Virus record (IMG/VR): IMGVR_UViG_3300028025_000003
Coordinates: 1 to 49,104 of that record
From: a virus
Reading direction: 5' to 3' (one strand)
DNA: 49,104 nucleotides
The notes beneath the pieces are model-generated. The model did not search any database. It was not told the origin of the DNA and was given only the letters and a program-made list of their open reading frames with translations. Below, piece after piece: positions 1-49,104 of this stretch; position 1 is the stretch's first letter; every line of letters starts with the position of its first letter. A program made the position numbers and the translations under genes.

Positions 1-127
1 TCAAGCATTAGTCAGTCTTATCGTGACTTAAGAGTTGTTTTTATGGGAACAACTACATCGCTTGCCAATGTTCTTTTTCAATTCAATGGTGACGGAACTG
101 CGACTTATTCAAAAGTTGCAATGGCTG
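1..127. repeat. Terminal direct repeat (left copy)
   Basis: Bases 1-127 match 48978-49104 base for base over the stretch I compared. A reading frame passes correctly across the join. The length equals a common maximum k-mer of short-read assemblers, so this most likely marks a circular contig. Confidence 0.95.
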
Positions 128-441
128 GTAGGTCTGCAAGTTCGACACCAACCAGTCAAGCAAACACAAGTTCATCGGCTCACTTTAATTTTTTGACCGC
201 AACAAATAGTTCAATTTTATCTTCCGCAACTTTAGACATCTTTGATTATTCGTCAACAGACAAGCACAAATCTTATCTTGCAAGAAACTCAAGCCAAGAA
301 GGAGATGGCACATTTTCTGGAACTGAGGCCATTGCCGGTCGCTGGGCTAATACTGCTGCAATTACTACCATGTATTTTCTTCCTGGTGCTGGTTCTTTTG
401 CTGCTGGTACAACTATTGCACTTTACGGAGTATCAGCATGA
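1..441 (+). CDS. Fibre/adhesin-like protein, C-terminal part (wraps over the contig ends)
   Basis: This is the 3' part of a gene whose start lies at 48903. Frame 1 is open from base 1 and joins the end of the window in frame, giving a 171-residue protein. It is the middle member of three adjacent paralogues (48328-48900, this gene, 438-1406). They share an N-terminal beta-rich stretch with a Y-x-D/H-L core and a C-terminal signature W-x-N-T-A/S-A-x-T followed about 15 residues later by S/A-L/I-Y-G. It is Ser/Thr/Gly-rich with no signal peptide or membrane segment. It lies in the adhesin-like block between capsid and connector genes, so a role as a virion surface appendage is inferred. The internal ATG at 43 is not the start. 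The next gene overlaps by ATGA. Confidence 0.75.
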   Translation, partial: SSISQSYRDLRVVFMGTTTSLANVLFQFNGDGTATYSKVAMAGRSASSTPTSQANTSSSAHFNFLTATNSSILSSATLDIFDYSSTDKHKSYLARNSSQEGDGTFSGTEAIAGRWANTAAITTMYFLPGAGSFAAGTTIALYGVSA

Positions 442-1406
442 GCATGACTTTGATTAGCACAGTAACAGTTGGTGCAGGTGGGGCTGCCGGAATTGACTTT
501 GGAACCTTGCCACAAACATATACAGACCTTTATGTAGTAGTTTCAGGCAGGTCTAATACATCCAATCCATCTTTTTATGTTCAATACAATGGCAGCGGTG
601 CTGGTGCTTATTCACTTAGGCGTTTGTATGGAACAGGAACAGACGCATATTCTCAATCGCAATCTGGTTTAGATTTTCACCGAGTTGATACAAATGCACA
701 GGGACCTGAATCAACAAGCAACACTTTTATTAGCGCAAGCCTTTATATTCCCAACTACACCTCATCAGTTGCCAAAACAACATCTATAGATATTGTCAAT
801 GAAAATAACGCAACTGCAGTTAGGCATAGTATTGTTGCGGCCCTTTGGAACAATACATCAGCCCTGACAAGTATGTATATTGCACCTGATGGCAACTGGG
901 TTCAATACAGCACCGCATCTATTTATGGAATCTTAAAAGGCTCCGGCGGAGCAGACATACCTGTTTTGTTTTATGATTTTGTTTCTGGCACCGAAGGCTG
1001 GTACGGAAGTAACGTAAGCCTTTCTACATCTGGCGGAATACTAAGTACTAATCCAACTGGTAACGATCCATTTATTATTAGCCCAAATATTTCAATATCT
1101 GGATCTACCAATAGATATGTAAAAATTACATTTAAGAAGTCTAGTGCCGGTCAATCAGCAACATGGGATGGAAGTGTATTTTATACAACTTCAGGTCATA
1201 GTTTTGATGGCAACTATAGAATGGCCTTTAATGAGCCAACTTGGGATGGTAACTACAAGACTCTAGTATTTGATATGCATAATCTTACGTTTGGTGGCAC
1301 GGATTGGCAAAACAATACAATAACAAGTATTAGAATTGATTTTTCTAATGCTCAATCCGATGGCAACTTTTTAGTTGACTCAATATCTATATCACCTACG
1401 CCATAG
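438..1406 (+). CDS. Fibre/adhesin-like protein with extra C-terminal beta domain
   Basis: This 322-residue protein starts at an ATG overlapping the previous stop (ATGA). Residues 1-165 are paralogous to the two upstream proteins, with the W-N-N-T-S-A-L-T and S-I-Y-G-I signatures. Residues about 175-322 form an additional domain rich in W, Y, F, S and N. Its pattern (FYDF, EGWYG, a late FLVDSI-type strand) resembles carbohydrate-binding jelly-roll modules, but I cannot assign a family. The arrangement suggests a conserved virion-attachment domain plus a ligand-binding domain, as in receptor-binding proteins. Function is inferred from composition and context only. A Met three codons in is an alternative start. 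Confidence 0.7.
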   Translation: MSMTLISTVTVGAGGAAGIDFGTLPQTYTDLYVVVSGRSNTSNPSFYVQYNGSGAGAYSLRRLYGTGTDAYSQSQSGLDFHRVDTNAQGPESTSNTFISASLYIPNYTSSVAKTTSIDIVNENNATAVRHSIVAALWNNTSALTSMYIAPDGNWVQYSTASIYGILKGSGGADIPVLFYDFVSGTEGWYGSNVSLSTSGGILSTNPTGNDPFIISPNISISGSTNRYVKITFKKSSAGQSATWDGSVFYTTSGHSFDGNYRMAFNEPTWDGNYKTLVFDMHNLTFGGTDWQNNTITSIRIDFSNAQSDGNFLVDSISISPTP

Positions 1407-1422
1407 AAGGAATAATAAATAA

Positions 1423-1656
1423 ATGACTGAAACACTAACAAAAATTGTTGTTGACTGCTCAACAGGCGAACAGACTATTGTTCCGCTAACTGCTGAGGAA
1501 ATTGCCCAGCGTGAAATTGACACTGCTGCTTATGCAGAACAACAAGCAATAGCCGAAGCAGAAGCAGCTCAGATTGCTGCTGACAAAGCCGCTGCGGTAG
1601 CAGCACTTGTAGCCTTGGGTTTAACCGAAGCTCAGATTGCTGCTCTTACCAAATAG
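1423..1656 (+). CDS. Small Ala/Glu-rich phage protein
   Basis: This 77-residue protein follows the fibre-like gene with an AGAAGGA ribosome site about 12 nt upstream. The N-terminal 25 residues read like the short phage proteins that begin with a VDC-S-TGE turn and an LTAEEIAQRE helix. The rest is a predicted helix, rich in Ala, Glu and Gln (about 25-70). Such proteins often sit directly after tail-fibre genes and are sometimes called assembly or attachment proteins, but the function is not established. It closes the adhesin-like block; the next gene has its own promoter-like motif. Confidence 0.65.
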   Translation: MTETLTKIVVDCSTGEQTIVPLTAEEIAQREIDTAAYAEQQAIAEAEAAQIAADKAAAVAALVALGLTEAQIAALTK

Positions 1657-1670
1657 TCTAAATAGTATAA

Positions 1671-1679
1671 GGTAGAATA
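1671..1679 (+). promoter_or_regulatory. Extended -10 promoter motif (GGTAGAATA)
   Basis: The hexamer TAGAAT (1673-1678), preceded by AAGG, ends six bases before the ATG at 1685. The same motif recurs before other late genes. No -35 element is visible at 16-18 bp. The predicted start of transcription falls on or next to the start codon. Confidence 0.55.
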
Positions 1680-1684
1680 GAGTC

Positions 1685-2077
1685 ATGCCAGTAATTCCAG
1701 ATGTCAGTCCCCCTGATTATTCAACAGTGATTGGGCAGATCCGTCTGCTTGTGCCAGATGTCGAGCAGTTGGCAAACTTGTCTAACCCTGCGACTGCTGC
1801 TGCCTTTATTTTTAGTGATGCCCAGATCCAGGCGTTCGCGACAATGTACTCAAACAATGTCAAGCGAGCAGCAGCCCAGGCTAAGTTGGTCCTGGCAACT
1901 TCTGAGGCGCTTATCAACAAGGTTATTCGCACAGATGACCTGCAGACCGATGGGGCTAAACTTGGTGCCGAACTTAGGGCTCAGGCTGTTGAGTTGAACC
2001 GCCAGGCAGATCAAGATGACTTCAATGATTCTTATGACGCTTTTGAAATCGTAGACTTTAATAGAAATGCTTTTTAA
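1685..2077 (+). CDS. Head-tail connector (gp6-like adaptor)
   Basis: This 130-residue, mostly helical protein has the pattern of actinophage head-to-tail adaptors: an early LVPD motif, an 'FSDAQIQAF' helix, a long Ala-rich helix and the 'KVIRTDDLQTDGAKL' stretch. It would sit under the portal as the first ring of the connector. It is first in a block of six overlapping genes (connector, stopper, neck, tail terminator, small protein, major tail protein). There is no close Shine-Dalgarno sequence; the -10-like motif 6 nt upstream suggests a leaderless message. It is separated from the capsid gene by about 8.8 kb of fibre-like genes, which is unusual. Confidence 0.8.
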   Translation: MPVIPDVSPPDYSTVIGQIRLLVPDVEQLANLSNPATAAAFIFSDAQIQAFATMYSNNVKRAAAQAKLVLATSEALINKVIRTDDLQTDGAKLGAELRAQAVELNRQADQDDFNDSYDAFEIVDFNRNAF

Positions 2078-2541
2078 TGGCAATCAATGCAAGACCGGCT
2101 TTAGATCCGCGGTGGATAGATCATAACCGCGGTCTTTCTCGTGCGTTCCAGTTATCCACAATAACTGTTTACAACGAGAACCAATCAGCCAGGGTTTACA
2201 ACCCAACAACTAATACTTTTGATTCTAACGAGACCGCCATCTGGGCTGGTCGTGCCAGAATCCAGCCTAAACTAAATGGCTCAAACCGCAGCGTAACCGG
2301 AAACAACACAACCATTCAAGAAGTTGAAATGCAGTTGGATATTACCGGAAACACTCTTTCTGGCTCAAATGGGGCTATGGCAGATATCCGCCCTGGCAAT
2401 TATGTAATTGTAAACACCTCACCGTCTGCGACTCAACTGACTAAGTTTATTTTTATTGTGAAGTCTGTGATAAATAGTTCTAATGCTTGGCAGCGCACCA
2501 TAGTTTGCGAGGCTGACATGGAGGCCGATCCTAGTGCCTAA
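2077..2541 (+). CDS. Head-tail stopper-like protein (DUF6093-like)
   Basis: This 154-residue beta-rich protein starts in a TAATG overlap with the adaptor gene. The segment 'ETAIWAGRARIQP' around residues 51-63, followed by a long beta region and a 'DIRPGNYVIV' strand, matches the actinophage connector family that follows the adaptor. The position between adaptor and neck protein supports a stopper or second connector-ring role. Family assignment is from memory of the pattern, not a search. Confidence 0.7.
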   Translation: MAINARPALDPRWIDHNRGLSRAFQLSTITVYNENQSARVYNPTTNTFDSNETAIWAGRARIQPKLNGSNRSVTGNNTTIQEVEMQLDITGNTLSGSNGAMADIRPGNYVIVNTSPSATQLTKFIFIVKSVINSSNAWQRTIVCEADMEADPSA

Positions 2542-3043
2542 TCTTCAAGATTTTAGAGGCGCAATGATTAATTGGACTATTAAAGTCAAGGCTGCAGGAG
2601 CTATGGCTGTCAGTGCTGCACTTGATGAGGGTGCCGACTACATGCGCGAGCACATTGCCGAGGGAAGCCCTACTGGCACCTCTTGGCATGAGCAGAAGAA
2701 CGCGATTAATGGCTATCCTTACGGCTCCCGTATTGGTAATGCAAACCCTGGCATTGGCCCTGTTCAGGATAATCCTGGCACTATGTTCCGCAGTGTGCAG
2801 GCAGAAGATGCCAAGGTTACTAACACAAAGATTTCCGGTAAGTTCGGTTGGATTAAAAACCGTGAAGATTACTTTGCCCAGCAGGATGCTGGAACTTACG
2901 GGGTTGGCAAAAATGTCGGCATGGGCTTGATAAACAAAGGCAAGAAGACTGTTCACAATGTTGGTGCAAAAATTGTTGTTGAGGAGAAACTTCGCTCATC
3001 GGCTAAGGCAAACGGTTTTAGCGTGTCAGGTACAGGTGCATAA
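2534..3043 (+). CDS. HK97 gp10-like neck protein
   Basis: This 169-residue protein starts at GTG 2534, overlapping the previous stop by 8 nt. It has an amphipathic N-terminal helix, a 'GADYMREHIAEGSPTGTSWH' segment and a C-terminal helix 'GAKIVVEEKL'. This is the layout of gp10-type minor structural proteins that lie between stopper and tail terminator. Its role would be in head-tail joining or tail completion. The next gene overlaps by TAATG, so the cluster is translationally coupled. Confidence 0.7.
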   Translation: MPNLQDFRGAMINWTIKVKAAGAMAVSAALDEGADYMREHIAEGSPTGTSWHEQKNAINGYPYGSRIGNANPGIGPVQDNPGTMFRSVQAEDAKVTNTKISGKFGWIKNREDYFAQQDAGTYGVGKNVGMGLINKGKKTVHNVGAKIVVEEKLRSSAKANGFSVSGTGA

Positions 3044-3477
3044 TGAGTCTTAATCTTTTAGCGGTCCACGACCAAATCACTACTAAATTGAATGAACTTC
3101 CTCAGGATGTTTACGATACTTCTGTGCCAGAGAATGTAAAGATTAAACATGCTGGTAACAAGTTGTTCCTGCCCTACATTGTGGTTTTCTATGGCGACAT
3201 GGCTGAAAGCAGCCGTGGTCGAGGCATCACTTCTGTTCGCAACAACGTAGGCATTAGTTATGCAGTTGTGCGCTGCACCGCCCCAACAGAAAGAGCCGCA
3301 AGACAGGTTGCCGACCTTGTTCGCGACAAACTTGTTGGCTTCAAGCCAGTTGACGCTGGAGAACTTAGACTAACTGCAGGTGGCAGAACTTACACAAATA
3401 CTGACGGAAATGGCGTACCAGAGCACTTTATAGCCGAGGTGCCATTTACGTTCGTAGTCAATACTGTGGTATCATAG
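3043..3477 (+). CDS. Tail terminator protein
   Basis: This 144-residue protein has the alpha/beta pattern of tail-terminator proteins: an N-terminal helix, a strand pair around 'LPYIVVFYGD', a mid segment with 'SYAVVRCTAPTERAARQVADLVRDKLVGF', and a final strand. It would cap the tail tube and join it to the head. Position directly before the major tail protein supports this. A GGTATCATA motif overlaps its last codons and may start a transcript for the next genes. Confidence 0.75.
   Translation: MSLNLLAVHDQITTKLNELPQDVYDTSVPENVKIKHAGNKLFLPYIVVFYGDMAESSRGRGITSVRNNVGISYAVVRCTAPTERAARQVADLVRDKLVGFKPVDAGELRLTAGGRTYTNTDGNGVPEHFIAEVPFTFVVNTVVS
3468..3476 (+). promoter_or_regulatory. Possible extended -10 (GGTATCATA)
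   Basis: TATCAT (3470-3475) is preceded by TGG, a TGn extension, and overlaps the end of the tail-terminator gene. A strong AAAGGA ribosome site and the ATG at 3502 follow. It resembles the recurrent late motif, but the assignment is weak. Confidence 0.35.
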
Positions 3478-3501
3478 ATATGATTCGAAAGGAATCTTAG
3501 T

Positions 3502-3714
3502 ATGCCTTTGGTAAAAAACACACGCACTGAGAAAGTAATGTCAGTGCCAGCTCACTATGTGGGACACCCAGTTTTGGGCAAGGATCTAATTCTCGTTGAG
3601 GATGATGTTCAGGCTGCACCAAAAAAAGAAACAACCCAAAAGGAGCAGCCAGCTCCAATGGCTAAGGCTGTAGAGTCTGAGTCAAAAAACAACATTAAAG
3701 AAGACAAGGAATAA
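3502..3714 (+). CDS. Small conserved-type protein before major tail protein
   Basis: This 70-residue protein has an N-terminal half with 'VMSVPAHYVGHPVLGKDL' and a charged, disordered C-terminal half rich in K, E and Q. Short proteins of this type (MSVPAHY core) occur next to tail or connector genes in actinophages; no biochemical role is known to me. AAAGGA lies 8-9 nt before the ATG. It ends 5 nt before the major tail protein, so both are probably translated from one message. Confidence 0.6.
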   Translation: MPLVKNTRTEKVMSVPAHYVGHPVLGKDLILVEDDVQAAPKKETTQKEQPAPMAKAVESESKNNIKEDKE

Positions 3715-3719
3715 AGCAT

Positions 3720-4802
3720 ATGCCTACAAAAATGCTTCGTCCTAACGTTGGTATTTATGTTGCATCCGCTACTGCGTTTGCTAACTGGGCAGCCCCTACG
3801 CTGACTGAGATCACAAGCGCAACTAATGTATTCAACATTTCTCCAGCCGTTACTGACGACTATACACTAAACCAGGCTGATTCAGACGCTGACACATCGC
3901 TTGCGATTGTGGACAACGCTAACGTCAGCACACCTACTTACTACAACTACGAGGCTTCTCTAGACGGTTTCCGTGACGAGAACCCAACAGCAACCTCTGT
4001 TTACAACAAGTTCCGTGACCTATTTGCTGCTCCAGATGTAAAGTATTACATCATCAAGCGCATTGGTAAGGTTCACTCTGCTGCTTTTGCTGCAGGCGAC
4101 TTGATCTCTGTTTTCGGAGTAAAGACCGATTTCCCTATTGACATTGTTGGCGATGGCGAAATGCTTCGCATTGGTGCTCGTTTCCTAACCACTGGTGAAG
4201 TTGCTATCAACGTTGCCGTTGGTGCAGGTACTGCAGGTTCTGGTCCAGCACTTGCTGCATCTGTTGGCACAAAGTCAACCTCAAACGGTAAGATCAAAGT
4301 TTGGTGGGTTCCATCAGCGAACATCACCGGAACTGAAGACGCATGGGTTGCTGCACCAGATATCTCAGACTTGTCTGCAGCTGGCTCAGTTGACCTAACC
4401 GAAGCAATCGCTTGGGATGGTTATGACCTTGGTGCAACCGACTCTAACAAGATTGACGACCGCGGTATCCTTGACACCGGCGCTGTTCAGTCTCGTGGAT
4501 TCGCACAGTTCAACGGTGCCTTGACCTTCTTCCGTGGAATCACCTCAGAGTCCACAGGCGCTTACGCAGTCGCATTTGATACCTTCAAGGCATCAACTGA
4601 CGGTTCACGCCCAGAAGGCTTCCTAGTGACCCGTATCGGGCTTCCTACAAGCACTGCAGTTGCTGCAACTCAGAAGTTGAACGTTTTCAAGTTCATCGCT
4701 GACGCAACTATGGACAACACCGAAGGTGAAGACAGCGTTAAGTTTATGGTCAACTTCCAGCCTCAGGGCAAGTTGAACGTGAACGTTGCTGCCGTAGCCT
4801 AA
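3720..4802 (+). CDS. Major tail (tube) protein
   Basis: This 360-residue protein is Ala/Thr/Asp-rich. It starts 'MPTKMLRPNVGIYVA' and carries a middle region with 'FPIDIVGDGEMLRIGARF' typical of tail-tube subunits, then a further beta domain. Codon use is smooth and typical of a highly expressed structural gene. It is followed by a strong hairpin and then by the frameshifted tail assembly chaperones, the standard siphovirus order. It would polymerise around the tape measure protein to form the tube. Confidence 0.85.
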   Translation: MPTKMLRPNVGIYVASATAFANWAAPTLTEITSATNVFNISPAVTDDYTLNQADSDADTSLAIVDNANVSTPTYYNYEASLDGFRDENPTATSVYNKFRDLFAAPDVKYYIIKRIGKVHSAAFAAGDLISVFGVKTDFPIDIVGDGEMLRIGARFLTTGEVAINVAVGAGTAGSGPALAASVGTKSTSNGKIKVWWVPSANITGTEDAWVAAPDISDLSAAGSVDLTEAIAWDGYDLGATDSNKIDDRGILDTGAVQSRGFAQFNGALTFFRGITSESTGAYAVAFDTFKASTDGSRPEGFLVTRIGLPTSTAVAATQKLNVFKFIADATMDNTEGEDSVKFMVNFQPQGKLNVNVAAVA

Positions 4803-4810
4803 GTTAGACT

Positions 4811-4849
4811 GGTCGGGGAGAGTTTTGCGCCCATTCGCTCTCCCCGACC
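4811..4849 (+). terminator. Hairpin terminator after major tail gene
   Basis: There is a perfect 12-bp stem (GGTCGGGGAGAG, 4811-4822, with its complement at 4838-4849) and a 15-nt loop. No long T-tract follows, so termination may be partial. It probably limits transcription from the abundant tube protein into the chaperone genes. Confidence 0.7.
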
Positions 4850-4886
4850 TTAAACTTTCAAATGGGTAAATTGTAAGGGCGAAAAA

Positions 4887-5486
4887 ATGAGCGAAGAAAC
4901 CACACCTGACGAAGTTTTAAAACTTGTCGAGAAAGCCCAATCTAAGGGCGTATTTGATATTGCAGCGTTTGCCAAAGGCCGCGCTTTGCCGCAAGATACC
5001 GTAACCGCATACTTAAATGTTGATGCCGCTTACCGTCTTGACAAGATCAATAAAGAGATTGCATCTGAACTTGACTCTAAAGTAATAGAGTCGCTTGAAG
5101 CCAAGGCTAAAGAAATCGCTGATGAAGTTATTGCTTCTAAGGTTATTTTCCACATGCGTGGTGTCACACAGGCCGAGGTAGAGGCAGTTAGCGAAAAATG
5201 CAACAAGGATTACCCTAGTGAAAAAGATGCCTTTGGCAACAAGGTAAACACCAACGACTGGCTAAAAGCCTGGACCATTGCTTTAGTTGCTGCCAACATT
5301 GTGCGCGTTGAAAACGCTGCCGGCGAAGTTGATGAGCGAGTTTTTGAAGCCAAAGATGCAAAAGACTTTTACAACACTTTCCCTAAAGAAGTCTGGGACC
5401 TACTCGTTGAAAAGATGGAGCAACTTACACTTGCAAGCGCCTATTTTAAAGGATTGACGGACGCGGGTTTTTTACCGAAGTCCTAA
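4887..5486 (+). CDS. Tail assembly chaperone G
   Basis: This 199-residue acidic helical protein sits between the major tail protein and tape measure, the usual place of the G chaperone. It starts at an ATG with AAGGGCG upstream. The last codons cross a double slippery site (5465-5474) and stop 10 nt later in frame 0. If ribosomes shift -1 there, translation continues into the T part, giving a 337-residue GT fusion. G and GT are expected to coat the tape measure protein and recruit tube subunits; neither is in the virion in studied phages. Confidence 0.85.
   Translation: MSEETTPDEVLKLVEKAQSKGVFDIAAFAKGRALPQDTVTAYLNVDAAYRLDKINKEIASELDSKVIESLEAKAKEIADEVIASKVIFHMRGVTQAEVEAVSEKCNKDYPSEKDAFGNKVNTNDWLKAWTIALVAANIVRVENAAGEVDERVFEAKDAKDFYNTFPKEVWDLLVEKMEQLTLASAYFKGLTDAGFLPKS
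5465..5474 (+). promoter_or_regulatory. Programmed -1 ribosomal frameshift site
   Basis: Two overlapping canonical heptamers lie in the correct frame: G GGT TTT (5465-5471) and T TTT TTA (5468-5474). A -1 shift at either leads into the frame that stays open to 5899. Confidence 0.85.
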
Positions 5487-5899
5487 CATGGGATAGCAAC
5501 CGCCAGTATATCTCAAAGATCAAAGCGGCTATCAATGTTGGGATTCGACCCAGCGCAATAATGTTCAAAGAGCAGCCAACTGATCCTTGGACTGATTTTG
5601 ACTTTTTACTTATTGAAGCAATGCAAATGCTTGAAGATGAAACTTGTAAAGATTGCGGTAATCCTATCTGGATTTGCCGAAACGAAGACGCGGGGAACGT
5701 CGGCTTTAAAATAAAGACTGCAACTTGCTTTGCAAAGGCCGAGTTGGATCGCTGGCAAGAAGCCGAAGATAAGAAAAAAAGTTCCAAGAAGAAGCACGGC
5801 CAGTACCCATACATCGTGGCTTACACTTACGATAAAAGTGACATGCCCTCTAGGGCCCAATTCTACCGGGCTTGGGCTGAAAAGAATAAGGTAGAATAG
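5471..5899 (+). CDS. Tail assembly chaperone T (expressed as -1 frameshift fusion GT)
   Basis: The -1 frame is open from the slippery site to 5899 and adds 142 residues to G. There is no good independent start before an internal ATG at 5561, which is why the frame looks truncated when read alone. The extension has a Cys cluster (C-K-D-C and I-C-R around 5643-5680) and a Lys-rich segment near the end. It ends 31 nt before the tape measure start. Overlap and order match the G/GT arrangement of lambda-like tails. Confidence 0.85.
   Translation, partial: FTEVLTWDSNRQYISKIKAAINVGIRPSAIMFKEQPTDPWTDFDFLLIEAMQMLEDETCKDCGNPIWICRNEDAGNVGFKIKTATCFAKAELDRWQEAEDKKKSSKKKHGQYPYIVAYTYDKSDMPSRAQFYRAWAEKNKVE
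5890..5898 (+). promoter_or_regulatory. Extended -10 promoter motif (GGTAGAATA)
   Basis: TAGAAT (5892-5897) is preceded by AAGG and overlaps the last codons of the chaperone extension. Here a leader of about 27 nt with AGGCGG precedes the GTG at 5931. Confidence 0.5.
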
Positions 5900-5930
5900 A
5901 GATAGATTTCTATAACCTTAGGCGGTTTTT

Positions 5931-8900
5931 GTGGCACTTAATTTTGATGCACAAATCAATGTTGATGTAAGTAAGTTTCTTGCATCCGTTGGTCAGGCTG
6001 AGGCTGCAGTTACTAGACTGCAAACTAAATTAGCCAATATCAATGCCATTTCCCCTAGAATTACTGTCGGTTCCGGCGCTTCATCCGACATGGCTGATCG
6101 CAGATCTCGCTCTAATGAGGCAATCCGTGCAATGGCTCAGGAAGAGGCGATGGCTCGCGCCATGGGCCAGACTGAGCGCAATAATGCCAAGGTCGAGTTC
6201 CAGGCTGAACAAATGCGCAAGAAGGCGATGGATGCTCGCCTAAAAGATCACGAGACTCTTTCTAGCGCTATAGATAGACAGATTTCTCAGGAACAGAGAC
6301 AGCGCACTTCTGCCTCAAACAGCATTAAACAACAAATGCAAGACCGCGAGCAGATGAATAAGATTCATGCTCAGGCAAATGCAATGAATCAAAAATTTGA
6401 TACTGCTAGAGAAAATGCTGCAAACGCTACTATCAGAAATAGCGCTAGAGAGCGCTATGCACTTTACGATGTTGCCGCTGCTTACGCTGCTCTTTCATAC
6501 GCAGGACTGCAGGCTTTCCAGCAATTAACCGGTGCCGCTATTTCTTACGAGCGTTCATTTGCTAACGTAATTCGAACCACAGAGTTTACTGGTGGAGCGG
6601 TTGGTGCTGCTGCTAGAGTCATGCGCTATGAGTTGATGCAAATTGCTTCAGAAATCCCTTTGGCTTTTGGCAAGATCACTGACATTGCAACCATTGGTAA
6701 CCAGTTGGGTATCGCGCAGGGCGAATTGTCTAGCTTTACTCAAACCGTTGCCAAGTTCTCTGCAACTACAGGAATGACTGCAGATGCTACAGCAATGGGC
6801 CTTGGTCGCACAATTGAGTTGCTTTCTGACGAGAAAACTAAGGTAAGTTACGAAGCCTTAGGATCTGCTATTGCGTACGCTGGTGTGAAAGCAGTTGCGA
6901 CAGAAGAGCAGATTCTTTCTGTGACTAAAGAAATTTCTACTACAGCAAAACTTGCTAAGTTTGCTGCTCCCGATGTTGTGGGTCTTGCAACGGCACTTTC
7001 CTCGGTTGGCGTGGCCCCTGAAGCCGCTCGTGGTTCTATCATTCGTACCTTTGCTGCAATCAACAAAGCAATCTCTGAAAACGGTCCCCAACTTGAGGCT
7101 TATGCAAAAATCTCAGGAATGACTGCTGGATCTTTTGCGCAGGCCTGGAAAGAAGATGGCCAGGTTGCATTTGACGCTTTCCTAAACGGCCTGCAGTCCC
7201 TAAGCAATGGTGGAGCAAACCTTGACACCGTTCTTCGAAACATCGGTTTCCGAAATGTGCGTGACATTCAAACTGTTCAAAAACTTGGAGATAACTACAA
7301 CGTTTATGCCGAAGCAATTCAAAACTCTAACAAGGCTTACGAAGAGGGCACTTACCTAAATAAGTCTTACTCTGTTATTCAGGAGACTGTTGCATCAAAA
7401 CTTGAGTTGATGAGCAACAACTGGAATAACTTTATGGCAACTCTTGGAGAAGAGACATTTGGCGACAGCCTAAAGTCATTTATTGACTACATCAACTCTG
7501 CCCTAAAGCAATTAACTGAACTTGCTCGTAGCCCTATTGGTGAGTTCCTTGGTAAAATTATTGGAACTATTTCAATTCTTGCAATTGTTTTGGGCACAGT
7601 AAATGGTGTGATTGCTTTGAGTAAGGCAGCAATGCTTGCTTTCAGCCTTGCCGCTTCTGCTTTGGTTCCGGCAATTGGAGCGGCAAGAGGTTCTCTTGCA
7701 ATATTTGACGCGCAGATGGCAAAACTAGCATTGACCGCAAAACTATCTGAAGGTGCACTTGCTCGGGCCAGAGTCGGCTTTGTGGCTTTGAATAATGTCC
7801 TTAAAGCCGGATTGATAACTGCTGGTCTTGCTGCTGTTTTTGAATTAGTAAATGCTATCGGTAACGCCATGAAATCAGCCACAACTCGTGCCGAAGAACT
7901 TACTGGTGGATTTGGTGGTCTTCAAGAAGCAGTAACTGCGGATACTAAATCCCTTAAAGATACTGCTGATCAACTCGGAATCAGCACTCAGCACTATATT
8001 GCAATGTCTGATGCAGTTACACTGCAGACATCATCAGTAAAAAGTAACGATCAAGCAACCAGAGATGCCGCAGCCGCACACGACGCAATGCTTTATATCA
8101 CTGGTCAGGAGCCTGCTGCTCTTGATGCCGCCTCCGGCCAAATTGATAAGCAAACATTAATCTTAGGTAAGAATACTACTGCGTGGCTAAAGAATGCAAT
8201 TGCTACGTCTTCTGCTGGTTTGTTTAGAAATAAAACTGCTGTTTCTGCGCTTCAACAAACTAACTTTAGTCTTGATGAAGCAATTCTTGCAAAAGAAGCT
8301 GGCAAACTTGATGTTTATTTTAATAAAATTGAGAACAAAGCCAAGGGCATAAACTTCTTCGACTTTGTTGCTCAACAGGAAATTGGAAACCTAGAAAGCA
8401 TTATTGGCGGCACCGTTGACCAAATAAAACTATTGGGTTTGGCTACCGATGGCGTTAGCGGTTCTATTGATAGAAGTGGCGATTCAACTGATGAATTTGG
8501 TGACTCTCTTGAAAAAACCGCTAAAATAATTCGCACAGTCACTGATTATGCAGGCGATCTAAGTAATGTATTTACAAGAATAAAGAACATTAATTTTGGT
8601 TCAAGTGTCGCTTATGACGATATCACTTCTGGTTGGTCTGCAATATCTGATAGCGCAGAAGATGCTCAAAAGAACATTGATAAAGCAAATGCAAGCATTA
8701 AAGAATTAACTGCAGATAAAAGCGTTCTTCAGTATCAATTATCTGTTGCTGAAAGATACGGTGACGAAAAGCGAGCTGCCGTAATTCGTGCAAAACTTGC
8801 AAAACTTGATAACCAAATGGCAGATGAAACCAAAAATCTTTCTGACGCCCAAGAAGCAAGCAATAAAACACTAACCGGTAATAGCAAGGCTGCAATCGCT

Positions 8901-9758
8901 AATCGTGCCGCTTTGACTGGAATGGTTGACAAATATCAGGCTTACATCGTTTCTTTAGTTGAAAGCGGTCTAAAGGGCAAAGATCTTGCAGATGCAATTG
9001 CTGAGGCAAATACAGAATTTGCCGATCAAGCCAAGAAGGCTGGATTTGCAGAATCCGAATTGGTTGGCTACACAAAGACAGTAACTCAGTTTGGAATTGC
9101 TGCTTCTAAGATTCCTTCTGGTGTAACAGTCACATTTAAATCCGACACCGATGCCGCAACTCAAGCTATTAAAGAATACATGGCTAAGGCAAATGCTGCA
9201 AATAAAACAGTTACTACAAACTTTAATGCAAATGTTAACGGAGCAGAAAAAGTTGCTATCTTGGCTAGAATCCTTGCCTTACAGACGCAAATTGAAATTG
9301 GTTCAGAGCAACTAAAGAAGGATAATCTAAACGCTGAAGGTCGTAGAAACCTTGGCGCTGGTATGAGTTCTGCTGGTCGTGAAATTGCCCAACTACAAGC
9401 ATCTCTTAGAAACATGGCTGCTGGTGGTTATGTCAGTGGTCCAGGCTCCTCAACAAGTGACTCTATTCCTGCGCGTCTTTCAAACGGTGAGTTTGTTATG
9501 AACGCTGCAGCGGTTCGCACCTACGGAGTTGACTTTATGAACTCCCTAAATAATCAACAGACTGTTCGTCCTTCTTTTGCAGGATCAAGCGCGACCACTC
9601 AATCAGCCGGATCAAGCATTGTTTACCTGTCCCCAGATGACAGAGCCCTACTTCGCGCAGCAATTGATCGACCTGTAAACTTGTTTGCTGACAGCACCAA
9701 GATTGCATCAAGTGCTAATACTGGAAACGTGCTGCTGGCACAGAGAGGTCTGAACTAA
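5931..9758 (+). CDS. Tape measure protein
   Basis: At 1275 residues this is the longest gene. It starts at GTG 5931 with AGGCGG upstream. Residues 1-150 are coiled coil, rich in A, Q, R and M. Residues about 180-510 resemble the conserved TMP domain (N-N-W-N-N-F-M-A-T-L-G-E-like end). Hydrophobic segments lie near 537-590 and 625-648. The C-terminus carries the typical 'GGYVSGPG' and 'LSNGEFVMN' motif near 1164-1190. It sets tail length; at about 1.5 angstrom per residue the tail would be near 190 nm (estimate). The hydrophobic segments may help DNA cross the membrane. Confidence 0.9.
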   Translation: MALNFDAQINVDVSKFLASVGQAEAAVTRLQTKLANINAISPRITVGSGASSDMADRRSRSNEAIRAMAQEEAMARAMGQTERNNAKVEFQAEQMRKKAMDARLKDHETLSSAIDRQISQEQRQRTSASNSIKQQMQDREQMNKIHAQANAMNQKFDTARENAANATIRNSARERYALYDVAAAYAALSYAGLQAFQQLTGAAISYERSFANVIRTTEFTGGAVGAAARVMRYELMQIASEIPLAFGKITDIATIGNQLGIAQGELSSFTQTVAKFSATTGMTADATAMGLGRTIELLSDEKTKVSYEALGSAIAYAGVKAVATEEQILSVTKEISTTAKLAKFAAPDVVGLATALSSVGVAPEAARGSIIRTFAAINKAISENGPQLEAYAKISGMTAGSFAQAWKEDGQVAFDAFLNGLQSLSNGGANLDTVLRNIGFRNVRDIQTVQKLGDNYNVYAEAIQNSNKAYEEGTYLNKSYSVIQETVASKLELMSNNWNNFMATLGEETFGDSLKSFIDYINSALKQLTELARSPIGEFLGKIIGTISILAIVLGTVNGVIALSKAAMLAFSLAASALVPAIGAARGSLAIFDAQMAKLALTAKLSEGALARARVGFVALNNVLKAGLITAGLAAVFELVNAIGNAMKSATTRAEELTGGFGGLQEAVTADTKSLKDTADQLGISTQHYIAMSDAVTLQTSSVKSNDQATRDAAAAHDAMLYITGQEPAALDAASGQIDKQTLILGKNTTAWLKNAIATSSAGLFRNKTAVSALQQTNFSLDEAILAKEAGKLDVYFNKIENKAKGINFFDFVAQQEIGNLESIIGGTVDQIKLLGLATDGVSGSIDRSGDSTDEFGDSLEKTAKIIRTVTDYAGDLSNVFTRIKNINFGSSVAYDDITSGWSAISDSAEDAQKNIDKANASIKELTADKSVLQYQLSVAERYGDEKRAAVIRAKLAKLDNQMADETKNLSDAQEASNKTLTGNSKAAIANRAALTGMVDKYQAYIVSLVESGLKGKDLADAIAEANTEFADQAKKAGFAESELVGYTKTVTQFGIAASKIPSGVTVTFKSDTDAATQAIKEYMAKANAANKTVTTNFNANVNGAEKVAILARILALQTQIEIGSEQLKKDNLNAEGRRNLGAGMSSAGREIAQLQASLRNMAAGGYVSGPGSSTSDSIPARLSNGEFVMNAAAVRTYGVDFMNSLNNQQTVRPSFAGSSATTQSAGSSIVYLSPDDRALLRAAIDRPVNLFADSTKIASSANTGNVLLAQRGLN

Positions 9759-10627
9759 TGTCGAGTCAGGTTTATTTTGGCAACGCCACAAAGCAATTTT
9801 GGATTAAGGCTCCTGCTTCTGGAATGACTGCAGATGTTCAGGGCTGGTCTGCTGAAACAACTTTGCTAAATGGAATGACATCTATTAAGCGTTCGATCGG
9901 TGGTCATCGCCGTTTTGCCCCATCTTGGATTGGGCCAGCAAACGCCACTGATTTGTCAGAGAGTTTGACAACCATTAAAGACTTTGCTGACGGTCTTTAC
10001 GGCGATGGCCCTTTTTACTGGGTTGATCCTTATGCCGCTAAGAATAATGTCTTGCCACAAAACTGGGCTGCACCAATGCTTACTGAAAAAGACTGGCCAA
10101 ATATTGCCTCTGCTTTGACTCCAACTTTTACTACAGCCACTGTTGCAAACAATTATCCAATTAAATATGCAACTTATACAACTGCTGCAGCCTACACAAG
10201 CACAAAGAAACTAACTTTAATTATTCCTATAGGGTACAAGTTGGCTTTCGGTTGGCATGGGCCTGCTTCTGGATCAACTACCGGTGTGCGGGTCGTTCCT
10301 TACAAGAGGGCAGATGGCCTTGCTGATACAGCAATAAATCCAACAAAAATAACTGCTGGTGGCACAATCAGAACAAACACTAATATCTCCGGAACAACTT
10401 ATTCTCGCGTTGAAATTTTTATTGCGACTTCTGCTGCAGCAACTGTAAATATAAGTGCAATGATTGCGCAAATTATGCCAACAGCGGAGTCGCCTGCAAG
10501 CGGCGGTTTTATTTCCGGTCGTGGTACAACCGCAATCGAATTTAATAGCAGGCCAGCAATTGAGTACTACTCCGCTAACATTAATGATGGGCAAATTGGA
10601 ATGTCTGTTGAGTGGGTTGAAGTTTAA
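9758..10627 (+). CDS. Distal tail-like minor tail protein
   Basis: This 289-residue beta-rich protein starts in a TAATG overlap with the tape measure gene. It contains 'GPFYWVDPYAAKNNVLP', a signature I associate with actinophage minor tail proteins of the Dit position, followed by a galectin/jelly-roll-like Thr-rich domain (about 130-240). It probably forms the ring at the tail tip that joins the tube to the hub. The next gene overlaps by TAATG. Confidence 0.75.
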   Translation: MSSQVYFGNATKQFWIKAPASGMTADVQGWSAETTLLNGMTSIKRSIGGHRRFAPSWIGPANATDLSESLTTIKDFADGLYGDGPFYWVDPYAAKNNVLPQNWAAPMLTEKDWPNIASALTPTFTTATVANNYPIKYATYTTAAAYTSTKKLTLIIPIGYKLAFGWHGPASGSTTGVRVVPYKRADGLADTAINPTKITAGGTIRTNTNISGTTYSRVEIFIATSAAATVNISAMIAQIMPTAESPASGGFISGRGTTAIEFNSRPAIEYYSANINDGQIGMSVEWVEV

Positions 10628-12228
10628 TGCCTTTTACTTTAGTAAATAATAGTGGAAGCGGTAGCGTTAAAGATAACGCAATCGCATCTTATTCTTATTC
10701 TGAAGATGTTACTTCATTAGAACCGCTAAACTTGACTGGTGGAACTAGCCAAGTAAACGTAACTGCTATTTCAATTGATGAAAATACCCTTGGGAATACT
10801 CACCCAAATAGCAATCTTTTAGTTAATAACTCAATGACTTTAACTGATTCACAAAAAGGATCAGTTGAGTTTCAAGTTAAAAGCATAAGCAATTCAAATG
10901 GACTTGTTTCTATCACTGGAAACACTTTGATGGCCCGCCTTAATGTTGAGAAGACCGCTTTGCCACATGGAGGAACAGGCTACACCCTTCTCAGCGCAAT
11001 TGAATACTACTGCAGTTTAGTAAATGTTAATCCAGTAATTGAAACTGGTTTTGCAGCTGAACTTAACGCCATTCCTGTAAATTTTATCGGGTGGACTGGC
11101 AACGTCTGGGAATACCTAAAGATGCTTTGTGCGGGATTTAGCGGAAGCACTACAGCAAATGTGGGTATTGAAATGTATGTAGATCAGAATTCTTTAGTTT
11201 TTCGCAAAGCAAAAACTATTGCTGTAAATTTTTCTGAATCAGTAGCAAGTGAATCTATTGCAATTAACTCTTTTGATGCTGCCCAAAAAGTAGAAGTCTT
11301 TAATTACAATACTCGCTATGGAATTAATGAAGTAGTTAAAGAACAAACAAGAAGCGTAACATCTTTATTTGCAGCAAATGAGAATGTTTCAATTACAGAT
11401 TCTTTGCAGGCTGAAGCCGGTCAAACAATGTCTAAGCGCTTTAAAATTAATGCAACTCTTGAAAGCGTTCAGCAACCTGATGTTGTTGATCAAATTTTGC
11501 CATTGCCTTATTCTGGATCTAGTGGACAATATGTTGTTGTAGGAAATGACGACCTGCCAATTGATCCAATTCAGTGGACCCAGCAAGGTGGAAGCCTTAC
11601 GGTTTCATTAACAGAAGTTCCGGACGAGATTGAAATTTCTCTTGTATCACCGCCAGCAGAATTTATGCTAAGAGCAGACTCAACCGGTCCGGAAGATGTT
11701 ACCTATGCTCCTTACAAGATTGGTGTAGAAACTGCTGATGGTTTTGATTATCCAGCACTTTATGTTGTCGGGACTGGCGTATTCTTTGAAAAAACATCAA
11801 AAGTTTTTTATACTGGTGCTTCAAATCAGTACACTTCAAAAGATTCAAGCCAAAGTGTAGACAACCCATTTATTATTAACGCTTTTAATCAGAGCACACG
11901 GGGGATGGCAGCCGCTCAAGCTGCTTGTGGTCCAAGTGTCTCTTTGAACCAGACTATTGCTGGCACAGAATCGTTCGGCAACACACCTGGAAAAATTCAG
12001 TCACTAAAAAGCAATAAATTTAGAATAACTAATGTTGCCTATAGTCCGGCTTCTACATCAATTAGTGCAGTTGCATCAAGTCAATTCTCAGACTTTAATG
12101 CCGTTTGGACCGGCAAGTCTTTTGCAAACTTTACTACAGTGGTTTTTGACGGATCTAGTTCTTCCCCATTAAAAGATGAAGCGCTAAAATTTAATGAGTT
12201 TACTGTTATTCCTCTGATTGGAGCATAA
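10627..12228 (+). CDS. Minor tail protein (baseplate hub / Tal-like)
   Basis: This 533-residue protein sits in the tail-lysin/hub position after the distal tail gene. The N-terminal 300 residues have the alternating beta pattern of phage hub proteins, with 'FIGWTGNVWEYLKMLCAGF' around residues 154-172. The C-terminal part has 'QSTRGMAAAQAACG' near 420-433. No peptidase or lysozyme motif is visible. It would form the central hub through which the tape measure and DNA leave. It overlaps the next gene by TAATG. Confidence 0.7.
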   Translation: MPFTLVNNSGSGSVKDNAIASYSYSEDVTSLEPLNLTGGTSQVNVTAISIDENTLGNTHPNSNLLVNNSMTLTDSQKGSVEFQVKSISNSNGLVSITGNTLMARLNVEKTALPHGGTGYTLLSAIEYYCSLVNVNPVIETGFAAELNAIPVNFIGWTGNVWEYLKMLCAGFSGSTTANVGIEMYVDQNSLVFRKAKTIAVNFSESVASESIAINSFDAAQKVEVFNYNTRYGINEVVKEQTRSVTSLFAANENVSITDSLQAEAGQTMSKRFKINATLESVQQPDVVDQILPLPYSGSSGQYVVVGNDDLPIDPIQWTQQGGSLTVSLTEVPDEIEISLVSPPAEFMLRADSTGPEDVTYAPYKIGVETADGFDYPALYVVGTGVFFEKTSKVFYTGASNQYTSKDSSQSVDNPFIINAFNQSTRGMAAAQAACGPSVSLNQTIAGTESFGNTPGKIQSLKSNKFRITNVAYSPASTSISAVASSQFSDFNAVWTGKSFANFTTVVFDGSSSSPLKDEALKFNEFTVIPLIGA

Positions 12229-13253
12229 TGACTTTTCCTTTAAATAATCTTCCAACCCCTTCGGTGCCCTGGGGCCGTGAAGTTGAGAAACAATTATCTG
12301 CTGCAACTTTAACAATTGCATCTAATGAAAGAAACAATGCTGCTCGTGATAATCAACTTGCTGCAAGCCTTACTCGCGTAAATAAAGCAGCCACCGATGC
12401 TGCAGCAGCCGCCGCCGCCGCGGCTATCGCTGCAGATAACGCTCAAGATGCTATCGATGGCCTTGGTAATTTAGACCAAGCAACAAGCACTTATAAAATT
12501 AACGCAGCAAATCTTACAGTTGGAACACTGAGCGGTGACCGTATTTCTGGTGGCACGATTACTGGTACAGTACTTAACTCTGCTGCTTCTGGTACACGCG
12601 TTTCAATAAGTGGAACTGATGTTATCTTTATTGATTCCAACAACACCGAGGTTGGAAGAATGCGCTCAAACGGTACTGACACTATGGCCATACTTGGGCC
12701 TAGCGGCAATAATATCACATTTTTATCCAATGGAATAGTAATGAGTGGATTTGTATTTCATGGCGGCTCTAGCTTTACCTCTATAACTAACTCTGGTTCT
12801 TATACTAGCAACGGAAGCATAACTATTGACGGCTCCCTTACTAGAACAGCAATGGCCGCATCTACCACAAGATACGCATATGTAACAGCTGCAGGTGCAA
12901 TTATTGCCGGAGCAAACACTCCTTCCGATAGAAGGCTAAAGGAGAATATCTCTACTACCAACCTTGGTTTGAATTTTATAAACTCAGTAGACCCGGTTGA
13001 ATTTGAATTTATAGATAAGCGTAATCCGCACAATCAAGGAGTCCAGTTTGGTGTTATTGCCCAGGACTTGCTTCAGGCGCTAATTTCTAACGGAGTAACT
13101 GGGGACAATGGAATTGTTTATATTCCCGAACTTTCTGAAAAAGACGGAGGACCAGACGGTTACTACCTTGTAAACCATGAGCAATTAATTTCACCGCTAA
13201 TTAAAGCAGTTCAGGAACTATCTGCAAAAGTAGAAGCATTAGAAAATAAATAG
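12228..13253 (+). CDS. Tail fibre/spike with S74 intramolecular chaperone domain
   Basis: This 341-residue protein has a short N-terminal anchor, an Ala-rich coiled coil (about 55-80), and a Gly/Ser/Thr-rich beta-helix-like shaft (85-225). The C-terminus starting with S-D-R-R-L-K-E-N-I is the hallmark of the peptidase S74/intramolecular chaperone family; Ser233 and Lys238 would be the self-cleavage dyad. A coiled coil ends the protein. In known cases the chaperone trimerises the fibre and then cuts itself off. This is the clearest receptor-binding candidate. Confidence 0.85.
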   Translation: MTFPLNNLPTPSVPWGREVEKQLSAATLTIASNERNNAARDNQLAASLTRVNKAATDAAAAAAAAAIAADNAQDAIDGLGNLDQATSTYKINAANLTVGTLSGDRISGGTITGTVLNSAASGTRVSISGTDVIFIDSNNTEVGRMRSNGTDTMAILGPSGNNITFLSNGIVMSGFVFHGGSSFTSITNSGSYTSNGSITIDGSLTRTAMAASTTRYAYVTAAGAIIAGANTPSDRRLKENISTTNLGLNFINSVDPVEFEFIDKRNPHNQGVQFGVIAQDLLQALISNGVTGDNGIVYIPELSEKDGGPDGYYLVNHEQLISPLIKAVQELSAKVEALENK

Positions 13254-13264
13254 AAAGGCGCATA

Positions 13265-13399
13265 ATGAAAAAACCAGAAGTTGAAATTGAAGAGGTCCTA
13301 GCCTATTTCCGTGAGCTAGTTGGCCAGCAGGCCCAAGAAATTGCACTACTTCGTGCAACAATTGCAAAACTTAATGAGCCTCAAGATAAGGTAGAATAA
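13265..13399 (+). CDS. Short coiled-coil protein (44 aa)
   Basis: This small frame runs from ATG 13265 to TAA 13399, with GAAAGGCG 6-7 nt upstream. It encodes 44 residues: 'MKKPEVEIEEVLAYF' followed by a Leu/Ala/Gln helix with heptad spacing, ending in a charged tail. The last codons overlap the GGTAGAATA motif. Short coiled-coil proteins are common next to fibre genes, but I cannot name a function. Coding is supported by the ribosome site, helix pattern and tight packing. Confidence 0.6.
   Translation: MKKPEVEIEEVLAYFRELVGQQAQEIALLRATIAKLNEPQDKVE
13390..13398 (+). promoter_or_regulatory. Extended -10 promoter motif (GGTAGAATA)
   Basis: TAGAAT (13392-13397) is preceded by AAGG and ends six bases before the ATG at 13404, the same geometry as at 1671. 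The transcript would start at or next to the start codon. Confidence 0.55.
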
Positions 13400-13403
13400 T
13401 ATA

Positions 13404-13769
13404 ATGGCTATTACAAAAAAGGGCATCGACTACCCAACCTCAAGCGACAACATTGCGCCACTAGAAACCTGGCTTACGGGCATTGCTAATGGTGCTGACA
13501 ACGTTGGCGTAGTTAGCGGATCGCAATCATTTTCTGGACCTACTGCAGCCGGAACCCCAGCAACTGTGACAATTACTTTTGCTGCTGGTCTTTTTGCTAC
13601 TGCACCTAAAGTGATTGCCGTAGTCGAAGGATCTGCTTCGGCTACTCCATACATCGCAAATGTATTTGGCACACCTACAGCAACAACTTGCGTTGTAAAA
13701 GTAAACCGCATCAGCGGAACAACCGGAGAAACACTAAAACTTACTTGGTTTGCAAGTACCTACGCATAA
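13404..13769 (+). CDS. Small virion-appendage-like protein (H-type-lectin-like pattern)
   Basis: This 121-residue protein has an N-terminal anchor 'MAITKKGIDYPTS' and a beta-sandwich pattern: 'ATVTITFAAGLFATAPKVIAVVEG' (about 54-77), then 'CVVKVNRISGT' and a final 'LKLTWFAS' strand. This spacing resembles H-type lectin and similar phage knob domains, where the PKV core follows a hydrophobic strand. It may bind glycans on the cell surface, but this is inference. It is likely leaderless (promoter motif 6 nt upstream). It stands between the fibre and the endolysin. Confidence 0.6.
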   Translation: MAITKKGIDYPTSSDNIAPLETWLTGIANGADNVGVVSGSQSFSGPTAAGTPATVTITFAAGLFATAPKVIAVVEGSASATPYIANVFGTPTATTCVVKVNRISGTTGETLKLTWFASTYA

Positions 13770-13778
13770 GGATAAAGA

Positions 13779-14576
13779 ATGGCAAAAGCACAGTGGCCGA
13801 TTGACGGCAAATTTGGTTCAAGTTTCAAAGTAACATCACCATTTGGTTGGCGCATGCACCCAGTGCGCAAAGTCAAGGCACACCACAATGGCGTTGACAT
13901 TTGGGGTCCAGCCGAAACAATCTACATCGAATCCATGTTTAATGGCACAGTAATCTTTGCTGGACCATCTAAAAAGAAAAACAAAGACGGATCAGTCGGT
14001 GGCTTTGGCTACCACGTTCAGGTTCGTTTTGAATTTCGCGGAGATTGGTATGTTGCAACATTTGCTCACATGAAAGAGGGCTCAATCAAGGTAAAAGTTC
14101 ACCAGAAGATCGATGCTGGTACAGTTCTTGGAATTATGGGAGCAACCGGAATGGTCGATGGTCGTCACTTGCACCTTGAAATTACAAAAGGTAAATCTTA
14201 CAAGTGGACTGACAATGGTGTTGGGTTTATTGATCCAATTGCTTTTATTAAATCAGCAATTCACTTTGAGCGCACAGTTGCAAGTGCAGCAGTTGCTACT
14301 CCAGAAGATGCACCAGTGGCAGATGCACCTACTCACGATGAGGCGCAGGCTATAAAAGTAGAAGCAGAGTATAAAGCAGCAAAGGCATCTGCTAAAATAG
14401 ATTCACCTAAGCCAGTCGATGTAAAAACTTATAAAGTAAAAGCAGGCGATTCATATTGGGCAATTGCAGCAGCTCACCCTGTAGAGGGTAGAAGCGTTGA
14501 GCAGTGTGTAAAGCGTTTGCAAGAAATAAATAATAATAAGCCATTACACCCAGGGGAAACATTAAAACTTTACTAA
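13779..14576 (+). CDS. Endolysin: M23 metallopeptidase plus LysM
   Basis: This 265-residue protein has an N-terminal M23/LytM domain (about 10-165) with the zinc ligands H36-x3-D40 and H130-x-H132, and the supporting H97. After an Ala/Asp-rich linker (170-210), a LysM wall-binding domain spans 214-265 ('YKVKAGDSYWAIA' start). It would cut peptidoglycan cross-links at the end of infection. There is no signal peptide, so it depends on a holin; candidates follow downstream. AAGGA lies 7 nt before the ATG. The gene ends just before an intrinsic terminator. Confidence 0.9.
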   Translation: MAKAQWPIDGKFGSSFKVTSPFGWRMHPVRKVKAHHNGVDIWGPAETIYIESMFNGTVIFAGPSKKKNKDGSVGGFGYHVQVRFEFRGDWYVATFAHMKEGSIKVKVHQKIDAGTVLGIMGATGMVDGRHLHLEITKGKSYKWTDNGVGFIDPIAFIKSAIHFERTVASAAVATPEDAPVADAPTHDEAQAIKVEAEYKAAKASAKIDSPKPVDVKTYKVKAGDSYWAIAAAHPVEGRSVEQCVKRLQEINNNKPLHPGETLKLY

Positions 14577-14656
14577 ATAGAAATACCAAAAATGGGCTGC
14601 GGATTATTTCCGCGGCCCTTTTTGCGTTTGGTCCACTTTTCTTTGCTGCCCCAGTA
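14561..14656 (+). other. Upstream in-frame extension encoding a signal peptide for the 14657-15742 gene
   Basis: The frame of the next gene is open upstream to 14540. Just before its first ATG it reads R-I-I-S-A-A-L-F-A-F-G-P-L-F-F-A-A-P-V-M-A then D-E, a textbook Sec signal peptide with an A-x-A-like cleavage site. There is no ATG, GTG or TTG in this stretch. The start must be ATT 14561 (AGGGG lies 4 nt upstream) or CTG 14597 (no visible ribosome site), or be produced by recoding. The extension runs through the terminator stem at 14594-14618. Confidence 0.6.
14594..14623 (+). terminator. Intrinsic terminator after endolysin
   Basis: The stem GGGCTGCGGA / TCCGCGGCCC (10 bp, one G-U pair) has a 5-nt loop, TTTTT after it and an A-tract before it. 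It fits a rho-independent terminator, yet it lies inside the open frame of the next gene. Confidence 0.8.
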
Positions 14657-15742
14657 ATGGCAGATGAATTAGTTGCTCCTGGAATTACTGTAGTTGAAAC
14701 ACCTGGCGGAGATGATACTTCTTATCAAATACCACTCACAACTACAGTTTCGTTTGATGGCATAGTTTATGACACTGTTTACGCTACGACTAACTCAGTA
14801 ATTACATTTGGAAACCCAGATAATACTTACTGGACATACCCATCAACCCCATCTATTTCTCTTTACTCAATGGACTGGGTTGTATTTCCTAACCGCGGTG
14901 ACGAGCACCTAATTATTCAATCTTCTGATGGCGGATTTCAAGTAGACATTTCTGCTCGACCTTATGGCATGTGGAATTATCAATCATTCTTACCAACCAG
15001 CATTGTGATTACGGCTGCAATTAATTCAGATGGCACTGTTGCGATTTCTTACTCAAAGTCTGGGCCATCTTATGACTGGAGCAGAACTGGTGTACGCCTT
15101 ACAGATGGTTCAATAGTTACCCTTGAACAGTACGGCATTGTTCAGGTCGAAGAAGCCCCTGTGCTCACACCGGAGCCAGTGCAGCCGACCCCAGAGCCAA
15201 CTCCTCAGCCGAGTCCCGAGCCCACCCCAACACCTGAGCCTACCCCGGAGCCACCAGCGCCTGCACCGGATCCTGAGCCATACGTTCCACCAGTAGAACC
15301 GGAGGCACCAATTGAGCCAGCCCCAGAACCAGCCCTTCCACCTGAGGAAGAGCCAGCACCTGCACCTGCGCCGGCCCCGGAACCTGTTGAAGAGCCAGTA
15401 CCACTCGAGCCTGAGCCGGCACCAGAGCCAGAGCCAGAGTTGCCAATGCCAGAGCCTACCGAAGCCGAAGTTGTAGCAGAACTGGCAGCAGAAGCCCAAG
15501 CAGACGACCCACAGTTGCCTGCTGAACTAGCAGCAATTCCATTGCTTGGAGAGGCCCTAGGGGCCGCCCTGGAGGTCTTTAACGACATTGGTAATATCGG
15601 TGCCGACATGACCCCTGAGGTCAGGGAACAGGCACAGGAGGCCGTTGTGGCCTCAGTAATAGTTGGGCAAGTGGCTTCATCTGCAGCGGCCTCAGCAGCG
15701 GCAGCAGCATCATCAACAGCATCTACAAGAAAGACAAAATAA
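14657..15742 (+). CDS. Secreted protein with Pro/Glu-rich stalk
   Basis: From the first ATG this encodes 361 residues, but the true start is probably upstream because a signal peptide is encoded in frame before it. Residues about 5-170 form a beta-rich domain with Y/W/N-rich strands ('YATTNSVITFG', 'SMDWVVFPNRGDE'). Residues about 172-290 are a Pro/Glu low-complexity stalk like wall-spanning linkers. The end is helical and Ala-rich, with a weak hydrophobic stretch (VVASVIVGQVA). It sits between endolysin and holin-like genes, so a role in lysis, wall display or superinfection exclusion is possible. I do not recognise the family. Confidence 0.7.
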   Translation: MADELVAPGITVVETPGGDDTSYQIPLTTTVSFDGIVYDTVYATTNSVITFGNPDNTYWTYPSTPSISLYSMDWVVFPNRGDEHLIIQSSDGGFQVDISARPYGMWNYQSFLPTSIVITAAINSDGTVAISYSKSGPSYDWSRTGVRLTDGSIVTLEQYGIVQVEEAPVLTPEPVQPTPEPTPQPSPEPTPTPEPTPEPPAPAPDPEPYVPPVEPEAPIEPAPEPALPPEEEPAPAPAPAPEPVEEPVPLEPEPAPEPEPELPMPEPTEAEVVAELAAEAQADDPQLPAELAAIPLLGEALGAALEVFNDIGNIGADMTPEVREQAQEAVVASVIVGQVASSAAASAAAAASSTASTRKTK

Positions 15743-15930
15743 TGAAAAAGATTAAATCAGTACTAGCCGTTGCGGCTCGTGAATTTCTTGATCAACTTTG
15801 GACGGTAATAGCATTAGTAATCGGTTGGCTTGTGCTTGAGGGCACAGCAAAGACCGTAACTGCAAATCTAGTTATTGGCGGTTTAGTTATTTGGATAGCA
15901 ACCGCTAGATTCCGCAATCCTAAAGAGTAA
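15742..15930 (+). CDS. Small two-TM membrane protein (holin candidate)
   Basis: This 62-residue protein starts in a TAATG overlap with the secreted-protein gene. It has two hydrophobic helices (about 18-34 and 41-55) joined by a short turn, with basic N- and C-termini. Size, topology and position after the endolysin fit a holin or accessory lysis protein. No family signature is visible, and the two following genes are equally plausible holins. Confidence 0.6.
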   Translation: MKKIKSVLAVAAREFLDQLWTVIALVIGWLVLEGTAKTVTANLVIGGLVIWIATARFRNPKE

Positions 15931-15939
15931 AAGCAGTAA

Positions 15940-15948
15940 GGTACAATA
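15940..15948 (+). promoter_or_regulatory. Extended -10 promoter motif (GGTACAATA)
   Basis: TACAAT (15942-15947) is preceded by AAGG in the gap before the holin-like gene. A leader of about 35 nt containing GGAG precedes the ATG at 15990. Confidence 0.5.
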
Positions 15949-15989
15949 GTATTATCTGTTAACCAATGGGCGACATCATTGGAGCAAAC

Positions 15990-16244
15990 ATGAATAGACA
16001 AATCATTAAAGACCTATCTGGTCGCACACTCGCCTATGTAATTCTAAAGATCAGCGGTGCTTTTGTTGGTGGCGCAGCCATTGGGCTTGAGTTCTGGCAG
16101 TCAGCAGTTATGGCAGCATTTACAGGCATTATGGAAATCTCAGAAGAAGTTTCTCGTGCATACCTAAATGACGGATCAGTATCAGTTGAAGAACTAAACG
16201 ACTCATTTGCAAAACTGCAAGATAAAGCAGACCAGGAAAAGTAA
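15990..16244 (+). CDS. Holin-like protein
   Basis: From ATG 15990 this encodes 84 residues. That start has GGAG six bases upstream, whereas an earlier in-frame ATG at 15966 has no ribosome site. Two hydrophobic segments (about 13-34 and 36-52) lie between a basic N-terminus and a charged C-terminal helix. This resembles r1t-type/actinophage small holins, which form membrane lesions that release the endolysin. Assignment rests on pattern and position after the lysin. Confidence 0.65.
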   Translation: MNRQIIKDLSGRTLAYVILKISGAFVGGAAIGLEFWQSAVMAAFTGIMEISEEVSRAYLNDGSVSVEELNDSFAKLQDKADQEK

Positions 16245-16252
16245 GAATTAAA

Positions 16253-16492
16253 ATGTCGGAATCACCAGAGCTTTATGTAACCCTTGGAAGGATTGAGGAG
16301 AGCGTTCGTAATATGCGCGAATCCCAAGACCGTATGGAGAAGAAATTCGATGCCCAAGAGGTTCGTATTAACGAGATTGAACTTGATGTTCATCAACTAA
16401 AGACTCAACGTGACGATAAGAGTAATAAGATAGCAATCACTATTGCGGCATTGGCCGTTGTTATTGCTGCCATAAGCCTCCTATTGCCATAG
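16253..16492 (+). CDS. XhlA-like protein: coiled coil with C-terminal TM
   Basis: This 79-residue protein has a long charged coiled coil (about 8-55, containing 'SQDRMEKKFDAQEVRINEIE') and one C-terminal transmembrane helix (about 59-78). This is the layout of the XhlA/haemolysin-type phage proteins that help holins. It is the last gene of the rightward arm, followed by a bidirectional terminator. AGAATT lies upstream; the ribosome site is weak. Confidence 0.65.
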   Translation: MSESPELYVTLGRIEESVRNMRESQDRMEKKFDAQEVRINEIELDVHQLKTQRDDKSNKIAITIAALAVVIAAISLLLP

Positions 16493-16522
16493 GGCTGTAG
16501 GTTGGAATAATACCCGACAAGT

Positions 16523-16559
16523 AAAAAACCCCGTACCAGAGGTGAGTACGGGGTTTTTT
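16523..16559. terminator. Bidirectional intrinsic terminator between convergent arms
   Basis: A 14-bp perfect inverted repeat (AAAAAACCCCGTAC at 16523-16536, complement at 16546-16559) has a 9-nt loop. The A-tract and T-tract make it an intrinsic terminator in both directions. It separates the rightward late genes from the leftward early genes. Confidence 0.92.
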
Positions 16560-16566
16560 GTTTTTG

Positions 16567-17499
16567 TTACTTATCTAATTTTAATCTAGTTGACCAGGCT
16601 TGGCCTGCGTCTCCGCCCCAAGCATCCCAGGCCACACGACCTGGAGATGGATAGCCTGCTTCACCGGCATTGAAGCCTGTTGCTTTACGATCAACGCGGT
16701 GTCTTGCAAAGTATGAGCGCATTCTTGCTACGGTGTCGCGGCTAATGCTTCCACCTTCAGCAAGTTGAGAAGCCCTGTTTCTTCCGACTGAAGTAAAACC
16801 ATTGCCCGCTTTTCCTTCTGAAATCCACTTCAACGCCCTGCTTGCTGCACTACTCACACCAGCCGGAATTTTGTAAGTTGCGGCTTCGGTTAGCCTTGCT
16901 TCGCTTAATGAAGCAATCTTTCTGAGAGTTGAAAACTTGTGACCAACTTTTACGTCACTTGCTGACCAGCCTTTAGCAGATTCCTGCCAAACGGTAATCA
17001 AAGCAGCGGGATCATCTTCTGTGCCCGTGATTGTAAAACTTGAATTAGGCACATTGATTTTGCCGTTTCTAACAATTCTGCTTATCTTGCCCTGTGATCT
17101 TCCGCCTGAACTTCCCCATGTTACAAAGTCGCCAACTGACAAAGAACCTGGCGCGGCTTCGCGCATCTGAGGCATGCCAACATTTACAAGACCTGGCGGA
17201 ATTGCTGCAAATCTGCAAGCGCCACCATCTTCAATTTCCTGCTCAATAGCAGAACATTCAATTCCGGTTTCTGTTTCTCTGTGGAAAACACAGTTGCCGC
17301 ACTTTACGCCAATGCTGAGGTTTGGGTTATTTTCTGCGTTGTCGTAGCCAGCATTTATAGAACTGCCTTCTGACTGAAACTTGCCAAACTCTTGCACAAC
17401 GCCAAGCATCGCATCGATCAAAGCTCGCTCATCACCTGATGTTTGCTCGTAAAGATCAGTGCTAAATTCTTTTAATCTAACTGGCTTCTGTTCTGACAT
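16567..17499 (-). CDS. Multidomain phage protein: Cys4, Tudor-like and C-terminal phage domain
   Basis: This 310-residue protein has three parts. A Cys cluster (C67, C70, C82, C95) could bind a metal or Fe-S cluster. Residues about 119-194 match the pattern of the hypervirulence-associated Tudor-like domain (GDFVTWGSSGG start). Residues about 211-305 form a helical domain ending in 'YPSPGRVAWDAWGGDAG', which recurs in many phage proteins. It is last in the leftward arm. Possible roles are a minor virion protein or a nucleic-acid-binding protein; I cannot decide. AAGGA lies before the ATG, and a GGTACAAT motif lies about 55 bp upstream. Confidence 0.7.
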   Translation of the reverse strand: MSEQKPVRLKEFSTDLYEQTSGDERALIDAMLGVVQEFGKFQSEGSSINAGYDNAENNPNLSIGVKCGNCVFHRETETGIECSAIEQEIEDGGACRFAAIPPGLVNVGMPQMREAAPGSLSVGDFVTWGSSGGRSQGKISRIVRNGKINVPNSSFTITGTEDDPAALITVWQESAKGWSASDVKVGHKFSTLRKIASLSEARLTEAATYKIPAGVSSAASRALKWISEGKAGNGFTSVGRNRASQLAEGGSISRDTVARMRSYFARHRVDRKATGFNAGEAGYPSPGRVAWDAWGGDAGQAWSTRLKLDK

Positions 17500-17689
17500 T
17501 TCGTTCCTTTTTATCTGTGCTGTAAAATCCTTGGCCTTTAAAACCTACTCCAATTGTACCGTAAACCTGCATGACCTGCCCATTGCACTTGTCTGCAGGG
17601 CATTTCCCAATTGATGATTCTGAATTAATGCTTCTATTTTCAGTAATTAAAAGTTCGCACTTTTTGCATTTGTATTGATATGTAGGCAC
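17477..17689 (-). CDS. FmdB-like zinc-ribbon protein
   Basis: This 70-residue protein starts at GTG 17689 with GGAG 4 nt upstream. A longer frame to 17734 would run into the tRNA gene and is rejected. It begins P-T-Y-Q-Y-K-C-x-x-C, the hallmark of small FmdB-type zinc ribbons; the second pair is spread out (C-P-A-D-K-C). It probably binds zinc and a nucleic acid or protein partner. It overlaps the start of the next gene by 23 nt. Confidence 0.75.
   Translation of the reverse strand: MPTYQYKCKKCELLITENRSINSESSIGKCPADKCNGQVMQVYGTIGVGFKGQGFYSTDKKERNVRTEAS
17553..17560 (-). promoter_or_regulatory. Possible extended -10 (GGTACAAT, minus strand)
   Basis: On the minus strand GGTACAAT lies inside the zinc-ribbon gene, about 54 bp before the ATG of the 310-residue protein. 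It matches the recurrent motif of this phage, but it may be coincidental coding sequence. Confidence 0.3.
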
Positions 17690-17704
17690 TTTGCTCCATT
17701 CTTG

Positions 17705-17777
17705 CTGGCCATCCTGGGCTCGAACCAGGGACATTTCGATTAACAGTCGAACGCTCTGCCAACTGAGCTAATGGCCA
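17705..17777 (-). tRNA. tRNA-Asn (GTT)
   Basis: The minus strand folds as a full cloverleaf. The acceptor is TGGCCAT/ATGGCCA, 7 bp without mismatch. The D-arm contains GCTC-AGTTGGCA-GAGC. The anticodon arm is TTCGA/TCGAA with loop CTGTTAA (anticodon GTT). The T-arm is CCTGG-TTCGAGC-CCAGG, and the discriminator is G. The CCA end is not encoded. It is the only canonical tRNA I found. Confidence 0.95.
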
Positions 17778-17786
17778 ATTATAAAA

Positions 17787-18053
17787 TTATTCTAAACCCT
17801 TGCCAAACTCTCGAACAATTCGATCATTGACGTTCATATTATACATAGAACACGAGGCACAGGGGGCTGTCGCTTGGCAGGGCTGGTCGCAATGCCTGCA
17901 AAAGAAATGATTTTCTTTAAGGCCAAACACGCCAGCGTCACAAGAACAAATTAACCAAGCCTCTTCGTAAAGACCCGTGTATGGGTCAAAGAAGACTTCT
18001 TTTATCGGAGAATCTGTTTGTCCTGAAAACGCTCCTCTGGCGTTACTACCCAA
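17787..18053 (-). CDS. Small Cys-rich (zinc-binding) protein
   Basis: The frame is open from 18137, but that would overlap the metallophosphoesterase gene by 136 nt. TTG 18053 (88 residues) is a more likely start, still with about 50 nt of overlap and no strong ribosome site, so the start is uncertain. The protein has C-x-C, C-x-x-C-x-x-x-C and C-x-x-C pairs within about 35 residues, consistent with two zinc sites. It could be a small regulator or a partner of the phosphoesterase. I do not recognise a family. Confidence 0.5.
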   Translation of the reverse strand: MGSNARGAFSGQTDSPIKEVFFDPYTGLYEEAWLICSCDAGVFGLKENHFFCRHCDQPCQATAPCASCSMYNMNVNDRIVREFGKGLE

Positions 18054-19336
18054 CTGTTCATTCCGTGCCTTGCGTAGTGACCTGTTGCTTCTTTGTAATA
18101 GTGACTTCCACCATCCATTGTTGGATTTTGAACCCATAGCATTGAACCCCAGTCCTCTAGCGCGTCATGGTGAAAATGGTGAGTAACAAGAACATCAACC
18201 AGCCCAACAGGATGGCGGTTCGCTGCCATCGTTCTAACCCAGTTGAAGACCTTATTGCGAATCCCATTGCCACCACCACGACCATAAACATCACCATGAG
18301 TAATTCCATAATTCCAGCCTCTAATTTCTGTGACCATTGATACTTCATCTTCAGCAATATCGAATGAAACGTGCTGCATGTTTGGGTCGTTCTTTAAACC
18401 TACTTCTGCCATCTCGAAAACCAAAAGGTCATCGTTGTCACCAATTGCAGTTCTGCTTCCATTGATTCTATTTTCACCGTGATTACCTGGCACAACTACT
18501 ACTCGAACACTTTCAAAGTATGGTGCCAAAGTGTAAATACCTTTAAGTATAGATGCAACCGCTAAACGAATCTGATCTCTTCTGTGCCCATCAATGTGGA
18601 ATGATTGCTGCGGATAAATTACGCAGCCTTCGATCATGTCACCGCCACCGATAATCACTAATTCGTCTAGTTTCCGCCCTGTGACGCGCAGTTCTTCTAA
18701 TCGGCTTAGGGCCGCGACCAATGCGGAATCGAATCGCTCTATAAATCCCCGTGCTCCTCCACCTTCCGATTTGTGCACTTGCCAATCTGCCCAATCTAAT
18801 ACCCATGATGATTCTTTCCCATTGTTAGAATTTATTTGTTTTGGCTTTGATTTAATTCCCATCTCGCGAATTAAATTAATCGGATCAACGTAATTATTGT
18901 CAATTGCTTGATCTTTTTTGGAAACTGCAAAAGCGTAAGAGTGCTTCCACATCATTTTTTCTAGCTTTGTTGACCAGTATTGGCCATGCTTTTCTCGAAG
19001 TAAGCCAGTAATCTCAACTTTAGTTATGTCGTGACCAAAGTATCTAAGTATCGATTCATAATCTAAGTTAGCAATTGGCGACTCTTGGCTTTCGCTTTCG
19101 ATATCTCCGGTGCGAAGTTCTCCGGATCCGTTTGAAAAAATAAACTCTTGCCCGTCTTTTGAAACCTGATCTTTTATAGACAAAGGATTTTCGCACCTAG
19201 ATCTATGATCTGCTACTGACGATTTACCAATTGGATAGTTTGCTGCAATCCAACGACTTGATTTAGTCATTAGGTCAACTGATAAATTTGGGTGTTGCGG
19301 TAACATTTCGCATAACTTGCAATAAGTTTTCGACAT
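18002..19336 (-). CDS. Metallophosphoesterase (Mre11/SbcD-like fold)
   Basis: This 444-residue protein starts at ATG 19336 in a TGATG overlap with the small gene before it. The C-terminal half carries calcineurin-type metal motifs: 'DWADWQVHK' (D-x-Q in place of D-x-H), 'GGGDMIEG' (GD), 'VVPGNHGENR' (GNH), 'THGD' and 'HHFHH'. The N-terminal 60 residues have Cys pairs and a helix-turn-helix-like stretch ('SSVADHRSRCE') that may bind DNA. Actinophage relatives sit in replication modules. A role as a nuclease in recombination or DNA ends is likely, though phosphatase activity is possible. Confidence 0.8.
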   Translation of the reverse strand: MSKTYCKLCEMLPQHPNLSVDLMTKSSRWIAANYPIGKSSVADHRSRCENPLSIKDQVSKDGQEFIFSNGSGELRTGDIESESQESPIANLDYESILRYFGHDITKVEITGLLREKHGQYWSTKLEKMMWKHSYAFAVSKKDQAIDNNYVDPINLIREMGIKSKPKQINSNNGKESSWVLDWADWQVHKSEGGGARGFIERFDSALVAALSRLEELRVTGRKLDELVIIGGGDMIEGCVIYPQQSFHIDGHRRDQIRLAVASILKGIYTLAPYFESVRVVVVPGNHGENRINGSRTAIGDNDDLLVFEMAEVGLKNDPNMQHVSFDIAEDEVSMVTEIRGWNYGITHGDVYGRGGGNGIRNKVFNWVRTMAANRHPVGLVDVLVTHHFHHDALEDWGSMLWVQNPTMDGGSHYYKEATGHYARHGMNSWVVTPEERFQDKQILR

Positions 19337-19473
19337 CACTTCTTGCCCTTCGTATGGGTGTGCTCACAAGAACACTTTTTTAGTTTCCCAATAATAGTAT
19401 AACTACGATTGCAGCATTTGCAATCATTTTTTTCGGCGGGTCGTACCGCATAAATTCTTTTAATCTTGCTCAT
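19336..19473 (-). CDS. Small Cys-rich protein (45 aa)
   Basis: This short frame runs from ATG 19473 to TGA 19336. It overlaps the resolvase end by 14 nt and the phosphoesterase start by TGATG. It encodes a basic protein with C-K-C-C and C-S-C motifs and a C-terminal H-T-H-T-K tail, so it may be a zinc-binding nucleic-acid protein. The tight coupling to both neighbours supports real coding. No family is recognised. Confidence 0.6.
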   Translation of the reverse strand: MSKIKRIYAVRPAEKNDCKCCNRSYTIIGKLKKCSCEHTHTKGKK

Positions 19474-19909
19474 CTGGCCATCCTTTTTTTAGTGTGGGAA
19501 TGTGCTTTTCATGGGTTCTTAGGTATGCAACTGCGTGTCTAAAAGCATCTCGGGCGTGTTGCTGCCCCTTGACATAGAACCCCATCTCCTTAAGGGCATC
19601 ATTGTCGCAAAAGCCTTTGAACATAGGGGATTGGTAGACGATGTGATCCCCGTAGAGAGCCTGTAAAGCTCCCATAACATAGCAGGGTTCTAGGTTTACC
19701 CCCAGCACACCTTGGCGCAAGGTGAAAGACTCGCAGACTATTACAGTGTCTGGCAGGTATTGAACTCTGCGGTTCCACCATTCGATAAAGCCCAGGTGGC
19801 CATCAGGGATCTGACCTGACTCCAAAACCACAGGCTCGGTGTCGTCTTCGTAGCCAATAAAGGCCCAGCCTGTTGTGCCACCCGGATCAAAAGATAGAAT
19901 ACTTTTCAC
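19460..19909 (-). CDS. RuvC-like Holliday junction resolvase
   Basis: This 149-residue RNase-H-fold protein starts at GTG 19909. It has the motif S-F-D8-P-G-G-T-T-G-W, a second acidic residue in V-C-E60-S-F, and the C-terminal A-R-D121-A-F-R-H-A helix. Together these match RuvC-like phage resolvases. The enzyme would resolve branched DNA during replication or before packaging. It is coupled to a 49-residue gene upstream by a TGA/GTG overlap. Confidence 0.85.
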   Translation of the reverse strand: MKSILSFDPGGTTGWAFIGYEDDTEPVVLESGQIPDGHLGFIEWWNRRVQYLPDTVIVCESFTLRQGVLGVNLEPCYVMGALQALYGDHIVYQSPMFKGFCDNDALKEMGFYVKGQQHARDAFRHAVAYLRTHEKHIPTLKKGWPDEQD

Positions 19910-20055
19910 TTATTTTTCCTTAGTTGAACAAACTGAAAGCATAGTTTAGCCAGTTCGTAACGACTGCCGGATTGCCATCTAACAGCATGAAAAAGTAGTG
20001 CTTCTTCATTTTCTCTAACATCTTCAAATTTTGCTTTTCTATTAAATAGATCCAT
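19906..20055 (-). CDS. Small protein (49 aa)
   Basis: This frame from ATG 20055 to TGA 19906 encodes 49 residues with a charged N-terminus and a helical middle ('ENEEALLFHAVRWQSGSRYE'). It overlaps the upstream gene by 14 nt and the resolvase start by 4 nt. The unbroken overlapping arrangement is the main evidence. No function can be assigned. Confidence 0.55.
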   Translation of the reverse strand: MDLFNRKAKFEDVRENEEALLFHAVRWQSGSRYELAKLCFQFVQLRKNK

Positions 20056-20446
20056 CGAACTTAGCAACACCCTTACTGATCTTTGCTTGACTTATGCCGC
20101 TTAGTTTTTCTAACATGCCTTGAGATGTTCCAGCATCCAAGATTCGTTTCACAACTTTATAATTAACTCTTTTGTTAACGCGGTCATGAAAGCAATCTTT
20201 GATATCTTCAAGACTATCAATAGATAAACGACCACCAGTTTTGTCAGACTTCTTGCAAAGCCTTGCAACGGTTTGGTGTGAAAGAATACCCTCAGTCATT
20301 GCTGAGATCTGGCGAGCAGAGTAAATCCCATACTCTCCAATATCTTCAACAATGCTAAAAAGTTCTTGCTTTGAAAGACGGCTTGCGTGATTGCGCAACC
20401 AGATTGCTTCATTAATTGCCCTAAGCAAAAGGATGTCCTTATCCAC
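20042..20446 (-). CDS. Helix-turn-helix-like protein
   Basis: This 134-residue protein starts at GTG 20446, preceded by GGAGG at good spacing, and overlaps the primase-helicase end by 8 nt. It is all-helical and basic. Two segments read like helix-turn-helix units ('YSARQISAMTEGILSHQTVARLCKK' in the middle and 'QGMLEKLSGISQAKISKGVAKF' at the end, each cited only as position markers). It probably binds DNA, perhaps as a regulator or replication accessory. No named family is recognised. Confidence 0.65.
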   Translation of the reverse strand: MDKDILLLRAINEAIWLRNHASRLSKQELFSIVEDIGEYGIYSARQISAMTEGILSHQTVARLCKKSDKTGGRLSIDSLEDIKDCFHDRVNKRVNYKVVKRILDAGTSQGMLEKLSGISQAKISKGVAKFDGSI

Positions 20447-22643
20447 GTGCTACCTCCAAGAATAGTTTGTTATGTTCATTCATTACGCCCATGCGACCCT
20501 GAGACTTTAGTGCATCAACCATCTCATCAAACTCGCGCTTACGCTTGTTTCCAAATCTCCGGTAAGCCTCTTCATAGCGGATACGGCCACCCTTTGAAGC
20601 CACAAGAGCCTCTAGTTCATCAACCTCTCGCTGCCATTCAGATGCTGAGATCGCACCTGCCATTCGGACCAAGTTTCTAAACCAGTCCTCAGAGTAGTGA
20701 ATAGCAATTAGCAAGTGACGCAATTCAACCATGTCTGACTTGTCATACATCGCCAACAAGACGGCACACTTCCAAACAGAAAGCGCAAGTCGCTGGCGCG
20801 AAGGCTCGATTGACTCTTCATGCTCGTGACCTGATGTAAAGTTACCCATCTCCCACTTGAAAGCATTAAAGCGCTCCATGGCCTCATCAGTCATGCGAAC
20901 TGGCCTAGGAAAAGGTGCGCCCTTCTTCTGCCAGTACATGTAAGACTCGTAAAGCGAGCGCACAATTCCGTGCATCTCTTCATCGCGAACAGCAACCTCT
21001 AGTTCATCGGCCTGCTGGATTGCTTCGCTTTGGAATGTTCGATCCGGTGCGTCTGCAATTACATAAATGAAACGCGCCAAGAAACCTGACCGGAAATACT
21101 CCGTGGTCAAGACATCTGCAGTCTTGCTGGTAATGCCCATCAAATACATAATGAAGTTTGTTTCAGCGCGTTCAGACTGCATGCCTTTACCTGGTGTGCT
21201 GCCACCTGTTGATCGAACCACAACCGGAACATGGCCGTCATAAAGCTCGGTGAAGCGCTCTGCAGCAGTAGCCATGTAAGTCTTGTTGATAAAGTCCTTG
21301 AACATACCCTGGACTTCATCGCGGTGAAACAGCGAGGTCTGCTTGTCGCGGTTTGAAAGCAACTTGACAAGACCTTCGGCAGTAACATCCGAACCGACAT
21401 CGATCTGATAGCCAGCAAACTTTTCATACTCGCGAACCATGCGAAGCATAAGTTGACGCGAAGTTGACTTACGGCTACGAGTGGTCTCACCAAGAATCAT
21501 GAACCAAAGGTTTAGGCCCATCTTGCCATACTTCGGAATCGCGTGACCGGAATCTGAGAAGACCGAAGATAGCACAGTAAAGGCGGAAGCAATTTGATAT
21601 TGGTAAGCAGCATCTGTTTTCTTTGAAGCCCAGTCATTGTATTTATCAATAAAGGTTGGGTTCTCTGCAACAATCTCGCGCTCACCAAAAGTTAGGAAAT
21701 CAATTTCTTTCTCTTCTTCTTTGGCAATCAATTCACCTGAGGCTTCAAAAGCAGCGTTGCCATCAACCGCATAAATCTGAGATGCTCGCTGAACCTCACG
21801 CCATAGGTCGCCATCTGGATCAGAACGCTTCTGACGGTCTGAGCGGTGGTATTTGTTGCACTTAGCGTGACGAGCAACCGCAAAAACTTCTTCGGCATTT
21901 AGACCAGCACGAAACAACTCAAGTTCTAGTTTCCAAAGACGACGCGACAAATCAGCACCCGGCATTGGCTCATCAAGATACAGCGACATAACTTCTGGAT
22001 TGCTTGGCACCTTAGCCAAAACATCCATAACGCTAAGTGGTTGCTCAGGCATTGGTGCAAGGCTAGGGTCAAGAATTGAATCGACTACGACAGCGCCGTA
22101 AACCTTATCCATTTCTTCAACGGTGTAAATTGCTCCGTTGCTTGTGGACTTGACTCTGTAAGTTTGCTCATACTTTTTATTGCTTGTGTTTGGAACGCGA
22201 AGCAACTTAGTCGGGTTCCAGCCTGAAAGATCGCAGCCATCAGCCTTGTGCGCGTAAGCAACCTTCTTAGACAAAAGCGCAATACGCGAAGGGTCCTGAG
22301 AGGTAGGCAAGATCCAGTAGCAGTGCCAGCGATTAGGCGAGGTCTCAACTGAAATTGATGGCTCGATTAAAAACTTCTCCGGTGGACATTCATCTGCGTC
22401 AGCATAAACTACAGCTACAGACTTTGCGTTCTCGCGAATCCTGCGCTCTTCATAGAAAAGGATTGGCGAAACATAAACGTCTTCATCTTTAAATCTTTCA
22501 GAGTATTCAACCATCTGATCGATCTCATCTGGATAACTAAAAAACTTTTGGACAGTCGGATTGTTTCTAGCATCTCTAGTGACTAAGGTTGCATAACCAG
22601 CACCATCGCCATAAATCGCTTCGAAAAAATCTCTGATCTCCAT
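20439..22643 (-). CDS. Primase-helicase (AEP/RepB-type primase plus DUF3987-like ATPase)
   Basis: This 734-residue protein has a primase-like N-terminal domain with Y-A-D82-A-D84-E, R-W-H107-C-Y-W and 'LLRVPNTSNKK', the metal and template motifs of RepB/PrimPol-type primases. A linker leads to an ATPase domain (about 330-660) with P-loop G-E-T-T-R-S-R-K-S-T (385-394) and 'HRDEVQG' as Walker B. A winged-helix-like end follows (about 685-734). It probably unwinds and primes phage DNA. No other primase, DnaB or DNA polymerase is visible. AAGGAAGGG precedes the ATG, and a tRNA-like element lies in the leader. Confidence 0.85.
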   Translation of the reverse strand: MEIRDFFEAIYGDGAGYATLVTRDARNNPTVQKFFSYPDEIDQMVEYSERFKDEDVYVSPILFYEERRIRENAKSVAVVYADADECPPEKFLIEPSISVETSPNRWHCYWILPTSQDPSRIALLSKKVAYAHKADGCDLSGWNPTKLLRVPNTSNKKYEQTYRVKSTSNGAIYTVEEMDKVYGAVVVDSILDPSLAPMPEQPLSVMDVLAKVPSNPEVMSLYLDEPMPGADLSRRLWKLELELFRAGLNAEEVFAVARHAKCNKYHRSDRQKRSDPDGDLWREVQRASQIYAVDGNAAFEASGELIAKEEEKEIDFLTFGEREIVAENPTFIDKYNDWASKKTDAAYQYQIASAFTVLSSVFSDSGHAIPKYGKMGLNLWFMILGETTRSRKSTSRQLMLRMVREYEKFAGYQIDVGSDVTAEGLVKLLSNRDKQTSLFHRDEVQGMFKDFINKTYMATAAERFTELYDGHVPVVVRSTGGSTPGKGMQSERAETNFIMYLMGITSKTADVLTTEYFRSGFLARFIYVIADAPDRTFQSEAIQQADELEVAVRDEEMHGIVRSLYESYMYWQKKGAPFPRPVRMTDEAMERFNAFKWEMGNFTSGHEHEESIEPSRQRLALSVWKCAVLLAMYDKSDMVELRHLLIAIHYSEDWFRNLVRMAGAISASEWQREVDELEALVASKGGRIRYEEAYRRFGNKRKREFDEMVDALKSQGRMGVMNEHNKLFLEVARG

Positions 22644-22670
22644 TAAAATTTGCCCTTCCTTTGTGCAAGT

Positions 22671-22735
22671 CCCCCATCAAGAATCGAACTTGAAACGTCA
22701 TGAAAGGAGGGGAAGTGACGTTATCCAATTGGGAG
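22671..22735 (-). ncRNA. tRNA-like element lacking a D-arm, with anti-Shine-Dalgarno loop
   Basis: Minus strand, 65 nt. The acceptor-like stem is CUCCCA/UGGGGG (22730-22735 with 22671-22676; one U-G pair). A 7-nt linker AUUGGAU stands where the D-arm should be. An anticodon-like arm has a 7-bp stem AACGUCA/UGACGUU and a 15-nt loop (22701-22715). A consensus T-arm follows: UCAAG-UUCGAUU-CUUGA. The loop contains CCUCCUUUC, identical to the 3' end of bacterial 16S rRNA. It lies in the leader of the primase-helicase gene, about 27 nt before its coding start. It could be a separate RNA or a cis-regulatory fold. It is not a functional decoding tRNA. Confidence 0.55.
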
Positions 22736-22774
22736 TAGTAAGCCAGTTTCTAGACATGGCTCAGGTCTTGCCCA

Positions 22775-23248
22775 TTAGTTAATCCAAGGGCTTTCGGCAG
22801 TTGTCGCGCCCATTGACGACAGAATACTGCCAGCAGTTGCATCTGCTTTTGCGAAACCACTAACTTCGTTTCGTGGCTCCCCATTCTGATCTGCGCCAAT
22901 CTTAACTGTCACAGTCAGGTCTTTACCCAGAAGTTCATTGATTTCTGGGACAGCAAAGTCACCGGCATTGATGTCGTAACCTAGGGCCTTGAAAAAGGTC
23001 TGAGCCTTAAAGAAGTCCTTAGCGACATAAAGTGGCACAAGTGAGAACACGCGACGGTTCTCGTGCTGTGGTCCGGTGATTTTGAATTGAATGTTGAAGC
23101 GCGGCTTACCAGCATTTTCACCAGACTTAACTTCTTCAAGTTTTACGTTGAAGACATTTGCCTGATACTTGCCAGCCGGGATCGGGCTGTAATCACTCTT
23201 TACATCGAGTGACTCGTTGGTGATTCCCTTGATTACGATAGATGACAT
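22775..23248 (-). CDS. DUF669-like ssDNA-binding/annealing accessory protein
   Basis: This 157-residue protein has an OB-like beta pattern. It opens with 'IPAGKYQANVFNVKLEEVKSGENAGKP' spacing and continues with 'FNIQFKITGP...NRRVFSLVPL' and 'FFKALGYDINAG'. This matches DUF669-type phage proteins that accompany Sak/Erf-type recombination systems. It directly follows the Sak4-like ATPase gene. A single-strand DNA-binding role in recombination or replication is likely. It is distinct from the SSB at 29890-30360. Confidence 0.75.
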   Translation of the reverse strand: MSSIVIKGITNESLDVKSDYSPIPAGKYQANVFNVKLEEVKSGENAGKPRFNIQFKITGPQHENRRVFSLVPLYVAKDFFKAQTFFKALGYDINAGDFAVPEINELLGKDLTVTVKIGADQNGEPRNEVSGFAKADATAGSILSSMGATTAESPWIN

Positions 23249-23249
23249 A

Positions 23250-23987
23250 TTACTTCTTATCTCCTTGTTCTTTAATTAGTGTTGTGATTTTCTTCATACT
23301 CGGCTCAGTAATAACTGCAGGCAAGTTGAAGCGGTTCTTTGTTACCAAGCGGTCATTGGCATCGACAACCAAAACACGCTGGGTGCCTTGCTCAGTCTTT
23401 TGAAGCGTCATGTATCCGATGATATCTGGAATACCAGGAAGATCCTTCTTGGACCCACCAGGAATATTTGGAACAGTCTTAACCGCTCCGGTGTTCTCAT
23501 CCTTCTCATCAACTGCGTGAGTAAGAATGATTGAAACAAATGGTGCAGCATGCATTGAACGAACAATATCGTTAGCCCAGATTTTTAGGTCGCCCCATTT
23601 ACCGAACTTATTGCCTTTGTTCTCTGGCTTCTCACCAAAGAACTTTTCTGCACGATCCATTTGAACACCAAGAGTGTCAATGATTACTGTTTTGTATTTG
23701 TGCTTGATTGTCAAAAGATCTTGCACAACAGCGTCAAACTCAGGATGAGTTGAGACGTTGATGACATCAACATCTTTCCAGTCGCGAGCAACCGCAGATG
23801 CGCCACCCTCAACATCGATCAGCAACACCGGAGACATCTCTGCCACTTCTGCTGCTGATGCAGCCAACCAAGTTTTTCCTCGGCCAGCGTCACCATAAAT
23901 TAGTATGGTCTTTGGTGCGTTCAAGGCTTCTGCCTTGTGAATCAACTTAGCGAATCTAAGTTGAGGAAGTTGTGTCGAGTCCGACAT
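23250..23987 (-). CDS. Sak4-like RecA-fold ATPase
   Basis: This 245-residue protein starts at ATG 23987 with AAAGGAGA as ribosome site; an ATG 15 nt upstream lies before that site and is rejected. It has P-loop G-D-A-G-R-G-K-T (32-39), Walker B-like 'TVIIDTLG' and a conserved 'SIILTHAVDEKDE' strand. These fit the AAA_24/Sak4 group, which promotes single-strand annealing together with an SSB. Neighbours (DUF669-like protein, Cas4-like nuclease) complete a phage recombination set. A GGTAGTAT promoter motif lies about 30 nt upstream. Confidence 0.85.
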   Translation of the reverse strand: MSDSTQLPQLRFAKLIHKAEALNAPKTILIYGDAGRGKTWLAASAAEVAEMSPVLLIDVEGGASAVARDWKDVDVINVSTHPEFDAVVQDLLTIKHKYKTVIIDTLGVQMDRAEKFFGEKPENKGNKFGKWGDLKIWANDIVRSMHAAPFVSIILTHAVDEKDENTGAVKTVPNIPGGSKKDLPGIPDIIGYMTLQKTEQGTQRVLVVDANDRLVTKNRFNLPAVITEPSMKKITTLIKEQGDKK

Positions 23988-24015
23988 GACTTCTCCTTTC
24001 ATTGTGTGAGTAATG

Positions 24016-24023
24016 ATACTACC
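24016..24023 (-). promoter_or_regulatory. Extended -10 promoter (GGTAGTAT, minus strand)
   Basis: On the minus strand ATGG-TAGTAT precedes the ATPase gene, with a predicted leader of about 20 nt. It lies in one of the few gaps of this arm (24003-24028). A second TAGAAT lies at 24026-24031. Confidence 0.45.
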
Positions 24024-24028
24024 ATATT

Positions 24029-24241
24029 CTATTCAGTTTTTGTCATCTCTTTTACGGCGAGTCGCAAAATAATTGCTTTACGAATTGCCATAAAACCGAC
24101 CAAAAGCCCGGCGCAAACAAAGCCAAGCCTAAGTATGTATGTGTCTAGTTCATAAGATGCTGTAATCAAGATACCCGCTAAGGCTAGCCTTGTCAACAGA
24201 CTTAGCGTGAAGGTCAAAGCCAACGCTGTTTTTATCTTCAT
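24029..24241 (-). CDS. Small two-TM membrane protein
   Basis: From ATG 24241 this encodes 70 residues, overlapping the upstream stop as ATGA. It has two transmembrane helices (about 5-24 and 31-50), the first like a signal anchor, and a basic C-terminal tail. No family is recognised. Membrane proteins inside phage early operons are sometimes involved in superinfection exclusion or membrane tethering, which cannot be judged here. Confidence 0.6.
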   Translation of the reverse strand: MKIKTALALTFTLSLLTRLALAGILITASYELDTYILRLGFVCAGLLVGFMAIRKAIILRLAVKEMTKTE

Positions 24242-24951
24242 GCTGGGTCCGTTACGTTGCACTTGAAGCACTCAGGGTGGCGCTCAAACTTGTCAACAGT
24301 AAAGCCCGAGACAAGAGACTCCCAAATTGTCACAAGACGATCCCAACACTTTTGAGCGTAAGCCGCGTCATAATCAAACGTCCAACTCCAAACATCATCC
24401 TCTGTGGTGCCATCACGATTTACAAAGACAATACTTATCCCATCAATGCTGATGCCCTCAAGGTTCAGGCCCCAAGCATAGATTTGTGTTTGTGCATAAT
24501 ATTTCTCAAGTGTATATTGCATGTCTGACAAATTGGCATCCTCAAAAAGAACACGCTGCATCTTGCGAGACTTTGGCCTCAGGGTTGTCTTCCAGTCAAC
24601 AAGGTGCGAACCTTTTACCATCGCCAAGTCTGGCTTTGATTTGATTACGCCATAGCCCGGCAACTCGCCAAGAGTAATCTTCTTTTCAACAAGGGCGCCC
24701 TCAAGCTCTGGCAACTCAGTAAAGTCTGCGTTCTCGATTGCATCCTCAAGAACGGTGTGAACACCGGTTCCGATCTTTGCACCAAGCCAATACTTTTGAA
24801 TATCACTATCCTGCCCCAAAAGTTTCTTAGCCAAGTGATAAGAACACGGGTCGCTAAAATCAGATGCGCCAATAAGTTTTTGCTTATCACGATCTGATTG
24901 CTGACGCAAAAGCGCAACAGCGATATCCTTAATTCTTTTATCTGGAATCAA
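24238..24951 (-). CDS. Cas4/RecB-like PD-(D/E)XK exonuclease
   Basis: This 237-residue protein has an early Cys (SDPCS), a nuclease core with 'SKPDLAMV' then 'HLVDWKTT' (D and D-x-K residues), a 'QTQIYAWGL' helix and a C-terminal C-x-x-C (ECFKC). This is the layout of Cas4-type nucleases, in which four Cys can hold an Fe-S cluster. It probably resects DNA ends for the Sak4-type annealing system next to it. Confidence 0.8.
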   Translation of the reverse strand: MIPDKRIKDIAVALLRQQSDRDKQKLIGASDFSDPCSYHLAKKLLGQDSDIQKYWLGAKIGTGVHTVLEDAIENADFTELPELEGALVEKKITLGELPGYGVIKSKPDLAMVKGSHLVDWKTTLRPKSRKMQRVLFEDANLSDMQYTLEKYYAQTQIYAWGLNLEGISIDGISIVFVNRDGTTEDDVWSWTFDYDAAYAQKCWDRLVTIWESLVSGFTVDKFERHPECFKCNVTDPA

Positions 24952-25307
24952 AACAACTTACCTTCCTTATTATTATTGTCAGCGCCAAAATTAATGCCGC
25001 CCCAAACTCCATGCTTTTCATTATTTGCCACAGCAAAGTCATAGCATAACTTGATCAACGGACAATCTGTGCAAAGCGATTCACAATCATCTTCTGATAA
25101 AGATTTCCTTTGCCAATATGTTTCGCTATCATCCTCAAGACCATAGCCATCATAATCAACGTAGTAGTAAGGATTGTCGTTGCAAGGATAAAACCTTACC
25201 TCTTCAATCCCAGCAGATAACTTATTCCAAGCCCCGATGGCTTTTTTGTGTATCCCGAAGTGATCCGGAGTGTGGCCATTGATAGTGCCATCCCCATCTC
25301 TAGCCAT
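24948..25307 (-). CDS. WhiB-like Fe-S transcriptional regulator
   Basis: This 119-residue protein has the WhiB cysteine pattern C42 ... C79-x-x-C82-x5-C88, followed by the G-V-W-G-G turn (100-104), which is specific to this actinobacterial family. The C-terminus after the turn is short and acidic rather than the usual basic DNA-binding tail. It may therefore bind a host sigma factor or host WhiB partner to redirect transcription (inference). It supports an actinobacterial host. The gene abuts a small membrane-protein gene (TAA-ATG) upstream. Confidence 0.85.
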   Translation of the reverse strand: MARDGDGTINGHTPDHFGIHKKAIGAWNKLSAGIEEVRFYPCNDNPYYYVDYDGYGLEDDSETYWQRKSLSEDDCESLCTDCPLIKLCYDFAVANNEKHGVWGGINFGADNNNKEGKLF

Positions 25308-25424
25308 TTAGTCTCCCAGTAAATCATCATCATTATCAAACATTATGCTTGCTATGCCAAAGAGTATCAATAAAATTACTGGGATGCAAATCACAAACAG
25401 CACAATTCCTAAAATAGTCCACAT
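25308..25424 (-). CDS. Single-TM micropeptide (38 aa)
   Basis: ATG 25424 to TAA 25308 encodes 38 residues: a hydrophobic helix (about 3-25, very Ile/Leu-rich) and an acidic tail with four consecutive Asp/Asn-type residues. It starts in a TGATG overlap with the upstream gene, with AAGGAG before the ATG, and ends directly before the WhiB start. Real coding is likely from this packing. Function is unknown. Confidence 0.6.
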   Translation of the reverse strand: MWTILGIVLFVICIPVILLILFGIASIMFDNDDDLLGD

Positions 25425-25654
25425 CACTTATTGCTCCTTAAAATTGCTGCTAAAGAATCAAGCATCTCCTGATTCCAATCGGTGCCTAAGTTATACTTCT
25501 CTAGCATTTCAAGAGCCTTGTCAATTACTTTTTCATTACGAAGCAAAGCCATATGTTCGGCATAGCGCTCTGGTCCATAATCGCGCTCACGCATTTGCAT
25601 ATTAATTTTCCAGTCTAGGTAATGCTCAATTAGGTTTACATCAACCTCACCCAT
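25424..25654 (-). CDS. Small helical protein, unknown
   Basis: This 76-residue, highly helical, charged protein contains 'HYLDWKINMQMRERDYGPERY'-type spacing (residues 11-31). It is coupled to the redoxin gene by TAATG. No Cys and no membrane segment are present. It belongs to the run of small early genes of unknown role. Confidence 0.6.
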   Translation of the reverse strand: MGEVDVNLIEHYLDWKINMQMRERDYGPERYAEHMALLRNEKVIDKALEMLEKYNLGTDWNQEMLDSLAAILRSNK

Positions 25655-25905
25655 TAGTTTTTAGGCTCCTGGCTCTTGAGGTACATAGCCAAAGAATTGA
25701 TTTTGTCAATTCTGAAACCAGACCAAGCCTTTGTGTCTGTTGTGACAATTGGCGCAGACATCAAACCTTTTGCCTTGAAGTCCTCAAGCACAATTAGGTT
25801 TTCTTCTAAGTTCTGCTCTTTATACTTTATGCCTAATTTGTCAAATTGCTTTTTGGTTTGATCGCATTGAACACAATTACTTTTAGTCCAAACTGTAATT
25901 TCCAT
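25654..25905 (-). CDS. nrdH: NrdH-like glutaredoxin
   Basis: This 83-residue protein has a thioredoxin fold with redox motif C-V-Q-C near the start (residues 11-14), the cis-Pro segment 'MSAPIV' and a 'WSGFRIDKI' end typical of NrdH redoxins. It would donate electrons to a ribonucleotide reductase. No reductase gene is in the window, so the host enzyme is the likely partner. It overlaps the next gene by TAATG. Confidence 0.85.
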   Translation of the reverse strand: MEITVWTKSNCVQCDQTKKQFDKLGIKYKEQNLEENLIVLEDFKAKGLMSAPIVTTDTKAWSGFRIDKINSLAMYLKSQEPKN

Positions 25906-25907
25906 TT

Positions 25908-26639
25908 TTATTTACCTATCTGTTTGATTGCTTGTTTACCTAAAAATTCTGTATACGCTGGCGGAATAGCCTCAACAAGTTCAGACCAAATCATCCAGTC
26001 AACACCCATCGCTTCGCGACCTTCTTCAATCGTCTCAGCAGTCTTGCCACCAAGAACATATTTACCAGTAGACCTATCCATCCCCTGTGCCTGATCATTC
26101 ATCGCCCCATATATTCCAACAGGCTTGCCCTGCTTCTTATGGTCACACACGGCGCTTGTCAAATCTAAATTAGATTCAAATAACCTATGACGGCGAACTC
26201 GTAAATCAAAAGCAGAACCACAACAAAGAACCGGATTGATTAGTGGTGCACCAGGAACGTTTTCAATAATGTATGGCACACCTGAGGCAATCAAGGCTGC
26301 TCGTGTCTCTGGGATCAAATCAAGTTTGCTTGTGGTGCCACCTTGTGCATCTCTTAGGTGCTTAGTTCGCGAATGAGTTTGGCAAGGCGGGCTTGCAACA
26401 ATCAAATCAAACTGGCGCAAGAAATCAAGATCCTTCATAATCTCTAAAGCATCAGCGTGAATAAACTTGAATGGATAACGCTTCTGAAACTTGATGTCAA
26501 CTCCGGTAATGTCGGTAAAACCAGCACGATAGTATCCGGTGCTGGCTCCACCTGCTTTACAAAAAAGATCAAGGACTTTCATTGGTCTACCCCAAGATAG
26601 TCCTGCCCTAAAACCTTTTGTGTATTGTGTATCAGGCAT
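25908..26639 (-). CDS. C5-cytosine DNA methyltransferase
   Basis: This 243-residue protein contains the ordered C5-methyltransferase motifs: SAM-binding D-L-F-C-K-A-G-G (24-31), catalytic S-P-P-C86-Q, E-N-V (126-128) and the basic R-V-R-R-H-R segment (147-152). The target-recognition part is short. There is no partner restriction enzyme, so it is an orphan methylase, probably protecting phage DNA from host restriction. Met20 (26582) is an alternative start. The ATG 26639 overlaps the previous gene by 8 nt. Confidence 0.85.
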   Translation of the reverse strand: MPDTQYTKGFRAGLSWGRPMKVLDLFCKAGGASTGYYRAGFTDITGVDIKFQKRYPFKFIHADALEIMKDLDFLRQFDLIVASPPCQTHSRTKHLRDAQGGTTSKLDLIPETRAALIASGVPYIIENVPGAPLINPVLCCGSAFDLRVRRHRLFESNLDLTSAVCDHKKQGKPVGIYGAMNDQAQGMDRSTGKYVLGGKTAETIEEGREAMGVDWMIWSELVEAIPPAYTEFLGKQAIKQIGK

Positions 26640-26799
26640 TATTTCCGTTTTTGATTATCAGCAATGTTTCGCCAAAATCTGCATTATCATCATTTAGCCA
26701 TTCTTCTAACAACTTTATGATGCGTTCACGCTCAATCAGTTTGCCGCGTTCGATGCAATCCATACTGGTTTTGTGAATTAGATCTTGGATGTCGCTCAT
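26632..26799 (-). CDS. Small protein (55 aa)
   Basis: ATG 26799 to TGA 26632, with GGGAG before the start, encodes 55 residues. It has a helical core with acidic residues ('ERERIIKLLEEWLNDDNADF') and overlaps the methyltransferase start by 8 nt. It fills the gap between helicase and methyltransferase. No family is recognised. The 52 bases from 26800 to 26851 hold only its leader. Confidence 0.6.
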   Translation of the reverse strand: MSDIQDLIHKTSMDCIERGKLIERERIIKLLEEWLNDDNADFGETLLIIKNGNNA

Positions 26800-26851
26800 T
26801 TTTTTTCTCCCATTTTTTGGTATTTTTGGCTTTTAGCCTTCTTTAGTTTCT

Positions 26852-28261
26852 TTACTGGTTTTCAGACCTAAGACTTGCGTTCATAGCAATTTGGTCTGTA
26901 ATCAACTTTGACAACTGACCCTCATCATAGGTGTCTTCAGCCAAAATCTCATATGATACAACACTACTCTTCTGACCTCGTCTGTCAAGTCTTCCCATAG
27001 CCTGCTCGTTTAGCAAGCGGTTATCATCCTTTGACAGCCAGACCATAACATTGGCACGTTCCTGAAGCCCGTCGGTTCCCTCGCCAATAGCCGAAATCAC
27101 AGCCACAATGAACTGAATCTCGCCAGCGATAAACCGAGTCAAAGCCTGATCTCTTACTGGTTGCGGAGCCTTACCAGACCACTCAAATGAAGTGAAGCCT
27201 TTTTGGATAAGCCGATTGCTGACTACCTGAGCAAAGCGCTGAGAATGAGTCAAAATCAACATAGCCTCGCCCTCAGGGTGGTCGCCAATAATGCTGAAGA
27301 GTTCATCAATTTTGGTGGACTTACAATCGTCCTCAAAATAAACCTGACCATCATCAGTTATTGACGGCGTTCCCAAAGTAATCTGGCGCAACCGAATCCT
27401 AGTTGCAACCGGCACCTCAGCAATCAAAGGGTTTTCATCCAAGAACACAAACAAATCCTTCTCCATCTTTTTGTAAAGACGTTTCTGTTCCGCACCAAGA
27501 CTTACCAAGCGCTCGACAACTTGAAGGTTTGGCAAATCTGCATCCATGCCCTCTTTATGAAATTCACAGCAATGTTCGCGCTTTAGGTGTCGGATATAGC
27601 AAGGAACAGAAGCGACAATCGATCCAGGATTTTTTTCACTAGTAATAACCTGACCAGCCCAATAGTCTTTCTTTATCTCACAATAAGTTCCAGCCCAAGC
27701 CCAAAAAGATCGACCAGCAACATCAGGGTAGACCCAGCGAATCACAGACCAAAAACCTTCGACCTTATTGCCCGCCAAAGTTCCAGACATACCAATGCGC
27801 CGTCTAGCCTTGAGAGTGTGCAGCATTTTTGCCGTTCGACTCTTACGATTTGAGGCACGATGGATTTCATCAAAGATGGCAAGATCTGGGACAATGCCCT
27901 GCCAATGAAGTGTTCGGAAAAGTTCAGGGCTGATTAGATACCAACCTGCTTGACCCGACTGCATTTGGGTAAACGCTGATTTACCCTTCTTTGAGGAATT
28001 TATGTAATTGACTCTGGCCTTAGGTATCTGGCGCAGGATAGTTTTCTCCCACGCTCTTTTGTGTGTTCCCTTAGGCGCGATAACAAGATTCACCGCCGAG
28101 CCTACACCCTTAGCAACCTCAATCGCCACCAAAGTCTTACCACCACCCACTTGGGTCGCGATAATTCCGGTGCCATCATTAGCAATCAAATCACTAATGT
28201 CTTTTTGTTGATAAGGGTATGGGGTTAGCGGTTGGTCAATTACCAACCCAAATCTTCCCAA
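26852..28261 (-). CDS. SNF2-like superfamily II helicase
   Basis: This 469-residue protein has motif I Q-V-G-G-G-K-T (37-43), motif II D-E-I-H (131-134), motif III S-G-T, and a C-terminal RecA lobe ending in 'QAMGRLDRRGQ' (motif VI). This is the layout of short phage DEAD/SNF2 helicases that remodel DNA or R-loops during replication. A Q-motif-like 'PYPYQQKDI' precedes motif I. It overlaps the upstream gene by 22 nt. Confidence 0.85.
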   Translation of the reverse strand: MGRFGLVIDQPLTPYPYQQKDISDLIANDGTGIIATQVGGGKTLVAIEVAKGVGSAVNLVIAPKGTHKRAWEKTILRQIPKARVNYINSSKKGKSAFTQMQSGQAGWYLISPELFRTLHWQGIVPDLAIFDEIHRASNRKSRTAKMLHTLKARRRIGMSGTLAGNKVEGFWSVIRWVYPDVAGRSFWAWAGTYCEIKKDYWAGQVITSEKNPGSIVASVPCYIRHLKREHCCEFHKEGMDADLPNLQVVERLVSLGAEQKRLYKKMEKDLFVFLDENPLIAEVPVATRIRLRQITLGTPSITDDGQVYFEDDCKSTKIDELFSIIGDHPEGEAMLILTHSQRFAQVVSNRLIQKGFTSFEWSGKAPQPVRDQALTRFIAGEIQFIVAVISAIGEGTDGLQERANVMVWLSKDDNRLLNEQAMGRLDRRGQKSSVVSYEILAEDTYDEGQLSKLITDQIAMNASLRSENQ

Positions 28262-28521
28262 TCCGCATCAGGATAAAGTTTCTTAGCCTGAATACGCATT
28301 TCTTCAAAGTCGGCAAAGTAAAGTGCCTTCACCCCAAACTTGCCACCATCAACCCAGACCTCATACTCGTAAGAGTTAGAGTTATGTAAGCCAACGGCTA
28401 TGTCTCGATCTCCAGTCGCTTCAACAAGTTGCGCTTCGTGGTCACGGCAATCTTGCAGCACCTCTTCAAAGTCAAATGGTCGCTCGCCGTCGTCGTTATC
28501 GTTTCCTGAATAGTAAACCAT
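28240..28521 (-). CDS. Small acidic protein, unknown
   Basis: This 93-residue protein is strongly acidic (many D/E) with a beta-hairpin region 'YEYEVWVDGGKFGVKALY'. It overlaps the helicase start and the upstream stop. Its size and charge would suit a DNA mimic or inhibitor, but there is no direct support. No family is recognised. Confidence 0.6.
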   Translation of the reverse strand: MVYYSGNDNDDGERPFDFEEVLQDCRDHEAQLVEATGDRDIAVGLHNSNSYEYEVWVDGGKFGVKALYFADFEEMRIQAKKLYPDADWEDLGW

Positions 28522-29015
28522 TATGAAATTTGCCTAATCTTCTCGATAACCGAGTCGGAAAGTCCAGCGCGATACAACTGAGGAATCACAAAGGCATCGC
28601 CCTCGTCATAGACCAGCGAACCATCGTCATCAACATAAGCCAAGACCCTACCCGATACCTTTTGGTCTCCAAGTCCACTAACGCTGACCAAGAATATCCC
28701 TGGCTCCATAGATATTTCGACTTCAATCTTTGTGTCGGTTCCCTCAGTTGAGGTCACGTTCTCAACCTCTGCCATAATTTCTTGAACAGTCCGGTAATTA
28801 CTTGTGCCGATTGCTTTGCCAAGTTGGGTTTTTGGCACACCAGCATCTGAGGCAAGTCGCAAAGCGGTATCCCTCTCACGCCTAATGCCTACCAGTCTCT
28901 TGCCGATTTCTAGCTTTAGTTCGGCCTCAATGTTCAACTTAGCAATCAGGTAATCGGAATGCTTTTGTCTTAGAGTTTCAAGCGCAACTTCTGCTCGTGG
29001 TGATAACTTAGTCAT
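28521..29015 (-). CDS. Helix-turn-helix protein with C-terminal beta domain
   Basis: This 164-residue protein has a long charged helix (about 10-50), then a resolvase-like helix-turn-helix ('AGVPKTQLGKAIGTSNYRTV', about 58-77), and a beta-rich second half with 'GRVLAYVDDDGSLVYDEGDAF'. It probably binds DNA and may regulate early genes. ATG 29015 overlaps the upstream stop by 8 nt. Confidence 0.65.
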   Translation of the reverse strand: MTKLSPRAEVALETLRQKHSDYLIAKLNIEAELKLEIGKRLVGIRRERDTALRLASDAGVPKTQLGKAIGTSNYRTVQEIMAEVENVTSTEGTDTKIEVEISMEPGIFLVSVSGLGDQKVSGRVLAYVDDDGSLVYDEGDAFVIPQLYRAGLSDSVIEKIRQIS

Positions 29016-29277
29016 TCTCGTTCACGACCTCAATATCTACTGCAGGAAATTGCAGGCGAATCGGGTCAATGTATTTATTGGTCACGCCTTTGTCTGTTTC
29101 GATGTCGATGTCAGCACCAGTCAGGCGATTCCAGCCATCGTTGTTGATTCCATAAACGTCGATCTTTTCAACTGTGTAAAGGGTCTCATCGTTGATTGAG
29201 TCGTTATCCATAAATGAGTCCACGACTTCGCTAACGCTGATGTCGGCACCTGTAATTGTAATTCTGTTATTCACCAT
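29008..29277 (-). CDS. Small acidic protein, unknown
   Basis: From ATG 29277 (GGAG upstream) this encodes 89 residues. The frame is open further upstream, but that part lies inside the Api92-like gene and is rejected as a start. The protein is beta-rich and acidic, with two 'TGAD-I-D/S' repeats (near residues 8 and 50). No family is recognised. Confidence 0.6.
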   Translation of the reverse strand: MVNNRITITGADISVSEVVDSFMDNDSINDETLYTVEKIDVYGINNDGWNRLTGADIDIETDKGVTNKYIDPIRLQFPAVDIEVVNEND

Positions 29278-29890
29278 TATTTTTCTCCATCTTTTGTTTA
29301 GTAATTTGTTGTTCTTTGTCTGGGCAATCAGCATACCATTCCTCTGGCAGGTCAACATAGTGGGCTTCGCAGAACCAACAGTCTTTATCGCGGTCTTTGT
29401 ATTCGGCGTGAGAGTTTGGGCTATCCCATTCTTCAAGAACCCCGAACTCACCACACTCACCACGAGCGCGACCACCCCATTCATTTTCTTCTTCCCATTC
29501 AAACTCAAATGAAAGCGCAGGAAACTTCTTGACCATAGCCTCAAAAACAGGCATAGGTGGCGACCAAGGGGTTTCAAAACGAATTTGAATAATCTCATCA
29601 TTATCACTAATCACTTGATAATCGCAGGCATCCCATTTTGTTTGCCAATTCTTCAAATTCCACTCATACCAGTTGAAATCGCTATCACCAACTTTTTTGC
29701 CGTTGATAACGCCGTGTTGTTCCTTGTATTCTTCTAGCTTTGAATCGGGTGGCGTCAAAAAGGCGTGAAAGGTAAAGTCCTGCCCCTCATCAACAAATGG
29801 GGATTTATACTCTAGGGCTTCTTTACGAAAGTAGTCAAGACTTTCTTTGTTGCCACGAATATCTAAATCGGTGTAAACCCAATTAGGCAT
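29267..29890 (-). CDS. Api92-like protein
   Basis: From ATG 29890 (GAGGAG upstream, TAATG overlap with SSB) this encodes 207 residues. It begins M-P-N-W-V-Y-T-D-L, contains 'FNWYEWNLKNWQTKWDAC', and has 'WSPPMPVFEAM...FPALSFEFEWEEEN'. These are the conserved parts of the Api92 family, which has a ferredoxin-like fold and is common in phages. A C-terminal C-x-x-C adds a possible metal site. The family's function is not established. Confidence 0.8.
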   Translation of the reverse strand: MPNWVYTDLDIRGNKESLDYFRKEALEYKSPFVDEGQDFTFHAFLTPPDSKLEEYKEQHGVINGKKVGDSDFNWYEWNLKNWQTKWDACDYQVISDNDEIIQIRFETPWSPPMPVFEAMVKKFPALSFEFEWEEENEWGGRARGECGEFGVLEEWDSPNSHAEYKDRDKDCWFCEAHYVDLPEEWYADCPDKEQQITKQKMEKNNGE

Positions 29891-30360
29891 TAGTTGCTCC
29901 TCTCGTTCTTGTCGCACTTACCACAATTACATTCGTGTTTCGGCTTAGAGGGAACAACCTGTGGCGGTGTGCCATCATCGTCTTGTGGGTCTTCTTCACG
30001 AACCAAAACAGTCCTTGTGAATACGCTATTGCCCCAACTCAAATCGTGACCCATCGAAGTTGCTTCAACCTCAACAGAAGTCCCAGCGCGTTCCCCATTG
30101 TCCCAGTCGCGGATGCGAATCGTTCCGCCGATTACAATGCGGTCACCCTTGTTGATAGAACTTGCAGCATTGATTGCCAACTGCCTGAAAGCGGTAATCG
30201 TATACCAATTTGTTTCACCATCTACCCACTTGTTTTGATTTCGATCGAAACGCCTTTGGCTTGAAGCCACACGGAACGAGGTAATCGGCAGGGAATCTTG
30301 GGTCACAAGGTGCCGAGGTGTGGTGGCCACTAAGCCAGTTATTGTGATTTGTTCTGACAT
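29890..30360 (-). CDS. ssb: Single-stranded DNA-binding protein
   Basis: This 156-residue protein has an OB-fold: 'ITITGLVATTPRHLVTQ', 'FRVASSQRR', 'NWYTITAFRQLAINAASSINKGDRIVIGG', then 'VEVEATSMGHDL'. This order is that of bacterial-type SSB. The C-terminal tail is short and carries a Cys-His cluster (H-E-C-N-C-G-K-C) instead of the usual D-D-D-I-P-F tip, so interactions with host partners may differ. It coats single strands during replication and recombination. Confidence 0.85.
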   Translation of the reverse strand: MSEQITITGLVATTPRHLVTQDSLPITSFRVASSQRRFDRNQNKWVDGETNWYTITAFRQLAINAASSINKGDRIVIGGTIRIRDWDNGERAGTSVEVEATSMGHDLSWGNSVFTRTVLVREEDPQDDDGTPPQVVPSKPKHECNCGKCDKNERSN

Positions 30361-30488
30361 TATTTTTCTCCTTTTGCAGTTAGGTATTCATCTAGGTCTA
30401 ATCGGTAATCAAACTTTGCTTCTTCAATTTCTTCTAAACGCCAAAGTTCGGCTTGAGTCATTTCTGACTTCTCTTTATCCTTCTCCAT
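30360..30488 (-). CDS. Small charged protein (42 aa)
   Basis: ATG 30488 to TAA 30360, GGAG upstream, TAATG overlap with SSB. It encodes a helical, Glu/Lys-rich peptide ('TQAELWRLEEIEEAKF' core). The overlap on both sides supports coding. Function is unknown. Confidence 0.55.
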   Translation of the reverse strand: MEKDKEKSEMTQAELWRLEEIEEAKFDYRLDLDEYLTAKGEK

Positions 30489-30717
30489 TTAGTTTTCTCC
30501 ATTTCCTTGCGTGGTCAATAATCATCTCCAAGTCAAACGCCTGAGCGTAAGACAAGACTTCCAGTTGGCTCGGGTAAACCTCATAATAGGTTTTTACCAC
30601 AACTGGCTCTTTGTGCCTTTTGAGCGCTTCATCGCCCTGAGCCTTAGTTGCTAGGATTTCGATAAGACTGAAATTCTCTGACTGATATACGCCCACGCTT
30701 CTGATTTTTCTTGACAT
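30475..30717 (-). CDS. Small helical protein, unknown
   Basis: From ATG 30717, with GAGGAG about 9 nt upstream, this encodes 80 residues. It overlaps the preceding gene by 74 nt, so a later GTG at 30696 is an alternative. The second half ('AQAFDLEMIIDHARKWRKLN') is an amphipathic helix. No family is recognised. The longer upstream frame to 30843 is antagonised by the Cys4 gene and rejected. Confidence 0.5.
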   Translation of the reverse strand: MSRKIRSVGVYQSENFSLIEILATKAQGDEALKRHKEPVVVKTYYEVYPSQLEVLSYAQAFDLEMIIDHARKWRKLNGEG

Positions 30718-30895
30718 CTTGAGCCACTCCTCTCTTTCTCGCGTTTTCACTTTGGTAAACATTGTCAGAGCCACAAACAGGGCAAAAACTAATGTCTGTA
30801 ATAACTTCTGAACTCCACTTGCAATCGAGACACCAGCACCCATTAGTAAGGTCGCGTTCGTATTGCTCGTTCCAAAGACTAGCCATTTTAGCCAT
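30644..30895 (-). CDS. Small zinc-finger-like protein
   Basis: This 83-residue protein has C-W-C-L-D-C and, after 12 residues, C-P-V-C, a zinc-ribbon arrangement. A basic C-terminal half (many K/R) would suit nucleic-acid binding. GAGGTG lies 7 nt before ATG 30895; an ATG 9 nt later is also possible. The tail overlaps the next gene by 74 nt. Confidence 0.6.
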   Translation of the reverse strand: MAKMASLWNEQYERDLTNGCWCLDCKWSSEVITDISFCPVCGSDNVYQSENARKRGVAQDVKKNQKRGRISVREFQSYRNPSN

Positions 30896-31076
30896 TCGGG
30901 GTCACCTCGTTTTCCTCAACAGTCCAGTCTGGGTTATCCCATCTGAAAGTTAGGTGGTCAAAGTTGTGCTCGCCAAAGCGGTCAAGAACATAGTTGATAA
31001 TTTCCTCTGCCACCTCTGGGGTGCTTGCGTATTCGATCTCGAATGGGATTGTGATGATACCTGTGAAATTAGCCAT
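30888..31076 (-). CDS. Small alpha/beta protein, unknown
   Basis: This 62-residue protein has a strand-helix-strand pattern ('GIITIPFEIEYASTPEVAEEI' start, 'FDHLTFRWD' strand). It is acidic and has no Cys. Overlaps with both neighbours (8 nt each) support coding. Function is unknown. Confidence 0.55.
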   Translation of the reverse strand: MANFTGIITIPFEIEYASTPEVAEEIINYVLDRFGEHNFDHLTFRWDNPDWTVEENEVTPNG

Positions 31077-31410
31077 TTAGTAATTCTCCTTTTAGTCGGC
31101 TGATTTGTGATGCTAGGTGTGAGTATGCTTCTTCGGCACCCTCGTAGTAATCGTATTCGCCACCCCTGACATCTTCAAGGTTATTTTTGGATTTGGCAAA
31201 ATATTGTTCTTTATCTTTTGTATACATAATCAACTCGTCAAACAAGTCAATCGCTCGAAGCAGAGTTGGCTCTTTTGCTTGTGTGGCTTTGTAGGCTGGG
31301 TGATTCATCTCGGCATCTTTGTAATGGTCGTAGCATTCCCAGCAAAACTTGAAGCCTTTGTAAGTTGTGGCAAAGGTGTTAGTTTCGCAATTATCGCAAG
31401 GGTTAGACAA
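31069..31410 (-). CDS. Zinc-binding small protein
   Basis: This 113-residue protein starts at TTG 31410 with AAAGGAG 7 nt upstream. The N-terminus has C-D-N-C and, 14 residues later, C-W-E-C, a treble-clef or ribbon-like zinc site. The rest is helical with 'ERAIDLF'-like amphipathic segments and a Tyr/Asp/Glu-rich loop. It overlaps the upstream gene by 8 nt. Function is unknown. Confidence 0.6.
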   Translation of the reverse strand: MSNPCDNCETNTFATTYKGFKFCWECYDHYKDAEMNHPAYKATQAKEPTLLRAIDLFDELIMYTKDKEQYFAKSKNNLEDVRGGEYDYYEGAEEAYSHLASQISRLKGELLNG

Positions 31411-31651
31411 GTGTGGACTCCTTTACATTTACGTTGAACTCGGTGAGTTGTGCCTGAAGCCTGAGCAAGTTCCGGTATTCGCCGTTCATCTTGTCAAGCA
31501 TTGACTTTACATAAACGCTCTCAAAAGGCATCTCGGGCTTGTTGAGCGGTAGTGTGTCGCGCTCTGACCCGAACCAGTTAGCAAGGTTGTCAGCATAGTC
31601 GGCAAGGCGTGTTTCTGACTTGGTGATTTGGTCTTTTATGCTTTGAATCAT
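31403..31651 (-). CDS. Small coiled-coil protein; first gene of the leftward operon
   Basis: From ATG 31651 this encodes 82 residues; AAAGGAG lies 9 nt upstream, and an earlier ATG at 31681 precedes that site and is rejected. The protein is helical ('MIQSIKDQITKSETRLADYA' start, 'LLRLQAQL' end) and probably forms a coiled coil. It lies directly downstream of the operator region, so it is likely among the first genes expressed. Its leader contains a perfect DnaA box. Confidence 0.6.
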   Translation of the reverse strand: MIQSIKDQITKSETRLADYADNLANWFGSERDTLPLNKPEMPFESVYVKSMLDKMNGEYRNLLRLQAQLTEFNVNVKESTLV

Positions 31652-31660
31652 TGTGGATAA
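31652..31660 (-). promoter_or_regulatory. DnaA box (TTATCCACA)
   Basis: A perfect 9-mer on the minus strand lies immediately before the ATG at 31651. Further copies occur at 31970-31978, 33572-33580 and 33594-33602. Confidence 0.5.
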
Positions 31661-31677
31661 CTCCTTTTGTGATTTGA

Positions 31678-31706
31678 CCATATTCGATTCGGTGAATGGA
31701 ATATGG
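31678..31706. promoter_or_regulatory. Inverted-repeat operator candidate (CCATATTC / GAATATGG)
   Basis: Two 8-bp arms (31678-31685 and 31699-31706) are separated by 13 bases. The half-site GAATATGG matches GGATATGG in the second inverted repeat at 31828-31864. It lies just upstream of the first leftward gene. Confidence 0.5.
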
Positions 31707-31798
31707 CGGTGTGATTTTTGTGTGGACTACTTTTACTATATTTTAGTTTACATACTTTTATGAAATTATGTTGGGTTTCGTGTCGCGTTTGTTGATTT

Positions 31799-31815
31799 GT
31801 TATCGTTTCGTTATC
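31799..31815. repeat. GTTATC pair with 11-bp period
   Basis: GTTATC at 31799-31804 and 31810-31815. The same arrangement occurs at 33698-33714 and, inverted, at 33796-33812. Confidence 0.6.
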
Positions 31816-31827
31816 TTTTTGTGAATC

Positions 31828-31864
31828 GGATATGGTCCAAATTTGGAAAAAACGCACCATATCC
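31828..31864. promoter_or_regulatory. Inverted-repeat operator candidate (GGATATGGT / ACCATATCC)
   Basis: Perfect 9-bp arms (31828-31836, 31856-31864) have a 19-nt spacer that begins with the palindrome CCAAATTTGG (31837-31846). The half-site is shared with the inverted repeat at 31678-31706. Confidence 0.55.
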
Positions 31865-31884
31865 TATTCAAGAATGTCAAAAGT

Positions 31885-31943
31885 CATAAGTGTATCTATA
31901 CTATATATTATTTTATATAATAATATATAACATAATAAATACT
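31885..31943. other. AT-rich tract (possible unwinding element)
   Basis: Nearly all A/T by eye, with runs such as TATATTATTTTATATAATAA. It lies between the operators and a DnaA box. It could be a DNA-unwinding element or a promoter UP region. Confidence 0.4.
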
Positions 31944-31969
31944 AGTGAGGGGGTAGTTGAAAAACTGCC

Positions 31970-31978
31970 TGTGGATAA
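31970..31978 (-). promoter_or_regulatory. DnaA box (TTATCCACA)
   Basis: TGTGGATAA on the plus strand, a perfect consensus 9-mer, next to the end of the amidotransferase gene and the AT-rich tract. Confidence 0.5.
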
Positions 31979-31984
31979 CTTTTT

Positions 31985-33043
31985 CTAAAACAACTCATCG
32001 ACATACTTTTGGCTAAATGAATCCAAATAGGACTTCGCATTACCAGACGCCTGATAGCCGAAATCGGTCTCATAAATGTAGCCCATTTCAACCATATCGT
32101 CGATCGAACCCATATAGGTGCCCTGCTCGTCAAAGTATTCTCCAAACTGATTTACAGAGTAGCCCTCGATAGGTGGCAACTCAAAAGAGAAGTCCTCATC
32201 GTCCTCGACCCAGTAGCCATTAGAAGCAAACATCGAAGTATTTTGGTCTATCTCCGAGCCATAGGCTTTTGGGTCATTGAATACATACCCACCTGAAGTC
32301 ATACCGCGATAAGACTTGTAGTCATAGGTAAACTTCTGCTCGTAATCTGGGTGTAGGGCAGGCAGAGCATCTACATCGGTCAACATACCATCGCGAACAG
32401 TCATAAGAACACGCTCAGGAACATTCTCCATATAAATAACAGCAAGACCGCAACGCTTGAGACCATTGAGCAAAATAGACTCAGTAGAAGCAAACACAAA
32501 CGAGCCGTCAACAAGTTGGGCAATAACTAGAGGTGAGTGTGAAACGCGAGCAACCTTGAGAGTTAGTCGGTCTGACTCGTCAAGCCAAGCAACAGAAGCA
32601 TCGCCATCTAAGCGCTCGAATGAATCTGTGTCGCGGTCGAACTGCTCTAATAACGCAGGAATAACAGCGGTGTCTACCTCTGGCAACTGAGCGGTAATAC
32701 CCTCACGAACTAAGTCGTGATTGTAGATAACGCCGTTGTGAACGAGACTGATTGACTTGTCAGGGCTGAGAACTGGGTGATTGTTCTCCATAACCTTGGC
32801 AGAGCCGTGAGTTGCGTAGCGAGTGTGCAAGACAGCCAAACGAGTGCCCTTAGACATCTGCTTGACAGACAGGTTAGCGCCAGCGACGTTCTTCTTGTAA
32901 ACACCAGAAGTCGTGCTTGATTGATAAGCAAAGCCTGAAGCCTGATTGCCACGAACATCCATCTCGACGAGAAGGGCGTGGGACAACTGACGAGGATTTA
33001 CTCGTGAATTTTGTGATAGTGAAAAACCAGCGATTGAACACAT
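31985..33043 (-). CDS. Class-II glutamine amidotransferase (Ntn hydrolase)
   Basis: This 352-residue protein starts M-C2-S-I-A-G-F; removal of Met exposes the catalytic Cys. It has the class-II motifs R-G-N-Q-A-S-G-F-A (31-39), H-T-R-Y-A-T-H-G (73-80), N-N-H-P (87-90) and H-N-G-V-I-Y-N-H (102-109). The remaining ~180 residues are acidic and Tyr-rich, without a sugar-isomerase or synthetase domain, so the ammonia acceptor must be another protein. The amidoligase divergently encoded at 34082 is the natural candidate. It has its own good promoter at 33087-33115 and GGAG before the ATG. Confidence 0.88.
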   Translation of the reverse strand: MCSIAGFSLSQNSRVNPRQLSHALLVEMDVRGNQASGFAYQSSTTSGVYKKNVAGANLSVKQMSKGTRLAVLHTRYATHGSAKVMENNHPVLSPDKSISLVHNGVIYNHDLVREGITAQLPEVDTAVIPALLEQFDRDTDSFERLDGDASVAWLDESDRLTLKVARVSHSPLVIAQLVDGSFVFASTESILLNGLKRCGLAVIYMENVPERVLMTVRDGMLTDVDALPALHPDYEQKFTYDYKSYRGMTSGGYVFNDPKAYGSEIDQNTSMFASNGYWVEDDEDFSFELPPIEGYSVNQFGEYFDEQGTYMGSIDDMVEMGYIYETDFGYQASGNAKSYLDSFSQKYVDELF

Positions 33044-33086
33044 ATTTGCATCTCCATTTCTAACGCAATCTTGCGTTGTTGTTTAT

Positions 33087-33115
33087 AGCCTAATCGATGT
33101 TTGTGATTATGTCAA
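33087..33115 (-). promoter_or_regulatory. Sigma70-type promoter of the amidotransferase gene
   Basis: On the minus strand TTGACA (33110-33115) and TAGGCT (33087-33092) are separated by exactly 17 bp. Transcription would start near 33080, giving a leader of about 37 nt with the hairpin AACGCA-ATC-TTGCGTT-like palindrome and GGAG before the ATG. Confidence 0.7.
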
Positions 33116-33137
33116 GTAGTAAAGCTAGAAAAGAAAA

Positions 33138-33176
33138 CGACGCCCAGACCCTAATCACAAAGTCTGAGCGCCGTCG
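33138..33176 (-). terminator. Leftward terminator-like hairpin in the origin region
   Basis: The imperfect stem CGACG/CGTCG (33172-33176 with 33138-33142) plus CAGAC/GTCTG (33162-33166 with 33145-33149) is followed on the minus strand by TTTTCTTTT. It would stop leftward transcripts just upstream of the amidotransferase promoter, although no leftward gene is seen to its right. Confidence 0.45.
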
Positions 33177-33350
33177 CCCATTCGTAAACACACTTCGTTG
33201 TGTGCACTAACAACACTACCACTTGGGGGGCAAGGGGTCAAAACACGAGGTTTAGCCGTGTTCTCTCGTGTTGCTAAATATCAACTTACACCCGTCAAAC
33301 CATCATTGTCAAGCCCTAATTTCGATCGGCGTGTCGTCAAGCCATCATAT

Positions 33351-33468
33351 TTGGGAATTCGCGCTCGCTCTCGGGCATTTAGAAGTTTTGGGAATTCGCG
33401 CTGGTGGGGGCAACATTTGGGAATTTGCGCTGGCGCTGGCACTCGAGACGAATTTGGGAATTCGCGAT
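33351..33468. repeat. Four iterons, TTGGGAATTYGCGMT
   Basis: Copies lie at 33351-33365, 33388-33402, 33417-33431 and 33454-33468, all in the same orientation. Copies 1 and 2 are identical; copies 3 and 4 each differ by one base. Start-to-start spacing is 37, 29 and 37. This is typical of initiator-protein binding iterons. Confidence 0.75.
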
Positions 33469-33538
33469 GGCGCAGGCACCTATACGCGCTCGCGGTCTGG
33501 CTTGCTTAGGGCGGGGGGTGCCGAAAAAAACCCTGAAA

Positions 33539-33646
33539 GTTTCCTGAGAGTTTCCTGAGAGCCGGCTGAACTGTGGATAAGTATCTCCAAACCTGTGGAT
33601 AACTTTCCTGTGAGTTCGCTGGGCGTTTCCTGAGAGTTTCCTGAGA
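33539..33646. repeat. 11-bp repeats GTTTCCTGAGA, two plus two around two DnaA boxes
   Basis: Tandem copies lie at 33539-33549/33550-33560 and 33625-33635/33636-33646. Between the pairs are DnaA boxes TGTGGATAA at 33572-33580 and 33594-33602, 22 bp apart. The nearly symmetric layout supports a replication origin. Confidence 0.75.
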
Positions 33647-33697
33647 ATGAGCGCCACGCCACGCGCTTACACCATAGAGCGCCAAAAGTCAAGAGCC

Positions 33698-33714
33698 GTT
33701 ATCAAATTGTTATC
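33698..33714. repeat. GTTATC pair with 11-bp period
   Basis: GTTATC at 33698-33703 and 33709-33714, repeated as the inverse at 33796-33812. Confidence 0.6.
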
Positions 33715-33795
33715 TAAATGTGCAGCTACACTACCAAGGGGCAAAAGTCAAATCGACACGCCGAGAAAATAAAATTGTTCATTAGGTAAACATTA

Positions 33796-33812
33796 GATAA
33801 CGAAATGATAAC
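33796..33812. repeat. GATAAC pair (inverted GTTATC pair), 11-bp period
   Basis: GATAAC at 33796-33801 and 33807-33812, facing the pair at 33698-33714 and about 100 bp before the first rightward gene. A repressor or initiator site is likely. Confidence 0.6.
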
Positions 33813-33914
33813 GAATTGCCAAAGCTCGTTGCATAAGTAGAGAAAACCCCTTGATTTTGATAAGGTTGAACCAAGGCAAAAAGCCCCACTAATCACTAGC
33901 CGAAAGGTCAAAAA

Positions 33915-34085
33915 ATGAAAGCCCTTAAGTTCATAGCCCTAGCGTTCACCACCGCGCTCGCCGTGTCGCTCTATCTCGCGATAGGCGAAAAGACAACCGC
34001 GTTATTCCTGCCAATCGCTACCGCATATGCGACAATCGCAACAATCGCCCTAATCGCGCTAATTGCGAAAGGTGGTGCCAAGTGA
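33915..34085 (+). CDS. Small two-TM membrane protein
   Basis: ATG 33915 to TGA 34085, with AAAGG 6-7 nt upstream, encodes 56 residues. It has two hydrophobic segments (about 4-22 and 28-51, Ala/Ile/Leu-rich) and a short basic end. The stop overlaps the GTG start of the amidoligase gene (GTGA), so the two are translationally coupled. It may hold the amidoligase at the membrane or act with it (inference). GC content is higher than in the structural genes. Confidence 0.65.
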   Translation: MKALKFIALAFTTALAVSLYLAIGEKTTALFLPIATAYATIATIALIALIAKGGAK

Positions 34086-34999
34086 GGCGCGTTGGCTACG
34101 AGAGCACACGCGAACAGCGCGAAGCAATCACGAGTCAATGGGAAGAGTTCAGAAGCGCGCTCGCCAAGGCAACACCGCGCGAACTGCCACGAACCTATGG
34201 ATACGAAATCGAAACGCCAAGCGCCGATGATGTGCGCTTGAATGTCATTCGACAACTACGCGCGCAGAACCTTGAGCGCGAGGCAAACGACCCACACGCG
34301 CGACCAGTCAGCCTTGAGGAGATTTTGTTATTCAAGTCAGACGGAAGTGTTACACGCGAGGACCAGAGCGAGGACTGCGAATGTTCGTGCACCAGTTGCA
34401 ACTATCACGACTGCAACTGCGATAACTGCGAGGACAACAACGACAGCCCAGAACACGACTGCGGGCAATCGGAGTGCAACGGCGCAGGGGAGTATCAGGA
34501 AATCACCAGCGTTGGAGGCACCACAACCACACACCCGTTGAGCCTGAAAATCTTGAGACTTGCCGACTTGAAAGACGCCGAGGTAAACGACACTTGCGGG
34601 TTACACATTCACGTCGGAAGCGCAGACTTGACACCTACACAGGTGGCGCAGGTTATCAGCGCCTACCGCGCCATAGGCGACCTGTTGGAGCCAATCGCAG
34701 GCAGGCGAGACGGATACTACTGCCAAGACAACACGACCGCCGAGGTGGCGCAGAACCGCGCAGGGCAGGGAACTGAAAAATACAAGGCAGTCAATACCAG
34801 CCCACACTTTAGCAATCACCGACCAAAGACAATCGAGTTCAGGCAACACGAGGGAACCAACAACCCAGCCGAGGTGAGAGCCTTCGCCGTTCTTATGGTG
34901 CACCTAGTTGAATACGCGAAACGAAACGCCCCAGTCTATTGGCTCGCACGATGCGCCGACTTTACCGAATTGGCAAAGGAGTTGCGCTTGACAGTCTAA
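34082..34999 (+). CDS. Amidoligase-family (COOH-NH2 ligase) protein with Cys-rich insert
   Basis: This 305-residue protein starts at GTG 34082. It has the amidoligase motifs G-Y-E42-I-E44, C-G-L-H175-I-H177-V and T-I-E252-F-R-Q-H-E-G-T, with the glutamine-synthetase-like catalytic residues. Between the first two motifs lies an insert with nine Cys in 34 residues (99, 101, 103, 106, 111, 113, 116, 127, 132) among Asp/Asn/Glu, probably a metal-binding module. The family joins amino and carboxyl groups to make amide bonds on peptides, wall or other molecules. The divergent class-II amidotransferase may supply ammonia. Codon use is distinctly GC-rich, which suggests transfer. Confidence 0.8.
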   Translation: MRRVGYESTREQREAITSQWEEFRSALAKATPRELPRTYGYEIETPSADDVRLNVIRQLRAQNLEREANDPHARPVSLEEILLFKSDGSVTREDQSEDCECSCTSCNYHDCNCDNCEDNNDSPEHDCGQSECNGAGEYQEITSVGGTTTTHPLSLKILRLADLKDAEVNDTCGLHIHVGSADLTPTQVAQVISAYRAIGDLLEPIAGRRDGYYCQDNTTAEVAQNRAGQGTEKYKAVNTSPHFSNHRPKTIEFRQHEGTNNPAEVRAFAVLMVHLVEYAKRNAPVYWLARCADFTELAKELRLTV

Positions 35000-35014
35000 G
35001 CCAAAGCTAGAAAA

Positions 35015-35056
35015 TCCAAGACCCCCAAAGAAATCATTTTTTTAGGGGTTTTTGGA
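35015..35056 (+). terminator. Terminator-like hairpin after amidoligase gene
   Basis: TCCAAgACCCC (35015-35025) pairs with GGGG-TTTTTGGA (35045-35056) around an A/T-rich loop. It separates the amidoligase from the packaging genes. There is no T-tract after the stem, so efficiency is uncertain. Confidence 0.5.
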
Positions 35057-35129
35057 CTATGCGGGAATCTAGGAACCGTATACCCAGTTTTGCCATTTTC
35101 ACCATTTTGGCATGTGATAGGGTCTTGGT

Positions 35130-35360
35130 ATGAACTTTCTAATTAATGTGGACTTTAACGATACTCATTCGTTGAAGCTCGTTTTGATCGATCCGGACCC
35201 TGAGGGTGTCGTGGCTGTTTATTCGGCTGTCTTTGATGGTGGGTCAGATCAGGAGTTGCCTATCTTCTTTGAGTGCCCTCATGGCGCTGAGTTGTGGGAT
35301 ATTTTGGCTATCTGCCTTGAAGCCTATAAAGATTTCAAAAATACTGAGGAGTTGAAATAA
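35130..35360 (+). CDS. Small protein before terminase genes
   Basis: This 76-residue acidic alpha/beta protein contains 'LKLVLIDPDPEGVVAVY' and ends with a helix. It is first in the packaging operon, with ATAATGG overlap to the next gene. No clear ribosome site is visible upstream (GGGTCTTGGT). No family is recognised. Confidence 0.6.
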   Translation: MNFLINVDFNDTHSLKLVLIDPDPEGVVAVYSAVFDGGSDQELPIFFECPHGAELWDILAICLEAYKDFKNTEELK

Positions 35361-35557
35361 TGGATCCTGAAAAAATTTTTCAAAATAAAAAATCCTCAAA
35401 TCGAGGCATCGCTGACGATCAGCCGACAGAAGAACCACAAGAGCAACCTCAGCCTTCTGTGCTCGAGATCTTAGATGCGATGGCTTACTTTATTGATCGC
35501 CGTTTTAATGAACTGGAATCTAAACTCGATAAGGGTTGCAATTGTCAAAAGAAATAA
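35360..35557 (+). CDS. Small protein, unknown
   Basis: This 65-residue protein has a disordered, Gln/Pro/Glu-rich first half and a helical second half ('LEILDAMAYFIDRRFNELESKL') ending in C-N-C-Q-K-K. The helix could oligomerise. The end overlaps the TerS start by 16 nt, so it is coupled to packaging genes. Confidence 0.55.
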   Translation: MDPEKIFQNKKSSNRGIADDQPTEEPQEQPQPSVLEILDAMAYFIDRRFNELESKLDKGCNCQKK

Positions 35558-36048
35558 ATGTCCTTGATGAAATTCTTTTAAGGCTTGCTGCTTCTGGTGC
35601 TTCTGGCCAGGAGATGGAACGCCAGTCTGGTGTGCCTGCTGCTCAGGCGGTTATGCACGTCAAGAAGATGCTTGAGGGTCGTGACATTTGGACTGAGTTG
35701 GAACGCCGCCAACTCCTCTTGTATGAACTAAACGAATTGAAAGATAGCCTGAAGCAAAATGCTTTGGAGATTAAAGATCCGCAACATGCTCGTTTGCTTT
35801 TGCAGACTCTTACGACAATTGGTCAAAGACTGGATTCTGAGAATAAAAAACTTGATGTTGATTTCCAAAAGGTAACCGATCATCAGGCTCAGGTTATGGG
35901 TCGCGCTTTCGATATTGCTTTGGAGCACATGAAGAAAGAATTACTGAAGCAGTTCCCTGAAGTTTCTAAGAATGAGATTGATCGCATGGCTGCTGAAGGT
36001 TTGGTAAAGGCTAAGTATGACTTGGCTGCTGAGAGAGGCAATGATTAA
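35542..36048 (+). CDS. terS: Terminase small subunit (candidate)
   Basis: From TTG 35542 (AAGGG 6 nt upstream; a TTG at 35536 is too close to that site) this encodes 168 residues. The N-terminal 45 residues read as a helix-turn-helix ('ASGASGQEMERQSGVPAAQA'), followed by long helices that could form the oligomer core. The position one gene before TerL supports TerS, which recognises phage DNA for packaging. No sequence signature proves it. Confidence 0.65.
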   Translation: MSKEINVLDEILLRLAASGASGQEMERQSGVPAAQAVMHVKKMLEGRDIWTELERRQLLLYELNELKDSLKQNALEIKDPQHARLLLQTLTTIGQRLDSENKKLDVDFQKVTDHQAQVMGRAFDIALEHMKKELLKQFPEVSKNEIDRMAAEGLVKAKYDLAAERGND

Positions 36049-36257
36049 TGTCTTTGTCAGAGACTTGTGGTTGTGGGGCGGCTTTTAGTGCAGAGCGCCC
36101 TAAAGATGAGCTAAGGTTGCTTAATCAGTGGCGCGAGCAGCACAAGTGTTTTGAAAAGGGAGATTTGGCTATTGTTGACTCTTCAAAGAATGAGTTGGCA
36201 AGTTACCACCCGATTGGGTTTAGTCCTTATGGTGACGATGGTGAGGAAGACGATTGA
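36048..36257 (+). CDS. Small Cys-containing protein between terminase genes
   Basis: This 69-residue protein has C-G-C-G near the start and a further Cys 25 residues later, with 'LRLLNQWREQHKC' between. The pattern is seen in small zinc-binding proteins near actinophage terminases. It is coupled by TAATG to TerS and overlaps the TerL start. The function may be in packaging or host takeover; unknown. Confidence 0.6.
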   Translation: MSLSETCGCGAAFSAERPKDELRLLNQWREQHKCFEKGDLAIVDSSKNELASYHPIGFSPYGDDGEEDD

Positions 36258-37786
36258 TAGATGATGTTATTGACAAAGCGCTGGAGAATCTCCGCAAGAA
36301 AAGTAAGAACGACATTTACTATCACGATCCGGTTCTCTGGGCGCAGGAAGTATTGGGAGCGGAGCTTTGGTCTAAGCAAAAAGAAATGCTTACCTCTCTC
36401 GCACAAAACAAACGTACTGCAGTCAAGTCTGCGCACTCAACTGGAAAATCTTACACAATGGGAATTGCGGCCTGTTGGTGGATCGCAACCCGAGGATCGA
36501 ATTCCCTAGTTGTTTCGACTGCGCCGACTTACAATCAGGTGCACAACATTTTGTGGGAGGAAATCCGTAAGCATTATGTTGAGAATGGTTTGCCTGGCAA
36601 GATAACTCAAGATGACCAATGGAAGACTCCGGTTGAGGGTATTGATGACAAAGGCAACAAGCGCATAATTGAAAAGCAGATTGCTTTTGGTCGCCGCCCT
36701 GCTGACATGGACTTCTCAGCCTTCCAGGGTTTGCATAGACCTGATGGTGTTATGTTTCTAATTGATGAGGCTGTGGGTTGCCCTGAGATGATTTTCACCG
36801 CGGCTGAGGTTAACACCACCGCTGAGAACTGTCGCATTTTGGCGATTGCTAACCCTGACGATGTTCAGACTGCGTTCGGCAGAATCTTTAAGCAGAATGA
36901 TCCGACTTGGAACAAGATGAGCATTTCGGCTTACGACACTCCAAACTTTACCGGCGAAGAGGTAAGCCCGAAACTGGCAAGCCTGCTGCCACAGATCCAG
37001 TGGGTTGAGGACATGAAGGTTCAGTGGGGTGAGGACTCTGCGCGTTTCAAAGCAAAGATCTCTGCTGAGTTCCCTGAGGAATCTGATGCAATGTTCTTTT
37101 CGCAAGCCAGCATTGATAAAGCCGTTGACACAGATATCAAAGAAAACCTTGATAAACCTTGCGTCTTAGGCGTGGACATCGCTCGCATGGGTGATGACTA
37201 CAATGCCGTTTACACAAACTACCAGGGTCGCCTTCGACTTTATGACAAGTGGAACAAGGTAACCCTGACTGAGACTGCTGGGCGTATTCACAGGATTGCA
37301 ATTGACACTAATGCTGACGAGGTTCGTATTGACGGTTCCGGTATTGGTGCTGGTGTGATTGATATTCTGATGAATGACGACTCTTACGGGCGTAAAGGCT
37401 ACAAAGTGGTGGCGATGATTGGTTCAGGTAAGTCACCGGATACCCTGAGGTGGCTAAATGCTCGTGCTTTGTATTATGACCAGATGCGCGAGAAGATGAC
37501 TAAGCGCGAGTTAGACATTGATCCTAATGATGAGAAACTTCTTGATGAGATGTTGATGATTAAGTTTAAGTTCTCACCTAAGGGTGGAATCCAAATTGAA
37601 TCTAAAGATGACATGCGATCTAGGGGCATGAAGTCCCCTGACAACCTGGATGCTGCTGTGTATGCTTGTGCTGAGATCAGCGCAGTGATTGACAACCCTT
37701 ACGCGCTTTACGATCACGGAACTGTTTTGACCATGGATCCTTGGCAAATGCTAGATGCTGGGGCTCGTGACGGCATGCCTATCTGA
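36254..37786 (+). CDS. terL: Terminase large subunit
   Basis: This 510-residue protein starts at TTG 36254 with GAGGA 7 nt upstream. The ATPase domain has Walker A K-S-A-H-S-T-G-K-S (58-66) and Walker B M-F-L-I-D-E-A (167-173). The nuclease domain begins L-G-V-D308-I-A-R-M-G-D-D and includes later Asp/Glu residues near 470. It powers DNA packaging and cuts the concatemer. The complete motif set makes this assignment firm. Confidence 0.95.
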   Translation: MIDDVIDKALENLRKKSKNDIYYHDPVLWAQEVLGAELWSKQKEMLTSLAQNKRTAVKSAHSTGKSYTMGIAACWWIATRGSNSLVVSTAPTYNQVHNILWEEIRKHYVENGLPGKITQDDQWKTPVEGIDDKGNKRIIEKQIAFGRRPADMDFSAFQGLHRPDGVMFLIDEAVGCPEMIFTAAEVNTTAENCRILAIANPDDVQTAFGRIFKQNDPTWNKMSISAYDTPNFTGEEVSPKLASLLPQIQWVEDMKVQWGEDSARFKAKISAEFPEESDAMFFSQASIDKAVDTDIKENLDKPCVLGVDIARMGDDYNAVYTNYQGRLRLYDKWNKVTLTETAGRIHRIAIDTNADEVRIDGSGIGAGVIDILMNDDSYGRKGYKVVAMIGSGKSPDTLRWLNARALYYDQMREKMTKRELDIDPNDEKLLDEMLMIKFKFSPKGGIQIESKDDMRSRGMKSPDNLDAAVYACAEISAVIDNPYALYDHGTVLTMDPWQMLDAGARDGMPI

Positions 37787-37792
37787 TAGAAT
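37787..37792 (+). promoter_or_regulatory. -10-like TAGAAT before portal gene
   Basis: TAGAAT ends 7 nt before the portal ATG at 37800 and overlaps the end of TerL. There is no Shine-Dalgarno sequence before that ATG, so a leaderless portal message is possible. The preceding bases are GA instead of GG. Confidence 0.4.
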
Positions 37793-37799
37793 TAGATTT

Positions 37800-39281
37800 A
37801 TGAAAAAAATTGACGAAATTTCCCAATTAAAAGAAGAAACTTTACGTTTATCTGAAGAAACTGGCGAAATTGCAGATTTAAAAAATGCTTTCTTGCGTAT
37901 GCAAACTGAGAACCTTGAACTGTCTGAATCTTTGGCAAATGTGTCAATGATGATTGATAGTCAGGGTTGGTCCCCTGTTTATGGCACTAAAGAGTCTGGC
38001 CTTGATCTTTCAGACCTTCGTAATGCTTCTGCTCAGTTGCGCGAGCTTGTAGTTGGCAATCCGCTTCTAAAGCGCGGTGCTAAGTTGCGTTCATCTTATG
38101 TTTGGTCTCGTGGCATGGGTTTGCCTAAGTTGTCGAACCAGATGAAAAATAAAGTTTATTCTCCTTTGAGTGAGCGCTACTTGTTTTCTTCTGTGGCTTG
38201 GGAAGAACTTGAGTTGGCAGCGTACACCGATGGCAACATCTTTGTGCTGATTGACCAGAAGAAAAACCCAATGCGTGTTTCTCTTGAAGAGGTCACCGCA
38301 GTTATGACTGACCCAGACAACAATGAAGTTATTTGGGCTGTTCGCCGCGAGTGGATTCAGCGCAACAATTCAATTGCTGACCGCGAAGTTCTTCGCTGGT
38401 ATTACACCGATGCTTACCCTGGTCCAATTACCCCAAGCGTTGAAGTAAATGGCAAGACTGAAATTGTTGACACAACAAAGACAATGTTTTACCACGGCTT
38501 CAACCGTCAGATCGGTTGGACTTTTGGAATCCCTGATGCACTACCTGTTTTGGCTTGGGCCAAGTTGTACCGTGAGTTCCTAGAAAACGGAACTATCATG
38601 ACTAAGGCTTTGGCACAGTTTGCTTACAAGGTTTCTTCCAAGTCTCGTGTTGGTGTGACTAATGCTGCTGCAAAGATTGCAGTTTCCGATGGTGGCACTA
38701 ACCGTGTGGGTGCGACCGCTGCGATGGGTTCTGATACCGACTTGATCCCAATGCCTAAGGCTGGGGCAGGTTACGACTTTGATGCAGGTAAGCCTATTGC
38801 TGCGATGATTGCTTCTGGTTTGGAAGTTTCGATTGTGGCTCTTTTGAGCGACCCGGGTTCTTCTGGTGCTTACAGCACCGCACAGACTTTGGACACTCCG
38901 ACCCAAAAGGCAATGGAATCTCGTCAGCACTCTTGGTCTTTGTTCTACAAGCGCATCTTGCGTTTTTATGGAATGGATAACGGTATCGAGATCACTTGGC
39001 CTTCAATTGAGACTGAGCCTACTCACAGAATGGTTCAGGCTTTGGCGATGGCTTGGGAGACTGGAACTTTGCGCAAGGAAGAATATCGCAAGGCAATCCT
39101 TGACATTCTTGACATTACTCCGTTTGCAGAAACTGGTCCGGATGGAATTATGATTCCAAACAACTTGAACTTTGTGCAAACAACAACCAATGATGGAACT
39201 GTTGTTCCGGCACAAGGACAGTCTGGAACTGTTGGTGCTTTAGATGATGGCGATAATCAGTTACGAGACCAGAATCTATAA
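37800..39281 (+). CDS. Portal protein
   Basis: From ATG 37800 this encodes 493 residues; an in-frame ATG at 37755 lies inside TerL and is not favoured. After an N-terminal coiled coil (about 1-50) the protein has the SPP1/HK97-type portal order: 'NPLLKRGAKLRSSYVWSRG', 'ERYLFSSVAWEELELAAYTDGN', a 'MFYHGFNRQIGWTFGIPDALPVLAW' segment and a long C-terminal helix region. The protein forms the dodecameric ring for DNA entry and exit. Order terminase-portal-protease is canonical. Confidence 0.88.
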   Translation: MKKIDEISQLKEETLRLSEETGEIADLKNAFLRMQTENLELSESLANVSMMIDSQGWSPVYGTKESGLDLSDLRNASAQLRELVVGNPLLKRGAKLRSSYVWSRGMGLPKLSNQMKNKVYSPLSERYLFSSVAWEELELAAYTDGNIFVLIDQKKNPMRVSLEEVTAVMTDPDNNEVIWAVRREWIQRNNSIADREVLRWYYTDAYPGPITPSVEVNGKTEIVDTTKTMFYHGFNRQIGWTFGIPDALPVLAWAKLYREFLENGTIMTKALAQFAYKVSSKSRVGVTNAAAKIAVSDGGTNRVGATAAMGSDTDLIPMPKAGAGYDFDAGKPIAAMIASGLEVSIVALLSDPGSSGAYSTAQTLDTPTQKAMESRQHSWSLFYKRILRFYGMDNGIEITWPSIETEPTHRMVQALAMAWETGTLRKEEYRKAILDILDITPFAETGPDGIMIPNNLNFVQTTTNDGTVVPAQGQSGTVGALDDGDNQLRDQNL

Positions 39282-39290
39282 TTTCGTTAT

Positions 39291-39319
39291 GGTATTATAG
39301 TTTTTGAAGTAATAATACC
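39291..39319 (+). promoter_or_regulatory. Promoter motif GGTATTATA within an inverted repeat
   Basis: GGTATTAT (39291-39298) has TGG before TATTAT and is followed by its inverse ATAATACC (39312-39319), 13 nt apart. It lies in the gap before the protease gene; GGAG precedes the ATG at 39338. It could be a promoter with a palindromic operator or a 5' hairpin. Confidence 0.5.
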
Positions 39320-39337
39320 TATCCCTATCGGAGTATA

Positions 39338-40342
39338 ATGAAACGCTTAAATCTGAGCGAAAGCGTCGGCTTTGAAGCCGTAGCATCTAGCGGAAAAAAG
39401 TGGCGAGTTAAGGTAATCGAATCCGGCTGGGGAAGTTCGGGTTATTACGGTTCTGAAATGTTAGCCCAATACGGCCCGAGTGTTTTCACAAAAGGCACAA
39501 AAGTTTTCATGAACCACCCATCCATCAGCGAAGCATCTGATCGCCCCGAGCGCGATGTTCACCAACTTGCTGGCAAGTTAACTACAGATGCTTTTTTCAA
39601 CGAATCGGATAAGTCCCTTTACGCTGATGTTGAATTTTACTCTCACTATGCACCAATCATCAAAGAGATGGCTGGCGACATAGGTTTATCAATTCATGCT
39701 ATGGGAGTCGCTGCTTTTGGCGAAGCCGATGGCAGAGAAGGCTCCATTGTCGAATCTCTAGTATCAGATCCTTTTACTAGCCTCGATGTGGTAACAGTAG
39801 CTGGCGCAGGAGGAAAATTTGTTTCCCTTCTCGAAAGTTATAAATCAAAAGATAGAGCTACTGTTGTAGCCGAATCAGAAACGGAAAATGAAGATATGTC
39901 TATTACTAAGGAAGAATTTGACGCAGCTATTGCTGACGTTAAGGCAACCTTCGTTGAGGCTCTCACTCCACTACGCGAATCAGTAGTTACTCTTGTAGAG
40001 TCTGCTACTGCCGCTGCTGAAGAAGCAGACGCTGCTGTTGAGGAAACTGAGACTGTGGAAGATGAGGCTCCTGCGCTCGACCCAGTTGAAGTTGCTGAGA
40101 AGTTTAACGAATCTGGACTACCAAAGATTGCGCTTACCCGCGTAGTTGAGGCACTAAAGTCCGAAACAAACACCAAAACTGTAGATGAACTAATTGCAGA
40201 AGAGAAGAACTATGTTTCTCTTGTGAGTGAGTCTGCTGTTACTGCTGTAGCAACTAGCACCTCTGGTGTTATTCGCGAAGCAGCGACAACCAACCTAGTT
40301 GATGAGTGGGCTGCAATTACCTCACGCATTACAAGAAAGTAA
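39338..40342 (+). CDS. Capsid maturation protease fused to scaffold
   Basis: This 334-residue protein has a protease domain (about 1-165) with F-M-N-H60-P, 'HQLAGKL' and G-L-S118-I-H-A-M-G, the His/Ser arrangement of actinophage prohead proteases. Residues about 180-334 are acidic, Ala/Glu/Val-rich helix typical of scaffold. An internal ATG at 39896 (Met187), with GGAA upstream, could start a separate scaffold product. The enzyme would digest scaffold and itself during capsid maturation. Confidence 0.82.
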   Translation: MKRLNLSESVGFEAVASSGKKWRVKVIESGWGSSGYYGSEMLAQYGPSVFTKGTKVFMNHPSISEASDRPERDVHQLAGKLTTDAFFNESDKSLYADVEFYSHYAPIIKEMAGDIGLSIHAMGVAAFGEADGREGSIVESLVSDPFTSLDVVTVAGAGGKFVSLLESYKSKDRATVVAESETENEDMSITKEEFDAAIADVKATFVEALTPLRESVVTLVESATAAAEEADAAVEETETVEDEAPALDPVEVAEKFNESGLPKIALTRVVEALKSETNTKTVDELIAEEKNYVSLVSESAVTAVATSTSGVIREAATTNLVDEWAAITSRITRK

Positions 40343-40353
40343 AGGAAAAGTAA

Positions 40354-40698
40354 ATGGCTCTTAATGAGATTTACAAAGACGGCAATGAACTTGTCCTTCC
40401 AGTAGCAAGCACTGTTAAATCAGGTAACTTGGTTCAGGTTGGTCAGATTATTGGTGTAGCACAAAACGACGCAGTAACTGGTCAAGACGGAAACACTTAC
40501 GCAACTGTAAAGATGAACGGTGTGTTTGAACTCACCACTTCTGTAGCAGTTACTGTTGGTGCAGCAATGTACGTTACCTCAGCTGGCGTTATCAATGTTA
40601 CTTCTACAAGTAACAAGTTCATCGGTCACGCAGTGACTGCAAAGACAACCACAACTGCAGGCAGCATTTATGTTCGTCTAGTACCGGCTGCGGCGTAA
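40354..40698 (+). CDS. Capsid decoration-like protein (DUF2190-like)
   Basis: This 114-residue beta-rich protein starts 'MALNEIYKDGNELVLPVAS' and contains 'SGNLVQVGQIIGVAQND' and 'FELTTSVAVTVGAAMYV', the pattern of DUF2190 phage proteins that lie between protease and capsid genes. These resemble capsid cement or decoration proteins. AAAGGAAAAG precedes the ATG. Confidence 0.75.
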   Translation: MALNEIYKDGNELVLPVASTVKSGNLVQVGQIIGVAQNDAVTGQDGNTYATVKMNGVFELTTSVAVTVGAAMYVTSAGVINVTSTSNKFIGHAVTAKTTTTAGSIYVRLVPAAA

Positions 40699-40710
40699 GG
40701 AATATAGAAA

Positions 40711-41814
40711 ATGAATGAAAACATTACTTCACGTCAAGTAGAAGCCGCAAAGCTTCTTGAGGGTGCCCTTCGCGGTAACCGTCAGGACAAGCTAAAGCTA
40801 CAGGAAGGTATTTCTACTTCAGATCTACCAATCCAGCTAGCTCCAACCATCAACAAGATTCTTTTTGAGAACTACCAGGCCCAGCCAAAGGTTTGGGACC
40901 AGTTCGCAACTCGTCTAGTTGTTGATGACTTCCGTAAGCAGCAGTACCTAAACCTTCGTTACGAAGATGACGGCAAGGACAACCAGGGCGACACATTCCG
41001 TGACGGCTCACTTCCTACCGTTGGCGAGTACGACGAGTACCCAACTGCAGGTTGGTTCTCAGTTACTGAGAGCGACTTCGCAGTAAAGAAGGCCGGTCAG
41101 CGTGTACGTTTCTCATGGGAGGCTGTTGTAAACGACGGCAACATCTCATTGCTAGAGCGTCTACCTATCGAACTTGGTCTAAAGGCTGCTGGTAAAGAAG
41201 ACGAAGAAGTTACAAAGCAACTTGTTTCAACCTCAGGTTTGAACACTACTAACTTCAAGTCAGGCAACAACAACCTATTCTCAGGTAACGGTGCACTAAC
41301 TCTAGAGAACCTAGAGAAGGCTATCCAGGCTGCAAACCTGCAGCAGTACAACGGCAAGCTAATCCAGCCTGTAAGCAGCTTCGCATTGGTAATCCCTCGT
41401 GCGCTTGAGCTTACTGCACGTAAGATCCTTGCTGTTCAGACTGTTGAGACATCAGCAACTGTTGGTTCAATTGTTACAAAGACCATCACTGGTAACCCAA
41501 TCGGTTCACAGGTGAGCATTGTTGTAAACGACTGGATCACAAAGATCAACTCAGGCGCTAGTGCTTACTGGTTCCTAATCCCAACACCAAACGCATCACT
41601 AAACCCAAGCGTTGTTCTTGGATTCCTTCGTGGATTCGAGACTCCTGAGCTTCGTGTTAAGTCTGCATCAGGTGTTGCACTAGGCGGAGGGGCTGTCCCT
41701 GAGGCTTATGGCTCATTTGACAATGACGACTGGCAGATGAGAATCCGCCACATTGCAACTGGTGGATTCTTTGTTCCTGCTGGAACAATCGCCTCAACTG
41801 GAGCCGGTTCATAA
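40711..41814 (+). CDS. Major capsid protein
   Basis: This 367-residue protein sits after protease and decoration genes. The N-terminal ~50 residues are a helical arm. An HK97-like E-loop/P-domain pattern follows ('TAGWFSVTESDFAVKKAGQRVRFSWEAVVND'), and a 'FFVPAGTI' C-terminal strand ends the fold. Codon choice is strikingly uniform (CTA, TAC, AAG), as for a highly expressed gene. It is followed by a strong UUCG-loop terminator. Confidence 0.88.
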   Translation: MNENITSRQVEAAKLLEGALRGNRQDKLKLQEGISTSDLPIQLAPTINKILFENYQAQPKVWDQFATRLVVDDFRKQQYLNLRYEDDGKDNQGDTFRDGSLPTVGEYDEYPTAGWFSVTESDFAVKKAGQRVRFSWEAVVNDGNISLLERLPIELGLKAAGKEDEEVTKQLVSTSGLNTTNFKSGNNNLFSGNGALTLENLEKAIQAANLQQYNGKLIQPVSSFALVIPRALELTARKILAVQTVETSATVGSIVTKTITGNPIGSQVSIVVNDWITKINSGASAYWFLIPTPNASLNPSVVLGFLRGFETPELRVKSASGVALGGGAVPEAYGSFDNDDWQMRIRHIATGGFFVPAGTIASTGAGS

Positions 41815-41834
41815 TAACCAAACTCTAAAGAATT

Positions 41835-41869
41835 TCCCCATGACTTCGGTTGTGGGGATTTTCTTTTTT
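41835..41869 (+). terminator. Intrinsic terminator with UUCG tetraloop after capsid gene
   Basis: The stem TCCCCATGAC / GTTGTGGGGA (41835-41844 with 41849-41858) closes the very stable C-UUCG-G loop and is followed by TTTTCTTTTTT. It ends the head transcript and separates it from the fibre block. Confidence 0.9.
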
Positions 41870-41930
41870 GTATGATAAAATAATTGCTACAACGATCTTC
41901 TCCTTCGTTGTTGTTGTTGTGTGGACAACT

Positions 41931-41971
41931 GAAGTCGCCCTGTAGAGCATTTATCGCTCCGGGGCGATTTC
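41931..41971 (+). other. RNA hairpin before collagen-like gene
   Basis: A 10-bp stem GAAGTCGCCC / GGGCGATTTC (one G-U pair) encloses a second stem GAGC/GCTC. It lies just upstream of a TATAAT promoter motif. A smaller hairpin CAACGA/TCGTTG lies at about 41890-41910. These may form a second terminator or a regulatory structure. Confidence 0.5.
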
Positions 41972-41980
41972 GCCTTCTAA

Positions 41981-41989
41981 GGTATAATA
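41981..41989 (+). promoter_or_regulatory. Extended -10 promoter motif (GGTATAATA)
   Basis: A consensus TATAAT (41983-41988) is preceded by AAGG and ends six bases before the ATG at 41995. There is no -35 element at normal spacing. The six-base gap reads AAAAGG, which would not leave room for a separate leader. Confidence 0.6.
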
Positions 41990-41994
41990 AAAGG

Positions 41995-43050
<1,056 letters not shown>

Positions 43051-43064
43051 GATAGGTAGAAAAC

Positions 43065-43367
43065 ATGGCAGCAACAATTAAGGCTCTTTATAGAGGTGCA
43101 GCAGCAACATCAAGCGCCACCCTTTATACAGTGCCAGCAGCGACAGTCACTACTGTCACAAATATTGTGGTGACAAACACAGCAGCATCTGCTGCTACAT
43201 TTACTATCACCCTAGATGGCGTAGTAATGGTTCCAGCAGTATCAATCGCTGCTAACTCTTTTGCATCTTTTGACCTAAAGCAGGCTCTAGCAGCCACAAA
43301 GATTATCGCTGGTTTCGCTAGCGCAGTGACTGTGAACTTCCACATCTCAGGAGTCGAGGTAGCTTAA
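43065..43367 (+). CDS. Small beta-sandwich virion protein (paralogue of 46739-47068)
   Basis: This 100-residue, Ala/Thr/Val-rich protein has an alternating beta pattern: 'TLYTVPAATVTTVTNIVVTNT', then 'FTITLDGVVMVPAVSIAANS'. It matches the spacing of the 109-residue protein at 46739, which occupies the same place in a second cassette. It resembles small phage knob domains at fibre junctions. AGGATAGGTAG precedes the ATG. Function is inferred from context. Confidence 0.65.
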   Translation: MAATIKALYRGAAATSSATLYTVPAATVTTVTNIVVTNTAASAATFTITLDGVVMVPAVSIAANSFASFDLKQALAATKIIAGFASAVTVNFHISGVEVA

Positions 43368-44029
43368 TGGGTTATTCAGTTTATCCAGCGCCAGCAGTTG
43401 CTGCTGCAAAGTCTGAGCGCGTTGTAAAAATTAACTCAACCCAGTCTTGGACTGCACCTGCTGACGTGACTTCTGTCGAGGTTATTTTATGCGGTGGTGG
43501 TGGTGGTGGGACTGGACCAAACAATGGAAACGCTTGGGCTTTCGGTGGTGGTGGTTCTGTTGACTATAACGTTTTATCGGTAACACCAAATACTGCTTAC
43601 ACTATAACTATTGGAGGCGGTGGTGCTGGCGACCCTGCTAATGGCGGTACTGGTGGAACTTCATCTTTCGGTGCCCTTTGGTCAGTAGTCGGTGGCTCTG
43701 GTGCTTCACGTGGTAATTATGGCGGTTTTGGTGGTGCTCTTGGGGGGCAGGGTGCTGCTGTTGTAACTGGCGCTACAAGTAACCAAGCAGTGTCTTTGTC
43801 TGCTGGTGCATTTGGATTTGGCGGTGGAGGCGCAATGCACGGTGGAAACTTTGGCGGATTTGGTATGGCTACAAACGGTGGTGGTGCTAACAGAGGTGCT
43901 TTTTCTAGCCAAAATGGAACTGCTAATACTGGTGGTGGCGGTAGTGCAGGATATTGGAACGGAAACTCAATCGCAGGTGGCGCTGGTGGTTCAGGTGTAG
44001 CAATTATCAAATATTGGAGCGCACTATAA
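43367..44029 (+). CDS. Glycine-rich adhesin-like protein (paralogue of 47080-47994)
   Basis: This 220-residue protein has a beta N-terminus including 'STQSWTAPADVTSVEVILCGGGGGG', and most of the rest is Gly-rich (runs of four to six Gly with aromatic residues). The pattern is that of phage tip adhesins with polyglycine-like folds. It starts in a TAATG overlap and ends with 'GGSGVAIIKYW', matching 'GSGIVIVRYL' at the end of the paralogue. It may bind the host surface. Confidence 0.75.
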   Translation: MGYSVYPAPAVAAAKSERVVKINSTQSWTAPADVTSVEVILCGGGGGGTGPNNGNAWAFGGGGSVDYNVLSVTPNTAYTITIGGGGAGDPANGGTGGTSSFGALWSVVGGSGASRGNYGGFGGALGGQGAAVVTGATSNQAVSLSAGAFGFGGGGAMHGGNFGGFGMATNGGGANRGAFSSQNGTANTGGGGSAGYWNGNSIAGGAGGSGVAIIKYWSAL

Positions 44030-44262
44030 TGGCACACTTTGCAAAAATTGAAAACGGTATCGTTACTAATGTTGTTGTAGTGGACAATGAGCATGAGCAA
44101 GACGGCGAGGCTTACCTGAACTCACTTGGCCTAGAAGGCACATGGGTACAGACAAGTTACAACGGCAACATTCGCGGAAAGTACGCGGGAATTGGCGACA
44201 TCTACGACAGTGTTGCAGATGTATTTGTTTCCCCCATCGTGATTGAAAGTATTCCAGAATAA
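44029..44262 (+). CDS. Small cassette protein, MAH type (paralogue of 47994-48335)
   Basis: From ATG 44029 (TAATG overlap) this encodes 77 residues: M-A-H-F-A-K-I-E-N, 'GTWVQTSYN', 'IRGKYAGIGDIYD' and 'FVSP'. The same elements in the same order form the first 75 residues of the protein at 47994. Such proteins follow fibre genes in many phages, but their function is unclear. An open frame upstream to 43954 lies in the Gly-rich gene and is rejected. Confidence 0.7.
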   Translation: MAHFAKIENGIVTNVVVVDNEHEQDGEAYLNSLGLEGTWVQTSYNGNIRGKYAGIGDIYDSVADVFVSPIVIESIPE

Positions 44263-44393
44263 TGGCAGCAATTGACTTTCCGAATAGCCCAACTGTAAAT
44301 CAAGTATTTACTGCTGCTGGTAAATCATGGATATGGAATGGTTCATACTGGTCATCACAGACTAGCCAAACCATTGACGGCGGAACAGCCTAA
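44262..44393 (+). CDS. Short fibre-module protein (43 aa)
   Basis: ATG 44262 to TAA 44393 encodes 43 residues: F-P-N-S-P-T-V-N-Q-V-F, then 'WIWNGSYWSS', a module common at the ends of phage fibre proteins, and a C-terminal T-I-D-G-G-T-A. The same last seven residues end the collagen-like protein at 44839-45936. It starts in a TAATG overlap. It may be a remnant of a larger fibre. Confidence 0.6.
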   Translation: MAAIDFPNSPTVNQVFTAAGKSWIWNGSYWSSQTSQTIDGGTA

Positions 44394-44397
44394 GTCT

Positions 44398-44406
44398 GGT
44401 AGAATA
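44398..44406 (+). promoter_or_regulatory. Extended -10 promoter motif (GGTAGAATA)
   Basis: TAGAAT (44400-44405) is preceded by TGG and ends eight bases before the ATG at 44414. TTGACG lies 20 bp upstream, outside normal spacing. It probably starts the second fibre cassette. Confidence 0.55.
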
Positions 44407-44413
44407 GAGTATT

Positions 44414-44830
44414 ATGGCTAACGAACTCCCCTCAAATATCAGTTACGGAACCGTAGTTGGTCGTTTTTTGCTAGCCTATGCCGATGGAGTAGATGCTGAT
44501 CTTTTTCCGGATGGTGTCGCCTGTGGGGGTAGCATTGTCTTTGTGCCATCTGTTGAACGCCTTAAAAATGCTACTGGCACACCATCGCCTGTAACTATTC
44601 TTGTTCGCCCAATTGTTTGCGCCTTGGATTCAGAGGGTTATGTTTTAGGCTCTGATAACACTCGTGGTGTTAGATTACTTGCAACAAATGACACAGACAA
44701 CGTTCCAGTTGGCTGGACCTGGACTGCACAATACAGACTTACTGACATAGATGGCGCAACCCTTCAAATGCTACCTAACCAGACTTTTAGCCTTGCTGGT
44801 GGCGCAACTCTTGACTTGACGACTATTTAG
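44414..44830 (+). CDS. Fibre N-terminal-domain paralogue
   Basis: This 138-residue beta-rich protein contains 'YGTVVGRFLLAYADG', 'FPDGV' and 'GSIVFVPS'. The next protein has the same elements over its first 135 residues, so the two are tandem duplicates, one of which carries a collagen shaft. This one may be a free collar or cap for the fibre base. No Shine-Dalgarno sequence is visible; the promoter motif suggests a leaderless message. Confidence 0.7.
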   Translation: MANELPSNISYGTVVGRFLLAYADGVDADLFPDGVACGGSIVFVPSVERLKNATGTPSPVTILVRPIVCALDSEGYVLGSDNTRGVRLLATNDTDNVPVGWTWTAQYRLTDIDGATLQMLPNQTFSLAGGATLDLTTI

Positions 44831-44838
44831 GAATATTA

Positions 44839-45936
44839 ATGCCTCTCCCATCGAACGTAGGTTACGGCACAGTAGTTGGCCGTTTCCTACTTGCCTACGC
44901 TGATGGCAGCGACTCTGATGCTTTTCCAGATGGGGTCCCTGCTAAGGGCTCAGTATTTTTCAACCCATCTCCGGCTTTTTTAAAAGACATAGCAGCGTCA
45001 CCTAGCCCGGTAACTATTGTGCCTTCTCGTGTTGAGGCAACCCTAAACGCGGATGGCTACCTTCTTGGCCCTGATGGAACCCAGGGTATTCGCCTTGTAG
45101 CAACAAACGATGCCGACCTGAACCCAGTGAACTGGACTTGGGAAGTAGAGTTTGCAATCACTGATGAGCTTGGTTCGCCAATCAAGTTGCATCCTTTTAG
45201 CTTTTCTTTGCCTCAAGGAACTACGGTTGATCTGACCCAACTTTCACCGGTTCCTGATTCTAATGGCACATTTTACATAGTTGGTCCTACTGGTGCCACA
45301 GGCGCAACAGGTGCCACCGGAGCCACAGGCGCTACAGGAGCCACGGGTACTGCTGCCACTATTGCGGTTGGAACAGTAACCACAGGCACCGCTGGATCAA
45401 GTGCAGTAATTACTAATGCTGGTACATCTAGTGCTGCAGTTTTCAACTTTACAATTCCCCGTGGCGATAAGGGTGACACGGGTAATACCGGTGCTACCGG
45501 AGCTACTGGGGCAACTGGTCTTAACTGGCAGGGCACCTGGTCAAACACGGTTGACTATATAAACAACGATGCTGTATACTATAACAATTCTTCTTGGTTT
45601 GCATCTGGTAATCCAACTGTTGGTCAAGTGCCCGAAATCGGTGCGACCAACTGGATGCCTCTTGCTTTGCAGGGAGCTACTGGTGCCACTGGAGCAACTG
45701 GTTCTCAAGGTATTCAGGGTATCAAAGGTGATACTGGAAACACCGGACCCAAGGGTGACACTGGCGATACTGGACCACAAGGTATCCAGGGTATTCAAGG
45801 TATTCAAGGTGAACAAGGACCAGCAGGTTCACTTTCAAATTTGACTGCGGTGTCTCCAATCCTGTATAATAGTACTACATCCACTTTGACTTTTGACCCA
45901 GCAGCAATTACAACTATTGATGGAGGAACGGCCTGA
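44839..45936 (+). CDS. Collagen-like fibre protein with duplicated N-terminal domain
   Basis: This 365-residue protein has residues 1-135 matching the previous protein. A Gly-Ala-Thr collagen run (about 152-170), a beta segment, another collagen run, a W-rich module ('NWQGTWSNTVDYINNDAVYY'-type, about 230-250), a third collagen stretch with G-I-Q repeats and a C-terminal beta tail ending T-I-D-G-G-T-A follow. It should form a trimeric fibre. The repeated GAT units are prone to copy-number change. GGAATATT lies before the ATG. Confidence 0.82.
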   Translation: MPLPSNVGYGTVVGRFLLAYADGSDSDAFPDGVPAKGSVFFNPSPAFLKDIAASPSPVTIVPSRVEATLNADGYLLGPDGTQGIRLVATNDADLNPVNWTWEVEFAITDELGSPIKLHPFSFSLPQGTTVDLTQLSPVPDSNGTFYIVGPTGATGATGATGATGATGATGTAATIAVGTVTTGTAGSSAVITNAGTSSAAVFNFTIPRGDKGDTGNTGATGATGATGLNWQGTWSNTVDYINNDAVYYNNSSWFASGNPTVGQVPEIGATNWMPLALQGATGATGATGSQGIQGIKGDTGNTGPKGDTGDTGPQGIQGIQGIQGEQGPAGSLSNLTAVSPILYNSTTSTLTFDPAAITTIDGGTA

Positions 45937-46727
45937 TGGCAGTCCAAACAGTAATTAAGCACCGTAGAGATACGGCTGCTAACTGGACATCAGTAAATCC
46001 AGTTTTGGCTGCAGGTGAAGCGGGTCTAGAAACTGATACTAAACTTGTTAAATACGGTGATGGCACGACCGCATGGAACTTATTGCCATATCAAAAAACT
46101 GGTGTTGCAGCTGGCGGAACAACTGGTCAGATTCTTGCGAAGGTCGATGGCACTGATTACAACACCACTTGGACTTCCAGTGCACCTACAGCTGGTTACA
46201 CCTCTGTTGTTAAGCACGAAGTCAAACTTGGCGAAGCAATCGCTAAGGGTCAAGCGGTTTATGTAAGTTCTTCTAGCGGAACAAACATAATTGTTTCAAA
46301 GGCTTCAAACGCTTCTGAATCAACCTCATCTAAGACAATTGGTTTGCTTGAAGCGGGCGGTACCACTAACGCTTTTGTAAATGTTGTTACTGAGGGTTTG
46401 CTTGCTGGGTTGAATACTTCAACCGCTACTGCTGGTGACCCTGTTTGGTTGGGTACTGCTGGGAACCTGATTTATGGCTTGGCCTCTAAGCCTTACGCAC
46501 CGGCCCACTTGGTATTTATCGGTATTGTTACTCAGGTTCACGCAAGTCAAGGTGAAATTTTTGTCAAAGTTCAAAACGGCTTTGAGTTAAATGAAATTCA
46601 CAATGTAAAGTTTACCAACTTGACCGATGGCCAGGCTTTGGTTTACGACGCTGCTAATAGCCTTTGGGTAAACGGCGAAGGTGCTGGTGAAGCAAACTTT
46701 AGTTCATTTCTTTTAATGGGCGCTTAG
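45936..46727 (+). CDS. Tail/head fibre protein with Mtd-N-like domain
   Basis: This 263-residue protein begins 'IKHRRDTAANWTSVNPVLAAGE' and continues 'DTKLVKYGDGTTAWN', the pattern of the N-terminal domain of major tropism determinant-type fibres. A 'GQILAKVDGTDYNTTW' hinge links to a beta domain ('GQAVYVSSSSGTNIIV', 'IFVKVQNGFELNE') and a C-terminal tail. It starts in a TGATG overlap. No reverse transcriptase or template repeat is present, so variation by retroelement is not supported. Confidence 0.78.
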   Translation: MAVQTVIKHRRDTAANWTSVNPVLAAGEAGLETDTKLVKYGDGTTAWNLLPYQKTGVAAGGTTGQILAKVDGTDYNTTWTSSAPTAGYTSVVKHEVKLGEAIAKGQAVYVSSSSGTNIIVSKASNASESTSSKTIGLLEAGGTTNAFVNVVTEGLLAGLNTSTATAGDPVWLGTAGNLIYGLASKPYAPAHLVFIGIVTQVHASQGEIFVKVQNGFELNEIHNVKFTNLTDGQALVYDAANSLWVNGEGAGEANFSSFLLMGA

Positions 46728-46738
46728 GATAGGAAATT

Positions 46739-47068
46739 ATGCCAACAACATATAAAGTGCTAGCGCAATCAGCGCCAGCCGCAACAACTAATACAGATAT
46801 CTACACGGTGGGGGCTGGTAAATCCGCTATAATTAGCACTCTTATTGTGGCTAACCGATCTGCCTCTGTAAAAACTTACCGTATTGCAGTAAGACCAGCA
46901 GGCGCTACACTTGCCAATCAACACTATCTTGCTTACGATATTACTGTTGGAGCATCAGATAGCACAACCCTAACACTGGGAATGACGCTGGCTGCCACAG
47001 ATGTTCTAACAGTCTACGCATCAACAACGGACCTATCTTTTACAGCATTTGGTTCTGAAATTAGCTAA
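46739..47068 (+). CDS. Small beta-sandwich virion protein (paralogue of 43065-43367)
   Basis: This 109-residue protein contains 'TNTDIYTVGAGKSAIISTLIVANRS', 'YRIAVRPAG' and a second sheet 'LTVYASTTDLSFTAFG'. The strand spacing resembles the 100-residue protein of the first cassette and other small phage capsid or fibre accessory proteins. GGATAGGA precedes the ATG. Confidence 0.65.
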   Translation: MPTTYKVLAQSAPAATTNTDIYTVGAGKSAIISTLIVANRSASVKTYRIAVRPAGATLANQHYLAYDITVGASDSTTLTLGMTLAATDVLTVYASTTDLSFTAFGSEIS

Positions 47069-47079
47069 GGAGCCTAACC

Positions 47080-47994
47080 ATGGCAAACCAAAGCGTTGCG
47101 CGTTCAAGCGTATTATCTAATTTTATTAAATATAATTCCAACTTAGTTGGCAACGCTGCTTATGCCCCGACCACAATTAATGGCGGATCACTAACATCAG
47201 ATGCAAGTTATTATTACCGCACTTTTACTGCTAATGGAAACCTAGTTCTTTCTGGTCTACCAGTTAGTGCTGATATTGTAGTAATTGCTGGTGGTGGAGG
47301 TGCCGGAACAAATGGTGGTGGAGGTGGAGGTGCAGGAGGCGTATTTACTTCTACAACAACCTTAAGTCCTGCCTCTTATTCTGTAACAGTCGGTGCTGGT
47401 GGCGCTAGTGGTAGCCCACAAAACTCTACTGGTAACGGTTCTAACTCTGTTTTTGGTGCCCTTACTGCTGCAGTTGGTGGTGGACGCGGTGGCTCTCGTG
47501 ACTCTGACTCTGCCGGTGTTTCAGGTGGTTCTGGTGGTGGAGGTGGTGGTGCACCTAGTAGTTACTCTGGTGGAACTGGCACTTCCGGTCAGGGAAATAA
47601 TGGAGGAACTTCTTACGGTGGTGGCGGTAACGCTGCTGGTGGTGGAGGTGGTGGTTTTGCTTCTGCTGGTGGAACTGCATCAAACACTCAGGGTGGTAAC
47701 GGTGGTAACGGCTACTCAATAGGCAGTTGGGTTTCTTCTACTGGGTTTACTGGTTATGCTGGTGGTGGAGCAGGTTCTGGTCTTGACTATGCAAACTTCG
47801 GCGGTAAAGCTGGAACTGTGCAAGTAGGATTTGGTGGCGGTGGTCCACAGAACTCAAGCCGTGACGGACGTGTAAATTCTGGCGGCGGCGGAGGGTCACT
47901 TGCTACGGGTCTAAACTCGGGTGAAACTGGTAGTGGTGGTGGCGGTTCTGGTATTGTAATTGTTCGCTATCTAAGATCTTCGGTAGGTGGATAA
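47080..47994 (+). CDS. Glycine-rich adhesin-like protein (paralogue of 43367-44029)
   Basis: This 304-residue protein has an N-terminal ~70 residues that are beta-rich, then a long glycine-rich region (runs of three to six Gly, with Ser, Asn, Tyr) and an end 'GSGIVIVRYL'. Layout and ends match the 220-residue paralogue, with an extra Gly-rich segment. It is likely a surface adhesin with a polyglycine-type sandwich. AAGGAG lies about 10 nt before the ATG. TAATG overlaps the next gene. Confidence 0.75.
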   Translation: MANQSVARSSVLSNFIKYNSNLVGNAAYAPTTINGGSLTSDASYYYRTFTANGNLVLSGLPVSADIVVIAGGGGAGTNGGGGGGAGGVFTSTTTLSPASYSVTVGAGGASGSPQNSTGNGSNSVFGALTAAVGGGRGGSRDSDSAGVSGGSGGGGGGAPSSYSGGTGTSGQGNNGGTSYGGGGNAAGGGGGGFASAGGTASNTQGGNGGNGYSIGSWVSSTGFTGYAGGGAGSGLDYANFGGKAGTVQVGFGGGGPQNSSRDGRVNSGGGGGSLATGLNSGETGSGGGGSGIVIVRYLRSSVGG

Positions 47995-48335
47995 TGGCGC
48001 ATTGGGCTGAACTTGATGAAAATAACATTGTTGTGCGCGTAACAGTGGGTGACAATAATGACCCTAATGGTGACGAAGGCTATCAGTGGTTGATTGATAA
48101 TCTTGGTGGCACTTGGGTAAAAACTTCTTACAACGCTACTATTCGTAAGAATTTTGCAGGCATTGGTTATACTTATGATCATGAGCTTGATGCTTTTATT
48201 TCACCAAAGCCATATTCATCATGGTTATTGAATGAAGGTACTTGTAAATGGCAGGCTCCTGTTGCTTATCCAAATGATGGCAATGCCTACAGTTGGAATG
48301 AAACTAACAATACTTGGGATTTAATAAATGATTAA
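47994..48335 (+). CDS. Cassette protein, MAH type with extra C-terminal module
   Basis: In this 113-residue protein residues 1-75 match the 77-residue protein at 44029 (M-A-H-W-A-E-L-D, 'GTWVKTSYN', 'AGIGYTYD', 'FISP'). The remaining part ('SSWLLNEGTCKWQAPVAYP', 'YSWNETNNTW') is a widespread short phage fibre module with spaced Trp. It starts in a TAATG overlap with the Gly-rich gene. Function is unknown; likely virion-associated. Confidence 0.72.
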   Translation: MAHWAELDENNIVVRVTVGDNNDPNGDEGYQWLIDNLGGTWVKTSYNATIRKNFAGIGYTYDHELDAFISPKPYSSWLLNEGTCKWQAPVAYPNDGNAYSWNETNNTWDLIND

Positions 48336-48900
48336 TAGCATGGTGCGCAGTGTGGTCACTGCTAAAAGATGGTATCGATCTATGCTTGCTGGAAATGCAA
48401 AATATAATCCTGGCGCTTATGAGCAAATTAGTACAATTTTAGTTAGCACTGCTACTCAATTTTTGTTTTTTACAAACATTCCACAAGATTATAAACATTT
48501 GCAGTTACGTATGACTTTGAGGACTGACTCAACTTCGGCTGATTGCTACATATCATTTAATGGTGACGATGTTAATGCTCAATACCACTACATAATGGGA
48601 AATGGTAGTTCCGTATTTAGCAGTGGAGTAACTTCAAGTTCTGCTGTTATTGCCATCCCAGAACTTTCGAATAGCACATCTGGAGCGTTTACGGCAAATA
48701 TAGTAGACATTCTAGATTACAGTAGCCCAAATAAATTTACAACATCTCGATCCCTAAGCGGTGGAACTAGCATTAATCAAATAAGAATGTTTAGCGCAAC
48801 TTGGAGAAACACTGCTGCTGTTACACAAATTAGATTAAACTCTGGTGGTGGAAACATGGTTGCAGGAACACGATTTTCTTTATATGGAATTAAGGGGTAA
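48328..48900 (+). CDS. Fibre/adhesin-like protein, first of three paralogues
   Basis: This 190-residue protein overlaps the previous gene by 8 nt. After a basic N-terminus (about 1-25) the beta-rich body contains 'FTNIPQDYKHLQLRM', 'ADCYISFNGDD', 'VDILDYSSPNKFTTSRSLSGG' and ends 'WRNTAAVTQI ... FSLYGIKG'. The same landmarks occur in the next two proteins (48903-441 and 438-1406). Tandem duplication is clear at protein level and diverged at DNA level. It is probably a surface appendage. Confidence 0.72.
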   Translation: MINSMVRSVVTAKRWYRSMLAGNAKYNPGAYEQISTILVSTATQFLFFTNIPQDYKHLQLRMTLRTDSTSADCYISFNGDDVNAQYHYIMGNGSSVFSSGVTSSSAVIAIPELSNSTSGAFTANIVDILDYSSPNKFTTSRSLSGGTSINQIRMFSATWRNTAAVTQIRLNSGGGNMVAGTRFSLYGIKG

Positions 48901-48902
48901 TC

Positions 48903-49104
48903 ATGCCAGTAGGCGAACAGGCTTATATAGCTCTAGCAAATGTGACTCTTGGTACTACAACAGCCGCAGTCACCTTTTCAAGCATTAGTCAGTCTTATCG
49001 TGACTTAAGAGTTGTTTTTATGGGAACAACTACATCGCTTGCCAATGTTCTTTTTCAATTCAATGGTGACGGAACTGCGACTTATTCAAAAGTTGCAATG
49101 GCTG
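48903..49104 (+). CDS. Fibre/adhesin-like protein, N-terminal part (continues at base 1)
   Basis: ATG 48903 begins 2 nt after the previous stop. The frame is open to the window end and continues in frame at base 1 after removal of the 127-base overlap, ending at 441 (171 residues in all). The N-terminus, 'MPVGEQAYIALANVTLG' then 'FSSISQSYRDLRVVFMG', matches the start of its downstream paralogue. The true gene is intact; only the linear representation splits it. Confidence 0.8.
   Translation, partial: MPVGEQAYIALANVTLGTTTAAVTFSSISQSYRDLRVVFMGTTTSLANVLFQFNGDGTATYSKVAMA
48978..49104. repeat. Terminal direct repeat (right copy)
   Basis: Identical to bases 1-127; see the left copy. Removing one copy gives a 48,977-base circle. 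Confidence 0.95.

Follow-up and report, generated by a model that had tools for sequence, protein, structure and literature searches.

A pseudoknot-linked tRNA-like RNA with an anti-Shine-Dalgarno loop, conserved between the ssb and primase genes of related phages

The element and its locus

Inspection of the window (the whole 49,104 nt stretch of DNA analysed, from IMG/VR virus record IMGVR_UViG_3300028025_000003) showed an RNA element of about 105 nt on the minus strand, within a replication operon with the gene order exo, sak4, ssb, the element, tRNA genes in some cases, and primase. The SSB-like gene (22775-23248; DUF669; phrog_378, single-strand DNA binding) and the DNA primase/helicase gene (20439-22643; PHROG/domain match to phrog_10514 and DUF3987) lie on the same strand as the element. 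A tRNA-Asn(GUU) gene (17704-17777, minus strand) is found about 5 kb downstream; since many relatives have a tRNA-Asn between the element and primase, this gene appears to have been moved in the window.

The 5′ half of the element, missed by the first-pass annotation of this DNA, is an H-type pseudoknot (22768-22739, minus strand) that begins 6 nt past the stop codon of ssb. According to the helix parse, its stem S1 pairs AGAC (22765-22768) with GUCU (22752-22755), and its stem S2 pairs UGAGCCA (22757-22763) with UGGCUUA (22739-22745). The loops are a C, a U and L3, AGAAAC (22751-22746); L3 is A-rich in every member of the family. The pseudoknot is separated from the tRNA-like half by 3 nt in the window and by two to four nt among the members.

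The 3′ half, read on the minus strand from 22735 to 22669, has a tRNA-like fold. An acceptor-like stem of 6 bp, including one U-G, is formed by CUCCCA (22730-22735) and UGGGGG (22671-22676). In place of the D-arm there is a stemless 7 nt region, AUUGGAU (22723-22729), in which the GG is equivalent to G18-G19. The anticodon-arm-like stem has 7 bp, AACGUCA (22716-22722) pairing with UGACGUU (22694-22700), and is closed by a pyrimidine-rich loop of 15 nt, CUUCCCCUCCUUUCA (22701-22715), with the anti-Shine-Dalgarno (anti-SD) core CUCCUUU at 22709-22703. A T-arm, UCAAG-UUCGAUU-CUUGA (22677-22693), follows directly, and the element ends in AC (22669-22670; equivalent to A73-C74). This end is conserved among the members and resembles the N73-C ends of most ordinary tRNAs of the same phages. 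The stems, linker, loop and T-arm that the first-pass annotation had placed at 22671-22735 were found to be exact on direct reading of the sequence.

The element escapes the standard tools. ARAGORN, and Rfam at the gathering threshold, detected only the tRNA-Asn at 17704-17777 in the window, and ARAGORN found no tmRNA. The element had no gathering-score match among the Rfam 15 families, a sub-threshold hit to Plastid-ycf2 being a chance match; any other Rfam family was therefore ruled out as its identity. A reading of the plus strand was also set aside: it carries an SD-like AAAGGAGGGGAAGTG, but the corresponding frame has only seven codons, and it is superfluous given the conserved minus-strand RNA.

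Conservation and covariation in related phages

Relatives were collected as 51 IMG/VR loci found through the window primase (phrog_10514; 58-90% identity), and further members of the family were added by pattern scans beyond these loci. A pattern fixed on the CCTCCTTTC loop and T-arm of the window found no match, since the relatives differ in both, while relaxed patterns succeeded; ordinary tRNA-Thr(UGU)-type genes with the anticodon loop CUCCUUUGUAA, and a few chance matches, were removed from the results. The element is common to a large group of uncultured phages, being present in all 48 primase-derived loci with enough sequence before primase to contain it. Its position is fixed between the SSB-like DUF669 gene and primase, with or without intervening tRNAs or spacer. 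It directly precedes primase in clade A (the window, L002-L014, L021, L042, L044 and L045) and, outside this clade, in L017, L028, L035, L036, L046 and L047; in the other relatives, the gap to primase is filled by ordinary tRNA genes (Asn, Thr, Trp, Gln), from one to several in number, or by other spacer. In L017 (near 3860-3875) and L047 primase apparently starts at AUU (AUU AAG ACA GGT), the start in relatives being AUG or UUG.

The covariance-model search suggested by the first-pass annotation covered 28 whole records (20 from IMG/VR and eight cultured phages) and gave matches at E<1e-9 across the element family. Each of the 20 IMG/VR records had one strong match, always in the ssb-primase gap. 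At the DNA level, neither the window region nor the element of L029 had a match among cultured phages, and a scan of prokaryote genomes with the primase, for a prophage or host, yielded 13 candidate stretches and no confirmed one.

Folding of the window sequence by itself was uninformative: the minimum free energy of 22660-22745 was unremarkable (z = -0.75), and the fold, which is non-significant and differs from the conserved structure, was discarded as evidence. The case for the structure thus rests on the relatives. Among 53 members from related phages, compensatory changes were found in each of the five helices, as expected of the structured tRNA-like RNA that the first-pass annotation had proposed. 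Counted as distinct variants per helix, S1 had 15 variants with 65 of 65 standard pairs, S2 21 variants (130/131), the acceptor-like stem 26 (154/158), the anticodon-arm-like stem 36 (245/247) and the T-stem 20 (100/100); the T-loop is near-invariant. The D region is 6-14 nt long and keeps its GG in 53/53 members, a length that leaves no room for a D-stem. The summed helix score averaged 68.8 in the members (minimum 61) and 26.2 in 416 shuffles (maximum 53). When the window sequence was shuffled at constant composition, with the loop core and T-loop fixed, none of 300 shuffles attained its summed helix score, and the score of its pseudoknot was matched by 0.3% of shuffles.

Because the helix parser itself seeks pairs, an independent check was made on a MAFFT alignment not fitted to the structure. 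RNAalifold recovered the same three tRNA-like stems, with double changes at 15 of 17 pairs; in the acceptor-like stem, compensatory changes occurred at four of the five modelled pairs. The pseudoknot was added to this structure by hand before covariation scoring. Paired alignment cells amounted to 83.5%, versus 66% in shuffled and at most 43% in slid alignments, and the covariation score was 0.508, versus 0.206 and at most 0.143, respectively. This compensatory selection on all helices rules out a functionless decayed tRNA.

The loop is 11-22 nt long and about 91% pyrimidine in the primase-derived set, and is longer in L057 and L071. Leaving out loci found through loop patterns, its core CUCCUUU, also part of the 16S rRNA 3′ tail, occurs in 45 of the 48 loci; the remaining three (L033, L040 and L048) hold CUCCUCCU instead, so that the loop is kept rather than lost in the relatives. 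The first-pass annotation had equated nine bases of the loop with the 3′ end of 16S rRNA. The window loop does hold CCUCCUUUC (22710-22702), but the full match is specific to the window: the sequence in many relatives is UUCUCCUUUC or CCUCCUUUGU, and what all members have in common is CUCCU(UU) alone. Clade A loops are mostly UUCUUCUCCUUUC and the others mostly CUCUCCUCCUUUGU, the window form being intermediate.

Complementarity of the loop to gene leaders

The ribosome-binding site (RBS) of the window primase, AAAGGAAGGG (22653-22662, minus strand), is complementary to the loop over 9 of 10 bp, with one C-A mismatch. In close relatives the complementarity between the loop and the primase RBS reaches 14 bp, well past the match to 16S rRNA, and the predicted loop-leader duplexes of clade A have energies of -13 to -20 kcal/mol, versus about -9 when the 16S tail is the partner. 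In L002, for example, the loop CUUCUUCUCC-UUUC pairs with the primase leader GAAA-U-GGAGAAGAAG (-19.6 kcal/mol; 16S tail, -9.3). In L006 and L007 the loop UCUCCUUUUCC pairs with GGAAAA(A)AGGAGA, and the complementarity in L021 is 11 bp; that in L002 and L008 is 10-14 bp. Outside clade A, the loop CUCCUUUCG of L056 pairs with the primase leader CGAAAGGAG, and UCCUCUCCUUU of L028 with AAAGGGAGGA.

The fit of each loop to its own leader, relative to the leaders of other phages and beyond row and column means, was assessed in a double-centred permutation test. For primase, p was 0.0007 across the loci where it directly adjoins the element and 0.002 when the test was restricted to clade A; for exo the values were 0.005 and 0.04, and all of these are optimistic because leaders and loops share ancestry. 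No such signal was seen, in the same two sets, for the leaders of ssb (p = 0.25 and 0.66), sak4 (0.19 and 0.72) or the gene after primase (0.29 and 0.65); the ssb, sak4 and p20 controls lay at p = 0.2-0.7. Ranked against all predicted gene leaders of a genome, primase was the top partner of the loop in four of six clade A genomes (1/46, 1/46, 1/58 and 1/27); it ranked 6/65 in the window and 5/54 in L021. In three phages with intervening tRNAs it ranked 1/48, 2/47 and 2/52, and it stood lower in L074 (9/64), L053 (6/48) and L035 (12/23). The suggestion that the loop pairs in cis before the primase start thus gained comparative support from the closest relatives, but is less clear in the window itself, where primase has the rank and the mismatch given above and the sak4 leader pairs better with the loop.

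When all distinct loops were pooled, primase (z = -3.3) was followed by sak4 at z = -2.7 and exo at -2.0, and on a common locus set primase scored -2.4 versus -2.7 for sak4. The specificity for primase is therefore not general, and the idea that primase alone co-varies with the loop is weakened; sak4 and exo leaders co-vary because the loop follows the SD style of the clade (GGAGAA or GGAGG). Judged from these comparisons, each phage has a loop tuned to SDs among its own replication genes, and primase is the clearest predicted target where it is adjacent.

The other reading in the first-pass annotation, a host-wide action favouring leaderless phage transcripts, was not supported, and of the two the cis idea is preferred. 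An SD-like 4-mer precedes 42 of the 65 predicted genes of the window and 65-87% of those of relatives, so that an anti-SD RNA would strike the phage's own early genes first. The GGTANNAT motif to which this reading had been linked is only mildly enriched (23 occurrences versus 14.5 expected over positions 1-49104 on both strands; 2 of 100 shuffles reach 23).

Possible function and comparison with known systems

We tentatively favour, at a little short of an even chance, a tRNA-derived antisense element, probably processed by RNases P and Z, that masks SDs on replication genes of the phage itself, chiefly that of primase. The element, a pseudoknot plus a D-stemless tRNA-like domain, would be transcribed within the replication operon, and host RNase P and RNase Z would mature its tRNA-like half as they do the neighbouring tRNAs. 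The acceptor/T-arm stack and the A73-C74 end make such processing plausible. Maturation would split the operon RNA at the ssb-primase junction and leave a stable tRNA-shaped RNA, the exposed loop of which may pair with the SDs of replication genes, above all primase, either in cis in the uncut precursor or in trans after release. Binding of the 30S subunit would thereby be blocked, and primase synthesis restrained until processing or titration frees the SD. Cis pairing in the folded L-shape looks tight, as it must span the distance from the acceptor end to the loop with a linker of 5-9 nt in clade A; it would be easier for the loop to pair before folding or cleavage, or as a released RNA in trans. 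Since tRNA genes stand between the element and primase in many relatives, a purely local cis switch is not universal, and trans action is likely where the intervening tRNAs are excised. In this view, the element would act as an antisense small RNA, with a tRNA scaffold presenting an anti-SD seed loop.

Other functions were weighed against this antisense role. The loop might act as a general anti-SD in trans, pairing with many phage (and host) SDs or rivalling the 16S tail, and so shift stage-specific translation. The core shared by the 16S tail and nearly all members is consistent with this, as are the frequent tRNA genes between element and primase and the agreement of loops with clade SD style (UUCUCCUUUC with SDs GAAAGGAGAA, CCUCCUUUGU with SDs AAGGAGG); the L002 loop is even a 12 nt perfect complement of its own sak4 and exo SDs. 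We nonetheless consider it unlikely, given the gene-specific primase signal in directly adjacent loci, a dosage limited to one copy per genome, and the loops of L024, L053 and L056, which have UCUCC despite AAGGAGG SDs and make the tracking of general SDs imperfect. Punctuation of transcripts by tRNAs is well established in mitochondria, and a degenerate tRNA might have been kept solely as an RNase P/RNase Z cut site separating a pseudoknot-capped ssb mRNA from the primase mRNA, the loop being a by-product. This would agree with the conserved acceptor/T-arm stack and 3′ AC, and with other phages that fill the ssb-primase gap with tRNAs or tRNA-like RNAs (a pseudoknot and an odd tRNA in Arthrobacter phages, a pseudoknot and tRNA-Leu in a Microbacterium phage). 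It is quite unlikely, however, as it explains neither a 91%-pyrimidine loop with a CUCCU(UU) core across phages with primases about 60% identical, nor the retention of the element beside ordinary tRNAs.

SmpB binds the D-stemless tRNA-like domain (TLD) of tmRNA, and in a related phage the corresponding spot is occupied by a tmRNA domain without a tag; the D-stemless elbow might accordingly soak up SmpB or tRNA nucleases, or the loop, as a copy of the 16S anti-SD at which actinobacterial toxins are known to cleave, might soak up such toxins. MazF-mt3 recognises U^CCUU and cleaves the 16S anti-SD (PMC5408214), and the mycobacterial anti-SD is removed by RelE1 and MazF-mt11 (PMC12620021, PMC12274833). 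The core CUCCUUU does contain UCCUU, but UCCUGUUU in L040 and L048 destroys this motif, the loop lacks the CACCU of MazF-mt11, and the co-variation with primase is left unexplained, so such a decoy appears improbable. T4 gp32 binds the pseudoknot in its own leader, and the T4/RB69 gene 32 operator is a pseudoknot of about 28 nt plus an unstructured RBS (PMC535899); by analogy, the phage SSB-like protein might bind the pseudoknot of the element, the tRNA-like part shaping the site for feedback on primase. The closeness of the pseudoknot to the ssb stop, its conservation in distant relatives and a loop geometry broadly similar to that of gene 32 (short L1, A-rich L3) fit this idea. Homology between DUF669 and gp32 would have to be assumed, no UUAAA repeats were seen, and the tRNA fold and loop would be left unexplained; we regard it as having little probability.

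Cultured phages offer clues to the origin of the element. In the Arthrobacter phages Amavida (L110, 3549-3661) and Molivia (L111, 2570-2686), a pseudoknot of the same type, with S1 kept, follows ssb and precedes a tRNA-like gene with a D-arm; the anticodons are unreadable (loops UUCCCAAGAG and UCCCAAGG) and the genes are annotated as tRNA-OTHER or tRNA-Gly. These RNAs are probable cousins of the element. The same pseudoknot type lies directly before tRNA-Leu(CAA) in the ssb-primase gap of Microbacterium phage Lifes (L119, 1963-2079). A canonical tRNA is the probable ancestor of the tRNA-like half, and the likely history, as far as sequences can tell, would be the joining of a pseudoknot and a tRNA, after which the D-stem and anticodon were lost and an anti-SD loop was acquired. 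Stenotrophomonas phage Jojan60 (L112, ON045087.1) has an 83 nt tag-less tmRNA domain (2874-2956) just before primase, which matches the Rfam tmRNA model at 61.8 bits (gathering 47) and lacks the whole tag/pseudoknot body. It has a G3-U70 pair, a UUCGACGG D-loop and an encoded ACCA; the record lacks a tmRNA annotation. Two further RNAs were observed: in Clavibacter phage CN1A (L115, 2928-2976) an acceptor plus T-arm RNA (-19.5 kcal/mol) with an encoded ACCA and no anticodon arm abuts primase, and in Curtobacterium phage Yappy (L114, 2777-2866) an odd 90 nt tRNA-like RNA, missed by ARAGORN and with a sub-threshold tRNA-Sec match (31.6 bits), is preceded by a strong hairpin and followed by tRNA-Leu and primase.

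Phage tRNA clusters are usually taken as a codon supply, and their odd members dismissed as undetermined tRNAs. Here a conserved cluster member has apparently switched from decoding to RBS control, joined to a pseudoknot shared with cultured phages. If true, tRNA processing would be a switch for replication-gene expression, and the tRNA shape a stable scaffold for antisense loops; it can then be asked whether primase-adjacent tRNA-like RNAs govern the entry of phages into DNA replication. It is possible, if doubtful, that the element represents a new phage regulatory RNA: a tRNA stripped of D-stem and anticodon and rebuilt as a mobile anti-SD, matured by tRNA enzymes, competing with the 16S tail for translation of replication genes, with a loop co-evolving with the phage's own RBSs, and perhaps entering the ribosome like a mini-tmRNA. 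A search confined to open-access papers found no description of such an RNA and, as far as could be checked, the combination of a pseudoknot, a D-stemless tRNA-like domain and an anti-SD loop is undescribed.

Several known systems resemble the element in part. The E. coli thrS operator is a tRNA-mimicking mRNA leader beside an RBS, in which anticodon arms are mimicked for the synthetase. The element likewise places a tRNA-like structure next to an RBS, but its own loop complements that RBS. With canonical phage tRNAs (RF00005) it shares a T-arm with a tRNA-type T-loop, an acceptor stem, the N73-C end and a position in tRNA clusters; it differs in lacking a D-stem and a 7 nt anticodon loop, and neither ARAGORN nor the Rfam tRNA model picks it up. 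The tRNA-like domain of tmRNA (RF00023) also combines an acceptor stem and T-arm with a stemless D-loop containing GG, and has a long helix for the anticodon arm. The element, however, has neither G3-U70 (its third acceptor pair in the window is C-G) nor an encoded CCA; at about 105 nt it has no room for a tag frame, its anti-SD loop is open, and the window scans gave no tmRNA match. Staphylococcal RNAIII/RsaE-type sRNAs (PMC9217828) block translation through a single-stranded C/U-rich loop complementary to SDs, and the element has a conserved unpaired C/U-rich seed complementary to the SDs of its predicted targets; those sRNAs have no tRNA fold or linked pseudoknot, and their pairing is experimental, that of the element inferred. 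In comparison with the T4 gene 32 leader pseudoknot (PMC535899), that of the element lies 3′ of ssb, lacks UUAAA and continues into a tRNA-like domain, but both are phage H-type pseudoknots that lie upstream of an RBS in replication operons that include an SSB gene.
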